From the NCBI RefSeq assembly GCF_016775705.1, contig NZ_CP068760.1, positions 2,418,001 through 2,482,000 on the forward strand: a stretch of DNA of 64,000 nucleotides, in the 5' to 3' direction. The DNA is from Chryseobacterium cucumeris (GTDB taxonomy: Bacteria > Bacteroidota > Bacteroidia > Flavobacteriales > Weeksellaceae). Positions within the stretch are counted from its first letter, which is position 1. Each line of letters begins with the position of its first letter. Both the position numbers and the translations under genes were made by a program. The notes under the pieces are model-generated. The model was given only the letters and a program-made list of their open reading frames with translations, had not been told where the DNA came from and searched no databases. Below are positions 1 through 64,000 of the stretch, piece after piece.

Positions 1-382
1 TCATCCAACGGTAGTTTTCACCCAGCATATTTAAAGCCGTTTCCGTTGTCAACAATTTGGTCGTAGAAGCAGGTACTAAAGGAGTATTTTCGTTGTACGA
101 AGAGATAACCTTCTTCGTTTTCGGGTCATACACTACGAATCCCCAGGTTGCATTTTTCAGCACAGGATCCGCCATCATTGTGTTTACATTAATGTCCACC
201 AGTTCTTTTGCTGACAAAACAGTTTTCTCCACTATCGTACTAACGGGTGAAGGCAGGTTTAAACTGCTTTTCTGATTGTCATAATTCTGGGAATAAAGAA
301 CGGTAGAAACGGTAGATTGAGCCAGGAAAAGACCAGAAGCCAACACCGCCGCACTTGAAATATATTTTCTGAAATTTACCAT
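1..382 (-). CDS. dacB: D-alanyl-D-alanine carboxypeptidase/endopeptidase, PBP4 (DacB) family, N-terminal part
   Basis: Only the first 127 codons are in the window; the gene runs off the left edge. The start is the ATG complementary to 380-382. Residues 1-31 form a basic N-terminus followed by a hydrophobic export signal. The stretch 'WGFVVYDPKTKKV' at about 80-92 and the active-site SxxK motif at residues 106-109 (S-T-T-K) in 'VPASTTKLLTTETAL' are typical of S13/PBP4 serine peptidases. The family trims peptidoglycan cross-links in the periplasm. The SxxN and KTG motifs would lie outside the window, so activity cannot be judged. The gene is transcribed away from priA's stop with a 161-bp spacer in which I see no gene. 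Confidence 0.85.
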   Translation of the reverse strand, partial: MVNFRKYISSAAVLASGLFLAQSTVSTVLYSQNYDNQKSSLNLPSPVSTIVEKTVLSAKELVDINVNTMMADPVLKNATWGFVVYDPKTKKVISSYNENTPLVPASTTKLLTTETALNMLGENYRWM

Positions 383-543
383 CTATCTTCTTTTTGTTCT
401 GTAGTTTTGACTCTATAAAAAATGAAAGGTTAAATCATTCAGTAAAAGAGCCAAACACTTAATCAACGTCCAAAAGTAGAAATTATTGTTATATAACGGA
501 CCACCGCCCCGTTATAAAAGAGTGTAAAGTTTGTTAAAAATTG

Positions 544-2991
544 TTAAAAATCAACAAAAACATCTTTTTTAATGCTTTGATACGCAGTGATTTCATCAAA
601 TTCTTTCAAACTTATCAAAACCATTTTTTTGAATTTTTCATAATTTTTCCCACGGGGAAGCTTCAGCATAATCTGGAACTGATAGAAGTTATTCAGTTTT
701 GCAATCGGTGCTCTTTCCGGACCTAAAACACATTCTTCAGGAAGATATTTTCTGAGGATAGAGCCCAGAAACTGTGATGCCCGGTCGGCTTTATCCTCTC
801 TTCTGTGTTTCAACTCAATCATAATGAGCTTGGTGAAAGGTGGATAATGAAATTTCTGACGTTCTGTAAGGATATATTTATAGATCTTGGCAGGATTATT
901 CATCTTGATGAGCTGAAATACAGAATGATCAGGATTAAAGGTCTGAATAAGGATCCTTCCTTTTCCGGAAACCCTGCCAGCCCTTCCTGAAACCTGTGTG
1001 ATCAGTTGATACGCTCTTTCTTCTGCTCTGAAATCCTGTACATATAATAAGGAATCTGCTTTTGGGATGGTAACGAGTTCAATATGATCAAAATCCAGTC
1101 CCTTGGAAATCATTTGGGTTCCTACAATAATATCTGTTTCTCCGTCTTCAATCTTTTCGTACAATTTTTCGTAGGCGAATTTTTTGCGCATGGAGTCTAC
1201 ATCCATCCTGTCTACTTTATTTTCCGGAAACAATTTGGTAACCTCTTCATGAATCTGTTCTACACCTACTCCTCTTTCGTTCAGCTTTTCAGAATTACAT
1301 TTCGGGCAGGTTTTCGGTTTTGAAGCTCTTTGCCCGCAATAGTGGCATTTCATTTCATTTGCCGCTTTGTGATACGTCATGACCACATCACAATTAGAGC
1401 AGTAGTTCACATAGCCACAGCTTTCACATTCTATGACATTGGAATAGCCACGACGATTGTGTAAAACGATTGCCTGATTCTTTTCATCCACCGTTTTCTT
1501 AATCTCTTCGATAAGCTTCAGAGAAAAGTTCCCTGAAACCTTTTTAGATTCCTGAGCTTCCTTGAAATTGATCAGTTCATATTCCGGCAGATTGACATTC
1601 CCGAATCTTTCATTCAGGAAAACGTATTTCATTTTATCTTTCCTGGCACTGTAGTAGCTTTCAACAGAAGGGGTAGCTGATCCCAGAATCACTCCTGCCT
1701 TATACAGCCTGCCTAAAACCAGAGAAGCGTCTTTAGCATTAAAATAAGGGGAAACTTCCCTTGGTCTGTACGCAGAATCATGTTCTTCATCAACGACAAT
1801 AAGCCCCAGATTCTGGTGAGGTAAAAACAAAGCATTACGGGTTCCGATCAGAATACGGATGTCGTTCTGCTTAATTCTTCTCCATACTTCCACTCTTTCA
1901 AAATCAGTCAGTTTCTGGTGATAAAAACCGAGCTGTCTTCCATACTTCTTCTCTAATCTCTGGGTAATCTGTTTGGTAAGCGAAATTTCCGGAAGCAAAA
2001 ACAGAACATTCTTTCCGTCACGGACACATTCATCAATTTTCTCTAAATAGATATGGGTTTTCCCTGATGAAGTAACGCCATGAAGCAGAACATTCTTCCC
2101 TTCTTCAAAAGCTTCATCAATTTCAGCTTTTGCTGTTTTCTGCTGTTCGGAAAGCTCTTCAAGTTCCTCGATTTCTCCTTCATAGCTTTCAATCCTGTCT
2201 TTCTGCATAAAGTATTCCTCCACAAGGCCTTTGTCTGCCAAAGGTTTGAAGTGGGAACTTCCGAAATAACCGTCTTCAAACAGTTCAGATTTTTTAATAG
2301 GAACGTCAGGATGTTCCGTCTGTTTTTCCAATATAAGAAGGAAAAGATCTTTCTGTTTCTGCGCTCTGTTCAGTTTTAAAAGAATATCCGTAAGATTTTG
2401 ATTGGCCAGAACCTCATCATTAATTCTCACATAAGCAACTTCTCTGGCTTTATACTTTTCAGCAATTTTCTCATCAATTTCAATGTACTGAAGATCAATC
2501 AGAGAATTGATGGTTCTGATGATATCTTTTTTAGGAATAAAAGTTTCAATATCTGTAAGATTAATCAACTGCCGTACTTCCAGTGCCTGAATCAGATACA
2601 TTTCGTTAACATCCAGATTTTCAAAATCTATAATGGCTCCTGGTTTTAGTTTTAAATAGGTTTCACTTTCCAGTTTTAAAGAAGAAGGAAACGAAAACCT
2701 GTAAATTTCTCCGAGGCTGCACAAATAGTATTCCGAAAGCCAGTTCCAGAAATCAATCTGTTCATGAGGAAGAATCGGTTGATCATCCAGCATGCTGATG
2801 ACTTCCTTGGCTACAAAGTTTTCCGGTGCATTATCATGAAGCTCAAACACGATTCCCGTATAGATCTTTTTTCCACCAAATGGTACCAGAACACGCATTC
2901 CTGGTTGGATTTCAGACATCATTTCCTGAGGAACTTTATAAGTGAAAGATCCTTTCAGGTTGAGGGGTAAAACAATTTGAGCGTATTGCAA
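544..2991 (-). CDS. priA: Primosomal protein N' (PriA replication-restart helicase)
   Basis: This is a 3'-to-5' DNA helicase that reloads the replisome at stalled forks. The 815 residues match full-length PriA. An N-terminal 3'BD-like domain covers about 1-100, Walker A GVTSSGKT is at 305-312, and the DEEH box is at 401-404. A double zinc-binding region with four CxxC pairs (CESC, CSNC, CHYC, CPKC) lies at about 515-560 inside the helicase C-terminal half. 'GTQMISKGLDFDHIELV' and 'QVSGRAGR' are helicase motifs V and VI. The start codon is TTG: an in-frame TAA lies four codons upstream and no ATG intervenes, so the TTG before CAA-TAC-GCT is the only sensible start. The gene is single, on the minus strand, with no obvious terminator hairpin. 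Confidence 0.97.
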   Translation of the reverse strand: MQYAQIVLPLNLKGSFTYKVPQEMMSEIQPGMRVLVPFGGKKIYTGIVFELHDNAPENFVAKEVISMLDDQPILPHEQIDFWNWLSEYYLCSLGEIYRFSFPSSLKLESETYLKLKPGAIIDFENLDVNEMYLIQALEVRQLINLTDIETFIPKKDIIRTINSLIDLQYIEIDEKIAEKYKAREVAYVRINDEVLANQNLTDILLKLNRAQKQKDLFLLILEKQTEHPDVPIKKSELFEDGYFGSSHFKPLADKGLVEEYFMQKDRIESYEGEIEELEELSEQQKTAKAEIDEAFEEGKNVLLHGVTSSGKTHIYLEKIDECVRDGKNVLFLLPEISLTKQITQRLEKKYGRQLGFYHQKLTDFERVEVWRRIKQNDIRILIGTRNALFLPHQNLGLIVVDEEHDSAYRPREVSPYFNAKDASLVLGRLYKAGVILGSATPSVESYYSARKDKMKYVFLNERFGNVNLPEYELINFKEAQESKKVSGNFSLKLIEEIKKTVDEKNQAIVLHNRRGYSNVIECESCGYVNYCSNCDVVMTYHKAANEMKCHYCGQRASKPKTCPKCNSEKLNERGVGVEQIHEEVTKLFPENKVDRMDVDSMRKKFAYEKLYEKIEDGETDIIVGTQMISKGLDFDHIELVTIPKADSLLYVQDFRAEERAYQLITQVSGRAGRVSGKGRILIQTFNPDHSVFQLIKMNNPAKIYKYILTERQKFHYPPFTKLIMIELKHRREDKADRASQFLGSILRKYLPEECVLGPERAPIAKLNNFYQFQIMLKLPRGKNYEKFKKMVLISLKEFDEITAYQSIKKDVFVDF

Positions 2992-3114
2992 GGGAAATAT
3001 TTAAAGTGTAAAATTAGAATTTTCCTGAGAGAACTGCAACTTTGTGGAGATTCTTTAGTAATCTTTAACCAAGAACCTTAAACTGCATTCTATTCTTTAC
3101 TTTCTCCTTATTTC

Positions 3115-3210
3115 CATTCCGTAGGAATGTAACCCATTCAGATATTTTTTAATGTCTAGAATTACATTGATCAAAAAAAATGATATGACAGGCTGGATTC
3201 CTGCGGAATG
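3115..3210. repeat. Small palindromic dispersed elements (CATTCC/GGAATG type)
   Basis: Two small hairpins occur in the 285-bp spacer between priA and the AEC transporter. They are cattcc-gta-ggaatg at 3115-3129 and attcc-tgc-ggaat at 3197-3209, the second followed by gaca. The same words (ATTCC...GGAATGACA) recur at 6927-6995 and, loosely, at 40447-40483. They look like REP-type intergenic repeats. No gene is seen in this spacer. Confidence 0.5.
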
Positions 3211-3276
3211 ACAAAGCGTGTGGATAAAAGAACAACCACAAATTCAGAAAGGATCGAAGAAAGGATTCATGAAAAA

Positions 3277-4185
3277 CTAAAAAAGAAGTTCCGTAATCTG
3301 ATACCAAAATGCAGACGTAATAAATCCTACAATGATACTGACTCCAATGATCAGGTTGGTCAGTTTTGAGTTCAGCCTGAACTGTTCTGCAATAATACTT
3401 GAAGTAACCAATGTTGGCATCGCTGCTTCAAATACTGTAATTTTAGCCACATCTCCTTTTATTCCGAATAACAGAGCCATTCCCAGAACAATTGCGGGTG
3501 CCAGAATCAATTTATAAAGCATAGACATCGACATCTGAGGAATCAGTTTTTTCCATCCATTGAATTTCAGCTGTAACCCGACTGAAAACAGAGCTAAGGG
3601 ACTTACCGTGGCTGCCAGCTTGTCAAAAAACGGTTCCGCAACAGTAAAATCAATAAACTGAGACAAAACCAAAGCAGATATACAACCAATTAATGGAGGG
3701 AATGTAATGAGTCTTTTTAAAATGAATATTGCACTTACTTTTCCGGATTTACTGCCTCCTTTTACGGCAGCAATAATTCCGAGTGTGGAAAGGGCAAAAA
3801 ACATGGTCTGGTCACACATGATTGCGATACTCAGAAGCCCTTCGCCATAAAAGGCACTGATTAAGGGAAATCCGATGAATGAAGTATTACTGTACCCGCT
3901 TGCCAATTCCAACGTACTTCTGGACCGCCTTGAATATCCCCTGCTTTTACTGTAAAACATCATAAAAAAGAAACAGAACACCGAAATTAAAAATGTGGCT
4001 GCAATCGGGAACAGCATTTCTGTTGTCCATTTTACTTTGGGCAGATATTTAAACGAAACTGCCGGAAGAGCAAGATAAAGAATCCAGGTATTGATGCCTT
4101 TGTGAGCATCGGGGTGGATAGATTTTGTTGCTTTGAATATCATTCCTGCAATGATACACACTGCAATCAGAACAAAATTTACCAT
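3277..4185 (-). CDS. AEC-family (auxin efflux carrier-like) transporter
   Basis: The 302-residue integral membrane protein has about ten hydrophobic segments spread over the whole length, the usual size for Mem_trans (AEC) proteins. Family-like stretches include 'GYSNTSFIGFPLISAFYG' in the first half and 'ALFSVGLQL' at the start of the second five-helix half. Substrates in this family are usually small carboxylates such as malate or malonate, but nothing here decides the substrate. It stands alone: 285 bp separate it from priA and more than 230 bp from the beta-mannosidase. Confidence 0.88.
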   Translation of the reverse strand: MVNFVLIAVCIIAGMIFKATKSIHPDAHKGINTWILYLALPAVSFKYLPKVKWTTEMLFPIAATFLISVFCFFFMMFYSKSRGYSRRSRSTLELASGYSNTSFIGFPLISAFYGEGLLSIAIMCDQTMFFALSTLGIIAAVKGGSKSGKVSAIFILKRLITFPPLIGCISALVLSQFIDFTVAEPFFDKLAATVSPLALFSVGLQLKFNGWKKLIPQMSMSMLYKLILAPAIVLGMALLFGIKGDVAKITVFEAAMPTLVTSSIIAEQFRLNSKLTNLIIGVSIIVGFITSAFWYQITELLF

Positions 4186-4292
4186 AACTGTAATAAAATA
4201 TGAGGCAAATTTACGGCTGATTTTTGAGTTGGAGGGGGTAAAATTTATATTTTTTTCGGGAGAATTTCTAATGAAACTTTTCAGTATTAAAT

Positions 4293-4317
4293 CTTATAGG
4301 TTTTGAAAACCTATAAG
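4293..4317. repeat. Palindrome in AEC/beta-mannosidase spacer
   Basis: The arms CTTATAGGTTTT and GAAAACCTATAAG form an almost perfect palindrome. It sits 30 bp before a second, unrelated palindrome (4347-4381). It could act as a hairpin in RNA of either strand, but no clean U-tract follows. Confidence 0.55.
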
Positions 4318-4346
4318 GTTTGGAGATCTACCTTCCGGAAATTTAT

Positions 4347-4381
4347 AACCCTTGTCAAGGTTTAAAACCTTGACAAGGGTT
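4347..4381. repeat. Palindromic dispersed element, AACCCTTGTCAAGG type
   Basis: The arms aacccttgtcaaggttt and aaaccttgacaagggtt pair over 16-17 bp around a tiny loop. A near-identical element lies at 30899-30932, 26.5 kb away, so this is a dispersed repeat, not a gene-specific terminator. Confidence 0.75.
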
Positions 4382-4419
4382 GACTTCTGACTTCTTAAGA
4401 GTTTTTTCAAAAATATATT

Positions 4420-6888
4420 TTACTTCTTTATCACCTCCCAAAGACTCATCACCTCTATATTTTCCAAAGGCTTTGAAAGGGTAATACTTTTTGAAGTTCC
4501 CGGAAGCAGGTCAAAGAAATTATCGCTGAAATGAGTATCACCGATTAAATAAATGTCCTTAGCCAGCGTATCTGTTGAGATTTCAATTTCAGTGGGTGAT
4601 ATTTTTCTGATTTTAATATCAGGTTGTAAGAGTTTCAGATCTTTTGGTTTACTAAAGAAGAACAGCTTTTCGAATTTTGTGTCTTTTTCGGAACTGATTT
4701 TTAAAACAGCTCCCGACAAATCAAACTGAGACAATTCCAATTTACTGATACTTCGTATTTTCTTGCTTGCATCAGCATTAATAAGATTTGACTGACTGGC
4801 TTTCCAAAGTATTTTTCCTTTAAAATCAATCAATTCAAATTTTGTCTCTGTTTTCAGTTCTTTCAGGAGATCGCTTATCAGATAGACATCATAGCTTTTT
4901 TCGGTTTCCGCTATTGATACCAAAACAGGTTCAAAGCTTCTTTTCGCCTGATAGTGGAAGGCTTTCCAGTTTCCAAGATAATCAATGGAAGACCAGGAAA
5001 CTACCGGCCAGCAATCGTTGAGCTGCCAATACAAGGTTCCCATATTGTAAGGTTTTGCACGGCGGTGAGCTTCAATAGCGATCTGCATTCCTCTTGCCTG
5101 CAAGAGCTGTGAAACGTAGTTGTATTGTACAAAGTCCGTTGGAATTTTGTAATCACGCTTCAGATATTCATTAATAATATCCCAGCCGCGGATATGTTTT
5201 TCGTGAGCTTTAATGGTTGGATTCTGAAGGCTTAAATCCGGAGTTCCGGAGAACATTGATTTTGTCGTTTCAAGAGTTGGTGTACCCTGAAAGCCATATT
5301 CAGACATGAAACGCCCTACTTTTTCGTTGTAAATTTCAAAAGGCTGTTCACCCCACCAAACGCCCCAGTAATGAGAATCCCCTTCGGTAAGACTTTCTTT
5401 ATGTCCCCAACCAATGGAGGGAGAACTTGGCCAATATATATTTTTATCCGATTTCAGATTTTCTGCCAATGCATTAGGAATTACCTCATGAAACAGCTTC
5501 TTATAATCTTTCCAAACCTGAAGAGAGTCATTTTTTGAATATTTAAACTGTTTCTGATAGCCCCAGTTGACAATCGCTTCATCAATTTCATTATTCCCGC
5601 ACCACAAAGCAATGGACGGATGATTCTGAAGTCTGTTGACCTGGTCTTTTACTTCTTCTTTTACATTGTTTAAAAATGCTTCATCTGCCGGATAAAAGCT
5701 TCCCGCAAACATAAAATCCTGCCATACTAATATCCCGTTTTCATCACAAGCTTTGTAGAATTCATCATCTTCATAAATACCTCCGCCCCAGATACGGATC
5801 ATATTCATATGGGCTTCTTTGGTATCCCTGATCAGTTTCTGGTATTTTTCTTTGGTCATTCTCGGCGAAAAACTATCTCCCGGAATCCAGTTGGTTCCTT
5901 TGATATACAGTGGTTGCCCATTCACTTTAAAATAGAATGATTTTCCCTTTTCATCTTTTTCCTGAATCAATTCAACGGTCCTTAAGCCTATCCTGATATT
6001 TTTAGCATCAATATTTCTCTGATCTTTGGAAAGCTTCACTTCAAAATCATAAAGATGAGCTTCACCACGCCCGTTAGGCTGCCAGAGCTTCATTCCTTTT
6101 GTTTCATAAGGAACCGATATCTTATTAATCCCTTTTTTTAAAGATATTTTTTGGTGAATTTTATTAAGATCCAAGGTATAATCTCCGGCATTTTGAGCAT
6201 AAATTTCAAAATCAAAGCGCAAATTATCAGAAGTGCCGGAAACTCTTTTCTGAATATCCTTAACCGTAATAATTTTAGCATTATTCCAGAATTCCAGCTG
6301 AACATCTTTCCATATTCCTGCAGTAACCAGCCTTGGTCCCCAATCCCATCCAAACTGGTATTGTGCTTTTCTCACAAAACTTCTTGGTGATTCCGGCATA
6401 GTGAACGGAATTTTTTTCGCTAATTCCTTTCCGGTATTCACAGCGGATGTAAACTTAATCTGCAATGTATTATGACCCGGTTTTAAATATTGTTTTGCAG
6501 GAATATTCCATTTACGGAACATATTATCTGTTTTCTTTAACAGTTTTCCGTTAAGATAAATTTCTGAAAATGTATCCAATCCGTTAAAAACCAGATCAAT
6601 GTTTTCATTCTTTAGTTCATGAGGTAAAATAGTAAATGAGGTCTGGTAGTCCCAGTCTTCATTTTCAACCCATTGTACTTTCTTTTCATTTTCATCCTTA
6701 AAAGGATCAGGAATGATCTTATTATCCATTAAATCCAAATGAACGGTTCCCGGAACTTTTGCAGGAAGCCAGTTTTGATCTTTTGAATTTTTAAACTGCC
6801 AGTTCTCCAAAGACAAGCTTCTTTGTGAAAACTGCGCGGAAAGGGTATTCTGCATAAAAAGGAAAACAAAAAGGATCGTTTTATTCAT
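4420..6888 (-). CDS. Beta-mannosidase, glycoside hydrolase family 2
   Basis: An exported exo-enzyme releasing beta-linked mannose, for example the core mannose of N-glycans. The 822-residue protein starts at an ATG; a TTG one codon upstream is possible but unnecessary. It has a signal peptide (about 1-19, ending LSAQ) and a GH2 sugar-binding domain with 'NGLDTFSEIYLNG'. An immunoglobulin-like domain and a TIM barrel follow. The acid/base is the Glu of CGNNE at about 434, and the nucleophile is the Glu of 'SEYGFQGTP' at about 530. Motifs 'MIRIWGGGIYE' and 'LYWQLNDCWPV' distinguish beta-mannosidases from beta-galactosidases. It lies downstream of cutC and the glycosylasparaginase on the same strand, separated by a palindromic repeat. 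Confidence 0.94.
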   Translation of the reverse strand: MNKTILFVFLFMQNTLSAQFSQRSLSLENWQFKNSKDQNWLPAKVPGTVHLDLMDNKIIPDPFKDENEKKVQWVENEDWDYQTSFTILPHELKNENIDLVFNGLDTFSEIYLNGKLLKKTDNMFRKWNIPAKQYLKPGHNTLQIKFTSAVNTGKELAKKIPFTMPESPRSFVRKAQYQFGWDWGPRLVTAGIWKDVQLEFWNNAKIITVKDIQKRVSGTSDNLRFDFEIYAQNAGDYTLDLNKIHQKISLKKGINKISVPYETKGMKLWQPNGRGEAHLYDFEVKLSKDQRNIDAKNIRIGLRTVELIQEKDEKGKSFYFKVNGQPLYIKGTNWIPGDSFSPRMTKEKYQKLIRDTKEAHMNMIRIWGGGIYEDDEFYKACDENGILVWQDFMFAGSFYPADEAFLNNVKEEVKDQVNRLQNHPSIALWCGNNEIDEAIVNWGYQKQFKYSKNDSLQVWKDYKKLFHEVIPNALAENLKSDKNIYWPSSPSIGWGHKESLTEGDSHYWGVWWGEQPFEIYNEKVGRFMSEYGFQGTPTLETTKSMFSGTPDLSLQNPTIKAHEKHIRGWDIINEYLKRDYKIPTDFVQYNYVSQLLQARGMQIAIEAHRRAKPYNMGTLYWQLNDCWPVVSWSSIDYLGNWKAFHYQAKRSFEPVLVSIAETEKSYDVYLISDLLKELKTETKFELIDFKGKILWKASQSNLINADASKKIRSISKLELSQFDLSGAVLKISSEKDTKFEKLFFFSKPKDLKLLQPDIKIRKISPTEIEISTDTLAKDIYLIGDTHFSDNFFDLLPGTSKSITLSKPLENIEVMSLWEVIKK

Positions 6889-6926
6889 CAATAAATTTGT
6901 TTACAATTGTTATCATACCAATGATT

Positions 6927-6995
6927 TTGTCATTCCGAGGAACGAAGGAATCTCTATTTTATCAGTCTAGATTCCCGCTACGCTTGGAATGACAA
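6927..6995. repeat. REP-like nested palindrome
   Basis: The outer arms ttgtcattcc (6927-6936) and ggaatgacaa (6986-6995) pair perfectly. The inner arms ggaatct (6947-6953) and agattcc (6969-6975) pair within them. The element sits between cutC and the beta-mannosidase and shares words with 3115-3210. The nested structure suggests a mobile palindromic unit rather than a terminator. Confidence 0.65.
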
Positions 6996-7007
6996 CCAGA
7001 GTGCATA

Positions 7008-7670
7008 TTATTTATTCTTCAATGCAACCACTTCATCAGCATTCGCAAAAGCCCCACCATCCGTAATGGCTGAAGAATGGAAGTAACCCGCATGGGTAAC
7101 TGCTCTAATCTCTTCAATATTGGATGAACGCAGACCACCTCCGACAAGTATTTCTATTCTTCCGTTGGATAATTCAACAAGCTTTTTCAGATTCTCTTTT
7201 CCTTCTGATACATTGGGTCTCTGACCGGAGGTAAGAATGGTTGTAAAACCACATTCGATTACTTTTTCCAGAGATTCTTCCAGGCTTGCAGCACGGTCAA
7301 AAGCACGGTGAAAAGTACATGGATATGGCGTTGCCAATTCTACTAAAGCTTTATTCTGTTCTATATTAACCTCATTATTTTCATCCAGAATACCGAATAC
7401 AAAACCGTCTGCATGTAATGATTTTAAATGAGCCAAGTCATTTTTCATCTGTGCAAATTCCGAATCTGAATACGTAAAATCTCCACCTCTCGGACGGATC
7501 ATCACAAAAATCGGGATTGTAATTTTTTCACGAAGCTTCTTCATCGTTTCAAAATCCGGAGTAGTTCCGCCTTCACTGAGTCCATCACATAATTCTATTC
7601 TGTCTGCCCCGTTTTCAAAAGCGATAATCGCTGATTCAGGATTAAAACAAGCTATTTCTATTTTTGACAT
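7008..7670 (-). CDS. cutC: CutC family protein
   Basis: The 220 residues form a single TIM-barrel CutC protein. The N-terminus 'MSKIEIACFNPESAIIAF', the block 'GADRIELCDGLSEGGTTP' and 'MIRPRGGDFTYSDSE' are diagnostic, as are 'TFHRAFDR' and 'ILTSGQ'. CutC was named for copper tolerance in E. coli, but its biochemical role is unsettled. In Bacteroidota it often accompanies glycoside hydrolases, and here it lies between a beta-mannosidase and a glycosylasparaginase. The upstream lipoprotein gene ends 14 bp before its start, so they are probably cotranscribed. Confidence 0.95.
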   Translation of the reverse strand: MSKIEIACFNPESAIIAFENGADRIELCDGLSEGGTTPDFETMKKLREKITIPIFVMIRPRGGDFTYSDSEFAQMKNDLAHLKSLHADGFVFGILDENNEVNIEQNKALVELATPYPCTFHRAFDRAASLEESLEKVIECGFTTILTSGQRPNVSEGKENLKKLVELSNGRIEILVGGGLRSSNIEEIRAVTHAGYFHSSAITDGGAFANADEVVALKNK

Positions 7671-7684
7671 TGTATTGTATCTAT

Positions 7685-8245
7685 TTAATTTGATTTTGGT
7701 TCTTCCTGCAGTACATCTGCAATCAAAAAAGAACCGTTTTCTTTTACTACTTTTATTACTGACGGATATTCTGCTTTAAAATTTTTGTCTGTCAGCACTA
7801 CATTGAAGAGATATTCATCTGTTGAGGAGAGTTCTAAATCACAGCTTTCAACTTCAATTTTATCCCAATCCTGTGGTGCAATCAGAAAGCCCGCTCCAAC
7901 ACCTGCTTTTCTTACATCAAATCTGGTTTTCCATTTATCCTGAAATTCTTTTTCAGTAAGGCCTCCGCTTACATCCAGGTCAACATTCATTGCATCCATT
8001 TTATAATCGAAGTAGTCTTTGGTTGTGATTTTCCGCATATTCTTTTCTTCACTTCCGATATCGGCTTTAAAGTAATCTACAATACTCTTTTCCAGCCATT
8101 TCTTAGCATCTTCTGCCTCATTGGACTCATTATGCAAAACTACTTTTTCTTCTATCTGTACTGGTTTTACATCTGTCTTAATCTCCTTCTTTTCTTCCTT
8201 ACAAGCAATAAAGAGTAATAAGGAAGCAATGATCGTTCTTTTCAT
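7685..8245 (-). CDS. Hypothetical lipoprotein
   Basis: A 186-residue protein if started at the ATG complementary to 8243-8245. That start gives a proper lipoprotein signal: basic MKR, a hydrophobic stretch, then the lipobox FIAC with Cys15. A longer reading starting 13 codons upstream would bury the signal and is rejected. After a charged linker, about residues 50-180 form a mixed alpha/beta domain containing 'DAKKWLEKSIVDYFK' and 'DVLQEE'. This resembles small NTF2/DUF3828-like exported proteins, but I do not recognise it securely. It sits between glycosylasparaginase and cutC on the same strand, so a role in the same process is possible. Confidence 0.75.
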   Translation of the reverse strand: MKRTIIASLLLFIACKEEKKEIKTDVKPVQIEEKVVLHNESNEAEDAKKWLEKSIVDYFKADIGSEEKNMRKITTKDYFDYKMDAMNVDLDVSGGLTEKEFQDKWKTRFDVRKAGVGAGFLIAPQDWDKIEVESCDLELSSTDEYLFNVVLTDKNFKAEYPSVIKVVKENGSFLIADVLQEEPKSN

Positions 8246-8350
8246 ATTTGTTTTTATGTTTTGGCTAAAGCTACCAGGTGTCATTGATTTGTTTAAATGG
8301 GCTTCCTTCGTCTATGCTCAGGATTATAGCCCGTTCCTATTGAATATTAA

Positions 8351-9346
8351 TTATTTCAAAACAAATTCAGGCTTTTCAAGGCGGTTTCCTTTCTGATCGT
8401 ACACCGCAAAGTTGAATCCATCCTGAATACAATAAGACCCATATTCTCCCTGTTTATTGATGGCAATAAAACCTACCTGAATATCTTTCAGATTTTTGTT
8501 TCTTCGCTGATTGATTTTTACAATTCTCTCTACAGCTTCTTTACAGGCTTCCTGAGGGCTTCTGCCTTGTCTCATCAATTCAACTACAAGATGTGTTCCT
8601 ACCGTTCTTATGACTTCTTCACCATGACCTGTTGCCGTAGCTGCTCCTACTTCATTATCCACAAACAAACCTGCTCCGATAATTGGGGAATCTCCTACTC
8701 TGCCATGCATTTTGAAAGCCATTCCACTGGTAGTACAGGCTCCGGAAAGATTTCCTTGTGCATCCAAAGCGATCATTCCGATGGTATCATGGTTTTCAAT
8801 ATTGGCAATGGGCTTGTATTGGCTGGTCTTTAACCATTCTTTCCATTCTTTTTCTGATTCGGGAGTAAGAAGATTTTCTTTTTTAAAACCTTGTGAAAGA
8901 GCAAACTGCAGGGCACCGTCACCTACCAGCATAACGTGGGGTGTTTTTTCCATTACAGCTCTTGCAACCGAAATCGGGTTTTTAACATGTTCTAGACATG
9001 CTACGGAACCGATATTATAATTCTCATCCATGATACATGCATCCAGCGTCACTCTTCCGTCTCTGTCCGGACGGCCTCCATATCCTACACTTCTTTCTTT
9101 CGGATCTAGTTCTACAAGACGTACTCCCTTTTCTACGGCATCCAAAGCCCGTCCTCCTTTTCCAAGGATGGTCCATGCTTCTTCATTGGCTTTTAATCCG
9201 AAATTCCAGGTGGAAAGAACGATAGGTTTATTGATGACTTTTTTACTTTCAGGTCGTTCTGCGGCCATTAGTTCTAAAGGGTTAATGGTAAGTGCTGCGG
9301 TTGCAATTCCCAGTTTTTTGATAAAACTTCTTCGGTTATTGTTCAT
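8351..9346 (-). CDS. N4-(beta-N-acetylglucosaminyl)-L-asparaginase (glycosylasparaginase), exported
   Basis: This Ntn-hydrolase cleaves the GlcNAc-Asn bond of N-linked glycopeptides. The 331-residue precursor matches the well-studied flavobacterial enzyme. The autoproteolytic site is HDT-IGM, with Thr188 becoming the N-terminal nucleophile of the beta chain. 'CTTSGMAFKMHGRVGDSP' and 'ATGHGEE' are conserved substrate-pocket blocks, and 'STWNFG' opens the alpha chain. The N-terminus carries NRRSFIKKLG, a twin-arginine-like motif before a hydrophobic stretch, suggesting Tat export to the periplasm. It heads a minus-strand group with a lipoprotein, cutC and beta-mannosidase and is divergent from a Crp/Fnr gene across 127 bp. 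Confidence 0.96.
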   Translation of the reverse strand: MNNNRRSFIKKLGIATAALTINPLELMAAERPESKKVINKPIVLSTWNFGLKANEEAWTILGKGGRALDAVEKGVRLVELDPKERSVGYGGRPDRDGRVTLDACIMDENYNIGSVACLEHVKNPISVARAVMEKTPHVMLVGDGALQFALSQGFKKENLLTPESEKEWKEWLKTSQYKPIANIENHDTIGMIALDAQGNLSGACTTSGMAFKMHGRVGDSPIIGAGLFVDNEVGAATATGHGEEVIRTVGTHLVVELMRQGRSPQEACKEAVERIVKINQRRNKNLKDIQVGFIAINKQGEYGSYCIQDGFNFAVYDQKGNRLEKPEFVLK

Positions 9347-9473
9347 TGGATGTCAAAATTATTTAATACAAAGCAAATATCTTAAAAAAATCCGTTGAAA
9401 ATCTTATGGTTTTCCCACTATTTTTCTTTACCATTTTTTATTATTTTTATAATGGTTATTTTAATTAATATAT

Positions 9474-10073
9474 ATGTTTAAAACCTTTAGAAAAATGGAT
9501 TGCTTTAAGGAATTATCGGATGAAGAAATCCAGGTCCTTGCAAGCATCAGTACTCCTAAGCTTCTTCGGAAAAAAGAAAAACTGTTAGAGCCAGGTCAGC
9601 CGTTTAACCATTTATTTATATTGACCAATGGTCTTTTGAGATTTTTCTTTGATGATGAAAACGGAGTTGAAATTAATACTTTCCTGCCCTCAGAAAAAGA
9701 GGTTGCCTTTCTGGAGAGTCCGGAATCTTATTCTGCTGAAGGGACTAAAAAGTATACCATACAAGCCGTGATTGATTCTCAGATTATTCTTTTTAACAAA
9801 GGTGAATTTGAGCAGACTGCCTTTCAGCATAAAGGAATTTACAATTTGTATTTGAAATCGTTGAAACAGATTATCAGCATTTTATCAGCACGTACAGAGC
9901 AGTTCTGCAGGAGCTCGCCGCTTTCCCGTTATGAAGATTTTCTGAACAGCCATCCGTTTGTCTGTCAAAATGCCAACCGAAAATACATTGCTAATTTTCT
10001 GGGCATCACTCCCAATTCCCTTTCCCGTATTACTGCCCGCGACAATAAAAAAAAGAATCAAGGAAAAAAATAA
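9474..10073 (+). CDS. Crp/Fnr-family transcriptional regulator
   Basis: The 199-residue protein has an N-terminal cyclic-nucleotide-binding-like beta-roll (about 1-115, with 'FNHLFILTNGLLRFFFDDENG') and a long dimer helix. The C-terminal helix-turn-helix (about 165-195) reads 'IANFLGITPNSLSRI'. The arginine and glutamate of a true cAMP cassette are not evident, as is common in flavobacterial members. It is divergent from glycosylasparaginase and lies 227 bp upstream of the DUF3302-HlyD-TolC operon, either of which could be a target. The ligand is unknown. Confidence 0.9.
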   Translation: MFKTFRKMDCFKELSDEEIQVLASISTPKLLRKKEKLLEPGQPFNHLFILTNGLLRFFFDDENGVEINTFLPSEKEVAFLESPESYSAEGTKKYTIQAVIDSQIILFNKGEFEQTAFQHKGIYNLYLKSLKQIISILSARTEQFCRSSPLSRYEDFLNSHPFVCQNANRKYIANFLGITPNSLSRITARDNKKKNQGKK

Positions 10074-10300
10074 CTTAAGAATATTTTTAATTGTTGCATT
10101 CAGTATAATTTTGTCCGGTCAAAAACTTGTTCTTCACCACTAAAAAAACCAAATGAAAAAAAATATAATCATCTTCAAAGCATTCCACCTTATAGAATAG
10201 TCTTTACATCTTAACAGGATTAATATGTGATTGTCCGGATATTCATCGGGATCTGAATCTGTATTTTCTTAAGTCAAAATTTTATTACCATTATATATTT

Positions 10301-10666
10301 ATGCAAAGAATAACCACCATTCTCTGCCTGTTACTGGCATGCAATTTTGCTCAGGCATCTACAGGCAATCTTGAAGACAAAATAGCCGATGGAGCTTCCT
10401 GGCTAATACTAATTGTATTGCCAGTTGCCGGAATTTATCTCTTCTGGAAGGTTCATATTTATCCGGAAAAGGTAGCAGAAAAGAAAAATCATCCTCAACT
10501 GAACGCTATCAAAAGCATGTGCCTTCTTTCTCTAGTCTTTGGCGGCCTTTTATGGCCGGTTGCCTTAATCTGGGCCAACTATGATTATGGAAATCAAACG
10601 ACTCCTGAAAAGGAAACAGACAACACAAATTTACCTGAAGAAGAATTTAAACCCATCGAAAATTAA
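10301..10666 (+). CDS. DUF3302 small inner-membrane protein (YiaW-like)
   Basis: The 121-residue protein has an N-terminal signal or membrane segment (residues 1-19), a second membrane span at about 33-49, and a third at about 68-90. The blocks 'KKNHPQLNAIK' and 'LLWPVALIWA' match what I recall of DUF3302/YiaW of E. coli, where the gene also precedes an HlyD-like gene (yiaV). It lies only 5 bp before the HlyD gene, so the two are almost certainly cotranscribed. The function is unknown; by position it may anchor or complement the adaptor protein. The C-terminal 25 residues are acidic. Confidence 0.85.
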   Translation: MQRITTILCLLLACNFAQASTGNLEDKIADGASWLILIVLPVAGIYLFWKVHIYPEKVAEKKNHPQLNAIKSMCLLSLVFGGLLWPVALIWANYDYGNQTTPEKETDNTNLPEEEFKPIEN

Positions 10667-10671
10667 AAGAC

Positions 10672-11829
10672 ATGCTGGAATTACTAGTCGCAATATATGC
10701 CGGGATTTGCTGGCTTCTCATTAAAAAATTAAAATTGATCCCGTGGACATTTACCACACAGGTAATAGTGTATTCACTGCCTATTTTCGGATCTATCGCC
10801 TTGATATTGAGTTTAAATTATTACTGTCCCATTACCTCTGACGTAAAGGTAGGAAACAGAAGTGTGGATATCACCACACAGGTTTTGGGAAAGGTAAAAA
10901 AAGTATATGTAAGTACCAACCAGGAAGTAAAAAAGGGAGATACTTTATTTATGCTTGACAGGGAGCCCTATTTACAGGAAATTAAATCACTGGAAGCTAA
11001 ACTGAGCAGTATGAAAGCCACGGTACATTCTTATGATGCAGACATTTCGGCCTCCAGAAAAAATATTACGGCATTACAGTCACAGCTTGATCTTGCCAAC
11101 AAAAGAGTATCTCAATATCAGGAGCTTGTACAGGCTGGAGCTGCCAACAAATTTGATCTTGAACAGGCGATAACCAATGTACGTGATCTGCAATCCCGAA
11201 TCAGTGCTGCACAGTCACAACAGCAGTCTTTGGAAACAAAATCCAATGCTTCTTATGGTGGAGAAAATTCATCAGTGTCTGAGATCCAGGCTAAGCTGGA
11301 ACAGGCTAAATGGAATCTCTCCCAAACCGTTGTTCTGGCACCTACGGATGGTGTGATTCCGAATGTTCAGCTGAATGAGGGAGCTATTATGGCACCCTTC
11401 AAATCTGCATTTGTTCTGATTCAGAAACAGCAGTCAGTCATTGGATTTTTTGCTCAGAATGAGCTTGAAACCGTAAAAAAAGGAGATGAAGTGGAACTTG
11501 CACTTAAAACAGAGCCGGGAAAAGTGGTAAAGGCCAAACTTGAATACGTCATTGATGCTACCAGCCAGGGGATCATGAATAATGCAGGAGGAATGCTGGG
11601 CGGAAATGGTTCTACAGCCGGACTTCCTGATACGGCAAGACAATTGCCGGAAACCGATGGAAAGCTTATTGCCAAATTTGTACTGGAAGATAATCAGAAA
11701 CAGCTTACAGTGGGAGCAAGAGGAACTGCAGTTATTTATTCTGATCATATTAAACCTCTTCATCTTATCAGAAAAGTAATGGTGCGTATCAACAGCAAAA
11801 TCAACTTCCTGATTCCTAAACTTCATTAA
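10672..11829 (+). CDS. HlyD-family membrane fusion protein (YiaV-like)
   Basis: A periplasmic adaptor of 385 residues. Two hydrophobic segments near residues 1-17 and 24-46 anchor it in the inner membrane. The barrel-sandwich halves are split by a long coiled coil (about 95-205); 'VLGKVKKVYVSTNQEVKKGDTLFMLD' begins the first half and 'LAPTDGVIPNVQLNEGAI' the second. It follows DUF3302 by 5 bp and precedes the TolC gene by 1 bp. No ABC, MFS or RND pump is encoded nearby, so the adaptor may work with a distant pump or with the DUF3302 protein. Confidence 0.92.
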   Translation: MLELLVAIYAGICWLLIKKLKLIPWTFTTQVIVYSLPIFGSIALILSLNYYCPITSDVKVGNRSVDITTQVLGKVKKVYVSTNQEVKKGDTLFMLDREPYLQEIKSLEAKLSSMKATVHSYDADISASRKNITALQSQLDLANKRVSQYQELVQAGAANKFDLEQAITNVRDLQSRISAAQSQQQSLETKSNASYGGENSSVSEIQAKLEQAKWNLSQTVVLAPTDGVIPNVQLNEGAIMAPFKSAFVLIQKQQSVIGFFAQNELETVKKGDEVELALKTEPGKVVKAKLEYVIDATSQGIMNNAGGMLGGNGSTAGLPDTARQLPETDGKLIAKFVLEDNQKQLTVGARGTAVIYSDHIKPLHLIRKVMVRINSKINFLIPKLH

Positions 11830-11830
11830 C

Positions 11831-13231
11831 ATGTATAAAAAGTTAATTTTAGTGAGCATACTTGCTGGATCTTTAAGCTCCTGCATCGGTTATAAAGAAG
11901 CTACGAAGGAAAATATAGATCAGCTTAAAGAAAAGAGTGAAATTGCTACTCATCTACAAATTCCGGATGACTGGATTTTTGACAGAAAAGCAGATTCAAA
12001 ATCAATTTCCTACGACTGGATCAATGATCTTAAAACCTCACAGCTGGAAGCCCTGGTTAAAGAAGGAATGTTATACAATGCAGATCTTATTATTGCCAGA
12101 GAAAAGCTTAACCAGATTGAGCTGGCAATGGAAATTGCCGGAAGCGACCTTTATCCGAGCGTAAGTGCTGTAGCCAACACTTCGAATAATCTGGTCAGTG
12201 GCAGCCAGGTTCAGCGCCTTGCGTTAAAAGCCAATTGGGAAATTGACCTTTGGGGTAAAAATAAATCTTCACAGATGGCCGGCACCAGCAGTTATTTTTC
12301 TGCAAAACATCAGAATACACTGCTGCATCAGTCTATTGCAGGAATGATTGCCAAAGCTTATTTTCTGAATATTGCAGGAAACATTCAGGAAAATAAGATT
12401 GAAAGCTATATTCAGAAGACCAAAGACCTGGAAAAGCTCTACATCATTCAAAAGAAAGTTGGAACGGCAAATGCTATTGATGTGTCCAATATTTCTGCTG
12501 AAATTATTTCCCTGCAGGGTTATCTTGAAAAGATTAAAAATGCCAATATGCAGTCGAGAAGGTCTCTGGAGCTTCTTACCGGAAAGTATCCGGAGGGAAA
12601 ACTGGCAACCCAGAATTTCTTTAATTCTGTAAAAAGCAGTATTCCTGAATCTTTTCCTCTGGAACTTCTTGAAAACCGATCAGACATACAGGCAAGTCAT
12701 TTCCAGATCGAAAAGGCTTTTTATGAAGTACAGGAAGCTAAAGCGGCAAGACTTCCTTCATTAAGTATCAGTTCTTCACTTGGTAGTGCCGGAAGTAATG
12801 TGGAATCCATTAATTCTTTATTTTCCAATCCATTAATAAAAGTGGGAGGAGGATTAGTTTCTCCCCTGTTCAACGGTGGAAAGCTTAAAAAGAATGTGGA
12901 AGTAAAAAATTCCCAGCAAAAACAGGTTGTTGAAGAATATTCAAAAGCTGTTCTGAATGCACTGAACGAAGTGGAATCATCTTTAGCTAATCTCCGTTCT
13001 ATTGAAAGACAGATGGCTTATACAACCAACGCTGTCAATGAAGTGAAAAACAATATTTCTCTAACTGAGAAACAAATAAAGGTCGGTACCAGCAACAGTT
13101 TTGTACTGATCCGTAAACAAAGGGATCTTTTGAAAAATGAAATGAACCTCATCAATCTGGAACTTCAGTACAGAATAGAGCGTATTAATCTTTATATGGC
13201 TTTAGGTGCGGAGAACTTTATTTATTCATAA
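11831..13231 (+). CDS. TolC/NodT-family outer-membrane efflux lipoprotein
   Basis: The 466-residue outer-membrane channel subunit has a lipoprotein signal ending LSSC with Cys18. It also has the two repeated outer-efflux-protein (OEP) halves, each with a long alpha-hairpin. 'ALKANWEIDLWGKNKS' and 'PLFNGGKLKKNVEVKNSQQ' are the characteristic equatorial and beta-strand blocks. 'LLENRSDIQASHFQIEKA' resembles the NodT-family signature. Translation is probably coupled to the adaptor gene (1-bp spacing). A strong terminator follows. Substrate unknown. Confidence 0.94.
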   Translation: MYKKLILVSILAGSLSSCIGYKEATKENIDQLKEKSEIATHLQIPDDWIFDRKADSKSISYDWINDLKTSQLEALVKEGMLYNADLIIAREKLNQIELAMEIAGSDLYPSVSAVANTSNNLVSGSQVQRLALKANWEIDLWGKNKSSQMAGTSSYFSAKHQNTLLHQSIAGMIAKAYFLNIAGNIQENKIESYIQKTKDLEKLYIIQKKVGTANAIDVSNISAEIISLQGYLEKIKNANMQSRRSLELLTGKYPEGKLATQNFFNSVKSSIPESFPLELLENRSDIQASHFQIEKAFYEVQEAKAARLPSLSISSSLGSAGSNVESINSLFSNPLIKVGGGLVSPLFNGGKLKKNVEVKNSQQKQVVEEYSKAVLNALNEVESSLANLRSIERQMAYTTNAVNEVKNNISLTEKQIKVGTSNSFVLIRKQRDLLKNEMNLINLELQYRIERINLYMALGAENFIYS

Positions 13232-13246
13232 TTTTTATACTTGGAG

Positions 13247-13276
13247 AGACTGCAGAAATACTCTGCAGTCTTTTTT
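13247..13276 (+). terminator. Intrinsic terminator after the TolC gene
   Basis: The perfect arms agactgcag and ctgcagtct flank a 7-base loop (aaatact) and are followed by six T. It closes the plus-strand efflux operon. The convergent minus-strand sulfur operon stops at 13292, so the hairpin may serve both, though the minus side lacks a clear U-tract. Confidence 0.85.
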
Positions 13277-13291
13277 ATAATTTATAAGGCA

Positions 13292-13771
13292 TCAATGAGG
13301 CAATTTGTCTCTGAAATATCCATATACCCATGTTCCGGCAATAGCGCTCAGTAAGGTAACAGATACGGCTAAAGCACCTGTTCCGATCTGAGCAAAAAGA
13401 GGCCCTGGACAGGCTCCGGTAATGGCCCAGCCAAAACCAAAAATCAATCCACCGTAAATCTGACCTTTATTAAACTTTTTAGGTGCCAGAGTAATAGGTT
13501 CCCCATACATTGTTTTTATTTTAAATTTTTTAATCAGCCACACTGAAATCATTCCCACCAATACAGCACTTCCAATAATTCCGTACATATGGAAAGACTG
13601 CAGACGGAACATTTCCTGTATCCTGAACCAGCTGATCACTTCTGCTTTCACAAAAATAATCCCGAAAATAATTCCAGCGGCGAGGTATTTCAGATTGTGA
13701 TACCATGGATGGTTAGCCGTACTTTCGTTTACACAAGTGGTATATATATTTTGTTCTTTTTCTTTGATCAT
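13292..13771 (-). CDS. YeeE/YedE-family half-permease (DUF6691 type, PmpB-like)
   Basis: The 159-residue protein has four or five membrane segments after a short cytoplasmic N-terminus. The signature 'WAITGACPGPLFAQIGTG' carries the conserved cysteine. It is the second half of a split YeeE/YedE sulfur-compound permease and follows its partner by 26 bp. The family imports thiosulfate or related sulfur species. It is the last gene of the operon, with the shared terminator just beyond it. Confidence 0.9.
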   Translation of the reverse strand: MIKEKEQNIYTTCVNESTANHPWYHNLKYLAAGIIFGIIFVKAEVISWFRIQEMFRLQSFHMYGIIGSAVLVGMISVWLIKKFKIKTMYGEPITLAPKKFNKGQIYGGLIFGFGWAITGACPGPLFAQIGTGALAVSVTLLSAIAGTWVYGYFRDKLPH

Positions 13772-13797
13772 AATGTAATTCTCTTTTTAAATTATAC

Positions 13798-14361
13798 TTA
13801 TAGGGAAAGGATGATAGGCAAAATAAGGTTAGCCATTAAAAAGCCACCGATCATAAAACAGACTGTTGCCACCAAAGAAGGCCACTGTAAGTTGGAAAGT
13901 CCCATGATTGCATGTCCGCTGGTGCATCCTCCTGCGTATCTTGTTCCGAAACCAACCAAAAACCCACCCACTACCATCATAATAAATCCTCTAAGGGTCA
14001 ACAGGCTTTCGAAATTCATCAGTTGTAACGGGACCAGATTGTTGTAAGCTGTAATTCCGTAGCCCGCCAGCTCAGCTTTCAGATTGGGATTCACTGTTAT
14101 TTCATTAGGGTTCACCAAAAAATGGACAGCAATCAGTCCTCCGAAGAAAATTCCCAGGACAAAAAACAGATTCCAGGCTTCTTTTTTCCAGTCGTATCTG
14201 AAAAAATTCACATTGGCAGGGACACAGGCGGCACAGATATGCCTCAGTGAGGAACTGATTCCAAAGGATTTATTTCCCATAATCAATAAGGCTGGCACGG
14301 TAAGCCCGATCAACGGACCTGCAATATACCATGGCCAGGGTTCTTTTATAATCTCCAACAT
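13798..14361 (-). CDS. YeeE/YedE-family half-permease (PmpA-like)
   Basis: The 187-residue membrane protein carries the hallmark 'GGCTSGHAIMG' and an N-terminal 'RHICAACVP' cysteine pair, both typical of the first half of split YeeE/YedE permeases. Cysteines in these motifs relay thiosulfate in characterised relatives. It starts 5 bp after the dioxygenase-rhodanese stop, so the two are cotranscribed. The arrangement dioxygenase-rhodanese plus PmpAB-like permease is a known sulfur-handling layout in other bacteria. Confidence 0.92.
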   Translation of the reverse strand: MLEIIKEPWPWYIAGPLIGLTVPALLIMGNKSFGISSSLRHICAACVPANVNFFRYDWKKEAWNLFFVLGIFFGGLIAVHFLVNPNEITVNPNLKAELAGYGITAYNNLVPLQLMNFESLLTLRGFIMMVVGGFLVGFGTRYAGGCTSGHAIMGLSNLQWPSLVATVCFMIGGFLMANLILPIILSL

Positions 14362-14366
14362 CTTTT

Positions 14367-15782
14367 TTATTTATTTAAAATTTTAGTCTGACATACAAAA
14401 TCACTTTTCGGAATATCTGTAGACGCAATGGCTTTAAAACCTCCTTCAATTTCTGAAAAATTCCTGTAGCCTCTTGCCTGAAGGATACTCGCTGCCATTG
14501 TACTTCTGTAACCGCTACCACAATGCATGTAGAAATGTTCTGTTGGTTTTATCTTATGAATCCAATCATTGATATAGGCCAGAGGTTTGCTGTAAGCTTC
14601 ATTAATATGTTCTGCATTGTATTCACTTTCTTTTCTTATATCAATAATTTTCGCTTCTTTTCCTTTGATTTCACTTTCAAACTGTTCTGCAGAGATGCGA
14701 TTGACAAGGTCTGTTTCCTTTCCGCTTTTTTTCCAGCTTTCAAAACCTCCGTCCAGAAAACCTAAAATATGATCGAATCCTACTCTGCTCAAACGGGTTA
14801 CCGCTTCTTCTTCATATCCTTTTTCAGTAACCAGTAGAATAGGCTGGCTGACATCAGCAATTAAAGCGCCTACCCACGGGGCAAAATCACCATCCAATCC
14901 TATATTGATAGACTGTGGGATAAAACCTTTGGCAAATTCACGGTTGGATCTTACATCTAAAATCAAAGCACCTGAGGCTTCAGCAATTTCCTCAAACTGT
15001 TCAGGAGAAAGAGCGTGCAACCCTTTTGAAAGTACTTCATCAAAACTACTGTACCCTTTTTTATTCATCATCACATTCATTCCGAAATAAGCTGGTGGAG
15101 GTAAAAGACCATCCGTTACTTCTTTTATAAAGCTCTGTCTGTCCTTTTGATTCAGGGCATAATTGGTTCTTTTTTGATTCCCCAAAGTATCTACTGTTTC
15201 TTTCTGCATATTTTTACCGCAGGCTGAACCGGCTCCATGAGCTGGATACACCGTAATATCATTATCTAAAGGCAAAATCTTATTGTATAGACTATCATAT
15301 AAGAGTCCCGCCAGCTCTTCCTGCGTCATATTGGCTCCTTTCTGTGCGAGATCAGGACGCCCCACATCCCCGAGGAATAAGGTATCACCACTAAAAAGGG
15401 CCTTTTCAACACCGTTTTCGTCAATCAACAGAAAGCATGTGCTTTCAAGAGTGTGTCCCGGCGTGTGAAGAACCTTAATTTTAATGTCTCCGATTTCAAA
15501 TATCTGTTCATCCTCTACAATGATGGCATCAAACTCCGGATGGGCTGTCGGACCATAAACAATCGGAGCTCCCGTTTTATGGCTTAAATCCAGATGTCCG
15601 CTTACGAAATCTGCGTGAAAATGGGTTTCAAAGATGTATTTCAATTTTACTCCATCTTCTTTCAGTCTGTTGATATAAGGCTGTGTTTCTCTTAAAGGAT
15701 CAATAATAGCAGCTTCTCCTGCTGAGGTAATATAGTAAGCACCCTGAGCAAGACATCCTGTATAAATCTGTTCTATTTTCAT
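14367..15782 (-). CDS. Persulfide dioxygenase-type MBL hydrolase fused to two rhodanese domains
   Basis: The 471-residue cytosolic enzyme likely oxidises glutathione- or low-molecular-weight-thiol persulfide to sulfite. An N-terminal ETHE1-like metallo-beta-lactamase domain (about 1-230) has 'THFHADFVSGH', 'HTPGHTLES' and 'GDTLFLGDVGRPDL'. The first rhodanese domain (about 260-360) lacks the catalytic Cys and is probably structural. The second (about 370-465) has the active loop 'HCGSGYRS', so it can transfer sulfane sulfur. The gene is preceded by a conserved operator and promoter (15814-15858) and heads an operon with two YeeE/YedE halves. Confidence 0.93.
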   Translation of the reverse strand: MKIEQIYTGCLAQGAYYITSAGEAAIIDPLRETQPYINRLKEDGVKLKYIFETHFHADFVSGHLDLSHKTGAPIVYGPTAHPEFDAIIVEDEQIFEIGDIKIKVLHTPGHTLESTCFLLIDENGVEKALFSGDTLFLGDVGRPDLAQKGANMTQEELAGLLYDSLYNKILPLDNDITVYPAHGAGSACGKNMQKETVDTLGNQKRTNYALNQKDRQSFIKEVTDGLLPPPAYFGMNVMMNKKGYSSFDEVLSKGLHALSPEQFEEIAEASGALILDVRSNREFAKGFIPQSINIGLDGDFAPWVGALIADVSQPILLVTEKGYEEEAVTRLSRVGFDHILGFLDGGFESWKKSGKETDLVNRISAEQFESEIKGKEAKIIDIRKESEYNAEHINEAYSKPLAYINDWIHKIKPTEHFYMHCGSGYRSTMAASILQARGYRNFSEIEGGFKAIASTDIPKSDFVCQTKILNK

Positions 15783-15813
15783 TGTATTTTATTCTTTATT
15801 CTGTTATCTGATA

Positions 15814-15858
15814 CAAATTTCCTGCTTTGCTTTTTCCTGTACAGCTACTTTTGTTACA
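15814..15858 (-). promoter_or_regulatory. Putative activator site plus -7 box of the dioxygenase operon (copy A)
   Basis: Read on the minus strand, the 19-base word TGTAACAAAAGTAGCTGTA (15840-15858) is followed after exactly 22 bases by TTTG (15814-15817) in the context GAAATTTG, close to the TAnnTTTG -7 consensus. Then comes TATCAGA. The same word and the same 22-base spacing occur upstream of the TauE gene (copy B). No -33 TTTG is present; the word occupies roughly -30 to -50, a class II activator position. TGTAAC resembles a Crp/Fnr half-site. Confidence 0.65.
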
Positions 15859-15866
15859 CAAGAAAA

Positions 15867-16661
15867 TTAAAGAAAGACTTCTTTCGTAATGATATAAATA
15901 CCCATGATCAGGATAAACCACCCAAATGCAGGTTTCAGTTTTTTGCCGTCTATCTTTTTTGATAGTTTTGAGCCCATTATAATTCCTGCAACAGCAATCA
16001 CCGTAATAGAAACCAGCAGTTTCCATTCTATTTTCACCTGGTTTACTGAAGAGAGGAAACCGATTAAAGAATTGAAAGAAATAATCACTAAGGAAGTTCC
16101 TATTGCAGTTTTCATGGGCACTTTTAATAGATTCACTAATGCCGGAATGATCATAAAACCGCCTCCAGCTCCCACCAGTCCCGTTAAAATACCAACTATT
16201 GAACCCTGTCCGGCTGCCAGAAAAAAATTATTTTCATCCTGAATGTTTTCTAAAGTTTCTTTTGAGGAATTGCTTTTAATCATTTTATAGGAAGCAAGAA
16301 TCATCAAACAGGCAAAAACCAGTAATAAAAAAATGTTCCTGGTAATGGTAAAATTGTGTATTTGAAGTATTTCTACAGGAATCAGAGGAAGAATATATTG
16401 TCTTGTCAGAAAAATCGAGATTACCGAAGGTATTCCGAACACCAGCGCCATTTTAAAATTGACCAGTCCTTTTTTAAAATACGATGCAGAACCTGCAATA
16501 CTGCTCATCCCCACTATAAAGAGGGAATATTCTGTTGCCAGAAAAGCATCGATCCCAAAGAGATAAACGAGTACAGGAACCGTGAGAATACTTCCTCCTC
16601 CTCCGATTAACCCCAGAGAAATACCTATTAAAACTGCCGCTGTATATCCTATAATTTCCAT
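15867..16661 (-). CDS. TauE/SafE-family sulfite exporter-like permease
   Basis: The 264-residue membrane protein has about eight spans arranged as two related halves. 'GISLGLIGGGGSILTVPVLVYLFG' begins the first and 'GSIVGILTGLVGAGGGFMIIPALV' the second; these glycine-rich motifs define TauE/SafE. Members move sulfite, sulfoacetate or other oxyanions. Next to a persulfide dioxygenase whose product is sulfite, export of sulfite is the natural reading. It has its own promoter with the shared 19-base operator, 49 bp upstream of the ATG. Confidence 0.9.
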   Translation of the reverse strand: MEIIGYTAAVLIGISLGLIGGGGSILTVPVLVYLFGIDAFLATEYSLFIVGMSSIAGSASYFKKGLVNFKMALVFGIPSVISIFLTRQYILPLIPVEILQIHNFTITRNIFLLLVFACLMILASYKMIKSNSSKETLENIQDENNFFLAAGQGSIVGILTGLVGAGGGFMIIPALVNLLKVPMKTAIGTSLVIISFNSLIGFLSSVNQVKIEWKLLVSITVIAVAGIIMGSKLSKKIDGKKLKPAFGWFILIMGIYIITKEVFL

Positions 16662-16683
16662 TTCTATTCAAATAATTCTGATG

Positions 16684-16728
16684 CAAAAATGGGAATATGA
16701 ATGAAAGTCTACAGCTACTTTTGTTACA
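16684..16728 (-). promoter_or_regulatory. Putative activator site plus -7 box of the TauE gene (copy B)
   Basis: On the minus strand TGTAACAAAAGTAGCTGTA (16710-16728) is followed after exactly 22 bases by TTTG (16684-16687) within CATTTTTG, then CATCAGA. It is identical in word and spacing to copy A at 15814-15858, whereas the intervening 22 bases differ. That difference argues for selected protein-DNA contacts rather than a recent duplication. Confidence 0.65.
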
Positions 16729-16915
16729 TAAGGAGATTTTTAAACACGAATAATTTCACAAAGGACACAAAGAATTTAGCGTAATTCTGCTTCTTTGAGA
16801 TTGCTTCACCTTTGGTTCGCAATGACTTTAACTACCCCGTCAAAAATTCTTTGAACTTTTGCCACCCTTCCAAGAAAGGGAAATATGAGTATTTTTGATT
16901 AAATTGAGAGAGAAT

Positions 16916-17557
16916 TTATGAGTTCAGGGCTTTCAGGAGGGTAATTTTATTTCTGCCTAACATGAGTTTTCCGTCTTCTTCCAGTTGCTTCAAAAGTCTT
17001 GACACCACTACTCTTGCGGTTCCCAGCTCATTGGCAAGCTGCTCATGAGTGGTATGAATCGTTTCAGAGCCGGTGAGTTCAGATTTTTTCTGCAATAGGT
17101 TGAGAAGTCTTTCGTCTACTTTTTTGAAAGCGATGGCATTGATGATATCTAATAGCTCTTCAAATCTTTTATGATACAGTCTGAAGATATAATCCAGCCA
17201 TTCCGGATGATCTTTGATGAATAAAGATACTTTGTCTACGGGTAAGAAAAGTATTTCTGCATCCTCTTCTATCTCTGCTTTTACAATGCTTTTTTCATTA
17301 TGCATACCGCCCAGAAAAGACATGATACAGCTTTCTCCGGCTTTGATGTAGTATAATAAAATTTCACGTCCGTCTTCTTCTGTTCTGATCACTTTCAGCA
17401 TTCCTTTCATCACAATAGGAATGGAACGGATGGAAGCATTTTCATCTAGAATAATATCTCCTTGATGGTAATTCTTCGTTATACCATATTGATACAGTTT
17501 TTCTACCAATTCTGGTGATGATGAGAATTCTGAAGAAAGTATCGTGTCGTTCTGCAT
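16916..17557 (-). CDS. Crp/Fnr-family regulator, probable controller of the sulfur genes
   Basis: The 213-residue protein has an N-terminal beta-roll (about 25-130), a dimer helix ('WLDYIFRLYHKRFEELLDII') and a C-terminal winged helix with 'THEQLANELGTARVVVSRLLKQLEEDGKL'. The recognition helix contains T-A-R-V-V-V-S-R, the Crp/Fnr pattern. There is a single cysteine, Cys77 in 'AGESCIMSF', inside the ligand-pocket region, and no Fe-S cysteine cluster. A sensing role for Cys77 is inference. The start is 9 bp after the hexosaminidase stop, so it may be cotranscribed with it. The next genes downstream carry a shared operator-like word. Confidence 0.93.
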   Translation of the reverse strand: MQNDTILSSEFSSSPELVEKLYQYGITKNYHQGDIILDENASIRSIPIVMKGMLKVIRTEEDGREILLYYIKAGESCIMSFLGGMHNEKSIVKAEIEEDAEILFLPVDKVSLFIKDHPEWLDYIFRLYHKRFEELLDIINAIAFKKVDERLLNLLQKKSELTGSETIHTTHEQLANELGTARVVVSRLLKQLEEDGKLMLGRNKITLLKALNS

Positions 17558-17566
17558 TTTTTTATT

Positions 17567-19831
17567 CTAATTTACGCCAATTTCATCAACAAACAACCAT
17601 GCTTTGGAATCTGCACCAGGATTTCCTGCCGGAATAATGCCTGCATTTTCAATAGTTACTTTCAGGTATTTCGCGTTCTGCGTTCCTACATTCACTTTGA
17701 TTTTTCCGCCGGCCTTCTGAATTTCAGGCGTGCCGATCTCTTTAATCAGTTTGAAGTTCTTATTATCATCAGAAACAAAAATCTTTGCAGATTTAGCCAG
17801 ATGAATCCAGCTTCCTTTATTTTCAAGGGTATTGAAATACACTTCTGAAAAAGTTGTTTTCTGCCCCAAATCTATTGTTGCCACTACATCTTTTCCCTGA
17901 AAGCCCAGCCATGTTTTACCCAGTTGTTTTACATTTCCGATAATACCATCTACTAAGGTGAAAGCACCTCCAAAAGAATAGTTTTCGCTAGGTTGTTGTT
18001 CTAAAGTTATCTTTTTTCCGGTAGTCTTTGAAATGGTAAATTGCTGTGTAGACACGGCACTTTTCAACTGCCCCTCTTCAAAATAAGCTGATTTAATGGT
18101 TAAAGAATTAGGAATCTCAACTGCCGTCTGATACGTTTTAGAATTGATGGAAGGGTTCGTTCCATCCAGCGTATATCGGATACCGTTTGAATTCTGCGAA
18201 GTAGACAGTTCATAAGCAATTCCGTTATTGGAAGGAATTACTTTTCCGGTGATGTTATAAATGCTTCTGGCATAGTTGACCTTCATACCATCCAGAACTT
18301 TAAACTGGTTAATCACTCTGTTTTCAAATTCTTTATAGTTTTTAGGATCTGAGGTTCCCCATCCCACTTCAGAAAGTGCCATTAATCTTGGGAAAATCAT
18401 GTACTGTACCTGCTTAAAATCTAAAATATATTCTGTCCACAGATTCGCCTGAACACCCATGATGTACTTAGCCTGCTCTGTATTCAGTTCGGAAGGAACA
18501 GGATTGTAAGCGTATACTTTTTCTAAGGGCGTAAATCCTCCAAAAGCATTAGGTTCAGACTGTGGATCTCCCTGATAATGGTCAAAATAACAGTAGGCAC
18601 CAGGAGTCATTACGGCAAAGTGTTTTGATTTTGCAGCTTCAATACCTCCATTCACGCCTGTCCAGCTCATCACAGCAGCGTTAGGAGCTAATCCGCCTTC
18701 TAAAATCTCGTCCCAGCCTATGATTTTTCGCCCTTTACTGTTAACATATTTTTCAATCCGATGAATAAAGTAGCTCTGTAAGCCGTGTTCATCTTTTAAA
18801 TTATTTTTCTTAATCAGCTCCTGGCAGTGTGCACATTCCTTCCATCTTGTTTTCGGGCACTCATCACCTCCAATATGAATGTATCGGGAAGGGAATAATT
18901 GGATTACCTCATCAAGAACATTTTCAAGAAACGTAAAAGTTTCATCTTTCGGGCAGAAAACATCATCAAAAACGCCCCATTTTGTAGCAGGTTCAAAAGG
19001 ACCTTTGGTACATGCCAGTTCAGGATATGCAGACAGTGCGGCCAAAGCATGCCCAGGCATTTCAATTTCAGGGACCACAGTAATGTGTCTGTCCTGAGCA
19101 TATTTCACCACGTCTTTTATTTGTTCCTGTGTATAAAAATAAGGACCGTAAGGTTTTCCATCAAACGTGTTATCCACATAGGCTCCAATCATGGATTCTT
19201 TACGTTTTGAACCGATCTGAGTAAGTTTAGGATATTTTTTGATTTCAATCCTCCATCCCTGATCATCCGTTAAATGCCAATGGAAAGTGTTCAGTTTATA
19301 CATTGCCAGATAATCTATATACTGCTTCACTTCATCTACTGTGAAAAAGTGGCGGCAGACATCCAGATGCATTCCTCTCCATGCAAATTTCGGCTGGTCT
19401 TCGATTTTCATAGCCGGAATATTCTTTCCTTCTTTACACTGTTCAATAAGCTGGATCAAAGTTTGAAGAGCCAGAAAGTATCCTTGTTTAGTGTAAGACT
19501 TTATATGTATCTGTTTTGGAGAAATTTCTATGGAGTAATACTCTTTTTTCTGTTCAGAATCTGTTCCTGATGCCTGAGGAATTATAGAATTCGTTAAATG
19601 AATCTCACCACCCTTCTTAGCATATTGAAATTCCACCTGAGAACCTATTCTCTTTTTGAAATATTCTGTTTCCTCTTTTGGCAGATCACCACTTAATACG
19701 AAAGCTTTTGGTATTGCAAATTCACCCTGTAAAAGTTGAACTTTTTGAGGATAAGGGATTAGATTTAATTTATTTTGGGCAAAAATCATGTTTGAAATCA
19801 ATACAAAGAGTACTAGAAAAGTCCGTATCAT
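17567..19831 (-). CDS. Beta-N-acetylhexosaminidase, GH20, exported
   Basis: The 754-residue enzyme removes terminal beta-GlcNAc or GalNAc. A signal peptide (about 1-19) is followed by a GH20b domain (20-148) and a catalytic barrel (149-500). The Asp-Glu pair lies at 323-324 in 'HIGGDECPK', and 'LHWHLTDDQGWRIEI'-type sequence appears at about 182-198 as FHWHLTDDQGW. A chitobiase/Fn3-like C-terminal domain (about 540-610) precedes a coagulation factor 5/8 (CBM32-like) domain (620-754). It is the first gene of a minus-strand pair with the Crp/Fnr regulator. A role in N-glycan or chitin-oligosaccharide breakdown is likely. Confidence 0.95.
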   Translation of the reverse strand: MIRTFLVLFVLISNMIFAQNKLNLIPYPQKVQLLQGEFAIPKAFVLSGDLPKEETEYFKKRIGSQVEFQYAKKGGEIHLTNSIIPQASGTDSEQKKEYYSIEISPKQIHIKSYTKQGYFLALQTLIQLIEQCKEGKNIPAMKIEDQPKFAWRGMHLDVCRHFFTVDEVKQYIDYLAMYKLNTFHWHLTDDQGWRIEIKKYPKLTQIGSKRKESMIGAYVDNTFDGKPYGPYFYTQEQIKDVVKYAQDRHITVVPEIEMPGHALAALSAYPELACTKGPFEPATKWGVFDDVFCPKDETFTFLENVLDEVIQLFPSRYIHIGGDECPKTRWKECAHCQELIKKNNLKDEHGLQSYFIHRIEKYVNSKGRKIIGWDEILEGGLAPNAAVMSWTGVNGGIEAAKSKHFAVMTPGAYCYFDHYQGDPQSEPNAFGGFTPLEKVYAYNPVPSELNTEQAKYIMGVQANLWTEYILDFKQVQYMIFPRLMALSEVGWGTSDPKNYKEFENRVINQFKVLDGMKVNYARSIYNITGKVIPSNNGIAYELSTSQNSNGIRYTLDGTNPSINSKTYQTAVEIPNSLTIKSAYFEEGQLKSAVSTQQFTISKTTGKKITLEQQPSENYSFGGAFTLVDGIIGNVKQLGKTWLGFQGKDVVATIDLGQKTTFSEVYFNTLENKGSWIHLAKSAKIFVSDDNKNFKLIKEIGTPEIQKAGGKIKVNVGTQNAKYLKVTIENAGIIPAGNPGADSKAWLFVDEIGVN

Positions 19832-20058
19832 GAGATGGGGTTAAGGTTTGAGCTAAGATAATTATTTTTCAAAACTCTTTGAGCCTTTTTAAAAACAAAT
19901 TAAATACCCAATTTCAGACTCCTGTAAAATGAATAATTTACAGTTTGCAATCATTCTATATAGATATTATTCTATTAAATATGGGATATTGTGGTTTGCT
20001 TTTTGATCAATTTAGTCGACTTAAAAAAATTAAAGGTTTAAATTTGTAAAAAAAGAAG

Positions 20059-20868
20059 ATGAAAAAAAATATTTTTCTGGCAGCCACTTTATTATTTTCT
20101 TTATCAGCTCAGGCACAAATTTTTGATATTATAAAATCTGCTGTTAAAGACAAAACAGGTGTAGATCTTAATGCTCCTGTTAAAAATAATGGTACGGTAA
20201 CTTCTACTAAGACGACGACTACCACTTCAGGTAATTCATCTGCCAATATTGGAAACCTTACTTCAAGTCAGATTTCTTCAGGATTAAAAGAGGCCTTAAG
20301 TATGGGCGTAACGGATGGAGTAAAAAAACTAGCGGTAACGGATGGTTTTTTCAAGAATGAAGCCGTAAAGATTTTAATGCCTGAAAAATTAAGAAAAATT
20401 GATACAACACTACGTTCCATCGGAATGGGAAGCCTTGCTGACGAAGGCGTAAAATTGTTAAACAGAGCTGCTGAAGATGCCGTAACAGAAGCTGCACCTA
20501 TTTTTACAAATGCTATTACTTCTATGACGATTACAGATGCCAAAAACATTTTATTAGGGAGTAATAACGCCGCAACAAGTTATCTTCAGGGAAAAACCCA
20601 GACTCAGCTGTTCAATGCCTTTCAACCCAAAGTAAAAGCTTCTTTAGGGAAAGTAGGTGCTGACACCCTTTGGAAAAACCTGATTTCAAAATACAATACG
20701 TTTACCGGACAGGCTGTTACTACAGATCTTAACGAATATGTTACTACAGAAACCATTAATGGAGTTTTTAAAATGGTAGCAGATAAGGAAAGCGGAATCA
20801 GAAATACACCTGCCATGAGAACTACAAGTATTTTGCAGAAGGTTTTTGGAGCGCAGGATGGGAAATAA
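20059..20868 (+). CDS. DUF4197 domain-containing exported protein
   Basis: The 269-residue protein has a signal peptide (about 1-19, ending LSAQAQ), a low-complexity Ser/Thr linker (about 50-70) and a DUF4197 domain over about 75-265. Characteristic parts are 'GLKEALSMGV', 'DGFFKNEAVKILMPEKLRK', 'LLNRAAEDAVTEA' and 'YLQGKTQTQL'. The function of the family is not established; it is mostly helical and periplasmic. A TAAATTTG -7-like box ends 12 bp before the ATG. A hairpin terminator follows at 20891-20920. Confidence 0.9.
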   Translation: MKKNIFLAATLLFSLSAQAQIFDIIKSAVKDKTGVDLNAPVKNNGTVTSTKTTTTTSGNSSANIGNLTSSQISSGLKEALSMGVTDGVKKLAVTDGFFKNEAVKILMPEKLRKIDTTLRSIGMGSLADEGVKLLNRAAEDAVTEAAPIFTNAITSMTITDAKNILLGSNNAATSYLQGKTQTQLFNAFQPKVKASLGKVGADTLWKNLISKYNTFTGQAVTTDLNEYVTTETINGVFKMVADKESGIRNTPAMRTTSILQKVFGAQDGK

Positions 20869-20890
20869 ATAAGATTAGACTAAATATACA

Positions 20891-20920
20891 AAAGCTGTTT
20901 CATGATGAAGCAGTTTTTTT
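20891..20920 (+). terminator. Intrinsic terminator after DUF4197 gene
   Basis: The arms ctgtttcat and atgaagcag pair with one G-U wobble around a one-base centre and are followed by seven T. Confidence 0.75.
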
Positions 20921-20927
20921 ATGTTTA

Positions 20928-21130
20928 ATTTCTTTTGTCTTGAAACAAAAGAAACAAAAGTTCAAGACCTGGACCTCTCCGCTAAAAATAAGTCCTGTTC
21001 TCTAAAAATTCTAAACTTGCGCGAATCATTATTTCTTTATCGGTTCTGATTTTGCCTCGCGCTTCGGACAGGAGAATTTTCTTAACGTTCACAGGATTTA
21101 TTTTTTTTGACGCTGCGAGTTCCGATGTCG
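20928..21130. repeat. 203-bp direct repeat, copy 1
   Basis: This non-coding element starts with atttcttttgtcttgaaaca and ends with gttccgatgtcg. It recurs at 21200-21402 with only scattered substitutions and single-base indels. No long ORF is open in both copies. Together with copy 2 it accounts for most of the 592-bp gene-free stretch 20869-21460. Confidence 0.9.
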
Positions 21131-21199
21131 GAGTTAAAGTCAGCTATATAACTATTTGTCTGGACCTTAATGATAATAACAATGTTTTTTGTTGACCTG

Positions 21200-21402
21200 A
21201 TTTCTTTTGTCCTAAAACAAAAGAAACAAAAATTCAAGACCTGGAGCTCTCCACTAAAAATAAATCCTGTTCTCTAAAAATTCTAAACTTGCGCGAAATC
21301 ATTATTTCTTTATCGGTTCTGATTTTGCCTCGCGCTTCGGACAAAAGAATTTTCTTAACGTTCACAGGACTTATTTTTTTGACACTGCGAGTTCCGATGT
21401 CG
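21200..21402. repeat. 203-bp direct repeat, copy 2
   Basis: Same orientation as copy 1 and 272 bp downstream, with about 69 bp of unrelated DNA between copies. The core 'cttgcgcgaa' to 'cgcgcttcggaca' is the most conserved part. It is probably a dispersed flavobacterial element present elsewhere in the genome (inference). Confidence 0.9.
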
Positions 21403-21409
21403 TCTTTAA

Positions 21410-21444
21410 AAAGTTTCGGCCTCACTTTGTGAGGCCGAAACTTT
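21410..21444 (-). terminator. Intrinsic terminator after scoB
   Basis: Perfect 15-bp arms (aaagtttcggcctca / tgaggccgaaacttt) surround a 5-base loop. On the minus strand the hairpin is followed by TT and an A-rich stretch, directly downstream of the scoB stop. Confidence 0.85.
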
Positions 21445-21460
21445 ATATTGTTATTTAGAA

Positions 21461-22114
21461 TTAGAACTGCATTTCAGGAATTTCCCCTTCGATGATAAGA
21501 TCTGCTTCTGTTGCTTTAATAATGTCTTCTACCGAAACGCCAGGTGCTCTTTCCACCAGCTTGAATCCTGCCGGAGTTACATCCAGAACGGCTAATTCAG
21601 TAACTACTTTTTTCACACAGTTTACGCCAGTTAAAGGAAGTGTACATTTCTTAAGGATTTTACTTTCTCCTGCTTTATTTACGTGCATCATGGCTACAAT
21701 GATATTTTCAGCAGAAGCTACAAGGTCCATTGCACCCCCCATTCCTTTCACCATTTTTCCGGGAATTTTCCAGTTGGCAATATCTCCGTTTTCCGAAACT
21801 TCCATTGCTCCAAGAATGGTAAGGTCTACTTTCTGACCACGAATCATCCCGAAACTGAAGGCTGAATCAAAAAATGAACCTCCTTCCAGAATAGTAATAG
21901 TCTGTTTTCCGGCATTGATGATATCAGCATCTTCTTCTCCTTCGAAAGGAAAAGGCCCCATACCCAATACTCCGTTTTCACTCTGGAATTCTACGGAAAT
22001 ACCTTCCGGAACATAGTTGGCAACCAAAGTAGGAATTCCAATTCCCAGGTTTACATAATAACGATCTTTCAGTTCTTTTGAAATTCTTTTGGCAATTTGT
22101 TCTTTTGTAAGCAT
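21461..22114 (-). CDS. scoB: 3-oxoacid CoA-transferase subunit B
   Basis: The beta subunit, 217 residues, of the enzyme moving CoA from succinyl-CoA to acetoacetate. 'YVNLGIGIPTLVANYVPEG' opens the fold. The catalytic Glu lies in 'SENGVLGMGPFP', and 'GGSFFDSAFSFGMIRG' and 'KMVKGMGGAMDLV' are conserved. The partner subunit A is at 24092-24793 on the same strand, but an ABC transporter gene of opposite orientation separates them. So the usual scoAB operon is broken here and each subunit needs its own promoter. Confidence 0.95.
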   Translation of the reverse strand: MLTKEQIAKRISKELKDRYYVNLGIGIPTLVANYVPEGISVEFQSENGVLGMGPFPFEGEEDADIINAGKQTITILEGGSFFDSAFSFGMIRGQKVDLTILGAMEVSENGDIANWKIPGKMVKGMGGAMDLVASAENIIVAMMHVNKAGESKILKKCTLPLTGVNCVKKVVTELAVLDVTPAGFKLVERAPGVSVEDIIKATEADLIIEGEIPEMQF

Positions 22115-22149
22115 AATAAAAACTTAGACTGCAATTTAATTATTTTCAC

Positions 22150-22179
22150 TTGAATACAAAAGAGCTTTGTTGTATTCAA
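22150..22179. promoter_or_regulatory. Perfect inverted repeat in scoB/ABC divergent region (possible operator)
   Basis: Arms TTGAATACAA (22150-22159) and TTGTATTCAA (22170-22179) with a 10-base spacer. It sits in the 124-bp region between the divergent scoB and ABC exporter genes, without a U-tract, so an operator reading is preferred to a terminator. Confidence 0.45.
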
Positions 22180-22210
22180 CAATTAACACTGTTAGTTAAA
22201 ATAATATCTG

Positions 22211-22218
22211 TAATTTTG
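22211..22218 (+). promoter_or_regulatory. Putative -7 box for the ABC exporter
   Basis: TAATTTTG fits TAnnTTTG and lies 20 bp before the ATG at 22239. No TTTG is seen at the usual -33 distance. Confidence 0.4.
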
Positions 22219-22238
22219 TTCTATTATTTTTTAATAGA

Positions 22239-24041
22239 ATGAAAATACTTTTTAGATATCTAAAACCTTATCAGTGGCTGATAATCATCTCTTTATTTTT
22301 GGCTACTGTCAATCAGGTTTTTTCTTTATTTGCTCCGGCGATCACAGGAAATATCCTTGATCAGCTGGTTACCCATCCCAACTTTTTTGATAAAGAAAAG
22401 CTATTGCCCAGAAGCCTGAATGAATATTTATACGGAAGTTCTGTATATCATGGGGCTTTTTACTTCTTGGGGCTTCTTATCGGAACTGCAATGGTGAGCA
22501 GAATTGCCAAAGCTTTTCAGGATTATGTAGTCAGTGTGATTACTCAAAAGTTTGGAGCGAAAATATTTACAGACGGTTTAAAACACTCTATGGCACTTCC
22601 CTACCAGGAATTTGAAGACCAGAGAAGCGGTGAAACGCTGTCTATTTTAACAAAAGTAAGAGAAGATACTGTAAAATTCATCACGAATTTCATTAATATT
22701 TTCTTCGGAATTCTCGTCAGTATTATTTTCGTTTCCGTGTATGCGATCCGTTTACACTGGTCTATTATGCCGGTTTATATCTGCGGAATTTTCTTTATTG
22801 CCATTGTTACCAATTTATTGAGTAAGAGAATCAAAGTGATCCAGAAAAATATCGTAACGGAAACCACCGCTTTAGCCGGAAGTACTACTGAAAGTCTTAG
22901 AAACATTGAAATTGTTAAAAGTTTAGGATTAACCAATCAGGAAGTAATCCGTTTAAATAACAATACGTATAAGATTCTTGGCCTTGAACTGAGAAAGGTA
23001 AAAAGCATCCGTTCTTTGAGCTTTATTCAGGGAACAATGGTCAATTTTCTTCAGCAGATGATTACGTTGACTTTATTGTATTTAATTTTTAAGAATATTG
23101 TTACACCAGGTCAGTATTTATCTCTAATGTTTTATGGTTTCTTTATTTTCGGGCCAATGCAGGAAATTGGAAACATTATTATTTCTTATCGTGAAGCAGA
23201 AGCTTCTCTTCAGAATTTTGACCGTTTGATGAAAAAAGAAGTGGAAGAAAAGCCGCTTCACCCAAAACAAATCGGGGCTATTGAGGAACTGGAATTCAAA
23301 CATGTTTCATTCAAGCATCAGTCTGCACAGTATAAAGCTTTAAATAACATTTCTTTTGATCTTAAAAACGGTGAGACCATTGCTTTTGTGGGACCGAGCG
23401 GTTCCGGAAAAAGTACCCTGGTAAAACTATTGGTTGGATTGTACAGACCTCAGGAAGGGAATATTTTTTACAATGGAATCAATGGAAAGGAATTTGATTT
23501 TGATGAGCTGAGAAATCAGATTGGTTTTGTAACACAGGATACCCAGTTATTTGCAGGAACTATTAAAGAAAACCTTCTTTTCGTTAACCCTTCAGCTACT
23601 GAAGAAGAACTGGCCGTTGCTTTACAGAAATCAAGCTGTACAGCATTATTGGAAAGAGCAGAAAAAGGAATCGAAACCGTTATCGGAGAAGGCGGTCTGA
23701 AACTTAGTGGTGGTGAAAAACAAAGAATTGCCATTGCAAGAGCTCTTTTAAGAAAACCTCATCTTTTGATTTTTGATGAAGCCACTTCTGCTCTGGACAG
23801 TATTACCGAAGAAGAAATCACTACGACGATCAAAGATATTTCGAAAGAAAGGGAACAGATCACCGTCCTGATTGCGCATCGTTTAAGTACGATTATGCAT
23901 GCTGATAAAATTTATGTTCTTGAACGCGGACAGATTGTAGAAACGGGTTCTCACGCCAATCTCATTGACGAAAAAGGGTTGTACTACGCCATGTGGAGAC
24001 AACAGATCGGAGAAAGAAAAACACTTACTCCCCAGGCATAA
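22239..24041 (+). CDS. ABC exporter, fused membrane and ATPase domains
   Basis: The 600-residue half-transporter has an N-terminal six-helix ABC_membrane domain (about 1-320) and a C-terminal ATPase. The ATPase has Walker A 'GPSGSGKSTL', signature 'LSGGEKQRIAIARALL', Walker B 'LLIFDEATSALD' and the H-loop 'AHRLSTI'. It probably works as a homodimer exporting lipid, drug or peptide; the substrate cannot be told. It lies between scoB and scoA on the opposite strand and is followed by a strong bidirectional-looking terminator. Confidence 0.94.
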   Translation: MKILFRYLKPYQWLIIISLFLATVNQVFSLFAPAITGNILDQLVTHPNFFDKEKLLPRSLNEYLYGSSVYHGAFYFLGLLIGTAMVSRIAKAFQDYVVSVITQKFGAKIFTDGLKHSMALPYQEFEDQRSGETLSILTKVREDTVKFITNFINIFFGILVSIIFVSVYAIRLHWSIMPVYICGIFFIAIVTNLLSKRIKVIQKNIVTETTALAGSTTESLRNIEIVKSLGLTNQEVIRLNNNTYKILGLELRKVKSIRSLSFIQGTMVNFLQQMITLTLLYLIFKNIVTPGQYLSLMFYGFFIFGPMQEIGNIIISYREAEASLQNFDRLMKKEVEEKPLHPKQIGAIEELEFKHVSFKHQSAQYKALNNISFDLKNGETIAFVGPSGSGKSTLVKLLVGLYRPQEGNIFYNGINGKEFDFDELRNQIGFVTQDTQLFAGTIKENLLFVNPSATEEELAVALQKSSCTALLERAEKGIETVIGEGGLKLSGGEKQRIAIARALLRKPHLLIFDEATSALDSITEEEITTTIKDISKEREQITVLIAHRLSTIMHADKIYVLERGQIVETGSHANLIDEKGLYYAMWRQQIGERKTLTPQA

Positions 24042-24074
24042 AAAAAGCGCTGAATCGATGTTCAGCGCTTTTTG
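24042..24074 (+). terminator. Terminator between ABC exporter and scoA (likely bidirectional)
   Basis: The arms agcgctgaa and ttcagcgct surround the loop tcgatg. T-runs follow on the plus side and A-runs precede it, so the hairpin can end both the plus-strand ABC gene and the minus-strand scoA transcript. Confidence 0.85.
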
Positions 24075-24091
24075 TTTTTATTGTTTTGAAA

Positions 24092-24793
24092 TTATTCTTT
24101 AGTTCTTACAGTTCTCTGCTCAATTCTTTTTTCAAATTTTTCTCCCTGGAAAATTCTCTGAACCATGATTCCCGGAATATGAATTTCGTTCGGATCTAAT
24201 TGTCCCGGTTCTACCAGTTCTTCTACCTCAGCAATGGTAATCTTTGCAGCACCTGCCATTGGGTGGTTGAAGTTTCTTGCAGATCCCTTGAAAATAAGAT
24301 TTCCTGCATGATCGCCTTTCCATGCTTTTACGATAGAAAAGTCTGCATCGTATGCATGCTCCAGAATATGAGGTTTTCCTTTGAATTCTTTTACCTCTTT
24401 ACCTTCTGCTACTTCAGTTCCATACCCTGCAGGTGTATAAAATGCCGGAATTCCGGCCTGGGCAGCTCTGCATTTTTCAGCTAAAGTTCCCTGAGGAGTA
24501 AGTTCTACATCCAATTCACCTGAAAGCATCTGTCTTTCAAACTCAGCATTTTCTCCTACATAAGAAGAGATCATTTTCTTAATCTGTCTTTTGTGAAGCA
24601 GTAATCCTAATCCGAAATCATCTACTCCTGCATTGTTTGAAATACAGGTAAGATCTTTCACATCGCTTTCCACCAAAGCATTGATTGAGTTTTCAGGAAT
24701 ACCACAAAGTCCGAATCCGCCAAGCATCAGTGTCATTCCATCATTAATTCCTTCGATGGCCTCCTTTGCATTTTTTACTCTTTTATCTATCAT
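24092..24793 (-). CDS. scoA: 3-oxoacid CoA-transferase subunit A
   Basis: The alpha subunit, 233 residues. '[19 protein letters not shown]' is the glycine-rich CoA-binding start. '[17 protein letters not shown]', '[19 protein letters not shown]' and '[19 protein letters not shown]' are conserved family blocks. It forms a heterotetramer with ScoB (21461-22114). The 1.98 kb between the two coding regions holds an oppositely transcribed ABC exporter with its own terminator, so scoA and scoB are not a simple operon. Confidence 0.95.
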
Positions 24794-24982
24794 GAAATAT
24801 TAGATTTTTCTGTTGGCTAAATTTAATAAATTTTCTTGTATATCCTATGAGTGGAAAGATTACTGAATTTAATACATTTTTAAAAATCGATCTGAAACTT
24901 TTAAAAACATCATAATCAAAACATTATATCAAAAACTGAACAAGTCTGTTCATTTTTTATCTTATTTCTCATCAATTTCATC

Positions 24983-24990
24983 TATATTTG
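24983..24990 (+). promoter_or_regulatory. Putative -7 box for the 25174 gene
   Basis: TATATTTG matches TAnnTTTG exactly. If used, transcription would start near 24995 and leave a leader of about 180 nt before the ATG at 25174, unusually long for this window. The upstream half of the 380-bp gap (24794-24980) shows nothing I can name. Confidence 0.5.
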
Positions 24991-25065
24991 CCCTCTCAAA
25001 GCCGGAAATACTGTTTTTCAGTTCCGACGGAAATTTAAACACAACTTTAATGTAGAAATTATTTT

Positions 25066-25133
25066 ATGGCAGATTACTACTGTCCTCATCACTTCTTTTG
25101 ATCTCTATAAAGGTCTCTTTCAATATCTGCCAT
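25066..25133 (+). other. Possible leader peptide and long-range stem in the 5' leader
   Basis: An ATG at 25066 opens an 11-codon reading frame ending in TGA at 25101 and encoding MADYYCPHHFF. Its first nine bases (atggcagat) are exactly complementary to atctgccat at 25125-25133. A stem would therefore hide the small start codon. There is no clear ribosome-binding site, but such sites are weak in this phylum. It could be chance. Confidence 0.3.
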
Positions 25134-25173
25134 CTCACTAATCATATAAAAATATCAAAGCTTACATAAAAAC

Positions 25174-26715
25174 ATGAAAAAATTATTTACCTCAGCATTA
25201 CTTGCACTGATACTCAGCATCAATGTATGCGCACAGGAAAAAACGTATTTCGATGAAAACTGGGAAAAAACTACTCAGGACAATATGGAATATTACCGTG
25301 AAACGATTCCTAAAGGAAAGCTTACTCTTATCAAAGATTTCTATAAGGACGGAAAACTTCAAATGGAAGGACTGGCTTCAGACACCACTCCCAACAGTGA
25401 GATTTTTGAGGGAAAAGTAACCTGGTATACTGAAGAAGGAAAGGTTCTGAATTTTGCCACCTATTCCAAAGGACAGCAGATTGGCCCGGCACAGACTTAT
25501 GATATGAATGGCAGGCTGACAGAAGATGTGGTATATAAAGCTGACGGAAGTTTTTCAGGAAAGATGTTCAGTTATAAGGATGCTGAAGATGGAATGGACT
25601 TTAATATTCTGGTCGATTACGAAAACTCAACGCCTGTAAAAACAACCGTTTATGATGATGACATTAAAGGGATCAGAAATGAAACCATCATTGATAAAGA
25701 CAGTAATACCGAAACAAAATATTACGGTGAAAAAGGAAAATATCTGGGCAGCAACACTACCTCCGGTTCGGGTGAAAATATGGTGGTAGATTACTATTCC
25801 AGTCCCATGAGGATCTCTAAGATAGAAAAATACAGAAAGGACGGCAGTGTAAAAGAAGGCGTCATTTATAGCAAAAGCGGAAAGATCTTACAGGAACAGA
25901 AAATGAATAAAAAAGATGGCTATAAAACCACTTATGATGAGTCGGGTAAAAAAATAGCCCATCTGGTATACCAATATGATAAGGAAAATGATGTTTATAA
26001 TCCAATGGACGGGGATGATTACCATCTGGCTTATGAATATTCACAGATTTCCTCTATTGATACTTATGAAAAAGGCTCAAAGGTAACCAGTAAATATTTT
26101 GATGAAGACGGAAAGTTATCCTCAGAGCAATTTTTAAAAGATGATCTTATCCAGGAAATTAAATATTATTCCCCGGATGGAAAGCTAAAATCTACATTAA
26201 CATACAAAGATGGTATCCCTTATAATGGTACTACCTATGAAGGCTTTAATGAAACAGTTTATAAGGAAGGTATTATTGTAAACATCAAAAACTTTTTTGA
26301 AGGTGACAATACGAAGCTAAGTTTTGAAAAAAAGCTGAACGCCAAACAAACAGGCTATGATGCAACTGTTTATGACCCCAAAGGCACTATTTTATATACA
26401 TTTACACAACCGATCAGTGAAGATGGGGATGATTATTCCTTTACAGCACAAATCACACAGTATGTAAAGGGGAAGCCTGCCAATAAGTCTTCTGTAAAAG
26501 CAGGTGTTATTCAAAGCGGAAAAATCAGAATAAAAACATGGGATGGAGCTAAAGAACTTGAACGCAGCGGGAAATGGATCTTGTTAAAGCTTTATAATAT
26601 GGATGGGAAGCTCATTCAGGAAACTAAAACACTGGCCGATACTCAGGAGGAAAATGCTTCTGCTGAAAACCCGACGCTGATTAACGAGGATGATCTGCAT
26701 CATTTATTTGACTAA
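25174..26715 (+). CDS. Exported protein with MORN-2-like repeats, function unknown
   Basis: The 513-residue protein has a signal peptide (about 1-20, ending VCAQ). It then carries many short units of the form 'YkdGklq.eg' / 'YdedGkl', for example 'FYKDGKLQMEG', 'YTEEGKVLNFATYSKGQ', 'YDMNGRLTEDVVYKADGS' and 'YFDEDGKLSSEQFLKDD'. These resemble the MORN_2 (toxin-antitoxin-like) repeats that are common in secreted Bacteroidota proteins and form beta-hairpins. No catalytic motif is visible. The last 40 residues are acidic. It is a single gene with its own promoter and terminator. Confidence 0.75.
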   Translation: MKKLFTSALLALILSINVCAQEKTYFDENWEKTTQDNMEYYRETIPKGKLTLIKDFYKDGKLQMEGLASDTTPNSEIFEGKVTWYTEEGKVLNFATYSKGQQIGPAQTYDMNGRLTEDVVYKADGSFSGKMFSYKDAEDGMDFNILVDYENSTPVKTTVYDDDIKGIRNETIIDKDSNTETKYYGEKGKYLGSNTTSGSGENMVVDYYSSPMRISKIEKYRKDGSVKEGVIYSKSGKILQEQKMNKKDGYKTTYDESGKKIAHLVYQYDKENDVYNPMDGDDYHLAYEYSQISSIDTYEKGSKVTSKYFDEDGKLSSEQFLKDDLIQEIKYYSPDGKLKSTLTYKDGIPYNGTTYEGFNETVYKEGIIVNIKNFFEGDNTKLSFEKKLNAKQTGYDATVYDPKGTILYTFTQPISEDGDDYSFTAQITQYVKGKPANKSSVKAGVIQSGKIRIKTWDGAKELERSGKWILLKLYNMDGKLIQETKTLADTQEENASAENPTLINEDDLHHLFD

Positions 26716-26737
26716 TTACCACAACTATATATCAAAG

Positions 26738-26766
26738 ACGGTTTCATTTTTTTGGAACCGTTTTTT
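26738..26766 (+). terminator. Intrinsic terminator after the MORN-like gene
   Basis: The arms acggtttc and ggaaccgt (one G-U pair) are followed by six T. Confidence 0.8.
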
Positions 26767-26831
26767 GTTTAACCACAAACGGGCACAGATTTTCACAGAT
26801 AATTATGGAAAATTATACTTTTTACATCCAT

Positions 26832-26863
26832 AAAAAAGAGGCTATCATTGCTGACAGCCTCTT
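26832..26863 (-). terminator. Intrinsic terminator after the purple acid phosphatase gene
   Basis: The arms aagaggct and agcctctt, extendable with a wobble, are followed by six U on the minus strand. Confidence 0.82.
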
Positions 26864-26888
26864 CATTATAATTGTGTTTTAATTTACT

Positions 26889-29627
26889 TTACTGAATAAT
26901 CAGCTTTAAAGTAAACAGTTTTCTTCCGTATACTTTTACATAGTAAACGCCTGCCGGAAGATTTTCATTCACCAAAGAGAAACGTTGGTTATTGATATTT
27001 TTCGATACATACAGTAATTCTCCCGAAGCTGAAACCAGCTCGATTTTTTCAATCGGGTAATCACTTTTAATAAAAGTAGGCTGTCCCGGTTTGGTTGGGT
27101 TCGGATACAATACTACATTTTTTTCTGTACTTCTGGTTTCTTCAGTTCCCAAAGTAGGTGAAGTTACCTGGAACTGTACCCTGTTTGAAACTTCTGTGTA
27201 GGAATCATTGGTAAACATGACCATGTAGTAATTTCCAGGTGTTGCAGGTACTGCTGTTCCCTGAATAGTTTTTGTTCCCTGAGTTATTCCGTCAAAATAG
27301 GTATAAGAAACAAAATTATCATCCGGTGTCTGAACACTTTGAGGATAGATTCCCAACCAGTCTTTGATGATTCCCGGAGAATCCGTCCATGAAGCCGTAA
27401 TATTTTCACCCAAGGTATAAACAGGTTTGTTGATCCAAAGATCTGTAACGATATCTCCTACTTTGAAGAATACCTTCTCCCCGATTCCGTTATATCCGTC
27501 TTCCAATAAATACTGAGCATAATAATACCCTTTTGGAAGTCCTGTGAAATTTAATGTTCCTGATGCAGTTGTTACATAGCTCCATTTGATAGAAGGTGTG
27601 GTTCCCGGGGTCTGGCCCATTTTATAAATTCCGATCCAGTCTTTCTGTAAGTTGGGTCCGTTTGTAAAATTAATAGTAACGGTTCCTCCTACAGGATACG
27701 TATCAGCAGTAGTCTGCAGCTGTACTTTCGGTCCTACATAGAAATTTTTTCTTGGGGCGATTTCCGTATACCCGTTGTTGGCAAAAAATCCTGCAAAATA
27801 TTGTCCTTTAGCAGCCAGACCATTATTGAAGGTTACTGTTCCAGCAATCTGACCATTCGTATAAATATACCCTTGAGAAGTTGTAGAAGCCGGAGTCTGT
27901 CCTTTTTTATAAATTCCTACCCAATCCTGCTGATTTCCGGGACCTCCTGTAAATGTAGCTGTGATAGCTTCATTCTGAGCGTATTCAGTTTTGTTTAAAG
28001 TAAATGTAGGATTTGACACTACACTTCCTGTAATTTCGAACTGCTTCACATTACTCCACTCACTCCATTCAAGGTTCCTGTCTCTGTAACGTGTTTTTAC
28101 ATAATAGATTCCGTTGGGGATAGAATTCGCTGCCAATGTTGCTTTGGTGATGTCTACTCCATCATTCAAGTTTTTGGTTTTATCAGGAGTTCCGTTTCCA
28201 TCTTTTCCGAACCAGTTTTCAAAATCACGGTAAAATTCTTTTTCAATTACAGAAAAGTTTGAGGTTTTACTGATCTGGAACTGTGTTGTATTTAAAAGCT
28301 CTCCGTTGGAAGATGAAAATGCACTTCCATTCAATGTTAATGGTAAAGTAATTGGCCCTGAGAAAGTATTTGTAATGGATGGTTTTGCCGGCTTGGGCTG
28401 ATTTTTATATCTGTGGAAAGAATCTACCAATACATTGTTTTTCTTATTGTAAATTCCACCGATCGAATAACATTCGACATCCACTTTTCCGGTTGGGACA
28501 TCTACTTCCACAATCTGATAGGTCCAGTCTGTCAATGTTTTCTGAACATCGTCAAAATCCTGTTCATTAGACATTCCCCAATACTGATCCCAGGCTGTTC
28601 CTCCGGAAATAATCTGATAATTCGGTGTGTTTTTAAGCTGCCCTCTGTGGTATAAATGATGGTGGGCTCCAACGTGCATTAAATATTTATCAGAAGTTAC
28701 CAGAAGCGGTACCGCATTTTCTCTTACCCAGGTAGAAATATCTCCTACATACTGCTCAGCCTGATACGGTCTGTGGCTTAAAGAAATAATCCAGTCTACC
28801 GTAGAATCATTGTTGGCCGCCGTTAAAATCTGCTGAAGCCATGTCTGTTGTGCTGATCCTGTATGTTCAGAACTTAAACTTACAAATAATACATTTCCTG
28901 CCTGCTGGGCATAATAATTCTCATTTCCTGAGCTTATTCCTTTATAACTGATTTCATCAATATAAAAATGAGCATAGTAAGAATTCATTCCCATCGTTCC
29001 ATAGGTTTCATGGTTTCCCACCGTTGTCTGAATAGGCAGATAAGGTGATAATTTGATATTCTTTTTAAAGTGAACATTTTCATAGTGATCCAATGTACCT
29101 ACGTCTACCTGGTCACCCACCATAAAAGTAAGCGCAATATTATCTGACGGATCTGAAGCAGCTCCGAATTTTTCCTTGAGTTTTTTATACGCATTCAATG
29201 TAAGCGTATCATATCTCGGTTCTGCTTTGATCTGGTTGTCCCCCATAATAAGGAAACGGATCTTTCCATTGGCAGTTACCGCCTGTCCCGGTAAAGGAAG
29301 TGTTCTGAAATTATAAACAGCAGACTCGCTTGTTCCGGTTTTGATCTTATAATAATATTTGGTATTCGGCTGAAGGTTGGTAATCTTTGCCGTGTGATAA
29401 TAATAGCTGTTGTTGTATCCGGTATCCGAGAAGATATTGGTAGTTCCTGTTACCGTCACATTTAAATTTGTTGGAGAATTTCCGTAGATTACTGTTGTTT
29501 CATTATTGGAAGCTGTTTTCCAATTGACGATCATAGAATTCGGAGTCGGGTTTTGTAAATAAGGGAACAAAACCTGTCCGAAAGCCATCTGGACCGCGAA
29601 ACAAAAAAAGAAGAAATAATGTTTCAT
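26889..29627 (-). CDS. Purple acid phosphatase-type metallophosphoesterase, T9SS cargo (type A)
   Basis: The 912-residue secreted phosphatase has a signal peptide (1-17) and a purple-acid-phosphatase N-terminal Fn3-like domain (about 20-110). The calcineurin-like phosphatase domain (120-370) has metal ligands in GDNQ (129-132), GDQVD (171-175), GNHE (204-207), 'SLSHRPYQ' and 'VGAHHHLYHRG'. Three Ig-like repeats each contain 'DWxGIY' and a 'GYYxAxx' strand (about 535-800). The last 75 residues are a type-A T9SS sorting domain beginning 'VVLYPNPTKPGQPTF' and ending with a basic beta-strand. It probably scavenges phosphate at the cell surface or outside. Confidence 0.93.
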   Translation of the reverse strand: MKHYFFFFCFAVQMAFGQVLFPYLQNPTPNSMIVNWKTASNNETTVIYGNSPTNLNVTVTGTTNIFSDTGYNNSYYYHTAKITNLQPNTKYYYKIKTGTSESAVYNFRTLPLPGQAVTANGKIRFLIMGDNQIKAEPRYDTLTLNAYKKLKEKFGAASDPSDNIALTFMVGDQVDVGTLDHYENVHFKKNIKLSPYLPIQTTVGNHETYGTMGMNSYYAHFYIDEISYKGISSGNENYYAQQAGNVLFVSLSSEHTGSAQQTWLQQILTAANNDSTVDWIISLSHRPYQAEQYVGDISTWVRENAVPLLVTSDKYLMHVGAHHHLYHRGQLKNTPNYQIISGGTAWDQYWGMSNEQDFDDVQKTLTDWTYQIVEVDVPTGKVDVECYSIGGIYNKKNNVLVDSFHRYKNQPKPAKPSITNTFSGPITLPLTLNGSAFSSSNGELLNTTQFQISKTSNFSVIEKEFYRDFENWFGKDGNGTPDKTKNLNDGVDITKATLAANSIPNGIYYVKTRYRDRNLEWSEWSNVKQFEITGSVVSNPTFTLNKTEYAQNEAITATFTGGPGNQQDWVGIYKKGQTPASTTSQGYIYTNGQIAGTVTFNNGLAAKGQYFAGFFANNGYTEIAPRKNFYVGPKVQLQTTADTYPVGGTVTINFTNGPNLQKDWIGIYKMGQTPGTTPSIKWSYVTTASGTLNFTGLPKGYYYAQYLLEDGYNGIGEKVFFKVGDIVTDLWINKPVYTLGENITASWTDSPGIIKDWLGIYPQSVQTPDDNFVSYTYFDGITQGTKTIQGTAVPATPGNYYMVMFTNDSYTEVSNRVQFQVTSPTLGTEETRSTEKNVVLYPNPTKPGQPTFIKSDYPIEKIELVSASGELLYVSKNINNQRFSLVNENLPAGVYYVKVYGRKLFTLKLIIQ

Positions 29628-29818
29628 AATAGTTTTAGTTTTAAAATAACATATAGTTTTAAGTTGTGAATCAGGAATTTAAAAAACCGTTATCCGGATT
29701 TTTACTTCGGGCAAAAGTAGAATTCCCATATAAACTCTGTCTAATGGTATTTTAAAGAAACCGTTAATTTTTTAACAAAACCGGAATGAAAAAATTATAG
29801 TTTTTAGTACATTAAATA

Positions 29819-29851
29819 TTTGGCATATTCAAAAACTATTTTGTACATTTG
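29819..29851 (+). promoter_or_regulatory. rplS promoter
   Basis: TTTG (29819-29822), a 21-base spacer, then TACATTTG (29844-29851): a textbook Bacteroidota -33/-7 pair. Transcription should begin near 29855, giving a leader of about 65 nt before rplS. The rest of 29628-29818 shows no gene. Confidence 0.75.
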
Positions 29852-29920
29852 CAACCTGTTATTCAACCTCTGACGAAGAACGTGTAAGTTGCTTAGCTTT
29901 AACATTTTATTTTATTAATA

Positions 29921-30277
29921 ATGGATTTATTAAAGTACGTACAAGACAAGTACATTGCGAAAAAAGAATTCCCTGAATTCAAAGCAGGTGATACAATTAC
30001 TGTGTATTACGAAATTAAAGAAGGACAAAAGACCAGAACTCAGTTCTTCAAAGGAACAGTTATCCAATTAAGAGGTACTGGTTCTACAAAAACTTTCACT
30101 ATCAGAAAAATGAGTGGTGATGTAGGTGTAGAAAGAGTATTCCCTATTAACATGCCTGCACTTCAAAAAATTGAAGTTGATAGAAGAGGTAGAGTTAGAA
30201 GAGCTAGAATTTACTACTTCAGAGACCTTAGAGGTAAGAAAGCAAGAATCAAAGACGCTGCTTACAAGAAGAAATAA
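29921..30277 (+). CDS. rplS: 50S ribosomal protein bL19
   Basis: The 118-residue protein matches bL19 in length and sequence: 'FKAGDTITVYYEIKEG', 'RTQFFKGTVIQLRGTGSTKTFTIRK', 'VGVERVFPINMPALQKIEV' and 'RGRVRRARIYYFRDLRGK'. It lies at the interface of the ribosomal subunits. Here it is a single transcription unit with a consensus promoter and a strong terminator. It is not next to rimM-trmD as in E. coli. Confidence 0.99.
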   Translation: MDLLKYVQDKYIAKKEFPEFKAGDTITVYYEIKEGQKTRTQFFKGTVIQLRGTGSTKTFTIRKMSGDVGVERVFPINMPALQKIEVDRRGRVRRARIYYFRDLRGKKARIKDAAYKKK

Positions 30278-30300
30278 TTCAGACAACAATACATACAAAA

Positions 30301-30335
30301 AGAGGCTGTTTACTTATAAACAGTCTCTTTTTTTT
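30301..30335 (+). terminator. rplS terminator
   Basis: The 12-bp arms agaggctgttta and taaacagtctct (one G-U) are followed by a run of eight T. Confidence 0.9.
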
Positions 30336-30347
30336 GTGTAAATATTT

Positions 30348-30815
30348 TTACTTTTTATAGGGAGCTCCTTCTCCGGTTTCCAGAAATTTTTTCAGGCTGC
30401 CGAGAAATTGCAGCCAGCCATTGGAGCAGATCTCATAGCATTCAATATCCGGGTTCAGGCCGATATGGGTTAGTTTTATCTGAGTGCTTTCTTTATTTTC
30501 CTCTATTTGCCAGACAATTGTTGTCCCGATCCATTCTGTCTGGTTCTTTAATTCAGGAAGGGCAATCAATGAGTCTTCAACCAGCCAGACAATTTTTGTA
30601 TTGGCAGTTAATTCTTTCACACGTATTGTTTTATGGATGTTATCTCCAAATCTTATGATAAAAAGATTTCCAGCCTCTGAAGATGAACCTTCAAACAATT
30701 CAGTCCACCAAAGGGGAATTTCATCTGTTAAAGCCTGATATACTTTATCTGCCGTGGTGTTGACCTCAAGTAGATGTACGTAGTTCTCAACACTATTTGT
30801 ATTAATCGTTTTCAT
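30348..30815 (-). CDS. SRPBCC/AHSA1-family protein
   Basis: 155 residues from the ATG complementary to 30813-30815. An eight-codon upstream extension is open but adds nothing family-like. 'TTADKVYQALTDEIPLWWTELFEG' begins an START/Bet-v1-like hydrophobic-pocket fold, 'WIGTTIVWQIEE' and 'QIKLTHIGL' are central strands, and 'CSNGWLQFLGSLKKFLETGEG' is the C-terminal helix typical of AHSA1-type proteins. The ligand is unknown. It is convergent with rplS. Confidence 0.85.
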   Translation of the reverse strand: MKTINTNSVENYVHLLEVNTTADKVYQALTDEIPLWWTELFEGSSSEAGNLFIIRFGDNIHKTIRVKELTANTKIVWLVEDSLIALPELKNQTEWIGTTIVWQIEENKESTQIKLTHIGLNPDIECYEICSNGWLQFLGSLKKFLETGEGAPYKK

Positions 30816-30898
30816 AAAATTATTGTATTGGTAGTACAATTTTATGAAATCTACTATAAACCAGGCTTTTCATAGGACAAGAAATATTATATGACACC

Positions 30899-30932
30899 AA
30901 CCTTGTCAAGGTTTGCAAACCTTGACAAGGTT
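30899..30932. repeat. Palindromic dispersed element, second copy
   Basis: aaccttgtcaaggttt-gc-aaaccttgacaaggtt: 16-bp perfect arms around GC. It matches the palindrome at 4347-4381 apart from one C and the centre. Confidence 0.8.
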
Positions 30933-30966
30933 AACAATCGTACTTTTTATCAGTTGTACAAAAGGA

Positions 30967-31749
30967 CTATTCATTCTTCATGAGATACTGCAAAGGAGTG
31001 GAACCTGTCTGCTTTTTGAAAAATTCAATAAAAGCACTGTCTGATGAAAAGTCCAGGATATAGGATACCTCTCCTATTGAATTTCCTTCCACCAAAAGTT
31101 CAATTGATCGCTGCAACCGCCACTGCTGTCTCCAATCCTGATAAGACAGTCCGGTTTCTTTTTTAAAAATACGGCTGATCGTTTTCTCCACCGCTCCTGT
31201 TTTTTCTGCAAAATCTTTTAGCATTGGAGGCATAGATTTCCGCAGTGTCCATTCTTCAGCTATTTTCGTAAAACGCTTATCCTGCGGCATTGTAAGTTCC
31301 AGTTTTTCTTCCGGAGCTTTACTCAATTCATCCCAGAATACTTTTAAAAGATTAGTTTGATCCTGTCTCAACCCTGACCATTCCCAGGAACAAATTCTTT
31401 CAATAATTTCTTTTAACAAGGCGTTGACATGAAGAACTTTCAGGCCATGTTTCATATATCTTTGGGAATATTTTTCATCAAAATAAATGGATCTGTAGGC
31501 CACAATATTTCTGAAATTCACACGATGAACTTCATGGGCAGGAATCCAAAGCATTCTGAACGGAGGGAGAACCAGCTGCCTGTCGGAAGTCGTTACAGTC
31601 ATACAGCCTGATGGCGCATACAACAGCTGAGATTTCGTTGTGTGAAAATGAAAACCGGAGTCATGCATCACCATATCAGAGGTTATTCCAACTACTTTTT
31701 CAGGGATTGAATCAGCATCAAAGACGTCGTTTTGTTCCAGTACAGCCAT
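30967..31749 (-). CDS. AraC-family transcriptional regulator
   Basis: The 260-residue protein has an N-terminal cupin-like sensor ('APSGCMTVTTSDRQLVLPPFRMLWIPAHEVHRV', about 45-80 in part) and a C-terminal double HTH (about 165-260). 'FAEKTGAVEKTISRIFKKETGLSYQDWRQQ' is the first HTH and 'IGEVSYILDFSSDSAFIEFFKKQTGSTP' the second. It is divergent from the MFS gene across 76 bp and probably regulates that transporter, a frequent arrangement. Confidence 0.92.
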   Translation of the reverse strand: MAVLEQNDVFDADSIPEKVVGITSDMVMHDSGFHFHTTKSQLLYAPSGCMTVTTSDRQLVLPPFRMLWIPAHEVHRVNFRNIVAYRSIYFDEKYSQRYMKHGLKVLHVNALLKEIIERICSWEWSGLRQDQTNLLKVFWDELSKAPEEKLELTMPQDKRFTKIAEEWTLRKSMPPMLKDFAEKTGAVEKTISRIFKKETGLSYQDWRQQWRLQRSIELLVEGNSIGEVSYILDFSSDSAFIEFFKKQTGSTPLQYLMKNE

Positions 31750-31825
31750 GTCCTATTTTTGATATTTTTTGTTTTTATATCATTATAAATATACATTGAT
31801 TTTTTGGAAACTTTGCAGAAAAAAA

Positions 31826-32968
31826 ATGAAAAAGACAAATCCTATCTGGCTGCTGACCCTGCTTGTGATGCTTCCGCAGTTTGTGGAAACCATCTACAGT
31901 CCTGTTTTGCCAATGGTACAGGAACAGTTTGGAGTCCATGAAGAAACAGTTACCTTAACAATCAGTTTATATTTTATCGCATTTGCACTGGGTGTGGCAT
32001 TTTGGGGAGTGCAATGCGACAGGATCGGAAGGAAAAAATCATTGGAATATGGTCTCATTACCTATGGGGCAGGAACATTGGCGGCTGTTTTTGCTCCTGA
32101 TTTTATGGTTCTTCTGGGAGCCAGGATTATTTCTGCATTCGGAATTTCGGTGGGTTCCATTGTAACACAAACCATTTTAAGAGATACTTTTGACAAAGAT
32201 AATCTCAGCAAAGTATTTTCCTGGATCGGAATAGGCTTGTCCATCAGTCCGGTAATCGGAATGGTTACAGGCTCAATACTGGCTTCCTCCGGCGGACATC
32301 AGAGCGTATTTATTACATTGTGTATCTTGAGTATACTTTTTTTACTCCTTTCCAGACAGAAAATTGCTGAAACTCATCATGTAAAGAAATCCATCAACTT
32401 GAAGACGTTGATCAACTTGTTGAAACGGATGCTGCTTGATCAGAGTATCATCAAGTGCTGCTTATTGATTATGAGCTTTAATGTCTTGCTATTTTCATAC
32501 TATTCACTGGCTCCGTTTATCTTTAAAGAAAATCATTATTCCTCTTATGTTTTCGGGTACAGCAGTATAATACTGGCTGGCGGTACCTTCGTGGGAGCAA
32601 AGCTTAACAGATTTTTATTATTGAAGAATATACGGTCTGAATATTTAGTCAAAGCAAGTACCTTCTCCGCATTGGCTGCCTCTGTTTTTGTCTGGATTCT
32701 GACAGGTACAGGAATTTATTTTGTAATTCCCTACTTCTTTATTGTGATGGCATTCAGCATTGCAATTCCCAATATTTTAAGTACTGCATTGATTCATTAT
32801 AAAAACGAAACAGGAAGCGCCGGGGCTTTATTAGGATTAATTTATTATGTTCTGATAGGTTTAGGATTGGTGAGTATTGGACTGATACAAAATCTGGGAA
32901 TTGCGTGTGTCCTGTTTTCTGGAATTGGAGTTGGTACTTTATTGCTGTTTGGAAACAAAAAGAATTGA
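31826..32968 (+). CDS. MFS drug-efflux transporter (Bcr/CflA-like)
   Basis: 380 residues from the ATG at 31826, giving MKKTNPIWLL; an upstream in-frame ATG at 31769 would begin only 19 bp from the divergent AraC gene and adds a non-conserved leader. Twelve membrane segments are predicted by eye. 'GVQCDRIGRKKSLEYGL' is the MFS motif A loop between TM2 and TM3. 'RIISAFGISVGSIVTQTILRD' matches the Bcr/CflA DHA1 pattern. Substrates of such pumps are chloramphenicol- or bicyclomycin-like drugs, but this one is not determined. Confidence 0.9.
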   Translation: MKKTNPIWLLTLLVMLPQFVETIYSPVLPMVQEQFGVHEETVTLTISLYFIAFALGVAFWGVQCDRIGRKKSLEYGLITYGAGTLAAVFAPDFMVLLGARIISAFGISVGSIVTQTILRDTFDKDNLSKVFSWIGIGLSISPVIGMVTGSILASSGGHQSVFITLCILSILFLLLSRQKIAETHHVKKSINLKTLINLLKRMLLDQSIIKCCLLIMSFNVLLFSYYSLAPFIFKENHYSSYVFGYSSIILAGGTFVGAKLNRFLLLKNIRSEYLVKASTFSALAASVFVWILTGTGIYFVIPYFFIVMAFSIAIPNILSTALIHYKNETGSAGALLGLIYYVLIGLGLVSIGLIQNLGIACVLFSGIGVGTLLLFGNKKN

Positions 32969-32970
32969 TT

Positions 32971-33090
32971 TTGAAACATTAAGTTTAATGAAGGTGATAA
33001 GATTAGGTAAGTTTCATCAAAGATGAAAAATTAAGCAAAATGTATATAAAGCTTATTATTTTACTCACTTGCAAAAACTTAATGTTTCAA
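32971..33090. mobile_element. MITE-like 120-bp element with 16-bp terminal inverted repeats
   Basis: TTGAAACATTAAGTTT (32971-32986) is exactly inverted at 33075-33090. The 88-bp interior contains a second small hairpin (tttcatc-aaa-gatgaaa, 33012-33028) and no ORF. It lies between the convergent MFS and alpha/beta hydrolase genes and could also fold as a cruciform. No flanking target duplication was recognised. Confidence 0.6.
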
Positions 33091-33113
33091 ATATTTTATA
33101 TTTTAAAATTAAT

Positions 33114-34106
33114 TTATTGTATAAAATCATACAGTGCTTGAAAAAATTTAGGATATACTTCGATATGCGGAAGGTGCCCGACATTTTCAATCTCAACAAG
33201 CTTTGAGCCTGCAATCTCACGTTGGGTTTTCTTTCCCAATTCCTGATATTGCCCCATTTTAGGTTGAAGTTCTTTAGGAGCTCTGTCCTTTCCTATTGCG
33301 GTTCTGTCTCTTGTTCCAATAATAAGCAATGTCGGAACTTTTATATTTTTAAATTCATAACATACCGGCTGATTGTAAATCATATCCGAAGTAAGCGCTG
33401 CATCCCATGCGACCTGAGGATAATCTTTATGAAGAGTCCAGCCAGCAATTAAGTCAAGCCAGGGTTGATATTCTTCTTTCCATTTATTGTCGTAATAGAA
33501 TTTCAGCTGATAATTTTTATAGGTTTCGGCTGTATTTTTAAGTTCAGACTGATAAGCCTGATCAATGGTCTGGTAGGCTGCAAAAGTTTTATAATCTTCC
33601 AGTCCGATCGGGTTTTCGAGAATCAGTTTCTGTACTTTTTCAGGATATAATAACGTAAATCTGGTGGCCACCATTCCTCCCATTGAATGTCCAAGTACGA
33701 TGGTTTTGTCAATTTTCAGTTCATCCAGAACCGCTTTTGTATTTTCTGCAAGCTGTGAAAAAGAAAATTGGTAAGCATGAGGCTTTGAAGACTTTCCAAA
33801 TCCTATCTGATCAGGAATCACTACCCGGAAACCTTTAGCAGAAAGGTCTTTTGCTGTTCTCTCCCAGTACGCTCCATTAAAGTTTTTACCGTGGAGAAGC
33901 ATGACCGTTTTTCCGTTGGGTTTTTGCGGCTTTACATCCATATAAGCCATTTTCAAATCTTCACCCTGAGACTTGAAATTAAGAAAATGAACTTCGTAAG
34001 GATATTGATAATCAGACAGCATTGCATCCAGAGGTTTTACCTGTGAAAATATAAAACCGGAGACCGTTAAAGCAAAAGCGGACATTATATTTCTGAAATG
34101 TTTCAT
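33114..34106 (-). CDS. Alpha/beta hydrolase, exported
   Basis: The 330-residue protein has a signal peptide (about 1-22, ending FSQ). The alpha/beta fold begins with 'VMLLHGKNFNGAYWERTA' (oxyanion loop), has the nucleophile elbow 'GHSMGG' with Ser at about 142, and 'IIGTRDRTAIGK' near the acid residue. The catalytic His is in 'VENVGHLPHIEVY'. Substrate unknown; the cap region (about 170-240) is rich in aromatic residues. It is the downstream neighbour of the DMT gene but is separated by that gene's terminator. Confidence 0.9.
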   Translation of the reverse strand: MKHFRNIMSAFALTVSGFIFSQVKPLDAMLSDYQYPYEVHFLNFKSQGEDLKMAYMDVKPQKPNGKTVMLLHGKNFNGAYWERTAKDLSAKGFRVVIPDQIGFGKSSKPHAYQFSFSQLAENTKAVLDELKIDKTIVLGHSMGGMVATRFTLLYPEKVQKLILENPIGLEDYKTFAAYQTIDQAYQSELKNTAETYKNYQLKFYYDNKWKEEYQPWLDLIAGWTLHKDYPQVAWDAALTSDMIYNQPVCYEFKNIKVPTLLIIGTRDRTAIGKDRAPKELQPKMGQYQELGKKTQREIAGSKLVEIENVGHLPHIEVYPKFFQALYDFIQ

Positions 34107-34132
34107 AAAACGTTTATTTAAAGATTAAAATT

Positions 34133-34161
34133 AAAAAAACCGCTCCAAAAGGAACGGTTTT
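34133..34161 (-). terminator. Terminator after DMT transporter gene
   Basis: aaaccgctcc-aaaa-ggaacggttt with one G-U pair. On the minus strand it is followed by seven U. Confidence 0.82.
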
Positions 34162-34194
34162 AACTGTTATTTTTAGTTAATATTTTTCAGACCA

Positions 34195-35172
34195 TTATGC
34201 CATTGAAACTTCTTTTTCCTGTTTTGAAGGTAAATTCATTAAAACAATTGCAAAAAGAATCAAGGCAATACCTACCCACTGAATGAAAAATACTTTCTCT
34301 CCCAGCAAAACGAAAGCCATGGTTACGGAAACCGGAAGTTCCAGTGATGAAACGATACTTCCAAGGCCCAATCCTGCATTGGGAAACCCAACATTGAATA
34401 AGATAGGCGGAATAATAGTTCCAAAAAGCGCCAGTACAAATCCATACGTGAGAAATATTGAATAATTAAATGAATGGATATGTTCTGTATTATCAGTAAA
34501 ATTCAGGTATAATGATTTTAAGCCATCAAAATACATAGGCCCTATCTGGGCAAAGAATAAGAATGCAAAAACGACAACTGAACCACCCGCCAGCATAATA
34601 ATACTCTTTCGGAAAACCGGAAGATGAGTAGCCAGCGTATTAGAGGTGAACATTGTTAAAGTATATGAAGCGGCTGCCATTAGCCCCCAGAATACTCCGT
34701 GCCAGTCCAGCTCTATTTCCATATTAATAAGATTGGTTGCCAGAACCGTTCCCAACAAAACGATAACCACAGAAACCACTTTTCTTGTGTTGGGAAGTTT
34801 TTTAGTTAGAATACTTTCTACCACCACACTGAACCACACCGACTGCATCAATAATACAATAGCAATGGAAACATTGATATATTGCACGGCAATATAGTAG
34901 AATAAACTTGTTCCGCCCAAAGAAGTTCCTGCAAGCAAGAGCATTCTTACTTCTTTAGAACTGGGCACCGATAATTTCTGTTTTGAGGTTAGGGTCTGAA
35001 TAAAGTTCAGGATCAAAAGTCCCGTCAAACCTAATACGAATTGGGAAGTAGTTACTTCTGAGGTTGTAAAGCCATCATGATAAGCCATTTTTACAAAAGT
35101 GGCCAACATACCGTATATACTAGCTCCAATCCCTACAAATAAAACACCTTTTAGTATATTTTTCTTCTTCAT
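34195..35172 (-). CDS. DMT-superfamily (EamA) transporter
   Basis: 325 residues from the ATG complementary to 35170-35172. The longer frame would start at 35193, but a -7 box (35191-35198) overlaps that position, so the upstream codons would not be transcribed. Ten membrane spans form two EamA repeats. 'GASIYGMLATFVKMAYHDGFT' opens the first, and 'LGLGSIVSSLELPVSVTMAFVLLGE' belongs to the second and contains the typical glycine/proline pattern. It probably exports metabolites; the substrate is unknown. Confidence 0.9.
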   Translation of the reverse strand: MKKKNILKGVLFVGIGASIYGMLATFVKMAYHDGFTTSEVTTSQFVLGLTGLLILNFIQTLTSKQKLSVPSSKEVRMLLLAGTSLGGTSLFYYIAVQYINVSIAIVLLMQSVWFSVVVESILTKKLPNTRKVVSVVIVLLGTVLATNLINMEIELDWHGVFWGLMAAASYTLTMFTSNTLATHLPVFRKSIIMLAGGSVVVFAFLFFAQIGPMYFDGLKSLYLNFTDNTEHIHSFNYSIFLTYGFVLALFGTIIPPILFNVGFPNAGLGLGSIVSSLELPVSVTMAFVLLGEKVFFIQWVGIALILFAIVLMNLPSKQEKEVSMA

Positions 35173-35190
35173 AATTTTTTTAACAGCCTG

Positions 35191-35198
35191 CAAAGGTA
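35191..35198 (-). promoter_or_regulatory. -7 box of the DMT transporter gene
   Basis: TACCTTTG on the minus strand matches TAnnTTTG and lies 18 bp before the chosen ATG. It decides the start codon, because the alternative upstream start falls within it. Confidence 0.55.
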
Positions 35199-35245
35199 CA
35201 ACATATAAATTAAATCATTCAGCAGTGTCATGGTGATAGATAAAT

Positions 35246-35278
35246 AAAATCGCCACAAGCAAAGCTTGTGGCGATTTT
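35246..35278 (-). terminator. Terminator after M36 peptidase... upstream flank hairpin at its 3' end
   Basis: Perfect 15-bp arms aaaatcgccacaagc / gcttgtggcgatttt around AAA, located 22 bp beyond the M36 peptidase stop on the minus strand and followed there by ATTTAT. Confidence 0.8.
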
Positions 35279-35300
35279 TGAGATTGATTATAAAAGTAAA

Positions 35301-37934
35301 TTATTTCTTAACCATTACTTTAGATGCAGCTTCAAAACCTAGTCCTTTGATTTTAACCATATAAGTTCCGTTGACAAGGTTGCTTGTAGAAATTGCTTTC
35401 TTGGCATCCGGTGAGATTTTATCTTCTGAAGAAACCAGTTTACCAGACATATCATACAATTCTACGCTTACTTTTCCAAGAGTATTGCTTGGGAATTTAA
35501 TATAGAATTCATCTTTGGCCGGGTTTGGATAGATAGAAATGTTGTTGTTCTTATCTGCCTTTACATCATTGGTAGCCAATAAACATGCTTCCGGAACGTT
35601 AAAGTCCTGAACCTGATCATTAATATTATTTTTAGCTCCTGCTGATGCATTCACTCCTAAACCTCTTCTTGCAAAAACTCCCCAGATCATACATTTATCC
35701 TGTCCCTGAGTTGTTGCCATCTCAGCTGCCAATATTGCATTTCTTCCATCAATAAAGCTAGGATTACAGCCCTGAAGTTTAAGAGCGTCTGTTACTAACT
35801 GTAATACTTTTGTGCTTCCGTTAGGGGTTGTTGACAGTACATCTGAAGCATAACCGTATTTTTCAACATATTTCCAGTGAAGATCCCATAACATGGTTGC
35901 CCAGACAAAACCAATAGAGTGTACATCCGGAACAATTGCTGATCCGTTATTGTATTCCATTCCGTTGGTATTTCCGTATGTAAATCCGTTAACCGTCATG
36001 TTGGTAGAATATTTTGCAGGTCTGATACCACCACCTGTTATAGGCTGACCTATTGCATAAGTACCAGTACCTCTCGCTACTGTAGCATCGTCTCCTGCTT
36101 TGTTTGTCAGCATTAAAGCAAAGAAATCAGACCATCCTTCTCCCATCTGTTCCTTACTCACGCCTGAATTCAGACAGTTGTATCCGGTACCGGTCATTCT
36201 GTTGGATATTCCGTGGCCGTATTCATGGGTTACGATTCCGTTATCAAAACTTCCGTCAGGAGTCTGGTTTCCTTTTAGAGTAACATTTACTGTTGTACTT
36301 GCTGCAAGGTGAGTTTTGATATATTCCCCTTCTGCATTGGTAATCAATACTGAAGGGATTGTAATTGTAGGGTCATTACCCGCCATATTTCCCAGAGTAG
36401 AGCCATTGGTCACGTTATTATATATAATGGCCGCTTTAGCTCCGGCATCCTGAAGATTTTTCACTTTTACAGCAAAAGCACATGTTCCTCTCTCAACAAG
36501 TCCTATTTTATTAGTCAATGAGCTTGCAGGTAAAGCCGTACATCCGTCTAAAACTGATGAAAGTGCAACATCTCCTGTCAGGCCGTTCATTGGTAGTGGA
36601 TTACCGAACTGTGCAGTTCCTGCTCCCGGTGTTCGGGAAACAGCAACACTTGGTGCATTATAGAAAAATACTCTTCCAACCGGAGACCAGAGATACATTT
36701 GCATTCTTCCATTATAACCATCCTGCCCTGAAGAGAAATTCGCATTATTTAATCCGCTTCCATCCTGCGCCTCTGCATATACAGAATCATCATCTCCTCC
36801 AACAGGTCCGTTACCAAAATTGTTCTGCTGGAAATTTCTGGCAGATTCTGTAAATCCAAATTTATAGAAAACGTCGTGAATTCTGTTATTCAGATAAAAT
36901 AAATTTGTAATAGCAGCATTTCTGTTATTTAACGGAGTTTCATTGATGTTAAAAGGGAAATCAAAATTTCTTGTTGCTCCTCCGTCTGCCGGAGTTCCTG
37001 TAAGATAATCAGGTGCAGTTAAAGCAGTTCCAGCCGAATCTTCATAGGCAAAAACGTTATTTCCTCTTGTAATCGTGTAATGATTGGTTCCGTCAGAATG
37101 CCATCCTTCAGGAGAAGCACTCAGGATCCAGGGGTTGGTAATAATAGATCTTGAACCAAAAGTTGGTGCTTCAATAGGTAATGGAAATACATTATATGAT
37201 GCATTATCCGGTAGAAGTAACGGAATATTATTCTGTGCTAGGTTATTCTGAGGTCCCACCAGGGTATTTTCAAAGTGATCGGCATGGCTATATTCCGCAT
37301 CTGATGAATAAGCATCGTGATGAAAATTACAGGATAACGTAAGATTACTTTTTAACAGGATATTTCCATTATTGGCATCTACTACAATATTCCAGTAATT
37401 GGGAGACTTTGGCTCCATTAAGGTATATTCATATGCCAAACGGAGGTTTCCGCTTTCATCATTTGCGTATACCAATCTTTGATTGGCTGAAGTCGCTTTC
37501 TTCTGAGTTTTTTCAAGATACTCAAGAATAGTGAAGTTTGCTATCTCAGGATTTTTCAGATCTTCAGCAATCTTCTGAAGCGCTGTACTTTTACTGATTG
37601 CAGCTGTACCAGATGTAGATGCAGTATAATCTTTTACAAAATTATCGGTGTAGTAAACAATTTTATTGTCCTGAATCAATGCTGTTCCTACAGAGCTGTA
37701 TATTGGCAAACCATTATACGTCTGTAAAAATTTAACAACATTACCATTCAATGATTTTGACAGATCTACATTATCAATAATGATATTATTAAGATCAGAC
37801 TTTTTATATTCCCTGATTTTATTTTGAGAAATATAATCTTTAATGAGTTTTTCATTATCCTGTCCGAATAATATTGCCGGAAATGCAGAAAATACTGCAA
37901 ATAAAATAGGTAAAGCTTTGTTTTTCATATCCAT
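35301..37934 (-). CDS. M36-family (fungalysin-type) metallopeptidase, T9SS cargo (type A)
   Basis: The 877-residue secreted zinc protease has a signal peptide (about 1-24) and an FTP propeptide domain (about 30-105) with a second prodomain to about 200. The M36 catalytic domain is interrupted by a PA domain (about 440-555; 'GLVERGTCAFAVKVKNLQDAGAKAA' in part). Zinc ligands are in HEYGH at 570-574 and the Glu of 'GEGWSDFFAL' near 599. The C-terminal 80 residues ('ISIYPNPAKDEFYIKF' to 'VMVKK') are a type-A T9SS sorting domain. Two ATGs two codons apart are possible starts. It is flanked by its own terminator. Confidence 0.95.
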   Translation of the reverse strand: MDMKNKALPILFAVFSAFPAILFGQDNEKLIKDYISQNKIREYKKSDLNNIIIDNVDLSKSLNGNVVKFLQTYNGLPIYSSVGTALIQDNKIVYYTDNFVKDYTASTSGTAAISKSTALQKIAEDLKNPEIANFTILEYLEKTQKKATSANQRLVYANDESGNLRLAYEYTLMEPKSPNYWNIVVDANNGNILLKSNLTLSCNFHHDAYSSDAEYSHADHFENTLVGPQNNLAQNNIPLLLPDNASYNVFPLPIEAPTFGSRSIITNPWILSASPEGWHSDGTNHYTITRGNNVFAYEDSAGTALTAPDYLTGTPADGGATRNFDFPFNINETPLNNRNAAITNLFYLNNRIHDVFYKFGFTESARNFQQNNFGNGPVGGDDDSVYAEAQDGSGLNNANFSSGQDGYNGRMQMYLWSPVGRVFFYNAPSVAVSRTPGAGTAQFGNPLPMNGLTGDVALSSVLDGCTALPASSLTNKIGLVERGTCAFAVKVKNLQDAGAKAAIIYNNVTNGSTLGNMAGNDPTITIPSVLITNAEGEYIKTHLAASTTVNVTLKGNQTPDGSFDNGIVTHEYGHGISNRMTGTGYNCLNSGVSKEQMGEGWSDFFALMLTNKAGDDATVARGTGTYAIGQPITGGGIRPAKYSTNMTVNGFTYGNTNGMEYNNGSAIVPDVHSIGFVWATMLWDLHWKYVEKYGYASDVLSTTPNGSTKVLQLVTDALKLQGCNPSFIDGRNAILAAEMATTQGQDKCMIWGVFARRGLGVNASAGAKNNINDQVQDFNVPEACLLATNDVKADKNNNISIYPNPAKDEFYIKFPSNTLGKVSVELYDMSGKLVSSEDKISPDAKKAISTSNLVNGTYMVKIKGLGFEAASKVMVKK

Positions 37935-38260
37935 TATTAAAGGCGCTAATCTACAAATAATTCACATAACTTTAATACTTTTTATATTAAAAATTAAACA
38001 TAAATCAAGACAAATAAAGAAAAAATACTTTAAAATCAATTTACATATTTCTCAATTATGAGAACCATGCATTATATTTATACGTACCACATTATGTTTA
38101 CCGTATGTTTAATTCTTTTTCATACAAACATTTTCTTTTTATAAGTCATTTTAATGAATATAAATTTCTGCCTACAGAAATCTTCTTTTACTGTTTTATC
38201 TGATAGTTTTTGTTTCCGTACTGTCTTATTACACTTGTATGTTCCTTGCCGTATAGCCAT
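37935..38260. other. Gene-free stretch between M36 peptidase and rpsA
   Basis: This 326-bp AT-rich stretch should contain the M36 promoter near its left end. I see no ORF with family-like sequence, no convincing TAnnTTTG box and no repeat shared with the rest of the window. Confidence 0.5.
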
Positions 38261-38286
38261 AAAAAAAGCCGCTCAAATGAGCGGCT
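38261..38286 (-). terminator. rpsA terminator
   Basis: agccgctc-aaat-gagcggct, followed on the minus strand by seven U. Confidence 0.9.
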
Positions 38287-38311
38287 CTTATGTATTATAA
38301 TGGTTCAAAGA

Positions 38312-40102
38312 TTATTTACCTTCTTCCATTTTTCTTTTCAACTCTGCTAATGCGTCGATGTCTCCAAGAGTAGATCTTTCTTCGTTGTTAGAAGAAGAAG
38401 TTACGTTTCTAGAAGAAGCTTCTTTTACGTTTTTCTTCTCTTCGTCTCTGAAGATACCTGTGTGAGATACTACTACTCTCTTGAATTCTTTGTTGAATTC
38501 GATTACTTTGAACTGAGCCTCTTCACCTTTTTTGATTTTAGATCCATCTTCTTTCTCTAATAATCTTGAAGGGCAGAAAGCTTCAACCTCAGCATCCTCG
38601 AATTGAACAGAAGCTCCTTTATCGTGAACTTCTACAGCTTTACCAGCGTGGATAGTTCCTTCAGCATATTTAGTTTCGAATTTATCCCATGGGTTTTCAG
38701 TCAATTGCTTGTGACCTAGAGATAATCTTCTAGCCTGAATATCTAATTCAAGAACTACAACATCTAATTTATCACCTACTGCGCAGAACTCAGATGGGTG
38801 CTTGATTTTCTTAGTCCAAGAAAGATCAGAGATGTAGATTAATCCGTCGATACCTTCTTCTAACTCTACGAATACACCAAAGTTAGTGAAGTTTCTTACA
38901 GTTCCTACATGCTGAGATCCTACCGGATACTTAGCTTCGATGTTTTCCCATGGATCTTTAGACAATTGCTTGATACCAAGAGAAATTTTTCTTTCTTCTC
39001 TGTCTAAAGTTAATACTTCAGCTTCTACTTCATCACCTACTTTTACAAAATCTCCAGCAGATCTTAAGTGAGTAGACCAAGACATTTCAGAAACGTGGAT
39101 TAATCCTTCAACACCTGGAGCGATTTCTACAAATGCACCATAGTCAGCAAGAACTACTACTTTTCCTTTTACTTTGTCACCTACTTTCAAGTCAGCAGAA
39201 AGAGCATCCCAAGGATGAGCTTCTAATTGCTTCATACCTAATTGGATTCTTGTTTTCTCATCATCGAAATCAAGGATTACAACTTTTACAGTTTGTCCGT
39301 CCTCAAGGATTTCAGATGGGTGGTTCACTCTAGACCAAGAAAGGTCTGTAATGTGGATCAATCCATCTACACCACCTAAGTCAATGAATACACCGTAAGA
39401 AGTGATGTTCTTAACAGTACCTTCAAGAACCTGTCCTTTTTCAAGCTGAGCGATGATTTCTTTTTTCTGACCTTCGATATCTGCTTCGATCAATGCTTTG
39501 TGAGATACCACTACGTTTTTGAACTCAGGGTTGATTTTCACAACTTTGAACTCCATAGTTTTTCCTACGAACTGATCGTAATCTTTAATTGGCTTAACGT
39601 CAATTTGAGAACCAGGTAAGAATGCTTCGATTCCGTGAACGTCAACGATCATACCACCTTTAGTTCTTGATTTAACAAAACCGTTAACGATTTCTCCAGT
39701 TTCGTGAAGTTCGTTTACTTTATCCCAAGCTTTAAGCGTTCTCGCTTTTCTGTGAGATAACTGTAATTGTCCAGTTTTGTCTTCTCTCTTGTCAACCATT
39801 ACTTCTACCTCGTCACCTACTTTCAGGCCTTGGTTGTAACGGAATTCGTTTAGAGAGATAACACCTTCAGATTTGAAGTTGATGTCTACGATAGCTTCTT
39901 TATCAGTTAATCTTACAACTTTACCAATTAGAACGTCGTTATCGTCTAAGTTGTTTAATGATCCGTTGTAGATTTCTTCTAAATCGCTTTTTTCTTTTCT
40001 CGCATCTGCATCAAGACCTGATTCGAATGAATCCCAATCAAATTGTTCTGGTGCTACATTTTGGTTTAATAAAACCTCTGCTGAATTTGTCTCTTTTGAC
40101 AT
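38312..40102 (-). CDS. rpsA: 30S ribosomal protein S1
   Basis: The 596-residue protein contains six S1/OB repeats. Conserved repeat cores include 'GEIVNGFVKSRTKGGMIVDV', 'GVFIDLGGVDGLIHITDLSW', 'GAFVEIAPGVEGLIHVSEMSW' and 'GVFVELEEGIDGLIYISDLSW', spaced about 85 residues apart. It binds mRNA at the 30S subunit; with weak Shine-Dalgarno sequences throughout this phylum its role may be large. A low-complexity tail (about 550-596) is rich in Glu, Ser and Asn. It has a consensus promoter about 120 bp upstream and a strong terminator. Confidence 0.98.
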   Translation of the reverse strand: MSKETNSAEVLLNQNVAPEQFDWDSFESGLDADARKEKSDLEEIYNGSLNNLDDNDVLIGKVVRLTDKEAIVDINFKSEGVISLNEFRYNQGLKVGDEVEVMVDKREDKTGQLQLSHRKARTLKAWDKVNELHETGEIVNGFVKSRTKGGMIVDVHGIEAFLPGSQIDVKPIKDYDQFVGKTMEFKVVKINPEFKNVVVSHKALIEADIEGQKKEIIAQLEKGQVLEGTVKNITSYGVFIDLGGVDGLIHITDLSWSRVNHPSEILEDGQTVKVVILDFDDEKTRIQLGMKQLEAHPWDALSADLKVGDKVKGKVVVLADYGAFVEIAPGVEGLIHVSEMSWSTHLRSAGDFVKVGDEVEAEVLTLDREERKISLGIKQLSKDPWENIEAKYPVGSQHVGTVRNFTNFGVFVELEEGIDGLIYISDLSWTKKIKHPSEFCAVGDKLDVVVLELDIQARRLSLGHKQLTENPWDKFETKYAEGTIHAGKAVEVHDKGASVQFEDAEVEAFCPSRLLEKEDGSKIKKGEEAQFKVIEFNKEFKRVVVSHTGIFRDEEKKNVKEASSRNVTSSSNNEERSTLGDIDALAELKRKMEEGK

Positions 40103-40222
40103 TTTCTAATAAATTTGTATTCCTTCTTTTTTAACGGTTTGAATAAATGCAGATTAAAAAATACGGAAGTAATTAATTTTAAGTAATTTACTCTTCAAAC
40201 CTTTTCGCCACAAAAGTGGGTG

Positions 40223-40253
40223 CAAAGATATGAATTTTATTTAAAATAAGCAA
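40223..40253 (-). promoter_or_regulatory. rpsA promoter
   Basis: On the minus strand TTG (40251-40253), 20 bases, then TATCTTTG (40223-40230). Transcription should begin near 40219, leaving a leader of about 117 nt. Its first bases can form a small hairpin (ccac-tttt-gtgg, 40208-40219). Confidence 0.65.
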
Positions 40254-40310
40254 TAGATTTTGCCAGGCTAATATTTAACTTATATATTTAAAAATCAACA
40301 CCTTGATTAA

Positions 40311-40483
40311 AAGGATGCTTCGACTGAGCTCAGTATGACATTCTAATACTAACCGTCTTACATTCAGAATTAAGCAATATCCGATGTCATAATGACCATA
40401 CACTGAAAATTTACAAGAGGCATCAATAAGCAGAAGACAAAAATGAGATTCTTCATTTCGCTGCGCTTCATTCAGAATGACAG
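40311..40483. repeat. Dispersed repeat fragments upstream of the RNA helicase
   Basis: Two fragments of the type 'cttcgactgagctcagtatgaca' (40311-40340) and 'cgctgcgcttcattcagaatgaca' (40447-40483) lie in the 475-bp gap between rpsA and the helicase. They resemble intergenic repeats in which a cgct/gagct word is followed by a(a/t)gaca. No gene is supported here. Confidence 0.45.
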
Positions 40484-40565
40484 TAAGACAGAATTAAAGA
40501 AGGACCACACTTTCCAATCCTTCTCAAACTCTCCTACTCTCAAATCCTCAAACTCCAAAATTCAC

Positions 40566-40573
40566 TACCTTTG
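40566..40573 (+). promoter_or_regulatory. -7 box of the RNA helicase gene
   Basis: TACCTTTG ends only 4 bp before the ATG at 40578. If used, the transcript would begin at or within one or two bases of the start codon (leaderless). No TTTG is seen at -33. Confidence 0.45.
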
Positions 40574-40577
40574 CAGC

Positions 40578-41885
40578 ATGGAATTACAGCCGATCTATCA
40601 AAAACTGCAGATTCAGGATATGAATCAGATGCAGAAATCTACTTATAAAGCGTCTGAAAGCAATACAGACATTGTCTTACTCTCTCCTACAGGATCCGGG
40701 AAAACGCTGGCCTTTTTATTTCCTGTTGTCAGAAATCTGAAAAAAAATGTTCAGGGTGTTCAGGCTTTGATACTGGTTCCGGCAAGGGAACTTGCTTTAC
40801 AGATTGAGCAGGTTTTTAAATCCATGGGAACAGATTTTAAAGTTTCTGTATGCTATGGAGGACATGACAAAAAAATTGAGGTTAATAATTTAATTGAAGC
40901 TCCGGCTGTATTGATCGGAACTCCGGGAAGAGTTGTTTACCACTTGAGAAATAATAATTTTGATCCGAAAACAATTAAGACTCTGGTTCTTGATGAATTC
41001 GACAAAGCTCTGGAACTGGGTTTTCATGATGATATGGAATTCATTTCCAATTCTTTAAAAGAACTTTCTCAGAGAATTTTAACATCTGCCACAGCTATGG
41101 ATGAAATTCCCACGTTTACAGGCTTAAAAGATGAAAAAGTAATCAATTTCCTTAAAGAAAATGATGTAAAACCGGATCTCCAGCTGAGAAAAGTGATGAC
41201 TATTCCGGAGGAAAAACTGGATACACTTTTCAATCTGGTTTGTAAAATCGGAAACAAAAGAACCCTGATCTTCTGCAACCACCGTGATGCTGTAGACCGT
41301 ATCTCTGAACTTCTTCATCAGATGGGAATAGACAGAGAAACCTTCCATGGCGGTATGGAACAGGATGAAAGAGAACGTGCGCTGCTGAAATTCCGTAATG
41401 ATTCTGCAAGAATTCTTATTACTACGGATCTTGCTGCCCGCGGACTTGATATTCCTGAGGTAGAATCGATTGTTCATTATCAGCTTCCTCCAAAAGAAGA
41501 TGCTTTCATCCACAGAAACGGACGTACCGCAAGAATGAACGCCAAAGGTTTTGTCTACCTGATCATGACTGAAGAGGAAAACTTCCCGTTCATTAAAAAC
41601 AATACTCCTGAAGAAAACGTTGCCGGATTCACTAAAGTTCCGCAAAAAACACCTTTCCAGACGGTTTACATCAGTGCAGGAAAAAAGGATAAAGTAAACA
41701 AAGTGGATATTGTAGGATATCTGTTAAAGAAAGGAGAGCTTCAAAAAGAAGATGTGGGAATTATCGAAGTAAAAGATACGACATCATATGTTGCCGTCTC
41801 CAGAAATAAAGTAAATGCCCTTTTAAGAAAGCTTCAGAACGAAAAACTGAAAGGTAAGAAAGTAAAAATGGAGATTGCTTATTAG
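40578..41885 (+). CDS. DEAD-box RNA helicase, DbpA-like
   Basis: 435 residues from the ATG at 40578. An in-frame ATG 135 bp upstream would add 45 codons read through dispersed-repeat DNA and across the -7 box, so it is rejected. Motifs: I 'SPTGSGKT', Ia 'PARELAL', Ib 'GTPGR', II VLDEFD (DEFD instead of DEAD), III 'TSAT', V 'TTDLAARGLDIPEV', VI 'HRNGRTARM'. The C-terminal 75 residues ('ISAGKKDKVNKVDIVGYLL' to 'KGKKVKMEI') are a DbpA-type RNA-binding domain, which in E. coli targets 23S rRNA hairpin 92. A role in 50S assembly is therefore likely. Confidence 0.93.
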   Translation: MELQPIYQKLQIQDMNQMQKSTYKASESNTDIVLLSPTGSGKTLAFLFPVVRNLKKNVQGVQALILVPARELALQIEQVFKSMGTDFKVSVCYGGHDKKIEVNNLIEAPAVLIGTPGRVVYHLRNNNFDPKTIKTLVLDEFDKALELGFHDDMEFISNSLKELSQRILTSATAMDEIPTFTGLKDEKVINFLKENDVKPDLQLRKVMTIPEEKLDTLFNLVCKIGNKRTLIFCNHRDAVDRISELLHQMGIDRETFHGGMEQDERERALLKFRNDSARILITTDLAARGLDIPEVESIVHYQLPPKEDAFIHRNGRTARMNAKGFVYLIMTEEENFPFIKNNTPEENVAGFTKVPQKTPFQTVYISAGKKDKVNKVDIVGYLLKKGELQKEDVGIIEVKDTTSYVAVSRNKVNALLRKLQNEKLKGKKVKMEIAY

Positions 41886-41906
41886 ACCTCTCACTCTACA
41901 CTTTAT

Positions 41907-41958
41907 TGTCATTGCGAGGGGCACAGCAACGAAGCAATCTGCCCTCCCCGCAATGACA
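41907..41958. repeat. Palindromic dispersed element (TGTCATTGCGAGG type)
   Basis: tgtcattgcgagggg ... ccccgcaatgaca form the arms, with 'cgaagcaatct' inside, a word found in intergenic repeats of many bacteria. It lies between the convergent helicase and SMP-30-type genes. Confidence 0.65.
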
Positions 41959-41963
41959 TAATA

Positions 41964-42857
41964 TTATTTAATTCCTTTCACTCTCAGAGGGAAAGTATAC
42001 ACTGACCTGGAGGCAGTAATGAAAAGAATATCATTGTTTTTACCGCCAAAAGTGACATTGGAAGTCCAGTCTTCAGGAATCGGGATGTGATAGATCTTCT
42101 TCCCGGAACTGTTGAAAACATGCACTCCTTTTCCTGTCAGGTACAGGTTTCCGTGTTTATCCATCGTCATGCCATCTGACCCCATTTCACAGAACAGTTT
42201 TTTCTCAGATAATTTTCCTTCTCCCAATATATCATAAACGTAGGTTTTTCCGGCATCAATATCAGATAAGTACAATTTCTTTAGTTTTTCACTCCCAATA
42301 ATACCATTGGGTTGGGTGAAAGTTTCTAATTGGGTAACTTTTCCCGATTTATCTCTGTAATAAAGACTTTTATGTTGAATTTCCTGTTTAAAACCAACCC
42401 AGTAATCTCTTTCATACAAAGGATCTGTAAAGTACATTCCTCCAAATTCATCATTCCAGACATCATTGGGGCCGTTCAGCCTTTTTCCTTCGAAACCTTT
42501 TAGCAGAACTTCTACTTTTTTGTCTTTGGATATCTTCCATATCTCACCCTGATCGTCTGAACAGGTAATCAAATACCCATCTTTGTCAAAGTGTGTTCCG
42601 TTTGCCCTTCCTGTTTTATTCAAAAACTCTATCACCTGATTGGTTTTCCAGTCCCAATAATAAATCTTATCATTAGGCTGATCGGTGAAATAAACATTCC
42701 CTTCTTTATCTGCTGATGGTCCTTCTGTGAAACTGAACTTGTCCGAAACCTTTTCCGGCTGCACTCCCTCATAAAACATTTTACTATAATTTACTGATTG
42801 ACAGTTTACCAATGCGAAAACCAAACCAATCATACCTATTTTAAGTATATTCTTCAT
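41964..42857 (-). CDS. SMP-30/gluconolactonase-type lipoprotein
   Basis: The 297-residue protein has a lipobox ALVNC with Cys19. It then forms a six-bladed beta-propeller of the SMP-30/LRE type: 'FTEGPSADKEGNVYFTDQPNDKIYYWDW', 'GRANGTHFDKDGYLITCSD', 'LNGPNDVWNDEFGGMYFTDP' and 'QPNGIIGSEKLKKLYLSDID' hold the repeated blade motifs (quoted in part). The family hydrolyses lactones with a bound Ca or Zn; the metal ligands Glu23-region, Asn and Asp appear present. The true substrate is unknown. Confidence 0.9.
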   Translation of the reverse strand: MKNILKIGMIGLVFALVNCQSVNYSKMFYEGVQPEKVSDKFSFTEGPSADKEGNVYFTDQPNDKIYYWDWKTNQVIEFLNKTGRANGTHFDKDGYLITCSDDQGEIWKISKDKKVEVLLKGFEGKRLNGPNDVWNDEFGGMYFTDPLYERDYWVGFKQEIQHKSLYYRDKSGKVTQLETFTQPNGIIGSEKLKKLYLSDIDAGKTYVYDILGEGKLSEKKLFCEMGSDGMTMDKHGNLYLTGKGVHVFNSSGKKIYHIPIPEDWTSNVTFGGKNNDILFITASRSVYTFPLRVKGIK

Positions 42858-43111
42858 GCTTCATTTTTAAAGTTGCAATTTACGATATGACCTAGAGGTT
42901 TCAAAATATTTTCCCGTTTTGATACAATAAAAACAACAGATACAAAATGTCCTAATTATCCTATTTTGGAAGTAGATCATATTAGTAATGAAAAGATATA
43001 ATCCGGAGCTTTGCAGTAACAGAATCAATCACTTTTTCATGGAACAGTCAATTTGAAAATAAGATTGGTCAGGATGAAAATTGTACTAAAATACTTTTAT
43101 AGCATATAACA

Positions 43112-44554
43112 ATGAGCGCAGAGTCCAACAATATCAAGTCTTTGGAAATTGAAAATGAAGATTTCAGAAATTCAGTGGGAACCATGGATGAAACCGGTAA
43201 AAGGAAGTGGATTTTTCCCAGAAAGCCCAAAGGAAAGTATACCAACTACAGGAATTACACCAGCTATTTTCTTCTTACTTTATTTTTCGGACTGCCGTTT
43301 GTAAAGATCAATAATAATCCTTTTCTGCTGATCAATGTCATCGACAGGAAATTCTTTATTCTCGGACAGCCGTTTTACCTGCAGGACTTTTTTATTCTTG
43401 CTTTAGGGGCGGTAACCTCCGTCATTTTTGTGATGTTATTTACTGTCGTTTTCGGAAGAATATTCTGTGGGTGGCTATGCCCGCAGACGCTTTTTATGGA
43501 AATGGTCTTCCGTAAAATCGAATACTGGATCGAAGGAGACCGGAATAAACAGATGAAGCTGGACAGACAGGAATGGGATGCAGAGAAAATAAGAAAAAGG
43601 TTGACGAAATGGTCTGTTTTCCTTTTAATTTCATTGATTATTTCTCATTTTATGTTCATGTATATTGTGGGCTACGAAGAAGTTTTCCGTATTATGAGTG
43701 AAGGACCTGAAGCCAACTCACTGAAGTTTATCGTTATGATCTTTTTTACCATGACGTTCTATTTTGTTTTCGCATGGCTTCGTGAGCAGGTTTGTACGCT
43801 GGTTTGCCCTTACGGAAGGCTGCAGGGTGTATTGATCGACAAGCAAACGATCAATGTATACTATGATTTTAAAAGAGGAGAAGGCCGTGCAAAATGGAGA
43901 AATAACGAAGACAGAAAAGCAGCAGGAAAAGGAGATTGTATAGACTGTAACCAATGTGTTGTGGTATGTCCTACAGGAATCGATATCAGAAACGGACAGC
44001 AGCTGGAATGTGTAAACTGTACAGCCTGTATTGATGCCTGCGATGAAGTTATGGAGAAAGTTGGCTTACCTAAAGGATTGGTCCGCTATGCTACGGAAGC
44101 AGAAATTGAAAATCAGGACAAATTCCGGTTTACTCCAAGAATGAAAGCCACAACTGTTATCCTTGCCTTGTTGATTGGGTTCCTTGGGTTTTTAATGTAT
44201 GACCGTGGTTCTATGGAAGCCAAATTCATCAAACCTGCAGGTTCTACATTTTTTATTAAGAACGGTAAAATCACCAATACTTTTATCTATACCCTTCTGA
44301 ATAAATCAAACGAGAAAAAGATGCTTACCATCAAAGTGATCACTCCAACGAATGCGGAAATTACCTATTTCGGTTCTGAAAAAATTATTTTGAAAGGAGA
44401 TCAGATCCTGAAAGGAAACATCAACATTTCCTTTCCTGAAGACGAAATTAAATTCTCAAAACAAAATATGGTCATCGGAGTATTTGATGAAAAAGGACAG
44501 CTGGTAGATTCGTTTGAAACTACTTTTGAAGGACCGTTTAAGTTGGCTCTTTAG
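43112..44554 (+). CDS. ccoG: Cytochrome c oxidase accessory protein CcoG (RdxA/FixG)
   Basis: The 480-residue membrane Fe-S protein supports assembly of cbb3 oxidase, probably as a copper-reducing factor. It has five or so membrane spans, 'FCGWLCPQTLFMEMVFRKIE' and 'CTLVCPYGRLQGVLID', then two 4Fe-4S clusters in 'CIDCNQCVVVCPTGIDIR' and 'CVNCTACIDACDEVM'. An Ig-like C-terminal domain (about 370-480) faces the periplasm. The usual ccoNOP genes are not within the window. The upstream 254 bp have no gene I can support. Confidence 0.96.
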   Translation: MSAESNNIKSLEIENEDFRNSVGTMDETGKRKWIFPRKPKGKYTNYRNYTSYFLLTLFFGLPFVKINNNPFLLINVIDRKFFILGQPFYLQDFFILALGAVTSVIFVMLFTVVFGRIFCGWLCPQTLFMEMVFRKIEYWIEGDRNKQMKLDRQEWDAEKIRKRLTKWSVFLLISLIISHFMFMYIVGYEEVFRIMSEGPEANSLKFIVMIFFTMTFYFVFAWLREQVCTLVCPYGRLQGVLIDKQTINVYYDFKRGEGRAKWRNNEDRKAAGKGDCIDCNQCVVVCPTGIDIRNGQQLECVNCTACIDACDEVMEKVGLPKGLVRYATEAEIENQDKFRFTPRMKATTVILALLIGFLGFLMYDRGSMEAKFIKPAGSTFFIKNGKITNTFIYTLLNKSNEKKMLTIKVITPTNAEITYFGSEKIILKGDQILKGNINISFPEDEIKFSKQNMVIGVFDEKGQLVDSFETTFEGPFKLAL

Positions 44555-44607
44555 GTGGCAGGTAGCGGGTAATAAGTTATAGGAAGTAGGAAAAGTAGTT
44601 GATATTT

Positions 44608-44640
44608 CCCATTCCCCTCCTCTGGAGGAGCGGGATGGTT
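44608..44640. repeat. GC-rich palindromic dispersed element
   Basis: cctcc-tct-ggagg inside 'cccattcccctcctctggag' and a GC-rich right flank, in the spacer between the convergent ccoG and AraC genes. Its base composition differs from its surroundings. Confidence 0.5.
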
Positions 44641-44686
44641 TTCCAACGCATTCCTCCCCAACCTTAAACTTTGAATTTGGAACTCA

Positions 44687-45568
44687 TTAAGCCTTATATT
44701 TCCTCATAAACTGCGTGGGAGTCATTCCGGAGCTTTTCCGGAATACTCTTACAAAGTAGGAATATTCTTCGTATCCCAGTCTAAAGGCAATTTCCACCAA
44801 ACTCTCGTCGAGATACATGAGCATTCTTTTGGCTTCCAGCACTACCCTTTCAGTAATGACATCAGTTGCTGTTTTTTGAACAACAGTCTGGGCAATCCTG
44901 TTCAGATGTTTGGATGAAATACCTAACAAAGAGGCATAATGCGTAATGGACTTGTGTTTTGTGAAGTTTTGTTCAATCAGATTTTCGAAATCCTGATAAT
45001 GTTTAAAATAAGAAAGTCCGGCAGCAGAATCCATTGTATCAAAATCTTTTGAAAACAATCTTGCAGCATTAATAAAAATCTGAGACATTAGTGATAAAAT
45101 CAGACCTTCTTTCATAATGTTTTTAGCCTGATGCTCTTCTCCCAGTTCTTTAAATAAACTCATGTTTTTCTTCAATTCCTGAGCGTTCAATTGTAGTTTT
45201 CGCGGGAAAGATACGGATCCGAAAAACGGAAAATTTCTGAGTTTCTGATTCACATAATGCATTTCATAAAATTCCTGGGAACAAAAGAAAATGTAACCGT
45301 CTATATCTTCCGAAAGCTCCCAGCTGTGAATCTGTCCCGGTGACAAGAAGAAAAGACTTCCTTCAGAGACTTCATATCTTTGAAAATCGATCTCATGCAC
45401 TCCTGTTCCTTTGGTAAAGAGAACTGCTGCATAGAAATCATGTCTGTGAGGCTTCTCTATATGACGATGTCCCAGCACCAAATGACTCTTCATGGTGTTA
45501 AAATAAAAATCTGAAGTATTTTTACCCGCCTGGAAAAGATCGATATGAAGAACGGAGATCGGATTCAT
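44687..45568 (-). CDS. AraC-family transcriptional regulator with cupin sensor
   Basis: The 293-residue protein has an N-terminal cupin ('HRHIEKPHRHDFYAAVLFTKG' with paired His, about 30-100; 'LFFLSPGQIHSWELSE' closes it). The C-terminal HTH pair lies at about 195-293. 'ITHYASLLGISSKHLNRIAQ' is the first helix-turn-helix and 'LVEIAFRLGYEEYSYFVRVFRKSSGMTPTQF' (in part) the second. The cupin may bind a small ligand, and no target gene is adjacent in operon sense. Confidence 0.92.
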   Translation of the reverse strand: MNPISVLHIDLFQAGKNTSDFYFNTMKSHLVLGHRHIEKPHRHDFYAAVLFTKGTGVHEIDFQRYEVSEGSLFFLSPGQIHSWELSEDIDGYIFFCSQEFYEMHYVNQKLRNFPFFGSVSFPRKLQLNAQELKKNMSLFKELGEEHQAKNIMKEGLILSLMSQIFINAARLFSKDFDTMDSAAGLSYFKHYQDFENLIEQNFTKHKSITHYASLLGISSKHLNRIAQTVVQKTATDVITERVVLEAKRMLMYLDESLVEIAFRLGYEEYSYFVRVFRKSSGMTPTQFMRKYKA

Positions 45569-45720
45569 TGATAAATATCTTAAGGATTCACAAATTTAGA
45601 TAAAAAGAACCGGTAATAGCTGCTCTTCTTCTCTGTGATGACCAAATGGCTGTTTTGTGATGATTTTACATCTTTATTTTTCCTTTAAAACAAAGTCTGA
45701 CCGCACTTTTTACAATATAT

Positions 45721-45753
45721 TTTGGATGAAACTTTAAAAAATTTTTATCTTTG
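45721..45753 (+). promoter_or_regulatory. Promoter of the MerR-family gene
   Basis: TTTG (45721-45724), 21 bases, TATCTTTG (45746-45753): consensus -33/-7 pair. The transcript should begin near 45757 and the ATG at 45772 follows. This rules out the in-frame upstream start at 45751, which lies inside the -7 box. Confidence 0.75.
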
Positions 45754-45771
45754 AAGTTTAGGAGTTGTAAA

Positions 45772-46116
45772 ATGAAAATAAATTTACCTGATAAGCTGTA
45801 TTATTCTATAGGAGAAGTTGCGAAAGCATTCGATGTAAACACTTCATTAATACGTTACTGGGAACAGGAATTCCCTATTATCAAGCCTAAAAAAAACAGA
45901 AAAGGGAACCGGTATTTCACTCCTGAAGACATTAAAAATCTTCAGATGATCTACCATCTCGTAAAAGAAAAAGGATATACCCTTGACGGAGCCCGTATCG
46001 CTCTGACCACCAACAGTAAAATTTCCGAAACCATTACTCTGATCGACCGCCTGGAGTTTGTAAAAGCTGAACTGATCAAGCTGAAAGAGTCTTTAGGAGA
46101 ACGGGAAGAGGATTAA
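45772..46116 (+). CDS. MerR-family transcriptional regulator
   Basis: 114 residues from the ATG at 45772. The winged HTH 'YSIGEVAKAFDVNTSLIRYWEQEFPIIKPKKNRKGNRYFTPEDI' (positions about 10-53, in part) matches MerR. The remaining 60 residues are a short coiled coil, with no effector domain. Such short MerR proteins are common next to tatC or RNA-processing genes in Bacteroidota, but not here. Ligand and targets unknown. Confidence 0.92.
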   Translation: MKINLPDKLYYSIGEVAKAFDVNTSLIRYWEQEFPIIKPKKNRKGNRYFTPEDIKNLQMIYHLVKEKGYTLDGARIALTTNSKISETITLIDRLEFVKAELIKLKESLGEREED

Positions 46117-46131
46117 ATGCTTTGAAAATAT

Positions 46132-46168
46132 AAAACCTCCGCTGCAATGAATTGCAGCGGAGGTTTTT
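46132..46168 (+). terminator. Terminator after MerR gene
   Basis: 15-bp perfect arms aacctccgctgcaat / attgcagcggaggtt, then TTT. It may also work from the other strand for the 46223 gene (A-run on its left). Confidence 0.85.
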
Positions 46169-46222
46169 ATTGATAGTAACACATGGCAAAACCAATGATT
46201 CATTATTGCTTTTTGTCCAAAA

Positions 46223-46453
46223 TTATTCTTCTTTCTTAAAACTCACCACCAGATATTCTCCGTTTGAACAGTATTTCTTACAGCTGTCATCTTTAAAGTT
46301 TTCAGGCTTTTTGGTGTACTCTTCAATATACCTCGCACTTTCAGCTGTATCAGCCGGAACTATAACAATATGGTAATTGTCAGCCACTGTACTATCGGCT
46401 TTTTTTAATGCCTCTTCCTTGTATTTCAATGCTTCAGTGTAATTCATATTCAT
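46223..46453 (-). CDS. Small conserved-looking hypothetical protein
   Basis: 76 residues from the ATG complementary to 46451-46453 (a TTG two codons upstream is possible). The sequence runs 'NYTEALKYKEEALKKAD', then a strand-like 'NYHIVIVPAD', a helix 'SARYIEEYTKKPENF', two Cys in 'DSCKKYCSNGEYLVVSFKKEE'. There is no signal peptide. I do not recognise the family. The coding-like composition and isolated position between convergent transcripts support a real gene. Confidence 0.6.
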   Translation of the reverse strand: MNMNYTEALKYKEEALKKADSTVADNYHIVIVPADTAESARYIEEYTKKPENFKDDSCKKYCSNGEYLVVSFKKEE

Positions 46454-46684
46454 GATCAATTAATAAGGTTAATAAGTATGATGAAAAAATTACAAAAACC
46501 AAGCCGTTTGAAGAAATGCTATATAAAAAGCAATCAAGAATTTCAGTATCAATTACGAAATTATATCGCATAAAAGACAATATTCCCACCACCTTTTAAA
46601 CCATAAAACACTTTCTCTTTATCATATTTAACCATTTCATTATCAGCTATTGCAGTGCTTTATTTTTATTATTACGTTTACTAT

Positions 46685-47944
46685 ATGATGAGAAAAAACT
46701 ATTACCGGAAACTGGCATTGATGGTCACATTGCTGACTGTTTTATTAGCCTATCAGAAATACACCAGTCGTGAAAAAGAACCTTTTCCTGAAGTTACCTT
46801 TATTAAAGATTCTTCAATACGGGATCTATCAGATTTTGATCCTAATCAACTGGACAAAGAACAGTGGCTGAAACTTGGATTTTCAGAGAAACAAACTGCT
46901 ACTATCCTTAAGTATAAAGATATGATAGGAGGAAAATTTACTTCAAAAGAGCAGTTGAAAAAATGTTATGCTATTTCCGAAGAGAAATTCAGTGAACTTG
47001 CCTCTTTCATCTTACTTCCTGAAGTAACAGAAAAAAAGGATCCAAAAGGATTCTCTTCCTACGGAAAGAAAGAAATTCTGGTTTCAGCGAAATTCAATCC
47101 TGATCAGTTTTCTGTCCACGACTGGCTTAAGATGGGTTTCAGTGAAAAGCAGGCAGAAGCTATTATAAAGTATAAAAATTATCTCGGGGGAAGTTTTATC
47201 AGTAAGGAAAAGTTTAAAGAATGCTTCATCATTTCCCCGGAAAATTACAGCAAAATCGAACCTTATCTTTTGCTGCCGGCAAAAACTCCGGAAAACTTCA
47301 GGAATTTCGCGAAGGATAATCCTGTAAAATCCAGAATTCAATATCATATTTTTGATCCTAATCAACTGGACTTAGAGGGCTGGAAAACACTTGGATTCTC
47401 AGAAAAACAAGCAATCACAATCCTCAATTACCGGAACCGGAATTTAAGAGGAAGCTTTAAAAGCCTTGACGATCTGCAGAAATGTTTTGTGATTTCTGCT
47501 GAGAAATTTCAGGAAATGAAACCTTATATCAAACTTCAGGAAAAACAGCAGGAAAAAACAGACTTTTCAAAAACAGACCTTAATACCATTACGTTTAAAC
47601 AGCTTATAGAATTCGGACTGGATGAAAAAAGTGCAGGTTCAATCATTGGTTTCAGAAAGAAACTGGGAGGCTTTATGAATAAGCAGCAAATTCTAAGTAC
47701 TTACAACATCGATCAGGACCTGGTTCAGAAACTGATTTCAATAGCGCCATTGAATACATCAGATGTTCCCCGGTACTCATTAGTAAATGCACCGGAGGAA
47801 TGGCTTAAAAATCATCCTTATTTCAAGTACTCAGCAGATAAAATCATATTCTACAGGATTAGTAATCCAGATGATAAAAAAATATGGAAACTTTTAAAAC
47901 TGAAACCTGAGTATGAAGAAAGAATGAAATTATATGTAAAATAA
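46685..47944 (+). CDS. Membrane-anchored protein with ComEA-like helix-hairpin-helix repeats
   Basis: 419 residues starting at ATG-ATG (46685/46688); an extension upstream to 46655 would only add a Tyr-rich stretch. One membrane segment (about 13-27) is followed by at least four HhH-like units of 60-80 residues. These are 'FDPNQLDKEQWLKLGFSEKQ', 'FNPDQFSVHDWLKMGFSEKQ', 'FDPNQLDLEGWKTLGFSEKQ' and 'DLNTITFKQLIEFGLDEKSA', and a degenerate fifth starts 'SLVNAPEEWLKNHPYF'. Each contains the pattern 'ILkYkdxxGgkFxSkeqLkkcy'. ComEA-type HhH domains bind DNA at the cell surface during uptake; binding here is inference. Confidence 0.88.
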   Translation: MMRKNYYRKLALMVTLLTVLLAYQKYTSREKEPFPEVTFIKDSSIRDLSDFDPNQLDKEQWLKLGFSEKQTATILKYKDMIGGKFTSKEQLKKCYAISEEKFSELASFILLPEVTEKKDPKGFSSYGKKEILVSAKFNPDQFSVHDWLKMGFSEKQAEAIIKYKNYLGGSFISKEKFKECFIISPENYSKIEPYLLLPAKTPENFRNFAKDNPVKSRIQYHIFDPNQLDLEGWKTLGFSEKQAITILNYRNRNLRGSFKSLDDLQKCFVISAEKFQEMKPYIKLQEKQQEKTDFSKTDLNTITFKQLIEFGLDEKSAGSIIGFRKKLGGFMNKQQILSTYNIDQDLVQKLISIAPLNTSDVPRYSLVNAPEEWLKNHPYFKYSADKIIFYRISNPDDKKIWKLLKLKPEYEERMKLYVK

Positions 47945-47967
47945 CGTGACAACAAGAAGTTGACATA

Positions 47968-47998
47968 AACTCTTCCAAAATAATATTCCGGAAGAGTT
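47968..47998. terminator. Weak bidirectional terminator
   Basis: aactcttcc ... ggaagagtt form 9-bp arms with a 13-base loop and no strong T-run on either side, between the convergent HhH and propeller genes. Confidence 0.4.
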
Positions 47999-48022
47999 AT
48001 ACTGTAAATAATGTCCTACATT

Positions 48023-49246
48023 TTAGTGATGCATATAACTGCCTGGTCCGTTAGTTCCTTCAATAGATTCCGGTAGAATTCCATATTTATTCCTTAAATC
48101 TACTGTTCCTAATTTTTTCCCGGAATTAATATCAATGATACTAATCGTACCGGAATTTAAGTTAGGAAGATCCAATAGATTATTCTGTACTGCTACAACA
48201 TCTTTTCCTGACTTGGTTTTAAAGAAAGCCATATGATGCGCCCCTCTGTCAGCTTCAAAAGTCTTCAAAAGCTTTAGCTGGGGAAGATTATTTATATCAA
48301 AAACAAGCACTCTTCCAGGATCTGCAAAACTTACATAGAGCTTGTTTGTATCATCAATATACATTTCAAGCGCCCAGCCTAATCCTTGTGTACTTCCGTC
48401 AAAAATCTTGGTAAAAGCATCATATTTTTTGGTTGCGGTATTGTATGGGGCAATCCAGATATCACCGCCAAGCATTGTTGTAGCAAGTGCATATTGTGGA
48501 AATTTTCCGCGAAGTAACAACACCTCAACCGGAGCGGACAAATCTGCTGGTGAGTCTGCTACCTGGTATGTTTCCTTGATTTCATAGGTATTCAGATCTA
48601 ACAAAGTACAGGTATTTCCCATTCCTGTCGTAAGATCAGGGTGAATGGTAGAAGTCACCATCATTAATCCTTTTTCCTCATTAACGGAAATGCCATGCGG
48701 ATACATGATAAACTTACCGGGATTAACCTGAATGGGAGCTTTAATCGTTTTGATAAGCTGATTATTATTAGCATTAAAAACGCCAATACTTCCGTCTTTC
48801 GGACCTCCTGCCCCACCCATAAAGGTCATAAAATATCTACCGTCATTTGTGAAAAACAAGTTTTCACCTACTGTATTCTCGCCCGTATCAATAGGAGTTG
48901 CACTGATTAATTTCGGCTGTCCGTATTGGTCTTTATCCGTTTTTATTTCATAGAGATAACTGCCTCCCAAAGCAGTGGTGAACATTTTTTTTGCATCCAG
49001 ATTGTAATAAATATGATGGGGCAATACCCCATTACCCAATTCAAGCTTACTGCTGATGTTTCCAAAATTCGGAGCTTCAGGATCAAGTTCTATAACGGCT
49101 ATTCCGTCTGATGACCCTTTTATGCTTCTGTAATCAATGTAAAACGAGGTATTATGAGGATGATCGGGATTGTGGTTCTCATTCAGGCAACCCGTGGATA
49201 TTACCAGAATAACAAACAAGAACACTGAATTCATTTTTAATTTCAT
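48023..49246 (-). CDS. YncE-like beta-propeller lipoprotein, function unknown
   Basis: 407 residues from the ATG complementary to 49244-49246, which gives a lipobox STGC with Cys20; the longer frame to 49309 lacks a proper signal start. Repeated blades such as 'NISSKLELGNGVLPHHIYYNLDAKKMFTTA' and 'GENLFFTNDGRYFMTFMGGAGGPKDGSIGVFN' are 40-45 residues long and suggest a six- or seven-bladed propeller of the quinohemoprotein/YncE kind. 'YMHH' ends it. No enzyme motif is evident. The phrase-like His residues (VLPHHIYY, RGAHHMAF, YPHGIS) recur in each blade and may bind a metal or sugar. Confidence 0.7.
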   Translation of the reverse strand: MKLKMNSVFLFVILVISTGCLNENHNPDHPHNTSFYIDYRSIKGSSDGIAVIELDPEAPNFGNISSKLELGNGVLPHHIYYNLDAKKMFTTALGGSYLYEIKTDKDQYGQPKLISATPIDTGENTVGENLFFTNDGRYFMTFMGGAGGPKDGSIGVFNANNNQLIKTIKAPIQVNPGKFIMYPHGISVNEEKGLMMVTSTIHPDLTTGMGNTCTLLDLNTYEIKETYQVADSPADLSAPVEVLLLRGKFPQYALATTMLGGDIWIAPYNTATKKYDAFTKIFDGSTQGLGWALEMYIDDTNKLYVSFADPGRVLVFDINNLPQLKLLKTFEADRGAHHMAFFKTKSGKDVVAVQNNLLDLPNLNSGTISIIDINSGKKLGTVDLRNKYGILPESIEGTNGPGSYMHH

Positions 49247-49344
49247 GGTTTTGTGATTATCATTGTTAGTATTATAAATATAAAACATTTCCAATGAAAA
49301 CAAAAACATATTACACTAATATGTGAAAAATAATAAATGACATT

Positions 49345-49381
49345 AAAAATAATGCTTCCTGTAGTTAATACAAGGAAGCAT
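49345..49381 (-). terminator. Terminator after rluF
   Basis: atgcttcc / ggaagcat arms around a 14-base loop, followed on the minus strand by TTATTTTT. Confidence 0.75.
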
Positions 49382-49414
49382 GAAATTAAAACCGTTAAAG
49401 TATCTTGGATATTT

Positions 49415-50137
49415 TTAATCAAATGTTTTACTGGAATCTACCAGCAAAGAGTTTAAGGTATTAAGCTCCTCATCAGTCATATCTCTCCATTTCCCTATCG
49501 GCAGATCAAGTTTGATATTCATAATACGGATTCTCTTGAGTTTTTTAACTTCATACCCCAGATATTCGCACATTCTCCGGATCTGTCTGTTCAGTCCCTG
49601 GGTAAGGATAATTCTGAAATTCATTTCATCAATCTTCTCTACCTCACATTTTTTAGTCACAGTATCAAGGATAGGAACTCCATTTCTCATTTTCTCCAGG
49701 AATTTTGGAGTGATCGGCTTATCTACACGAACCAGATATTCCTTCTCGTGATTATTTCGAGCTCTCAGGATTTTATTGACAATATCACCGTCACTCGTTA
49801 ATAGAATAAGCCCTTCACTAGGTTTATCCAGTCTTCCGATAGGAAAAATTCTTTTCGGGTGGTTGATATAATCTACGATATTATTTTTTTCACGTTTGGT
49901 ATCGGTAGTACAAACGATTCCTACCGGTTTATTAAAAACGATATACACAGGTTTTTCCTGAGGCTCTCTGATGGGTTTTCCGTCTACTTCTACGAGATCC
50001 TCATCAGAAACTTTGGTTCCCAATTCAGGAATTTTCCCGTTTATCTTAATTCTGCCTTCCTCCAAAAGTTTATCTGCTGCTCTTCTCGAACAGTACCCTG
50101 CTTCTGATAAATATTTATTAATACGTGTCTTTTCCAT
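49415..50137 (-). CDS. rluF: 23S rRNA pseudouridine synthase, RluF type
   Basis: The 240-residue enzyme has an S4 RNA-binding domain (1-60) with '[23 protein letters not shown]' (in part). The RluB/E/F/RsuA catalytic domain carries the active Asp in '[18 protein letters not shown]'. '[21 protein letters not shown]', '[10 protein letters not shown]' and '[30 protein letters not shown]' (in parts) closely follow E. coli RluF, which modifies U2604; by this I call it RluF rather than RluB or RluE. It lacks the basic tail of E. coli RluF. Start and the previous stop overlap (TAATG), indicating coupling. Confidence 0.9.
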
Positions 50138-50715
50138 TAGTCTTTTCCGTAACCGGTATAATTTTTATTGCTGAAAAGGGTAATTCCATAGCTCAGCCCT
50201 ATGAAAAAACCGTCAGCTCCGTCTTTCAGCCGATGTGATTCAAAAACAATTCCTCCTTCCTGGCTCAATCTTTTTGAATAGGAAACCTGCATTCCCAGTC
50301 TCCCGCCCCAGAATTCAGTATCTGAAACAGCAGAGTGATTAAGCTGTTTTCCATAATTAATATCGATATAAAAAGGTCTTTCGCCCGGAGAAAAAATAAT
50401 CTTTGGTTGAATAACCCAATAAATCAGATGATAATTATCCTGGATAAAACTATATTTAAATCCTGTTCCCAATGCAAAGTTAGGAAGAAAATTATATCCA
50501 CCCACAGCAGTAATCCCATAAGTAAGATTTCCTAATGAAGATCTGTTTTCAATATACTGCGAATTGCTGGTCTGGTTCTTCTTATTAATATTAAATCCTA
50601 CATTCAGAGAAGGATTGAAGTAAAAATCCATTTTTGATTTTCCAGTTTCTGTATCCTGAGAAAATGCTTTACAAAAAGAAAATATTAATAAGAAAATGGA
50701 TAATTTTATTTTCAT
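50137..50715 (-). CDS. Outer-membrane beta-barrel-like hypothetical protein
   Basis: The 192-residue protein has a signal peptide (about 1-19, ending AFSQ) and alternating aromatic/glycine strands ('[16 protein letters not shown]', '[25 protein letters not shown]', '[17 protein letters not shown]') ending in a membrane-barrel-like C-terminus 'GLSYGITLF'. It sits between truB and rluF with a 4-base overlap at one end and a 1-base overlap at the other, so it is translationally coupled to both. Its biological role is unknown. Confidence 0.75.
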
Positions 50716-51410
50716 AGGCTTTCGAATCTGTACTCGTTATTCAGGAACTGATCTGTAGCATCTTCAATGGCATAATCACCAATTTTGGTACGTCTCAGCT
50801 GTGTCAGATAAGCTCCTACTCCCAGTTCCTGCCCGATATCATGAGCCAGACTTCTGATGTATGTTCCTTTTGAACAGCCTACCATGAAACTCACCAAAGG
50901 AAAATCGATTTTTATGTCTTTGATATAATGGATGGTTGTTTTTCTTGCCTTCATTTCCACTTCTTCACCTGCTCTGGCAAGATTGTAAGCTCTTTCGCCA
51001 TCAATTTTAATCGCTGAATAAACGGGTGGTTTCTGTTCAATTTCCCCAACAAATTTTTCCAGCACTTCTTTTACCTGTTCTTCAGTAATATGAGAGATAT
51101 CCTGGTGAAGAATTTCAGGTTTTTCGGTATCATAGGATTCTGTCTGGACACCGATCTTGATCTCTGTCCAATATTCTTTGGGAGCATCCTGAATTTCAGG
51201 AATTTTCTTTGTAAATTTTCCACAGCAGACGATAAGAAGCCCGGTTGCTCTGGGATCTAAAGTTCCGGCGTGTCCGATTTTAAATTTCTTGGGAAGATCA
51301 AATTCCCTTTTAAGTTTATATTTCATTTTATTGACAGCCTGGAAGGAAGTCCAGTCCAAAGGTTTGTCCAATAAAAAAATGTATCCTGATTTCAGTTCTT
51401 CAGCAGTCAT
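50712..51410 (-). CDS. truB: tRNA pseudouridine-55 synthase
   Basis: The 232-residue enzyme makes pseudouridine in the T-loop of tRNA. 'GYIFLLDKPLDWTSFQAVN' and 'KIGHAGTLDPRATGLLIVC' contain motif I and the catalytic Asp. 'TYIRSLAHDIGQELGVGAYLTQLRRTKIGDYAI' (in part) is the C-terminal family block. It is shorter than E. coli TruB because the PUA domain is missing, as in many Bacteroidota. It follows uppP by 20 bp. Confidence 0.96.
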   Translation of the reverse strand: MTAEELKSGYIFLLDKPLDWTSFQAVNKMKYKLKREFDLPKKFKIGHAGTLDPRATGLLIVCCGKFTKKIPEIQDAPKEYWTEIKIGVQTESYDTEKPEILHQDISHITEEQVKEVLEKFVGEIEQKPPVYSAIKIDGERAYNLARAGEEVEMKARKTTIHYIKDIKIDFPLVSFMVGCSKGTYIRSLAHDIGQELGVGAYLTQLRRTKIGDYAIEDATDQFLNNEYRFESL

Positions 51411-51430
51411 GAATGAGTATAAAAGATTTC

Positions 51431-52249
51431 TTATTTAAAGAAATAGAAATAAATCAACAGAGCTATTCCTACAAAAATACGGTACCAGCCCCAAGGTTTG
51501 AATCCATATTTGTTAAGCACACCAATAAATGCTTTAATGGCAATAAGTGCTACAATAAATGCAACGATATTTCCAATTACAAAGATCATAATATGATCCT
51601 GTGAAGACATAATCATTTCATATCCTTTCTGCGGATTTGCGGTTTCTTTTCCCCAGGTCTTAACAAAAACTGAGTACACGGTTACAGCAAGCATGGTAGG
51701 GACTGCAAGGAAAAAAGAAAATTCTGCAGCAGCCTTTCTGGTAAGGCCTTGTGCCATTCCTCCAATAATAGAGGCCGCACTACGGCTTGTTCCCGGCATC
51801 ATCGCAAGACACTGCCAGAAACCAATGGTAACAGCATTTCTTACGGTAATTCCTTTTTCATCATCAATTTTAGGATTCCTGAACCATTTATCTGCAAACA
51901 ATAAAACTACACCACCCAACACCAATACAGAAGAGATCGCAATCTGGTTCCCAAGAACGGCTTCAATTTTATCATCGAATAAATACCCCAACACCAAAGC
52001 CGGAACTACAGCAAATGCAAGTTTAAAATAAAACTGAATATTATTTAAGTCAAAAAACTTTTTCCAGTATGCCACTACGACAGATAGAATAGCTCCAAAC
52101 TGAATAGACACCTGAAACATTTTTAAAAATTCTGTTTCTTCCAACCCCATAAGATTCGCAGTAAATCCCATATGTGCTGTAGAGGAAATCGGAAGATATT
52201 CCGTCAACCCTTCTACAATGGCAATAATAATTGCTTTGATTAAATCCAT
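51431..52249 (-). CDS. uppP: Undecaprenyl-diphosphatase (UppP/BacA)
   Basis: The 272-residue membrane enzyme regenerates undecaprenyl phosphate for cell-wall synthesis and gives bacitracin resistance. 'IVEGLTEYLPISSTAHMGF' (about 13-31) and 'MPGTSRSAASIIGGMAQGL' (about 153-171) hold the active-site Glu, Ser and Arg residues. About eight membrane spans. It sits with truB and ftsX, the common Bacteroidota order. Confidence 0.97.
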   Translation of the reverse strand: MDLIKAIIIAIVEGLTEYLPISSTAHMGFTANLMGLEETEFLKMFQVSIQFGAILSVVVAYWKKFFDLNNIQFYFKLAFAVVPALVLGYLFDDKIEAVLGNQIAISSVLVLGGVVLLFADKWFRNPKIDDEKGITVRNAVTIGFWQCLAMMPGTSRSAASIIGGMAQGLTRKAAAEFSFFLAVPTMLAVTVYSVFVKTWGKETANPQKGYEMIMSSQDHIMIFVIGNIVAFIVALIAIKAFIGVLNKYGFKPWGWYRIFVGIALLIYFYFFK

Positions 52250-52262
52250 ATTCTTTTAAAAA

Positions 52263-52346
52263 TTAAAAAGATTAAAAGATTTAAGAATTAGAAAAATCAG
52301 CTCATTGGCTTACATCTTTCAATTCTTAAATTTTTTAATCCTTAAA
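52263..52346. repeat. Long imperfect inverted repeat upstream of uppP
   Basis: The left arm 'ttaaaaagattaaaagattt...aagaatt' and right arm 'aattcttaaattttttaatcctt' pair over roughly 25 bp across a 25-base loop. It lies in the 111-bp spacer between DUF3098 and uppP and could terminate or stabilise the mRNA. Confidence 0.45.
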
Positions 52347-52360
52347 TAAAATTATTTTAT

Positions 52361-52657
52361 TTATTTTCTTTTTAAGATCGCGTACACTTCTATTGCAAAT
52401 CCTATAACAACAAACAAAGGTGCTATTCTGATTCTTCTGATAGAAAAGATCCCGTCATTCCATGAGTTAGGATCAAATTTCCCGTCTACTGTATTGGCAT
52501 CAGGTCCCATCATAAGTAGAAATCCTACTACAATGAAGGCTAGTCCGATCAGCATCCATTTGAAATTCTGCTGTCCGAAATAGAAAGCGTTTTCCTGTGG
52601 TACTTCAGCTTCATGCCCGTAGTCTGAAGCAGAAAATTTATTTGTTTTTTTGCTCAT
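52361..52657 (-). CDS. DUF3098 family protein
   Basis: The 98-residue protein has a polar N-terminus and two membrane spans ('WMLIGLAFIVVGFLLMMG' and 'IAPLFVVIGFAIEVYAIL'). The family is found almost only in Bacteroidota and usually follows ftsX, as it does here with a 2-bp gap. Function unknown; the context suggests cell-envelope or division. Confidence 0.88.
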   Translation of the reverse strand: MSKKTNKFSASDYGHEAEVPQENAFYFGQQNFKWMLIGLAFIVVGFLLMMGPDANTVDGKFDPNSWNDGIFSIRRIRIAPLFVVIGFAIEVYAILKRK

Positions 52658-52659
52658 TA

Positions 52660-53559
52660 TTAAGAGTAATATAAATCGTCAACGTTTGATTTCAAGAACC
52701 TCCATGTAGCGAAAATGGTACTTAAGACAGAAATAAAAATTCCAACACCCAGTACCAGGATTACTAACCAGAAGTACTGGTTGTTGTCCTGTACGAAAGC
52801 AGAACCAATCTGACTGGTGAAATAATACCAGACTCCGCCCAAAGCGAGAAGACCTATTACAGAACCGATAGCTCCTAAAATAATAGCTTCCACAATGAAA
52901 GGTTTAAGGATAAATCTTCTTTTCGCTCCTACCAGCTGCATTGTTTTAATAATAAATCTCTTTGAGAATATTTTCAGACGGATAGAGTTGTTGATCAATA
53001 CAACTGCCAATATCAGGAACAGGACTGAAAATCCTAAGATCCATTTCAGGATTCTGCTCAGGTTATTGTAGACATCTACCATCAGAGTACTGTCATTTTT
53101 AACATCAATAATTCCGGGAACGGATTTGATTTCTTTAATAGCTTCATCAATTTTTGCTGGATCTACGAACTCCGGCTTTAAAGCCACTTCAATAGAAGAA
53201 GGGAAAATATTTTCCTCAAACAATGCATCACTGTCGATTCCCATACTTTTCTTGGCTTCTTTTGCCGCCATTTCTCTTGAAATATAAGTCGCTTTTTTTA
53301 CAGGAGCTAATAACTGTACCTTTTTAAAAGTTTCTTCCTCAAGTTTTGCAATTTTTACAGAATCTTTAGCGTCATAGTTTTCATCAAAGTAGGCATTCAC
53401 TACCAACTGTTCTTTGATATAGTCAGAATACTTCTGGGCATTAATCAGAATAAGCCCCATTAATCCTAACAAAAATAACACTAAGGCAATACTTATCACT
53501 ACTGTAATATTGCTGGACCGAAGCCTTTTCTTATTAAATTCATCTACAGATTTAGCCAT
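52660..53559 (-). CDS. ftsX: Cell-division permease FtsX
   Basis: The 299-residue membrane protein has one N-terminal span ('ITVVISIALVLFLLGLMGLI'), an extracytoplasmic domain (about 50-170) and three C-terminal spans. 'LVGAKRRFILKPFIVEAIILGAIGSVIG' (in part) is the FtsX/permease motif. FtsX with FtsE activates peptidoglycan hydrolases at the septum; FtsE is not in the window. It is divergent from rsmA across 91 bp and leads a run of at least six minus-strand genes. Confidence 0.95.
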   Translation of the reverse strand: MAKSVDEFNKKRLRSSNITVVISIALVLFLLGLMGLILINAQKYSDYIKEQLVVNAYFDENYDAKDSVKIAKLEEETFKKVQLLAPVKKATYISREMAAKEAKKSMGIDSDALFEENIFPSSIEVALKPEFVDPAKIDEAIKEIKSVPGIIDVKNDSTLMVDVYNNLSRILKWILGFSVLFLILAVVLINNSIRLKIFSKRFIIKTMQLVGAKRRFILKPFIVEAIILGAIGSVIGLLALGGVWYYFTSQIGSAFVQDNNQYFWLVILVLGVGIFISVLSTIFATWRFLKSNVDDLYYS

Positions 53560-53650
53560 TAATATTAAAATTTTTGGCTAAAATAGAAAAAATCTTCCGA
53601 AATTTGGGACGAAATAAAGAAAATCACTGTTAATAAAATCATAAAAAACT

Positions 53651-54421
53651 TTGAGTGTAAAAGCAAAAAAACATCTTGGACAGCACTTCCTGACAGATGA
53701 AAATATCGCAAGAAAAATCGTAGAAGGTCTTAGTTTTGAGAGCTATAACAACATCATGGAAGTAGGTCCCGGAATGGGCGTTCTTACCAAATATCTTCTT
53801 GAAAAGGATCAGAACATTTACCTTGCAGAAATAGACACGGAATCTATAGAATATCTGAAAAACAACTATGCAAAAGTAACTGAAGAAACTTTTGTAGGTG
53901 ATTTTCTGAAGCAGGATTTCAGTTTTATCAAGGATGATCAGATTGCGATCATTGGTAATTTCCCTTATAACATTTCGTCACAGATTCTGTTTCAGATTGT
54001 AGACCATTACCAGCTGATCCCGGAAATGGTAGGAATGTTCCAGAAAGAGGTAGCGGAAAGAACGGCGGCTGTTCCGAGAACTAAAGATTATGGTATTCTT
54101 TCTGTTCTGATACAGGCTTATTATGATGTATCTTATATGTTTACGGTACATGAAAATGTCTTCAATCCTCCTCCAAAAGTAAAATCGGGAGTCATCAGGC
54201 TTACAAGAAACCCTAAAGAAGGGCTTGCGGGCAATGAAGTACTGTTTAAACAGATCGTGAAAACAGGTTTCAACCAAAGAAGAAAAAAGCTTTCCAATGC
54301 TTTAAAAACACTCAATATTCCTGAAGCCTTGAAAGGGCACGAATTTTTAGATAAGAGAGCAGAAGAACTGAGTGTAGCAGATTTTATACACTTTGCCAAT
54401 CTGTGGAAAGAAAATCAATAA
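53651..54421 (+). CDS. rsmA: 16S rRNA (adenine1518-N6/adenine1519-N6)-dimethyltransferase
   Basis: The 256-residue SAM-dependent enzyme dimethylates two adenines of the 16S 3' hairpin. 'KKHLGQHFLTDENIARKIVE' starts it, 'EVGPGMGVLT' is the SAM site and 'IGNFPYNISSQILFQI' holds the NxPY catalytic motif. The start codon is TTG (53651); no ATG lies upstream in frame near enough and the conserved LGQHF motif is only 9 residues in. Also known as ksgA. Confidence 0.97.
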   Translation: MSVKAKKHLGQHFLTDENIARKIVEGLSFESYNNIMEVGPGMGVLTKYLLEKDQNIYLAEIDTESIEYLKNNYAKVTEETFVGDFLKQDFSFIKDDQIAIIGNFPYNISSQILFQIVDHYQLIPEMVGMFQKEVAERTAAVPRTKDYGILSVLIQAYYDVSYMFTVHENVFNPPPKVKSGVIRLTRNPKEGLAGNEVLFKQIVKTGFNQRRKKLSNALKTLNIPEALKGHEFLDKRAEELSVADFIHFANLWKENQ

Positions 54422-54433
54422 AACAATCATTAT

Positions 54434-54459
54434 AAAGCTTCCTTACCGGGAGCTTTTTT
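54434..54459 (+). terminator. rsmA terminator
   Basis: aaagcttcc-ttacc-gggagcttt with one wobble, followed by T-rich sequence. Confidence 0.75.
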
Positions 54460-54494
54460 GCTGAATACATTACAATACACTCTCCGTTAAAAGC

Positions 54495-54530
54495 AGAAAG
54501 CCTTTCAAATAAATTCGAAAGGCTTTCTTT
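54495..54530 (-). terminator. Terminator after first choice-of-anchor-L gene
   Basis: Perfect 12-bp arms agaaagcctttc / gaaaggctttct. T-runs flank both sides, so it can also stop plus-strand transcription. Confidence 0.65.
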
Positions 54531-54548
54531 TATATTACATTATCAATT

Positions 54549-56906
54549 TTAGTTTCTGTTTTTCAGCATGATCCATCCTGACCAGTTCATCTGAGCTTTT
54601 GATTTCGGATATTCAAAATTGAACTTATACCAGTATGTTGCTGTAGGAAGTCTCTTACCACTTACCGTTCCGTCCCAGACTGGATTTTCTTTTGAGAACC
54701 TGAACATTTCCACTCCATATCTGTCATAGATAGAACCCGTAAAGTTTTTAAAGTCTCCAAGAGCCTTAAGATCCAATACATCGTTAATTCCATCTTCGTT
54801 TGGCGTAATGATATTGTTGATCTGCAATGTAAAGAATTCAAGAGATCCCACACAATGCGTACCTACTCTTCTTACCAAAACAGTATAGTTTGTATTGTCT
54901 AAAAGATTCGTAAATACATTTGAATCCTGCCATGTGATACCACCATCAAGAGAATATTCCAAAGTGCTTGGTGTATTGTTCATTGGCGGGTTTTCAGCTG
55001 TAATTGTTACTGTTTTTTTGATGCTTTCATAATTTAATGCAGTAACAAAAGGAGTTGCTGCCCCCATTACTTTGGCTTCAAAAACTTTCTTACAGATACC
55101 ATTATCAATTTCTACTGAGTAGATTCCCCATTGGTCTACATCAATTTTCCGTGTTGTAGCACCTGTACTCCAAAGATATTTATAACCATCACCGGCTCCT
55201 GCATCCAGAGTGACAACATCACCGACACACATTTCAACGTCTTTTAATGTAGAGGTAATTTCCGGTGTCACTTCAATTCTGATCGTTGCCGGATTAAGAG
55301 ATTTACATCCTTTTGCCCCAATCGCATATACTGTAAATGTTGTAGTCTGATATAGAGTAACCGTCTGCATATTCCCTGTTCCCATGAAATTGCTCCAAAG
55401 ATACGTATCTCCTCCTTCAGCCGTAAGGGTTACAGATTCTCCCGGACAGATTTTTATTCTCGAAGATTTCACTTTAGCGGTTGGTGTTGCTTCTTTCTGC
55501 AATGTCAATTCTACAATTTTGCTACAGAATCCTCCATTGGAAACAAGAACATACAGAATCTGGCCATCGTTACCATTATAATTTAAAGGTGTCTGGATAT
55601 AGTTGTTATTCTGTGCAACAGCATCCGCCTGATTTTCATAAAATTTAAAGATTGCTCCAGGCGTTGGGCTGATGGTAGGCATAATTGTACTTAAATCGAA
55701 AGTAGTAATATCCGGTGTGGTACAAAGCAGTAATGTAGCATCCTGAGCCTGAGGTGTTGTTCCTCCGTGAATCTGGATTGAAGCTTTACCCGGACATGGA
55801 TTACCAGGAACACTTACTTCGATTGTATAAGTACCAGGCTGTATTGCAGTAATGGTATTGGTTGTAGCATTCGGGATTGGTGCTCCATTAAAAAACCACT
55901 GGTATACAAGGTTAGGATCATTTACAGAAGCTGTAATGACCTGAGGTACATTATCACATACATTAATATCTGAAGGCAGTTTTGTTCCTGCAGGATCTAA
56001 AAGGTCTACCCCGATATTGAAAGATCCTCCTTCAAGGAATACAGCAGAATCATAACTATGGTCACTGTAATCAGCAATTACCATTTTGAAATGGTATTCC
56101 TGTCCTGCCACTACTGTTGCTGTGGCAGTCAATGGAATTGTTCTTCCGTTAAAGTTGGTTTCAACGTTACCTGTGTTGTAACCGGCAAAATACTGCTCGT
56201 TTACCGCACCACAACTGGTTCCGATTGCAGGGTGGATATTGGTAATACTTACCGGACCTGCACCTCCCGGAAGTACAGCCATATTCACATAAGGTCCACC
56301 TGAAGTAGGTCTCAACAAGATGGCAAATGCATCTGCAAAGGTACAAGGGAAAGATCCAGTATATTCTTCTGATGCAATAAGGTAATTAAATTTGATCTGA
56401 GAAGTTGTTGGAACGAAGTCAAACTCCAAAAGAACGGCATCATTCAGTCTGCTTTCCACAACCCCGATTACCTGTGCAAGATCAGCATCTGAACCTCCAC
56501 CGTTAACATCACTCAAACCGCCTTCAAAAGTATTACCAGCTCTTCTTGCATACCCTGTGGAAAGAATAAGCCCGTCTTTAAAAGGGAAATTGGTTGCAGC
56601 CTTATGAAAATATCCCCATGCTCTGTTTGCCTCACTTGCAGCGTGGTTAGGAGTAATTTTTACATTGGTTACATTGGGAGTAAGGCAGGTATTGGTCCCG
56701 GAGGAGATCAATACATCTTTAACCATTTTTTCAATAGTGTAAGCGGTTTCAGGATACTGCGGAGCATTCACATCAATAAAAGCACCAGCTCTTGCAGACA
56801 GATTTGAGGGTGTTTCTTTGGCGTGTTTTCGTGGTGGCAGGTTTTGTGAAAATAAAAAAGTCGAGATGACTAAAAAAAATAAACAAAGCGGTAGATATCT
56901 TCTCAT
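54549..56906 (-). CDS. Choice-of-anchor L domain surface protein, T9SS type B (paralogue 1)
   Basis: The 785-residue secreted protein has a signal peptide (1-20). The choice-of-anchor-L domain (about 35-300) includes 'AGAFIDVNAPQYPETAYT', 'TYLWSN' later in the Ig region, and 'LPGGAGPVSITNIHP'. Ig/PKD-like domains follow, one being the 'ICPGESVTLTAEGGDTYLW' module. The C-terminal 85 residues form a type-B T9SS domain ('ITPNEDGINDVLDLKALGDF' to 'LKNRN'), as in gliding-motility-associated proteins. It probably is attached to the cell surface as an adhesin. It is the first of three tandem paralogues. Confidence 0.93.
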   Translation of the reverse strand: MRRYLPLCLFFLVISTFLFSQNLPPRKHAKETPSNLSARAGAFIDVNAPQYPETAYTIEKMVKDVLISSGTNTCLTPNVTNVKITPNHAASEANRAWGYFHKAATNFPFKDGLILSTGYARRAGNTFEGGLSDVNGGGSDADLAQVIGVVESRLNDAVLLEFDFVPTTSQIKFNYLIASEEYTGSFPCTFADAFAILLRPTSGGPYVNMAVLPGGAGPVSITNIHPAIGTSCGAVNEQYFAGYNTGNVETNFNGRTIPLTATATVVAGQEYHFKMVIADYSDHSYDSAVFLEGGSFNIGVDLLDPAGTKLPSDINVCDNVPQVITASVNDPNLVYQWFFNGAPIPNATTNTITAIQPGTYTIEVSVPGNPCPGKASIQIHGGTTPQAQDATLLLCTTPDITTFDLSTIMPTISPTPGAIFKFYENQADAVAQNNNYIQTPLNYNGNDGQILYVLVSNGGFCSKIVELTLQKEATPTAKVKSSRIKICPGESVTLTAEGGDTYLWSNFMGTGNMQTVTLYQTTTFTVYAIGAKGCKSLNPATIRIEVTPEITSTLKDVEMCVGDVVTLDAGAGDGYKYLWSTGATTRKIDVDQWGIYSVEIDNGICKKVFEAKVMGAATPFVTALNYESIKKTVTITAENPPMNNTPSTLEYSLDGGITWQDSNVFTNLLDNTNYTVLVRRVGTHCVGSLEFFTLQINNIITPNEDGINDVLDLKALGDFKNFTGSIYDRYGVEMFRFSKENPVWDGTVSGKRLPTATYWYKFNFEYPKSKAQMNWSGWIMLKNRN

Positions 56907-56922
56907 AATATTTTTGTTTCAA

Positions 56923-56930
56923 CAAATTTA
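56923..56930 (-). promoter_or_regulatory. Candidate -7 box of paralogue 1
   Basis: TAAATTTG fits TAnnTTTG, 16 bp before the ATG. No -33 TTTG is at the usual distance. The remaining 56931-57140 shows no gene. Confidence 0.35.
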
Positions 56931-57140
56931 ATTTTTTTTTAAATATCTCATATACATATTTGCATTTTTTACTATAAAAAAACAAAACAAAAAGCATTTA
57001 CAGTAAATTTTCATTAATCAATCCCTATCCGGACAAATCATACCTGTTGTACCAACATCGTATTACAAATAATTTTAACATATTTTCCACTTATTTTACA
57101 TAATTCACAAAAGACGATTAAATATATTCATCAAATCAAA

Positions 57141-57170
57141 AAAAAAATCTTTCATTACTGAAAGATTTTT
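57141..57170 (-). terminator. Terminator after second choice-of-anchor-L gene
   Basis: aaaatctttca-ttac-tgaaagatttt with A/T runs on both sides. Confidence 0.8.
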
Positions 57171-57195
57171 TGATCAATTTTTATTTTTATAAAAT

Positions 57196-60100
57196 CTAGT
57201 TTCTGTTCTTCAGGAGAATCCATCCTGAACGCTGTTCCATTTTCTTACTGGCTGGATTTTCCCATTGTACCCTGTACCAATAAGTAGCAGTAGGAAGATT
57301 AATTCCCTTTAAAGATCCTGTCCAGATAACATTTCCTTTACTTGCTTTGAATACTTCAGCACCGTACCTGTCGAAAATAGAAGCTGCGAAGTCTTTGTAA
57401 CCGCTTATTCCGGTGAAATCAATAGTATCATTGATACCATCCATATTAGGGGTAATAGCGTTGCTGATAATGAATGTAAAATAATCCAGCGAAGTACCGC
57501 ATTTAGCACCTTTCACTCTTACCATTACAGTATACATGGTATTGTTCAAAATACCTGTAAACACATTCGATTCGTGCCATGTCAATCCTCCATCGATGGA
57601 ATATTCTAAAACTCCGCCTGTAGGGTTACTTGCCGTAAGCGTAAGAATATGATTATCATACACAATATTGGTAAACTGCGGCAGATCAGGATTAATAAGC
57701 TGTGCCGAAAAAGTTTTGGAACAAACCCCATTACTGATTGTCACAGAATATGTTCCGGGAATATTAGTTGTTATGGTTTGAGTAGTGGCTCCCGTGCTCC
57801 ATACATAAGTATAGTTTGGTCCTGAACCGGCATCCAGTGTTCCTTTATCTCCGGCACAGACAAATACATCTTTTAAGGTAGAAACAATCGCCGGAACTAC
57901 TTCAATAGTAACTTTAGCCGGATTCACAGAGCTACATCCGTTTCCTCCCAATGCATATACTGAATATTCTGTTGTTGCTGTAGGAGTAACTACCTGAGTA
58001 TTTCCGTTTCCTGTGAGGCCTATCCAGTTATAAGTAATTCCACCTGTAGCAGTCAATGTTACAGATTCACCTTCACAAATTTTCAACTTAGAGGCTGTAA
58101 GGCCTGCTATTGGCGGACCTACCTGAACAGTAACTGACGCTGGTGTGGCAGAAATACAACCATTTGCTCCAACAGCAAATACCGTATATACAGTAGTTGT
58201 GGTAGGCGAAACCACCTGGGTATTTCCATTTCCTGTAAGACCATTTCCCCAGTTATAGGTTACCCCTCCGGAAGCCGTTAATGTTACGGATTCTCCTACA
58301 CAAATACGGGGTTGTGATGAAACTAATGCAGCAACAGGCTGTACTTTATCTTCCTGTACTGTTACTGTCGAAGTAAAGGTACAGCTCAGGTTTCCTGGCT
58401 GTGATACATTCGTCACTGTTAAAGTATAGGTTCCGCCGGCGCTTACCACAGGGGTAAGTGTATTAGCTCCTGAGACAATAGTACCTCCGGTGGTTGTCCA
58501 TGCAATGGTAGATCCTACCGGTACAACAGATGCTGATGCATTGATGGTAACCTGTGGTGTTGTACAGGTAATTGTTTGTGGTGCAGCAATGGTAAGCGTA
58601 GTTTGAGCCGTGCTTAATAACTGCAGAGATACTACATAGCTGCAGCCTCCATTACTTACCAGTACATAAATAGTCTGGCTTCCTCCCGGCGGCGTATATG
58701 TTGTAGGTGCTGCAATAAAGTTTCCGTTAGCAGCATTGGCATCAGCCTGACTGACGTAGTAAGTAAAAGTAACTCCTGCAGTTGTGGTGATCTGGGGCTG
58801 GGCTTCCGTAAGATTATAAGTTAATCCCGGCTGATAACATTTATGAAGTGTTGCATTTTGCGCTGTGAAAGGTTCTGAAACTTCTATCGTTATCGTTGCA
58901 GGGTTTTGAGAAACACATCCATTCGCTCCCACTGCTGTTACAGTATAAGTGGTGGTGGCAGTAGGTGAAACAACCTGTGTATTTCCGTTTCCTGTAAGGC
59001 CATTACCCCAGTTATAGGTAGCTCCACCTGAAGCGGTAAGTGTTACAGAATCTCCTTTACAGATTTTTATTTTGCTTGCTGTAAGCCCGGTAACCGGCGG
59101 AGCACTGTTTCCTGTCACGGTTACAGTTCCTACCGCTGTACAGCTGATATTTCCTGGCTGATACACTTTTGTGATGGTTAAAGTATAAGTTCCTGCAGCA
59201 TTAATCACAGGATTTAAAGTCGTTGCTCCTGAAACAATATTCCCTCCCGTAGTCGTCCAGTTGAAAGTAGCTCCTGCCGGATAAACGGAAGCTGATGCAT
59301 CCAGCGTGGTCTGAGAATTGTTACAGGTAAGCACTGCCGGAGGGGCAATGGTAGGTATCATCTGTGGAGCTTTTACCAGTTGGAGTTGTGCTACTTTTGC
59401 ACAGAAACCGTTGGCTACTCTTACATACACCGTTCCACCCGCACTCTGGTGAGCTGTTGGATTAGGGATTGTATTGGCATTTCCTGCATTGGCATCCGCC
59501 AAAGTAGTATAATATGAAAACACAGCTCCCGGAGTAGTACTTATAGAAGCTTGTGCTGATGTTAAATTAAAAGTTGCATTTCCGGCAGCATAACAGGCTG
59601 TTAATGTAGCATTCTGTACTGTAGGAGATGTTCCGCCAACTACTGTAATAGTAGCTTCCCCCGGACAGGTATTCCCCTGGATGAAAACCTTAACGGTGTA
59701 TACCCCTGGTGCTATTGCCGTGTAACTTGCATTGGTAGCTCCTGCAATCGGAGTAGTACCCTGATACCACTGATACGTTATATTAGGTCCCTGCACAGAG
59801 GCTGTAAAAGTCTGTGGAGTATTATCACACATATTAACAGAGTCAGGAAGCTGCACGCCAGCCGGATCCAGGATTTTCACCCCGATATCAAATGACCCTG
59901 CTTCAAGAAATACTGCTGAATCAAAGTTGGGATCCTGATAATCCGCAAGCACAATTTTAAAATGGTAGGTTTGCCCGGGGATTACAGTTGCTTTGGCAGT
60001 AAGAGGAATGGTACGTCCGTTGAAATTGGTTTCAATCTGAGCGGTATTGGTTCCTCCGTAATAGGCTTCATTCTTAGGCCCGCAGTTTTGATATTGCGGG

Positions 60101-60780
60101 TGTATATTCGTTACACTTACAGGTCCTGCTCCTCCCGGAAGCACTGCAAGATTGGTATAAGTAGGATCTGTTGATTTTTTTAACAGCAGAGCAAAACCGT
60201 CTGTGATTGTACATGGAAAGTTTTGCTGATATTCTTTAGAAGCAAATAAATATCTGAATGAAATTTCAGTAGAGGCAGCCACAAAGTCAAATTCTATAGA
60301 GGTGGCATTCGTGAGGTTATTATTACCGATTCCCAAAGCATTCGCAAGATCTATATCACCTCCGGTTCCAAGATCATCACTTAAAGTTCCCTGAAGAGTG
60401 TTCCCTGCTTTATTGGCATATCCGGTAGAAAGGATAATCCCTTTGCTGAAAGGAAAATTGGTATTTGATTTATTAAAATATCCCCAGCTTCGGTTCTGGT
60501 TGGTAGCGGCCAGGTTGGGGGAAACGGTTACATTGCTTACACTTGAGCTGGTACAGGTGGAACCTCCGGATATAAGAACATCATTGATCAACTGAGTAAT
60601 AGGATAGCCGGATTCCGGGTAACTTGGTGCATTCACATCTATAAAGGCACCTGCTCTCAAAGAAGCAGCAGTAGGTTTTGATGCTATTTCTACCCTTCCT
60701 TTATTTTGAGCCAAAATAAAGTTTCCCATGAAAGCTAAAAATAACGCTAAAAATAAATTTCCTATCCTCCTATTTAACAT
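57196..60780 (-). CDS. Choice-of-anchor L domain surface protein, T9SS type B (paralogue 2, enlarged)
   Basis: The 1194-residue protein has the same start and end plan as its neighbours: signal peptide (1-24), 'AGAFIDVNAPSYPESGYPI' then anchor-L domain, and a type-B C-terminal domain ('ITPNMDGINDTIDFTGI' to 'LKNRN'). The middle holds three copies of the 'ICxGESVTLTASGGxTYNWG' module (about 75 residues each) and two copies of a 'tcttTtLdAsaSv.p.g.tiaWtttGG' module. The neighbours carry one and none, so the enlargement is by internal duplication. Its own promoter pair lies at 60797-60828. Confidence 0.93.
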   Translation of the reverse strand: MLNRRIGNLFLALFLAFMGNFILAQNKGRVEIASKPTAASLRAGAFIDVNAPSYPESGYPITQLINDVLISGGSTCTSSSVSNVTVSPNLAATNQNRSWGYFNKSNTNFPFSKGIILSTGYANKAGNTLQGTLSDDLGTGGDIDLANALGIGNNNLTNATSIEFDFVAASTEISFRYLFASKEYQQNFPCTITDGFALLLKKSTDPTYTNLAVLPGGAGPVSVTNIHPQYQNCGPKNEAYYGGTNTAQIETNFNGRTIPLTAKATVIPGQTYHFKIVLADYQDPNFDSAVFLEAGSFDIGVKILDPAGVQLPDSVNMCDNTPQTFTASVQGPNITYQWYQGTTPIAGATNASYTAIAPGVYTVKVFIQGNTCPGEATITVVGGTSPTVQNATLTACYAAGNATFNLTSAQASISTTPGAVFSYYTTLADANAGNANTIPNPTAHQSAGGTVYVRVANGFCAKVAQLQLVKAPQMIPTIAPPAVLTCNNSQTTLDASASVYPAGATFNWTTTGGNIVSGATTLNPVINAAGTYTLTITKVYQPGNISCTAVGTVTVTGNSAPPVTGLTASKIKICKGDSVTLTASGGATYNWGNGLTGNGNTQVVSPTATTTYTVTAVGANGCVSQNPATITIEVSEPFTAQNATLHKCYQPGLTYNLTEAQPQITTTAGVTFTYYVSQADANAANGNFIAAPTTYTPPGGSQTIYVLVSNGGCSYVVSLQLLSTAQTTLTIAAPQTITCTTPQVTINASASVVPVGSTIAWTTTGGTIVSGANTLTPVVSAGGTYTLTVTNVSQPGNLSCTFTSTVTVQEDKVQPVAALVSSQPRICVGESVTLTASGGVTYNWGNGLTGNGNTQVVSPTTTTVYTVFAVGANGCISATPASVTVQVGPPIAGLTASKLKICEGESVTLTATGGITYNWIGLTGNGNTQVVTPTATTEYSVYALGGNGCSSVNPAKVTIEVVPAIVSTLKDVFVCAGDKGTLDAGSGPNYTYVWSTGATTQTITTNIPGTYSVTISNGVCSKTFSAQLINPDLPQFTNIVYDNHILTLTASNPTGGVLEYSIDGGLTWHESNVFTGILNNTMYTVMVRVKGAKCGTSLDYFTFIISNAITPNMDGINDTIDFTGISGYKDFAASIFDRYGAEVFKASKGNVIWTGSLKGINLPTATYWYRVQWENPASKKMEQRSGWILLKNRN

Positions 60781-60796
60781 TTTATATTATTTTAAA

Positions 60797-60828
60797 CAAA
60801 AATACTATTTTTTTTAATTGAAATTCAA
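60797..60828 (-). promoter_or_regulatory. Promoter of paralogue 2
   Basis: On the minus strand TTG (60826-60828), 21 bases, TATTTTTG (60797-60804), 17 bp before the ATG. It supports separate transcription from paralogue 3. Confidence 0.6.
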
Positions 60829-60903
60829 GTTAACACAATTTACATTATTACTAACGCAAATTTATTTATGTTAGAATATCAACTTTGTTTATTTTTAAAA
60901 TAA

Positions 60904-60933
60904 TAAAAAAAGACTGACAAAATAGTCAGTCTT
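60904..60933 (-). terminator. Terminator after third choice-of-anchor-L gene
   Basis: aagactgac-aaaata-gtcagtctt, followed on the minus strand by a run of seven U. Confidence 0.85.
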
Positions 60934-60949
60934 TCAGTTATAGTTCAAA

Positions 60950-63310
60950 TTATTCTATATTTTTAAGCAATATCCAGCCTGTTTTCACAGTAAGTTCCTT
61001 GCTCGCAGGATCTTCGAAGGTTACCTGATACCAATATGTTGAAGTAGGAAGCTTTTTACCTTGGAAATATCCGTCCCAATACGGTCTGGTCTTCGCTGCT
61101 TTAAACACTTCTCTTCCATATCGGTCGAAAACCTGTCCGCTGAAGTCTTTATAATTAACCACACCACTGAAATCTATGGTATCATTAATATTATCCCCGT
61201 TTGGAGTAATTACATTTTTCATGACGAATGTAAAGAATTCAAGGAAACCGACACAGCTTGTAAATTTAACTCTTACCCTGATCGAAATGATTTTATTTTT
61301 AGGGACATTATTAAATACATTGGAAGACTGCCATGTAACTCCGTTATCTACTGAATATTCCAGGATACCGTTACTTGGATTATTTGCTGTAACGATCATG
61401 GTTCCACTCTCATTATAATCCACTTTTATCACTTCCGGAATTACAGCTTTAATCACCTGAGTTTCGAACTCTTTTGAACAAACCCCGTTACTGATTACTA
61501 CTGAATACTCCCCAGGAGTACCTACTGTAATGCTCTGACTCGTTTCACCAGTACTCCACTGATAGGTATATCCTGGTCCTGAACCAGCATCCAGAATAAT
61601 TTTATCTCCCTGACAGATATGGCCTCCTTTTAAATTTGAAACAATAGCCGGTACTACTTCAATGGTAATACGTGCCGGCTGAAGAGATTTACATCCCTGT
61701 GCTCCGATAGCATATACTGTGTAAGTGGTAGTCTGAGTTGGGCTTACCGTTCTGATTCCGCCGGTAGCGGCTGCTGAATCACTCCATTCATAGGTTACAC
61801 CGCCGGTAGCGGTTAACAATACGGATTCTCCGGCACAGATTTTCAATCTTGGTGCTGTAACCAATGCTGTTGGTGTTTCTTCTTTTCTTAACGTTAAGGT
61901 TGCAATTTTACTACAGAAAGCACCATTGGAAACCAGAACATATAATATCTGTCCATCTGTTCCTGTATAATTGGTAAGATTGGTGATATAACTGTTATTT
62001 TGAGCCTGCGCATCAGCCTGATTTGCATAAAAACGGAATACCGCTCCCTGCGTTGTACTGATCAGAGGTTTTGCTGTTTCCAGATTAAAACTGGTAATTG
62101 CTGGTGTGGTACAGAGCTTAAGTTCAGCATTTTGTACAGTAGGGCTTGTTCCTCCAATAATGGTAATAGTAGCTTCGCCAGGACACTGATTTCCCGGAAC
62201 CATTACTTTTACCGTATAAACTCCCGCCTGGGTAGCTACATACACGGCACTGGTTGCCCCCGGAATGGCCACTCCGTCTTTGTACCATTGATAAGTCATG
62301 CCCGGAATTGCTGCCACCTGTGCTTTCAATTGTTTTGGAGTATTATCACACATGTTGATACTGCCCGGCAGCACTACTCCTGCTTCATCTACAATTTTAA
62401 TTCCTACGTCAAAAGATCCACCCTCTAAGAAAACTGCAGAGTCATGAGAAGGATCTTTTGCATCAGCCAATACCATTTTGAAATGATAGGTCTGCCCTGG
62501 AATTACATCTGCAACAGCTGTCAGAGGTGTTGTTCTTCCATAGTAATTAATAACCAGATGCGGATTGGCCAAAGCCCCGAAATAATTAGCATTGATAGGC
62601 CCACAGCTGAATCCGTTTCCTGCAGGAACGATGTTGGTTGCGCTTACAGGTCCGGCACCTCCCGGCAGTACAGCCAGATTGGTATAAGTAGGATCTCCCA
62701 CTTTTTTCAGCAAAAGGGCAAAGGCATCGGAATACCCGTCACAAGGATAGTTGGAAGTATATTCATCTGAAACGAAGATATAATTAAATTTCACCTGATT
62801 GGAATTCGGAACGAAATCAAATTCAAGAGCCACGGCATCCGTTAAGCTAACGGTAGCTCCGGTAGCGGCTACAAGATCTGCATCACTTCCTGTTCCTACT
62901 GATTGTCCTACAGCTGACACATAGCTATTACCGGCTTCTGAAGCGTATCCTGTAGTAAGGACGATACCATCGGTAAAAGGAAAGCTGGTAGTTCCTTTAT
63001 GAAAATATCCCCAGAATCTGTTGCTGTTAGTCACATCATGATTCGGAGATACGGTAACGTTGGTTACATTGGCTGTTGTACAGTTGGTACCGCCATTGAT
63101 CAGAATATTCTTTACCAACTGCTCCGGTGTATAATTGGAAGGTGTATATGGAGGTACATTCACATCAATGAATGCTCCAGCTCTAAGACTGGCCGCAGAA
63201 GGTTTTATTTTTTCGGACTTCCTGACGGGTCTCGTCTGAGAAAATGTGGAAGCAGAAATCAATAAAAAAGAAAAAAGGAAAAAATAGTTTTTTAGTCTAT
63301 AAATTAACAT
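60950..63310 (-). CDS. Choice-of-anchor L domain surface protein, T9SS type B (paralogue 3)
   Basis: The 786-residue protein is nearly the same length as paralogue 1 and shares its plan: signal peptide (about 1-24), 'AGAFIDVNVPPYTPSNYTP', an anchor-L domain to about 300, Ig-like modules with 'ICAGESVLLTATGGVTYEW', and a type-B C-terminal domain 'ITPNGDNINDTIDFSGVVNY'. It is the most upstream of the tandem trio and has a TACATTTG -7-like box (63327-63334) 16 bp before the ATG. Confidence 0.93.
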   Translation of the reverse strand: MLIYRLKNYFFLFSFLLISASTFSQTRPVRKSEKIKPSAASLRAGAFIDVNVPPYTPSNYTPEQLVKNILINGGTNCTTANVTNVTVSPNHDVTNSNRFWGYFHKGTTSFPFTDGIVLTTGYASEAGNSYVSAVGQSVGTGSDADLVAATGATVSLTDAVALEFDFVPNSNQVKFNYIFVSDEYTSNYPCDGYSDAFALLLKKVGDPTYTNLAVLPGGAGPVSATNIVPAGNGFSCGPINANYFGALANPHLVINYYGRTTPLTAVADVIPGQTYHFKMVLADAKDPSHDSAVFLEGGSFDVGIKIVDEAGVVLPGSINMCDNTPKQLKAQVAAIPGMTYQWYKDGVAIPGATSAVYVATQAGVYTVKVMVPGNQCPGEATITIIGGTSPTVQNAELKLCTTPAITSFNLETAKPLISTTQGAVFRFYANQADAQAQNNSYITNLTNYTGTDGQILYVLVSNGAFCSKIATLTLRKEETPTALVTAPRLKICAGESVLLTATGGVTYEWSDSAAATGGIRTVSPTQTTTYTVYAIGAQGCKSLQPARITIEVVPAIVSNLKGGHICQGDKIILDAGSGPGYTYQWSTGETSQSITVGTPGEYSVVISNGVCSKEFETQVIKAVIPEVIKVDYNESGTMIVTANNPSNGILEYSVDNGVTWQSSNVFNNVPKNKIISIRVRVKFTSCVGFLEFFTFVMKNVITPNGDNINDTIDFSGVVNYKDFSGQVFDRYGREVFKAAKTRPYWDGYFQGKKLPTSTYWYQVTFEDPASKELTVKTGWILLKNIE

Positions 63311-63326
63311 TTTGTTTTCATTTGTT

Positions 63327-63334
63327 CAAATGTA
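63327..63334 (-). promoter_or_regulatory. Candidate -7 box of paralogue 3
   Basis: TACATTTG on the minus strand fits TAnnTTTG; no -33 element recognised. Confidence 0.4.
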
Positions 63335-63458
63335 GCAAAAATAATTATACTAATTCCCCCTTAACCACTACTATTTTATAATTCATCGTGTACATTCACA
63401 ATAAATTTTTCTTATCGTTACATTTTCCATAAATCATTAAACCGAACAATTCAGACAT

Positions 63459-63489
63459 AAAAAAACAGACTAAGAGGTTTAGTCTGTTT
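63459..63489 (-). terminator. Terminator after the DUF1003 gene
   Basis: aaacagacta / tagtctgttt arms with a 7-base loop, followed on the minus strand by seven U. Confidence 0.85.
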
Positions 63490-63504
63490 CCATTTTTAAT
63501 AAAC

Positions 63505-64000
63505 TTATTCCGTCTGTTTATCATCTTTTTTCAGCTGATCTATTTCATTTTGTAACTGCGAGATAATATCCTTTAAAGCTTTAATTTCATTTTTGTTGGA
63601 GCTTACATTGCTCTTGAGCATTACATTTTTCGCTCTTTCATTGTGGTCTTCCTCATCCTCTTCTTCGTTGATCTCTTCAATATCCTCACTGATTTCCTCA
63701 ATGTCTTCCTGGATATCTTCAATATCCTCATTGATCTCTTCAATGTCTTCGCTGATTTCTTCAAGATCTTCCTGAATGTCTTCGATATCTTCGCTGATCT
63801 CCTCAATGTCCTCCTGGATATCTTCAATTTTCTCGTGGCTTTTATTCACAGACATCTGAATGAAGATTGCCAGATAAATAGCTTCCAGGGAAAGTACGGT
63901 CGTAAGAATCAGAAGCATTTTATCAAAATCAACGATATTCAGCATCGGAAGTAAAAACGAGGTAAGGAACAGCAGGGTATGAACAATCAGGGACTGAATA
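63505..64000 (-). CDS. DUF1003 domain-containing protein, C-terminal part, with acidic heptad-repeat tail
   Basis: The reading frame stays open to the right edge, so the N-terminus is missing; an internal ATG at 63945 is not the start. The visible end of the DUF1003 domain reads 'LFLTSFLLPMLNIVDFDKML', then a second span 'ILTTVLSLEAIYLAIFIQMS'. From there about 55 residues are repeats of the heptad type 'EDIEEIS/EDIEDIQ/EDLEEIS', giving a very acidic coiled coil, then a basic linker and a final short coiled coil 'SQLQNEIDQLKKDDKQTE'. DUF1003 proteins are small inner-membrane proteins of unknown function. Confidence 0.88.
   Translation of the reverse strand, partial: IQSLIVHTLLFLTSFLLPMLNIVDFDKMLLILTTVLSLEAIYLAIFIQMSVNKSHEKIEDIQEDIEEISEDIEDIQEDLEEISEDIEEINEDIEDIQEDIEEISEDIEEINEEEDEEDHNERAKNVMLKSNVSSNKNEIKALKDIISQLQNEIDQLKKDDKQTE

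Follow-up and report, generated by a model that had tools for sequence, protein, structure and literature searches.

A membrane-anchored array of non-canonical HhH units in Chryseobacterium cucumeris, orthologous to a Riemerella protein from a natural transformation screen

Analysis of a 64,000-nucleotide stretch of the Chryseobacterium cucumeris genome (assembly GCF_016775705.1, contig NZ_CP068760.1, positions 2,418,001 to 2,482,000; here termed the window) revealed a gene for a membrane-anchored array of HhH units which, judging by sequence and unit order, is the ortholog of RA0C_RS02645 of Riemerella. We propose, with a probability of roughly 0.6, that its product is a bitopic inner-membrane protein whose flexible periplasmic chain of five ComEA-type HhH units serves DNA uptake in transformation. 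The original prediction of a multi-unit array behind a membrane anchor was borne out: a single N-terminal helix is followed by four clear HHH_3 units and one further, eroded unit.

The open reading frame (window positions 46685-47944, + strand) is nested in a longer GTG-start frame beginning at 46655. The start codon is the ATG at either 46685 or 46688, giving a product of 419 or 418 aa, respectively, and the stop codon occupies 47942-47944; amino acid numbering is counted from the ATG at 46688. The distinguished features are:

46685..47944, + strand: HhH-array gene, ortholog of Riemerella RA0C_RS02645, 419 aa
46691..46765, + strand: N-terminal transmembrane helix, aa 2-26 (model helix 2-26 and sequence)
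46835..47017, + strand: HhH unit U1, aa 50-110, FDPN type, hairpins GFS / AIS
47093..47275, + strand: HhH unit U2, aa 136-196, FDPN type, hairpins GFS / IIS
47351..47536, + strand: HhH unit U3, aa 222-283, FDPN type, hairpins GFS / VIS; corresponds to aa 236-301 of the Riemerella protein
47576..47752, + strand: HhH unit U4, aa 297-355, hairpins GLD / NID; equivalent of the canonical GIG unit in other Bacteroidota
47774..47941, + strand: eroded C-terminal unit U5, aa 363-418, HPYF motif; HPYI-type unit elsewhere
45772..46116, + strand: gene for a MerR-type regulator, just upstream of the array gene

The clue to the location of the protein is the predicted helix at aa 2-26 with Lys/Arg residues before it, which would act as a signal anchor with its N-terminus inside and its C-terminus outside. 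The array is likely anchored in the inner membrane, with its units in the periplasm. Of the two places originally suggested, cell surface or periplasm, the latter is the likely one and the former is disfavoured.

Pfam HHH_3 matched four stretches of the protein (E 1.8e-25; 89.3 bits, cut-off 27), and an HMM of the unit found four scoring units in all 80 named orthologs (the top 80 among 197 confirmed stretches, a set biased to Chryseobacterium). U5 was matched by eye to the C-terminal HPYI unit of other Bacteroidota; its residues H376, P377, Y378 and F379 are invariant in the 46 rows, out of 81 available, of alignment A2. The starts of U1, U2 and U3 lie 86 residues apart, U4 follows after 75 and U5 after 66, and the HhH domains are 56-62 residues long. 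The turn motif reads [LM]GFSEKQ[AT] in U1-U3 and FGLDEKSA in U4. The sole other domain above its cut-off was a marginal DUF3173 match inside U2 (26.3 bits, cut-off 25), while UBA_6, SAM_SMF and AbiJ_NTD5 scored below theirs; these four matches are probably cross-hits to the GFSxxQA turn.

An AlphaFold2 model built on 46 sequences (mean pLDDT 83.6, pTM 0.36) begins with the long N-terminal helix (aa 2-26), followed by a disordered segment, by three beads on low-confidence linkers and finally by U4-U5. The pLDDT drops under 50 at aa 28-44, 115-127 and 208-214, and U5 was modelled as helices within a block of pLDDT 91 or more. The predicted protein is therefore one of confident beads on flexible linkers. 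Its top structural match is ComEA of G. stearothermophilus (8dss_B) at U4 (Z 8.4, rmsd 2.1, 64 aligned residues), and U3 of the model matched the ComEA-related protein 2duy of T. thermophilus (Z 7.7, 62 aligned). Chains of Tex, with Z of 7.8 and 7.6, are tied with the ComEA matches, so these Z values do not separate ComEA from Tex. Also among the matches were the pseudopilins XcpX / GspK (Z 6.4 to 5.0) and photosystem II chain U. Neither these type II secretion pseudopilins nor photosystem II chain U is known to bind DNA. The best Foldseek E-value for the model was just 0.44, and a PDB sequence search with the array protein alone gave no informative match (best E 0.15). Taken as a model, the structure points to a ComEA-type HhH fold.

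The DNA contacts of ComEA are described in two papers. Residue K63 of Vibrio cholerae ComEA lies next to the GIG hairpin; the substitution K63A cuts transformation about 250-fold, and G60A has no effect (PMC3879209). For its equivalent in Bacillus subtilis, K164, conservation is described as matching or exceeding that of the HhH signature (PMC9747964). When the array was aligned by profile with B. subtilis ComEA (8dfk), its GFSEKQA faced GVGPSKA of the latter. No GhG hairpin was found in U1-U4 of the 80 named orthologs (0/640; U5 was left out of this count). The K63/K164 position is occupied by Gln in all 240 U1-U3 units, and in U4 by Ser (44), Ala (23), Asp (10) or other residues (3 of 80). 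The position before it is Lys or Arg in 310 of 320 units. The F.P(N) start of U1-U3 is conserved, as is one cysteine per U1-U3 unit (240/240; three in the whole protein). The cysteine position, which carries other residues in distant relatives, may be buried. The array protein also missed the cut-off of the NCBIfam comEA family (TIGR01259; 47.7 bits vs 152.35), and this result together with the altered contact residues excludes it as ComEA proper.

The notion of units that individually grip DNA in the manner of ComEA found no support, given the absence of GhG and the Gln that replaces the key lysine. Units without the hairpin residues required to contact DNA had been named in advance as the finding that would speak against DNA binding, and this is largely what was observed, yet the neighbouring Lys/Arg is kept and the ectodomain, with a pI of 9.1, is basic. 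Because of these two retained features the array may still bind DNA, and from its sequence we rate this as somewhat better than an even chance.

Comparison with other Bacteroidota suggests how the array arose. A profile search of the phylum matched 66 of 296 genomes, with 60 matches outside the family (Weeksellaceae); the comparison covered the best 24 of these 60 and certainly lacks shorter or more distant homologs. In these 24 loci the frames span 260-393 aa (median 313) and all contain a GhG motif. Their usual layout comprises a membrane helix, one FDPN, one canonical GIG and one HPYI unit in about 300 aa: 19 of the best 24 combine a canonical hairpin with one, and no more than one, FDPN-type motif, and 23 show an HPYI-like motif by a loose pattern. 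Among Flavobacteriales outside the family (loci L039-L052) the canonical hairpin is present in 8 of 14. Within the 80 named loci the FDPN pattern occurs three times in 77, twice in one and four times in two, although such pattern counts miss or add some motifs (the HMM gives four units throughout), and in 67 the U4 hairpin that corresponds to the canonical one has the sequence G[LF]D. Fourteen other family loci (L184-L197), chosen as poor matches, carry one (2 loci), two (8), three (3) or four (1) FDPN motifs; no GhG was seen at the hairpin position in these 14, and three GhG strings occur elsewhere in them.

Loss of the canonical hairpin thus looks family-wide in the loci examined, with a varying number of FDPN units, and the 80 named orthologs show amplification of the FDPN unit to three and decay of the GIG hairpin. 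In the named set each of U1, U2 and U3 keeps about 70% identity from species to species, but the three share 42-49% with one another within a protein, so the amplification predates the named genera. No earlier description of unit amplification and loss of canonical DNA contacts was found in the available text of the open-licence literature.

Natural variants were identified as well. Within the genus, the ortholog of genome G028 (L037, 5821-6864) has lost U2 and is a 348-aa frame, and that of G075 (L186, 5475-7094) has U2 doubled in a frame of 540 aa, its second and third units both averaging 75% likeness to U2 of the named set. The ortholog of G029 (L038, 5699-6971), also a genome of the genus, is split by a frameshift near its C-terminus, due to either an assembly error or pseudogene formation.

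Orthologs are carried by all 35 sampled genus genomes besides the source genome, and the family sample gave an array match in 192 of 197 genomes, representing 29 of 33 genera. Named relatives with the array belong to Chryseobacterium, Kaistella, Epilithonimonas, Bergeyella, Soonwooa and Riemerella. The array characterises the family as a whole rather than the window locus alone, and these counts dispose of the view that it is an unusual single protein of its own genome. ComEC was also matched in 192 of the 197 family genomes. The array is missing from G063, G079, G082, G088 and G102, and ComEC from G079, G088, G102, G145 and G207. For the joint absence in three genomes, the Fisher p of 8e-5 overstates the link, as G079 and G102 belong to one genus and G088 is 56% complete. 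Genome G082 (99% complete) has ComEC and lacks the array even by profile, and G145 (81% complete) and G207 (88% complete) have the array without ComEC.

Natural transformation of Riemerella anatipestifer has been studied in a transposon screen (PMC8459023), in which mutant No. 1207, with an insertion in RA0C_RS02645, transformed below detection (wild type, 5.5e-5). The product is described there as a predicted periplasmic HhH protein with the domain at aa 236-301, is credited with three HhH domains, and has Chryseobacterium homologs at 52.29% identity. The gene lies outside the six of 16 genes predicted to be in operons, and it is one of four of the eight essential genes without homologs in well-known machineries. 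In the text available to us, Table 2 lists no markerless mutant of RA0C_RS02645, and neither a complementation of its mutant nor a discussion of its hairpin residues was found. In another Bacteroidota species, Porphyromonas gingivalis, replacement of comEA (PGN_0421; ComEA domain at aa 94-165) with a resistance gene abolishes competence (PMC11532111).

The link between RA0C_RS02645 and the array ortholog runs through the domain coordinates and the loci of R. anatipestifer. The window protein shares 55% identity with the ortholog of genome G109, which in turn is 95% identical to that of the named strain R. anatipestifer CCUG25054, and aa 236-301 of the G109 ortholog (L077) fall exactly on U3. 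The guess of a competence role is therefore backed by an ortholog from a transformation screen, and a similar function would be expected in Chryseobacterium. We consider it quite probable that the array protein takes part in transformation. PMC8459023 was the only paper on the array protein, and the only one naming RA0C_RS02645, found in the open-licence literature searched, where absence is weak evidence.

A gene of the MerR-type cluster was found near the array in 90 of 131 sources, a neighbour set in which some genomes are counted twice. It lies upstream on the same strand in 86 of them, and two more are upstream on the same strand with overlapping stop-to-stop frames (88 in all). The remaining two sources, in which it is about 5 kb off on the other strand, are one R. 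anatipestifer genome read twice (L082 and L097). The MerR-type product could possibly regulate the array gene. Among the 14 Flavobacteriales loci from outside the family (L039-L052), 10 have a gene for an acyl-CoA dehydrogenase, identified from Pfam for two of the loci, downstream on the same strand, in five directly adjacent and in five about 0.5 kb off; over all loci it occurs in 30. Window positions 48023-49309 (- strand) encode a protein of 428 aa whose start looks lipoprotein-like by eye; it scored 40 bits against methanethiol oxidase, below the cut-off of 650, and is probably a beta-propeller.

That no other competence genes lie nearby proved correct for ComEC, DprA and DUF5689: their only matches in the source genome are at 0.53, 0.99 and 0.82 Mb, respectively, and the window spans 2.418-2.482 Mb. 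The DUF5689 gene is placed beside one for a 986-aa CarboxypepD_reg protein, as are RS04920 and RS04915 in Riemerella. Divergent from this pair, a 396-aa nuclease of the Exo_endo_phos_3 type (L180:11173-12363, about 0.82 Mb), with a signal-like N-terminus by eye, is a candidate for the enzyme making incoming DNA single-stranded. Other HHH_3 matches in the genome are Tex, a radical SAM protein and DNA polymerase III alpha, and no second exported HHH_3 protein was found there; a second, canonical ComEA doing the work was therefore excluded.

Anchored ComEA molecules of Gram-positive bacteria form oligomers, by which they condense DNA (PMC13168374). For the array, we infer a route whose steps (periplasmic location, DNA binding, ratchet, hand-over and function in Chryseobacterium) would run as follows. 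Incoming dsDNA would cross the outer membrane, in Riemerella through the proposed RS04920/RS04915, a pair whose likes are adjacent in the source genome. Several weak contacts along one chain could then hold it near the inner membrane and prevent its sliding back, and the array would hand it on to ComEC. Multivalency built into one polypeptide would replace the self-association of Gram-positive ComEA. In the absence of the canonical hairpin residues, the FDPN-type units with their G-F-S hairpin would make the contacts, by way of the conserved Lys/Arg nearby and other basic positions. This uptake reading, which we favour, draws on the orthology, on the phenotypes of the Riemerella mutant and of the comEA replacement in P. 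gingivalis, on ComEA as top structural match, on the presence of ComEC, DprA and the RS04915/RS04920-like pair in the source genome, where no second exported HHH_3 protein turned up, and on the co-absence with ComEC. Against it stand the single transposon mutant, the near-universal presence of the gene in the family, the lack of GhG hairpins, the Gln in place of lysine, the missed comEA cut-off and the thin co-loss with ComEC.

The same missing determinants in U1-U4, together with the retained F.P(N) start, Gln and one cysteine per U1-U3 unit, would suit a periplasmic protein scaffold whose HhH units bind partners (e.g. the outer-membrane DNA channel complex or ComEC) rather than DNA, and whose loss makes the machine of the mutants fall apart. 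Such a scaffold finds parallels in the assembly-type HhH-like domains of GspK/XcpX and photosystem II chain U among the structural matches. However, the closest structural match is a DNA-binding ComEA (8dss), the ectodomain is basic with Lys/Arg kept beside the lost lysine, and the lack of effect of G60A in the same hairpin of V. cholerae ComEA (PMC3879209) suggests that a small Ser may be tolerated. We regard the scaffold as unlikely, though it is the strongest of the alternatives.

The near-universal presence of the array in the family and in all other genus genomes would also fit a housekeeping role in the envelope or in DNA handling (e.g. DNA as nutrient, envelope integrity), with an indirect phenotype in Riemerella. 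The one transposon mutant is unconfirmed in the available text of PMC8459023, and neither of the conserved neighbours, the MerR-type gene upstream and, elsewhere, the acyl-CoA dehydrogenase gene downstream, is a competence gene. ComEC, however, is equally universal in the same genomes, with overlapping absences, and replacement of comEA in P. gingivalis, a protein likened to the array by its published description (PMC11532111), has the same phenotype. A housekeeping role therefore appears improbable to us. An adhesin that binds host or matrix proteins through HhH has a precedent in ComE1 of Pasteurellaceae (PMC2601033). The array protein, however, has an N-terminal membrane anchor and no sign of surface export, and it is spread over many Chryseobacterium species. 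Many of these species are free-living, which likewise counts against an adhesin, and we give this explanation hardly any weight.

One gene from the Riemerella screen can now be seen as an amplified HhH array within a graded series of one to four FDPN motifs; new here are the cross-lineage comparison and the naming of exact residues and of natural variants with U2 missing or doubled. Our tentative suggestion, for which the odds are below even, is that Chryseobacterium, Riemerella and related genera have given up the canonical DNA-binding unit for an amplified non-canonical array (GFS, invariant Gln) that represents a distinct HhH mode. If so, DNA would be held through the number of sites and not through the affinity of each, or a multivalent scaffold would organise DNA entry without binding DNA; either form would be unlike the periplasmic ComEA proteins described in the cited papers. 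Should the array bind DNA, the accepted rule for ComEA contacts (GhG plus Lys) would be too narrow, and should it not, the rule that HhH means DNA binding would fail in a DNA-uptake protein.

Among known systems, RA0C_RS02645 is the nearest: it resembles the window protein over its whole length, with the same unit order and, in the Riemerella proteins examined, the same kind of hairpin changes. It belongs to another genus, and PMC8459023 counts three HhH domains in it, versus four clear and one eroded here. PGN_0421 of P. gingivalis is a Bacteroidota HhH protein essential for competence, the likeness resting on its description in PMC11532111. ComEA of V. cholerae is a periplasmic HhH protein needed for DNA uptake, as is proposed for the array, but as a lone free domain it carries GIG and K62/K63, whereas the array is anchored and multi-unit, without GhG or a K63 equivalent. 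Gram-positive ComEA (B. subtilis, G. stearothermophilus 8dss) shares with the array the membrane anchor and a ComEA-type fold, which in the array is predicted to lie outside the membrane. It has one DNA-binding and one oligomerisation domain, in contrast to five HhH units in one chain, and relative to the B. subtilis protein the array has Gln at the K164 equivalent and GFS in place of GVG.
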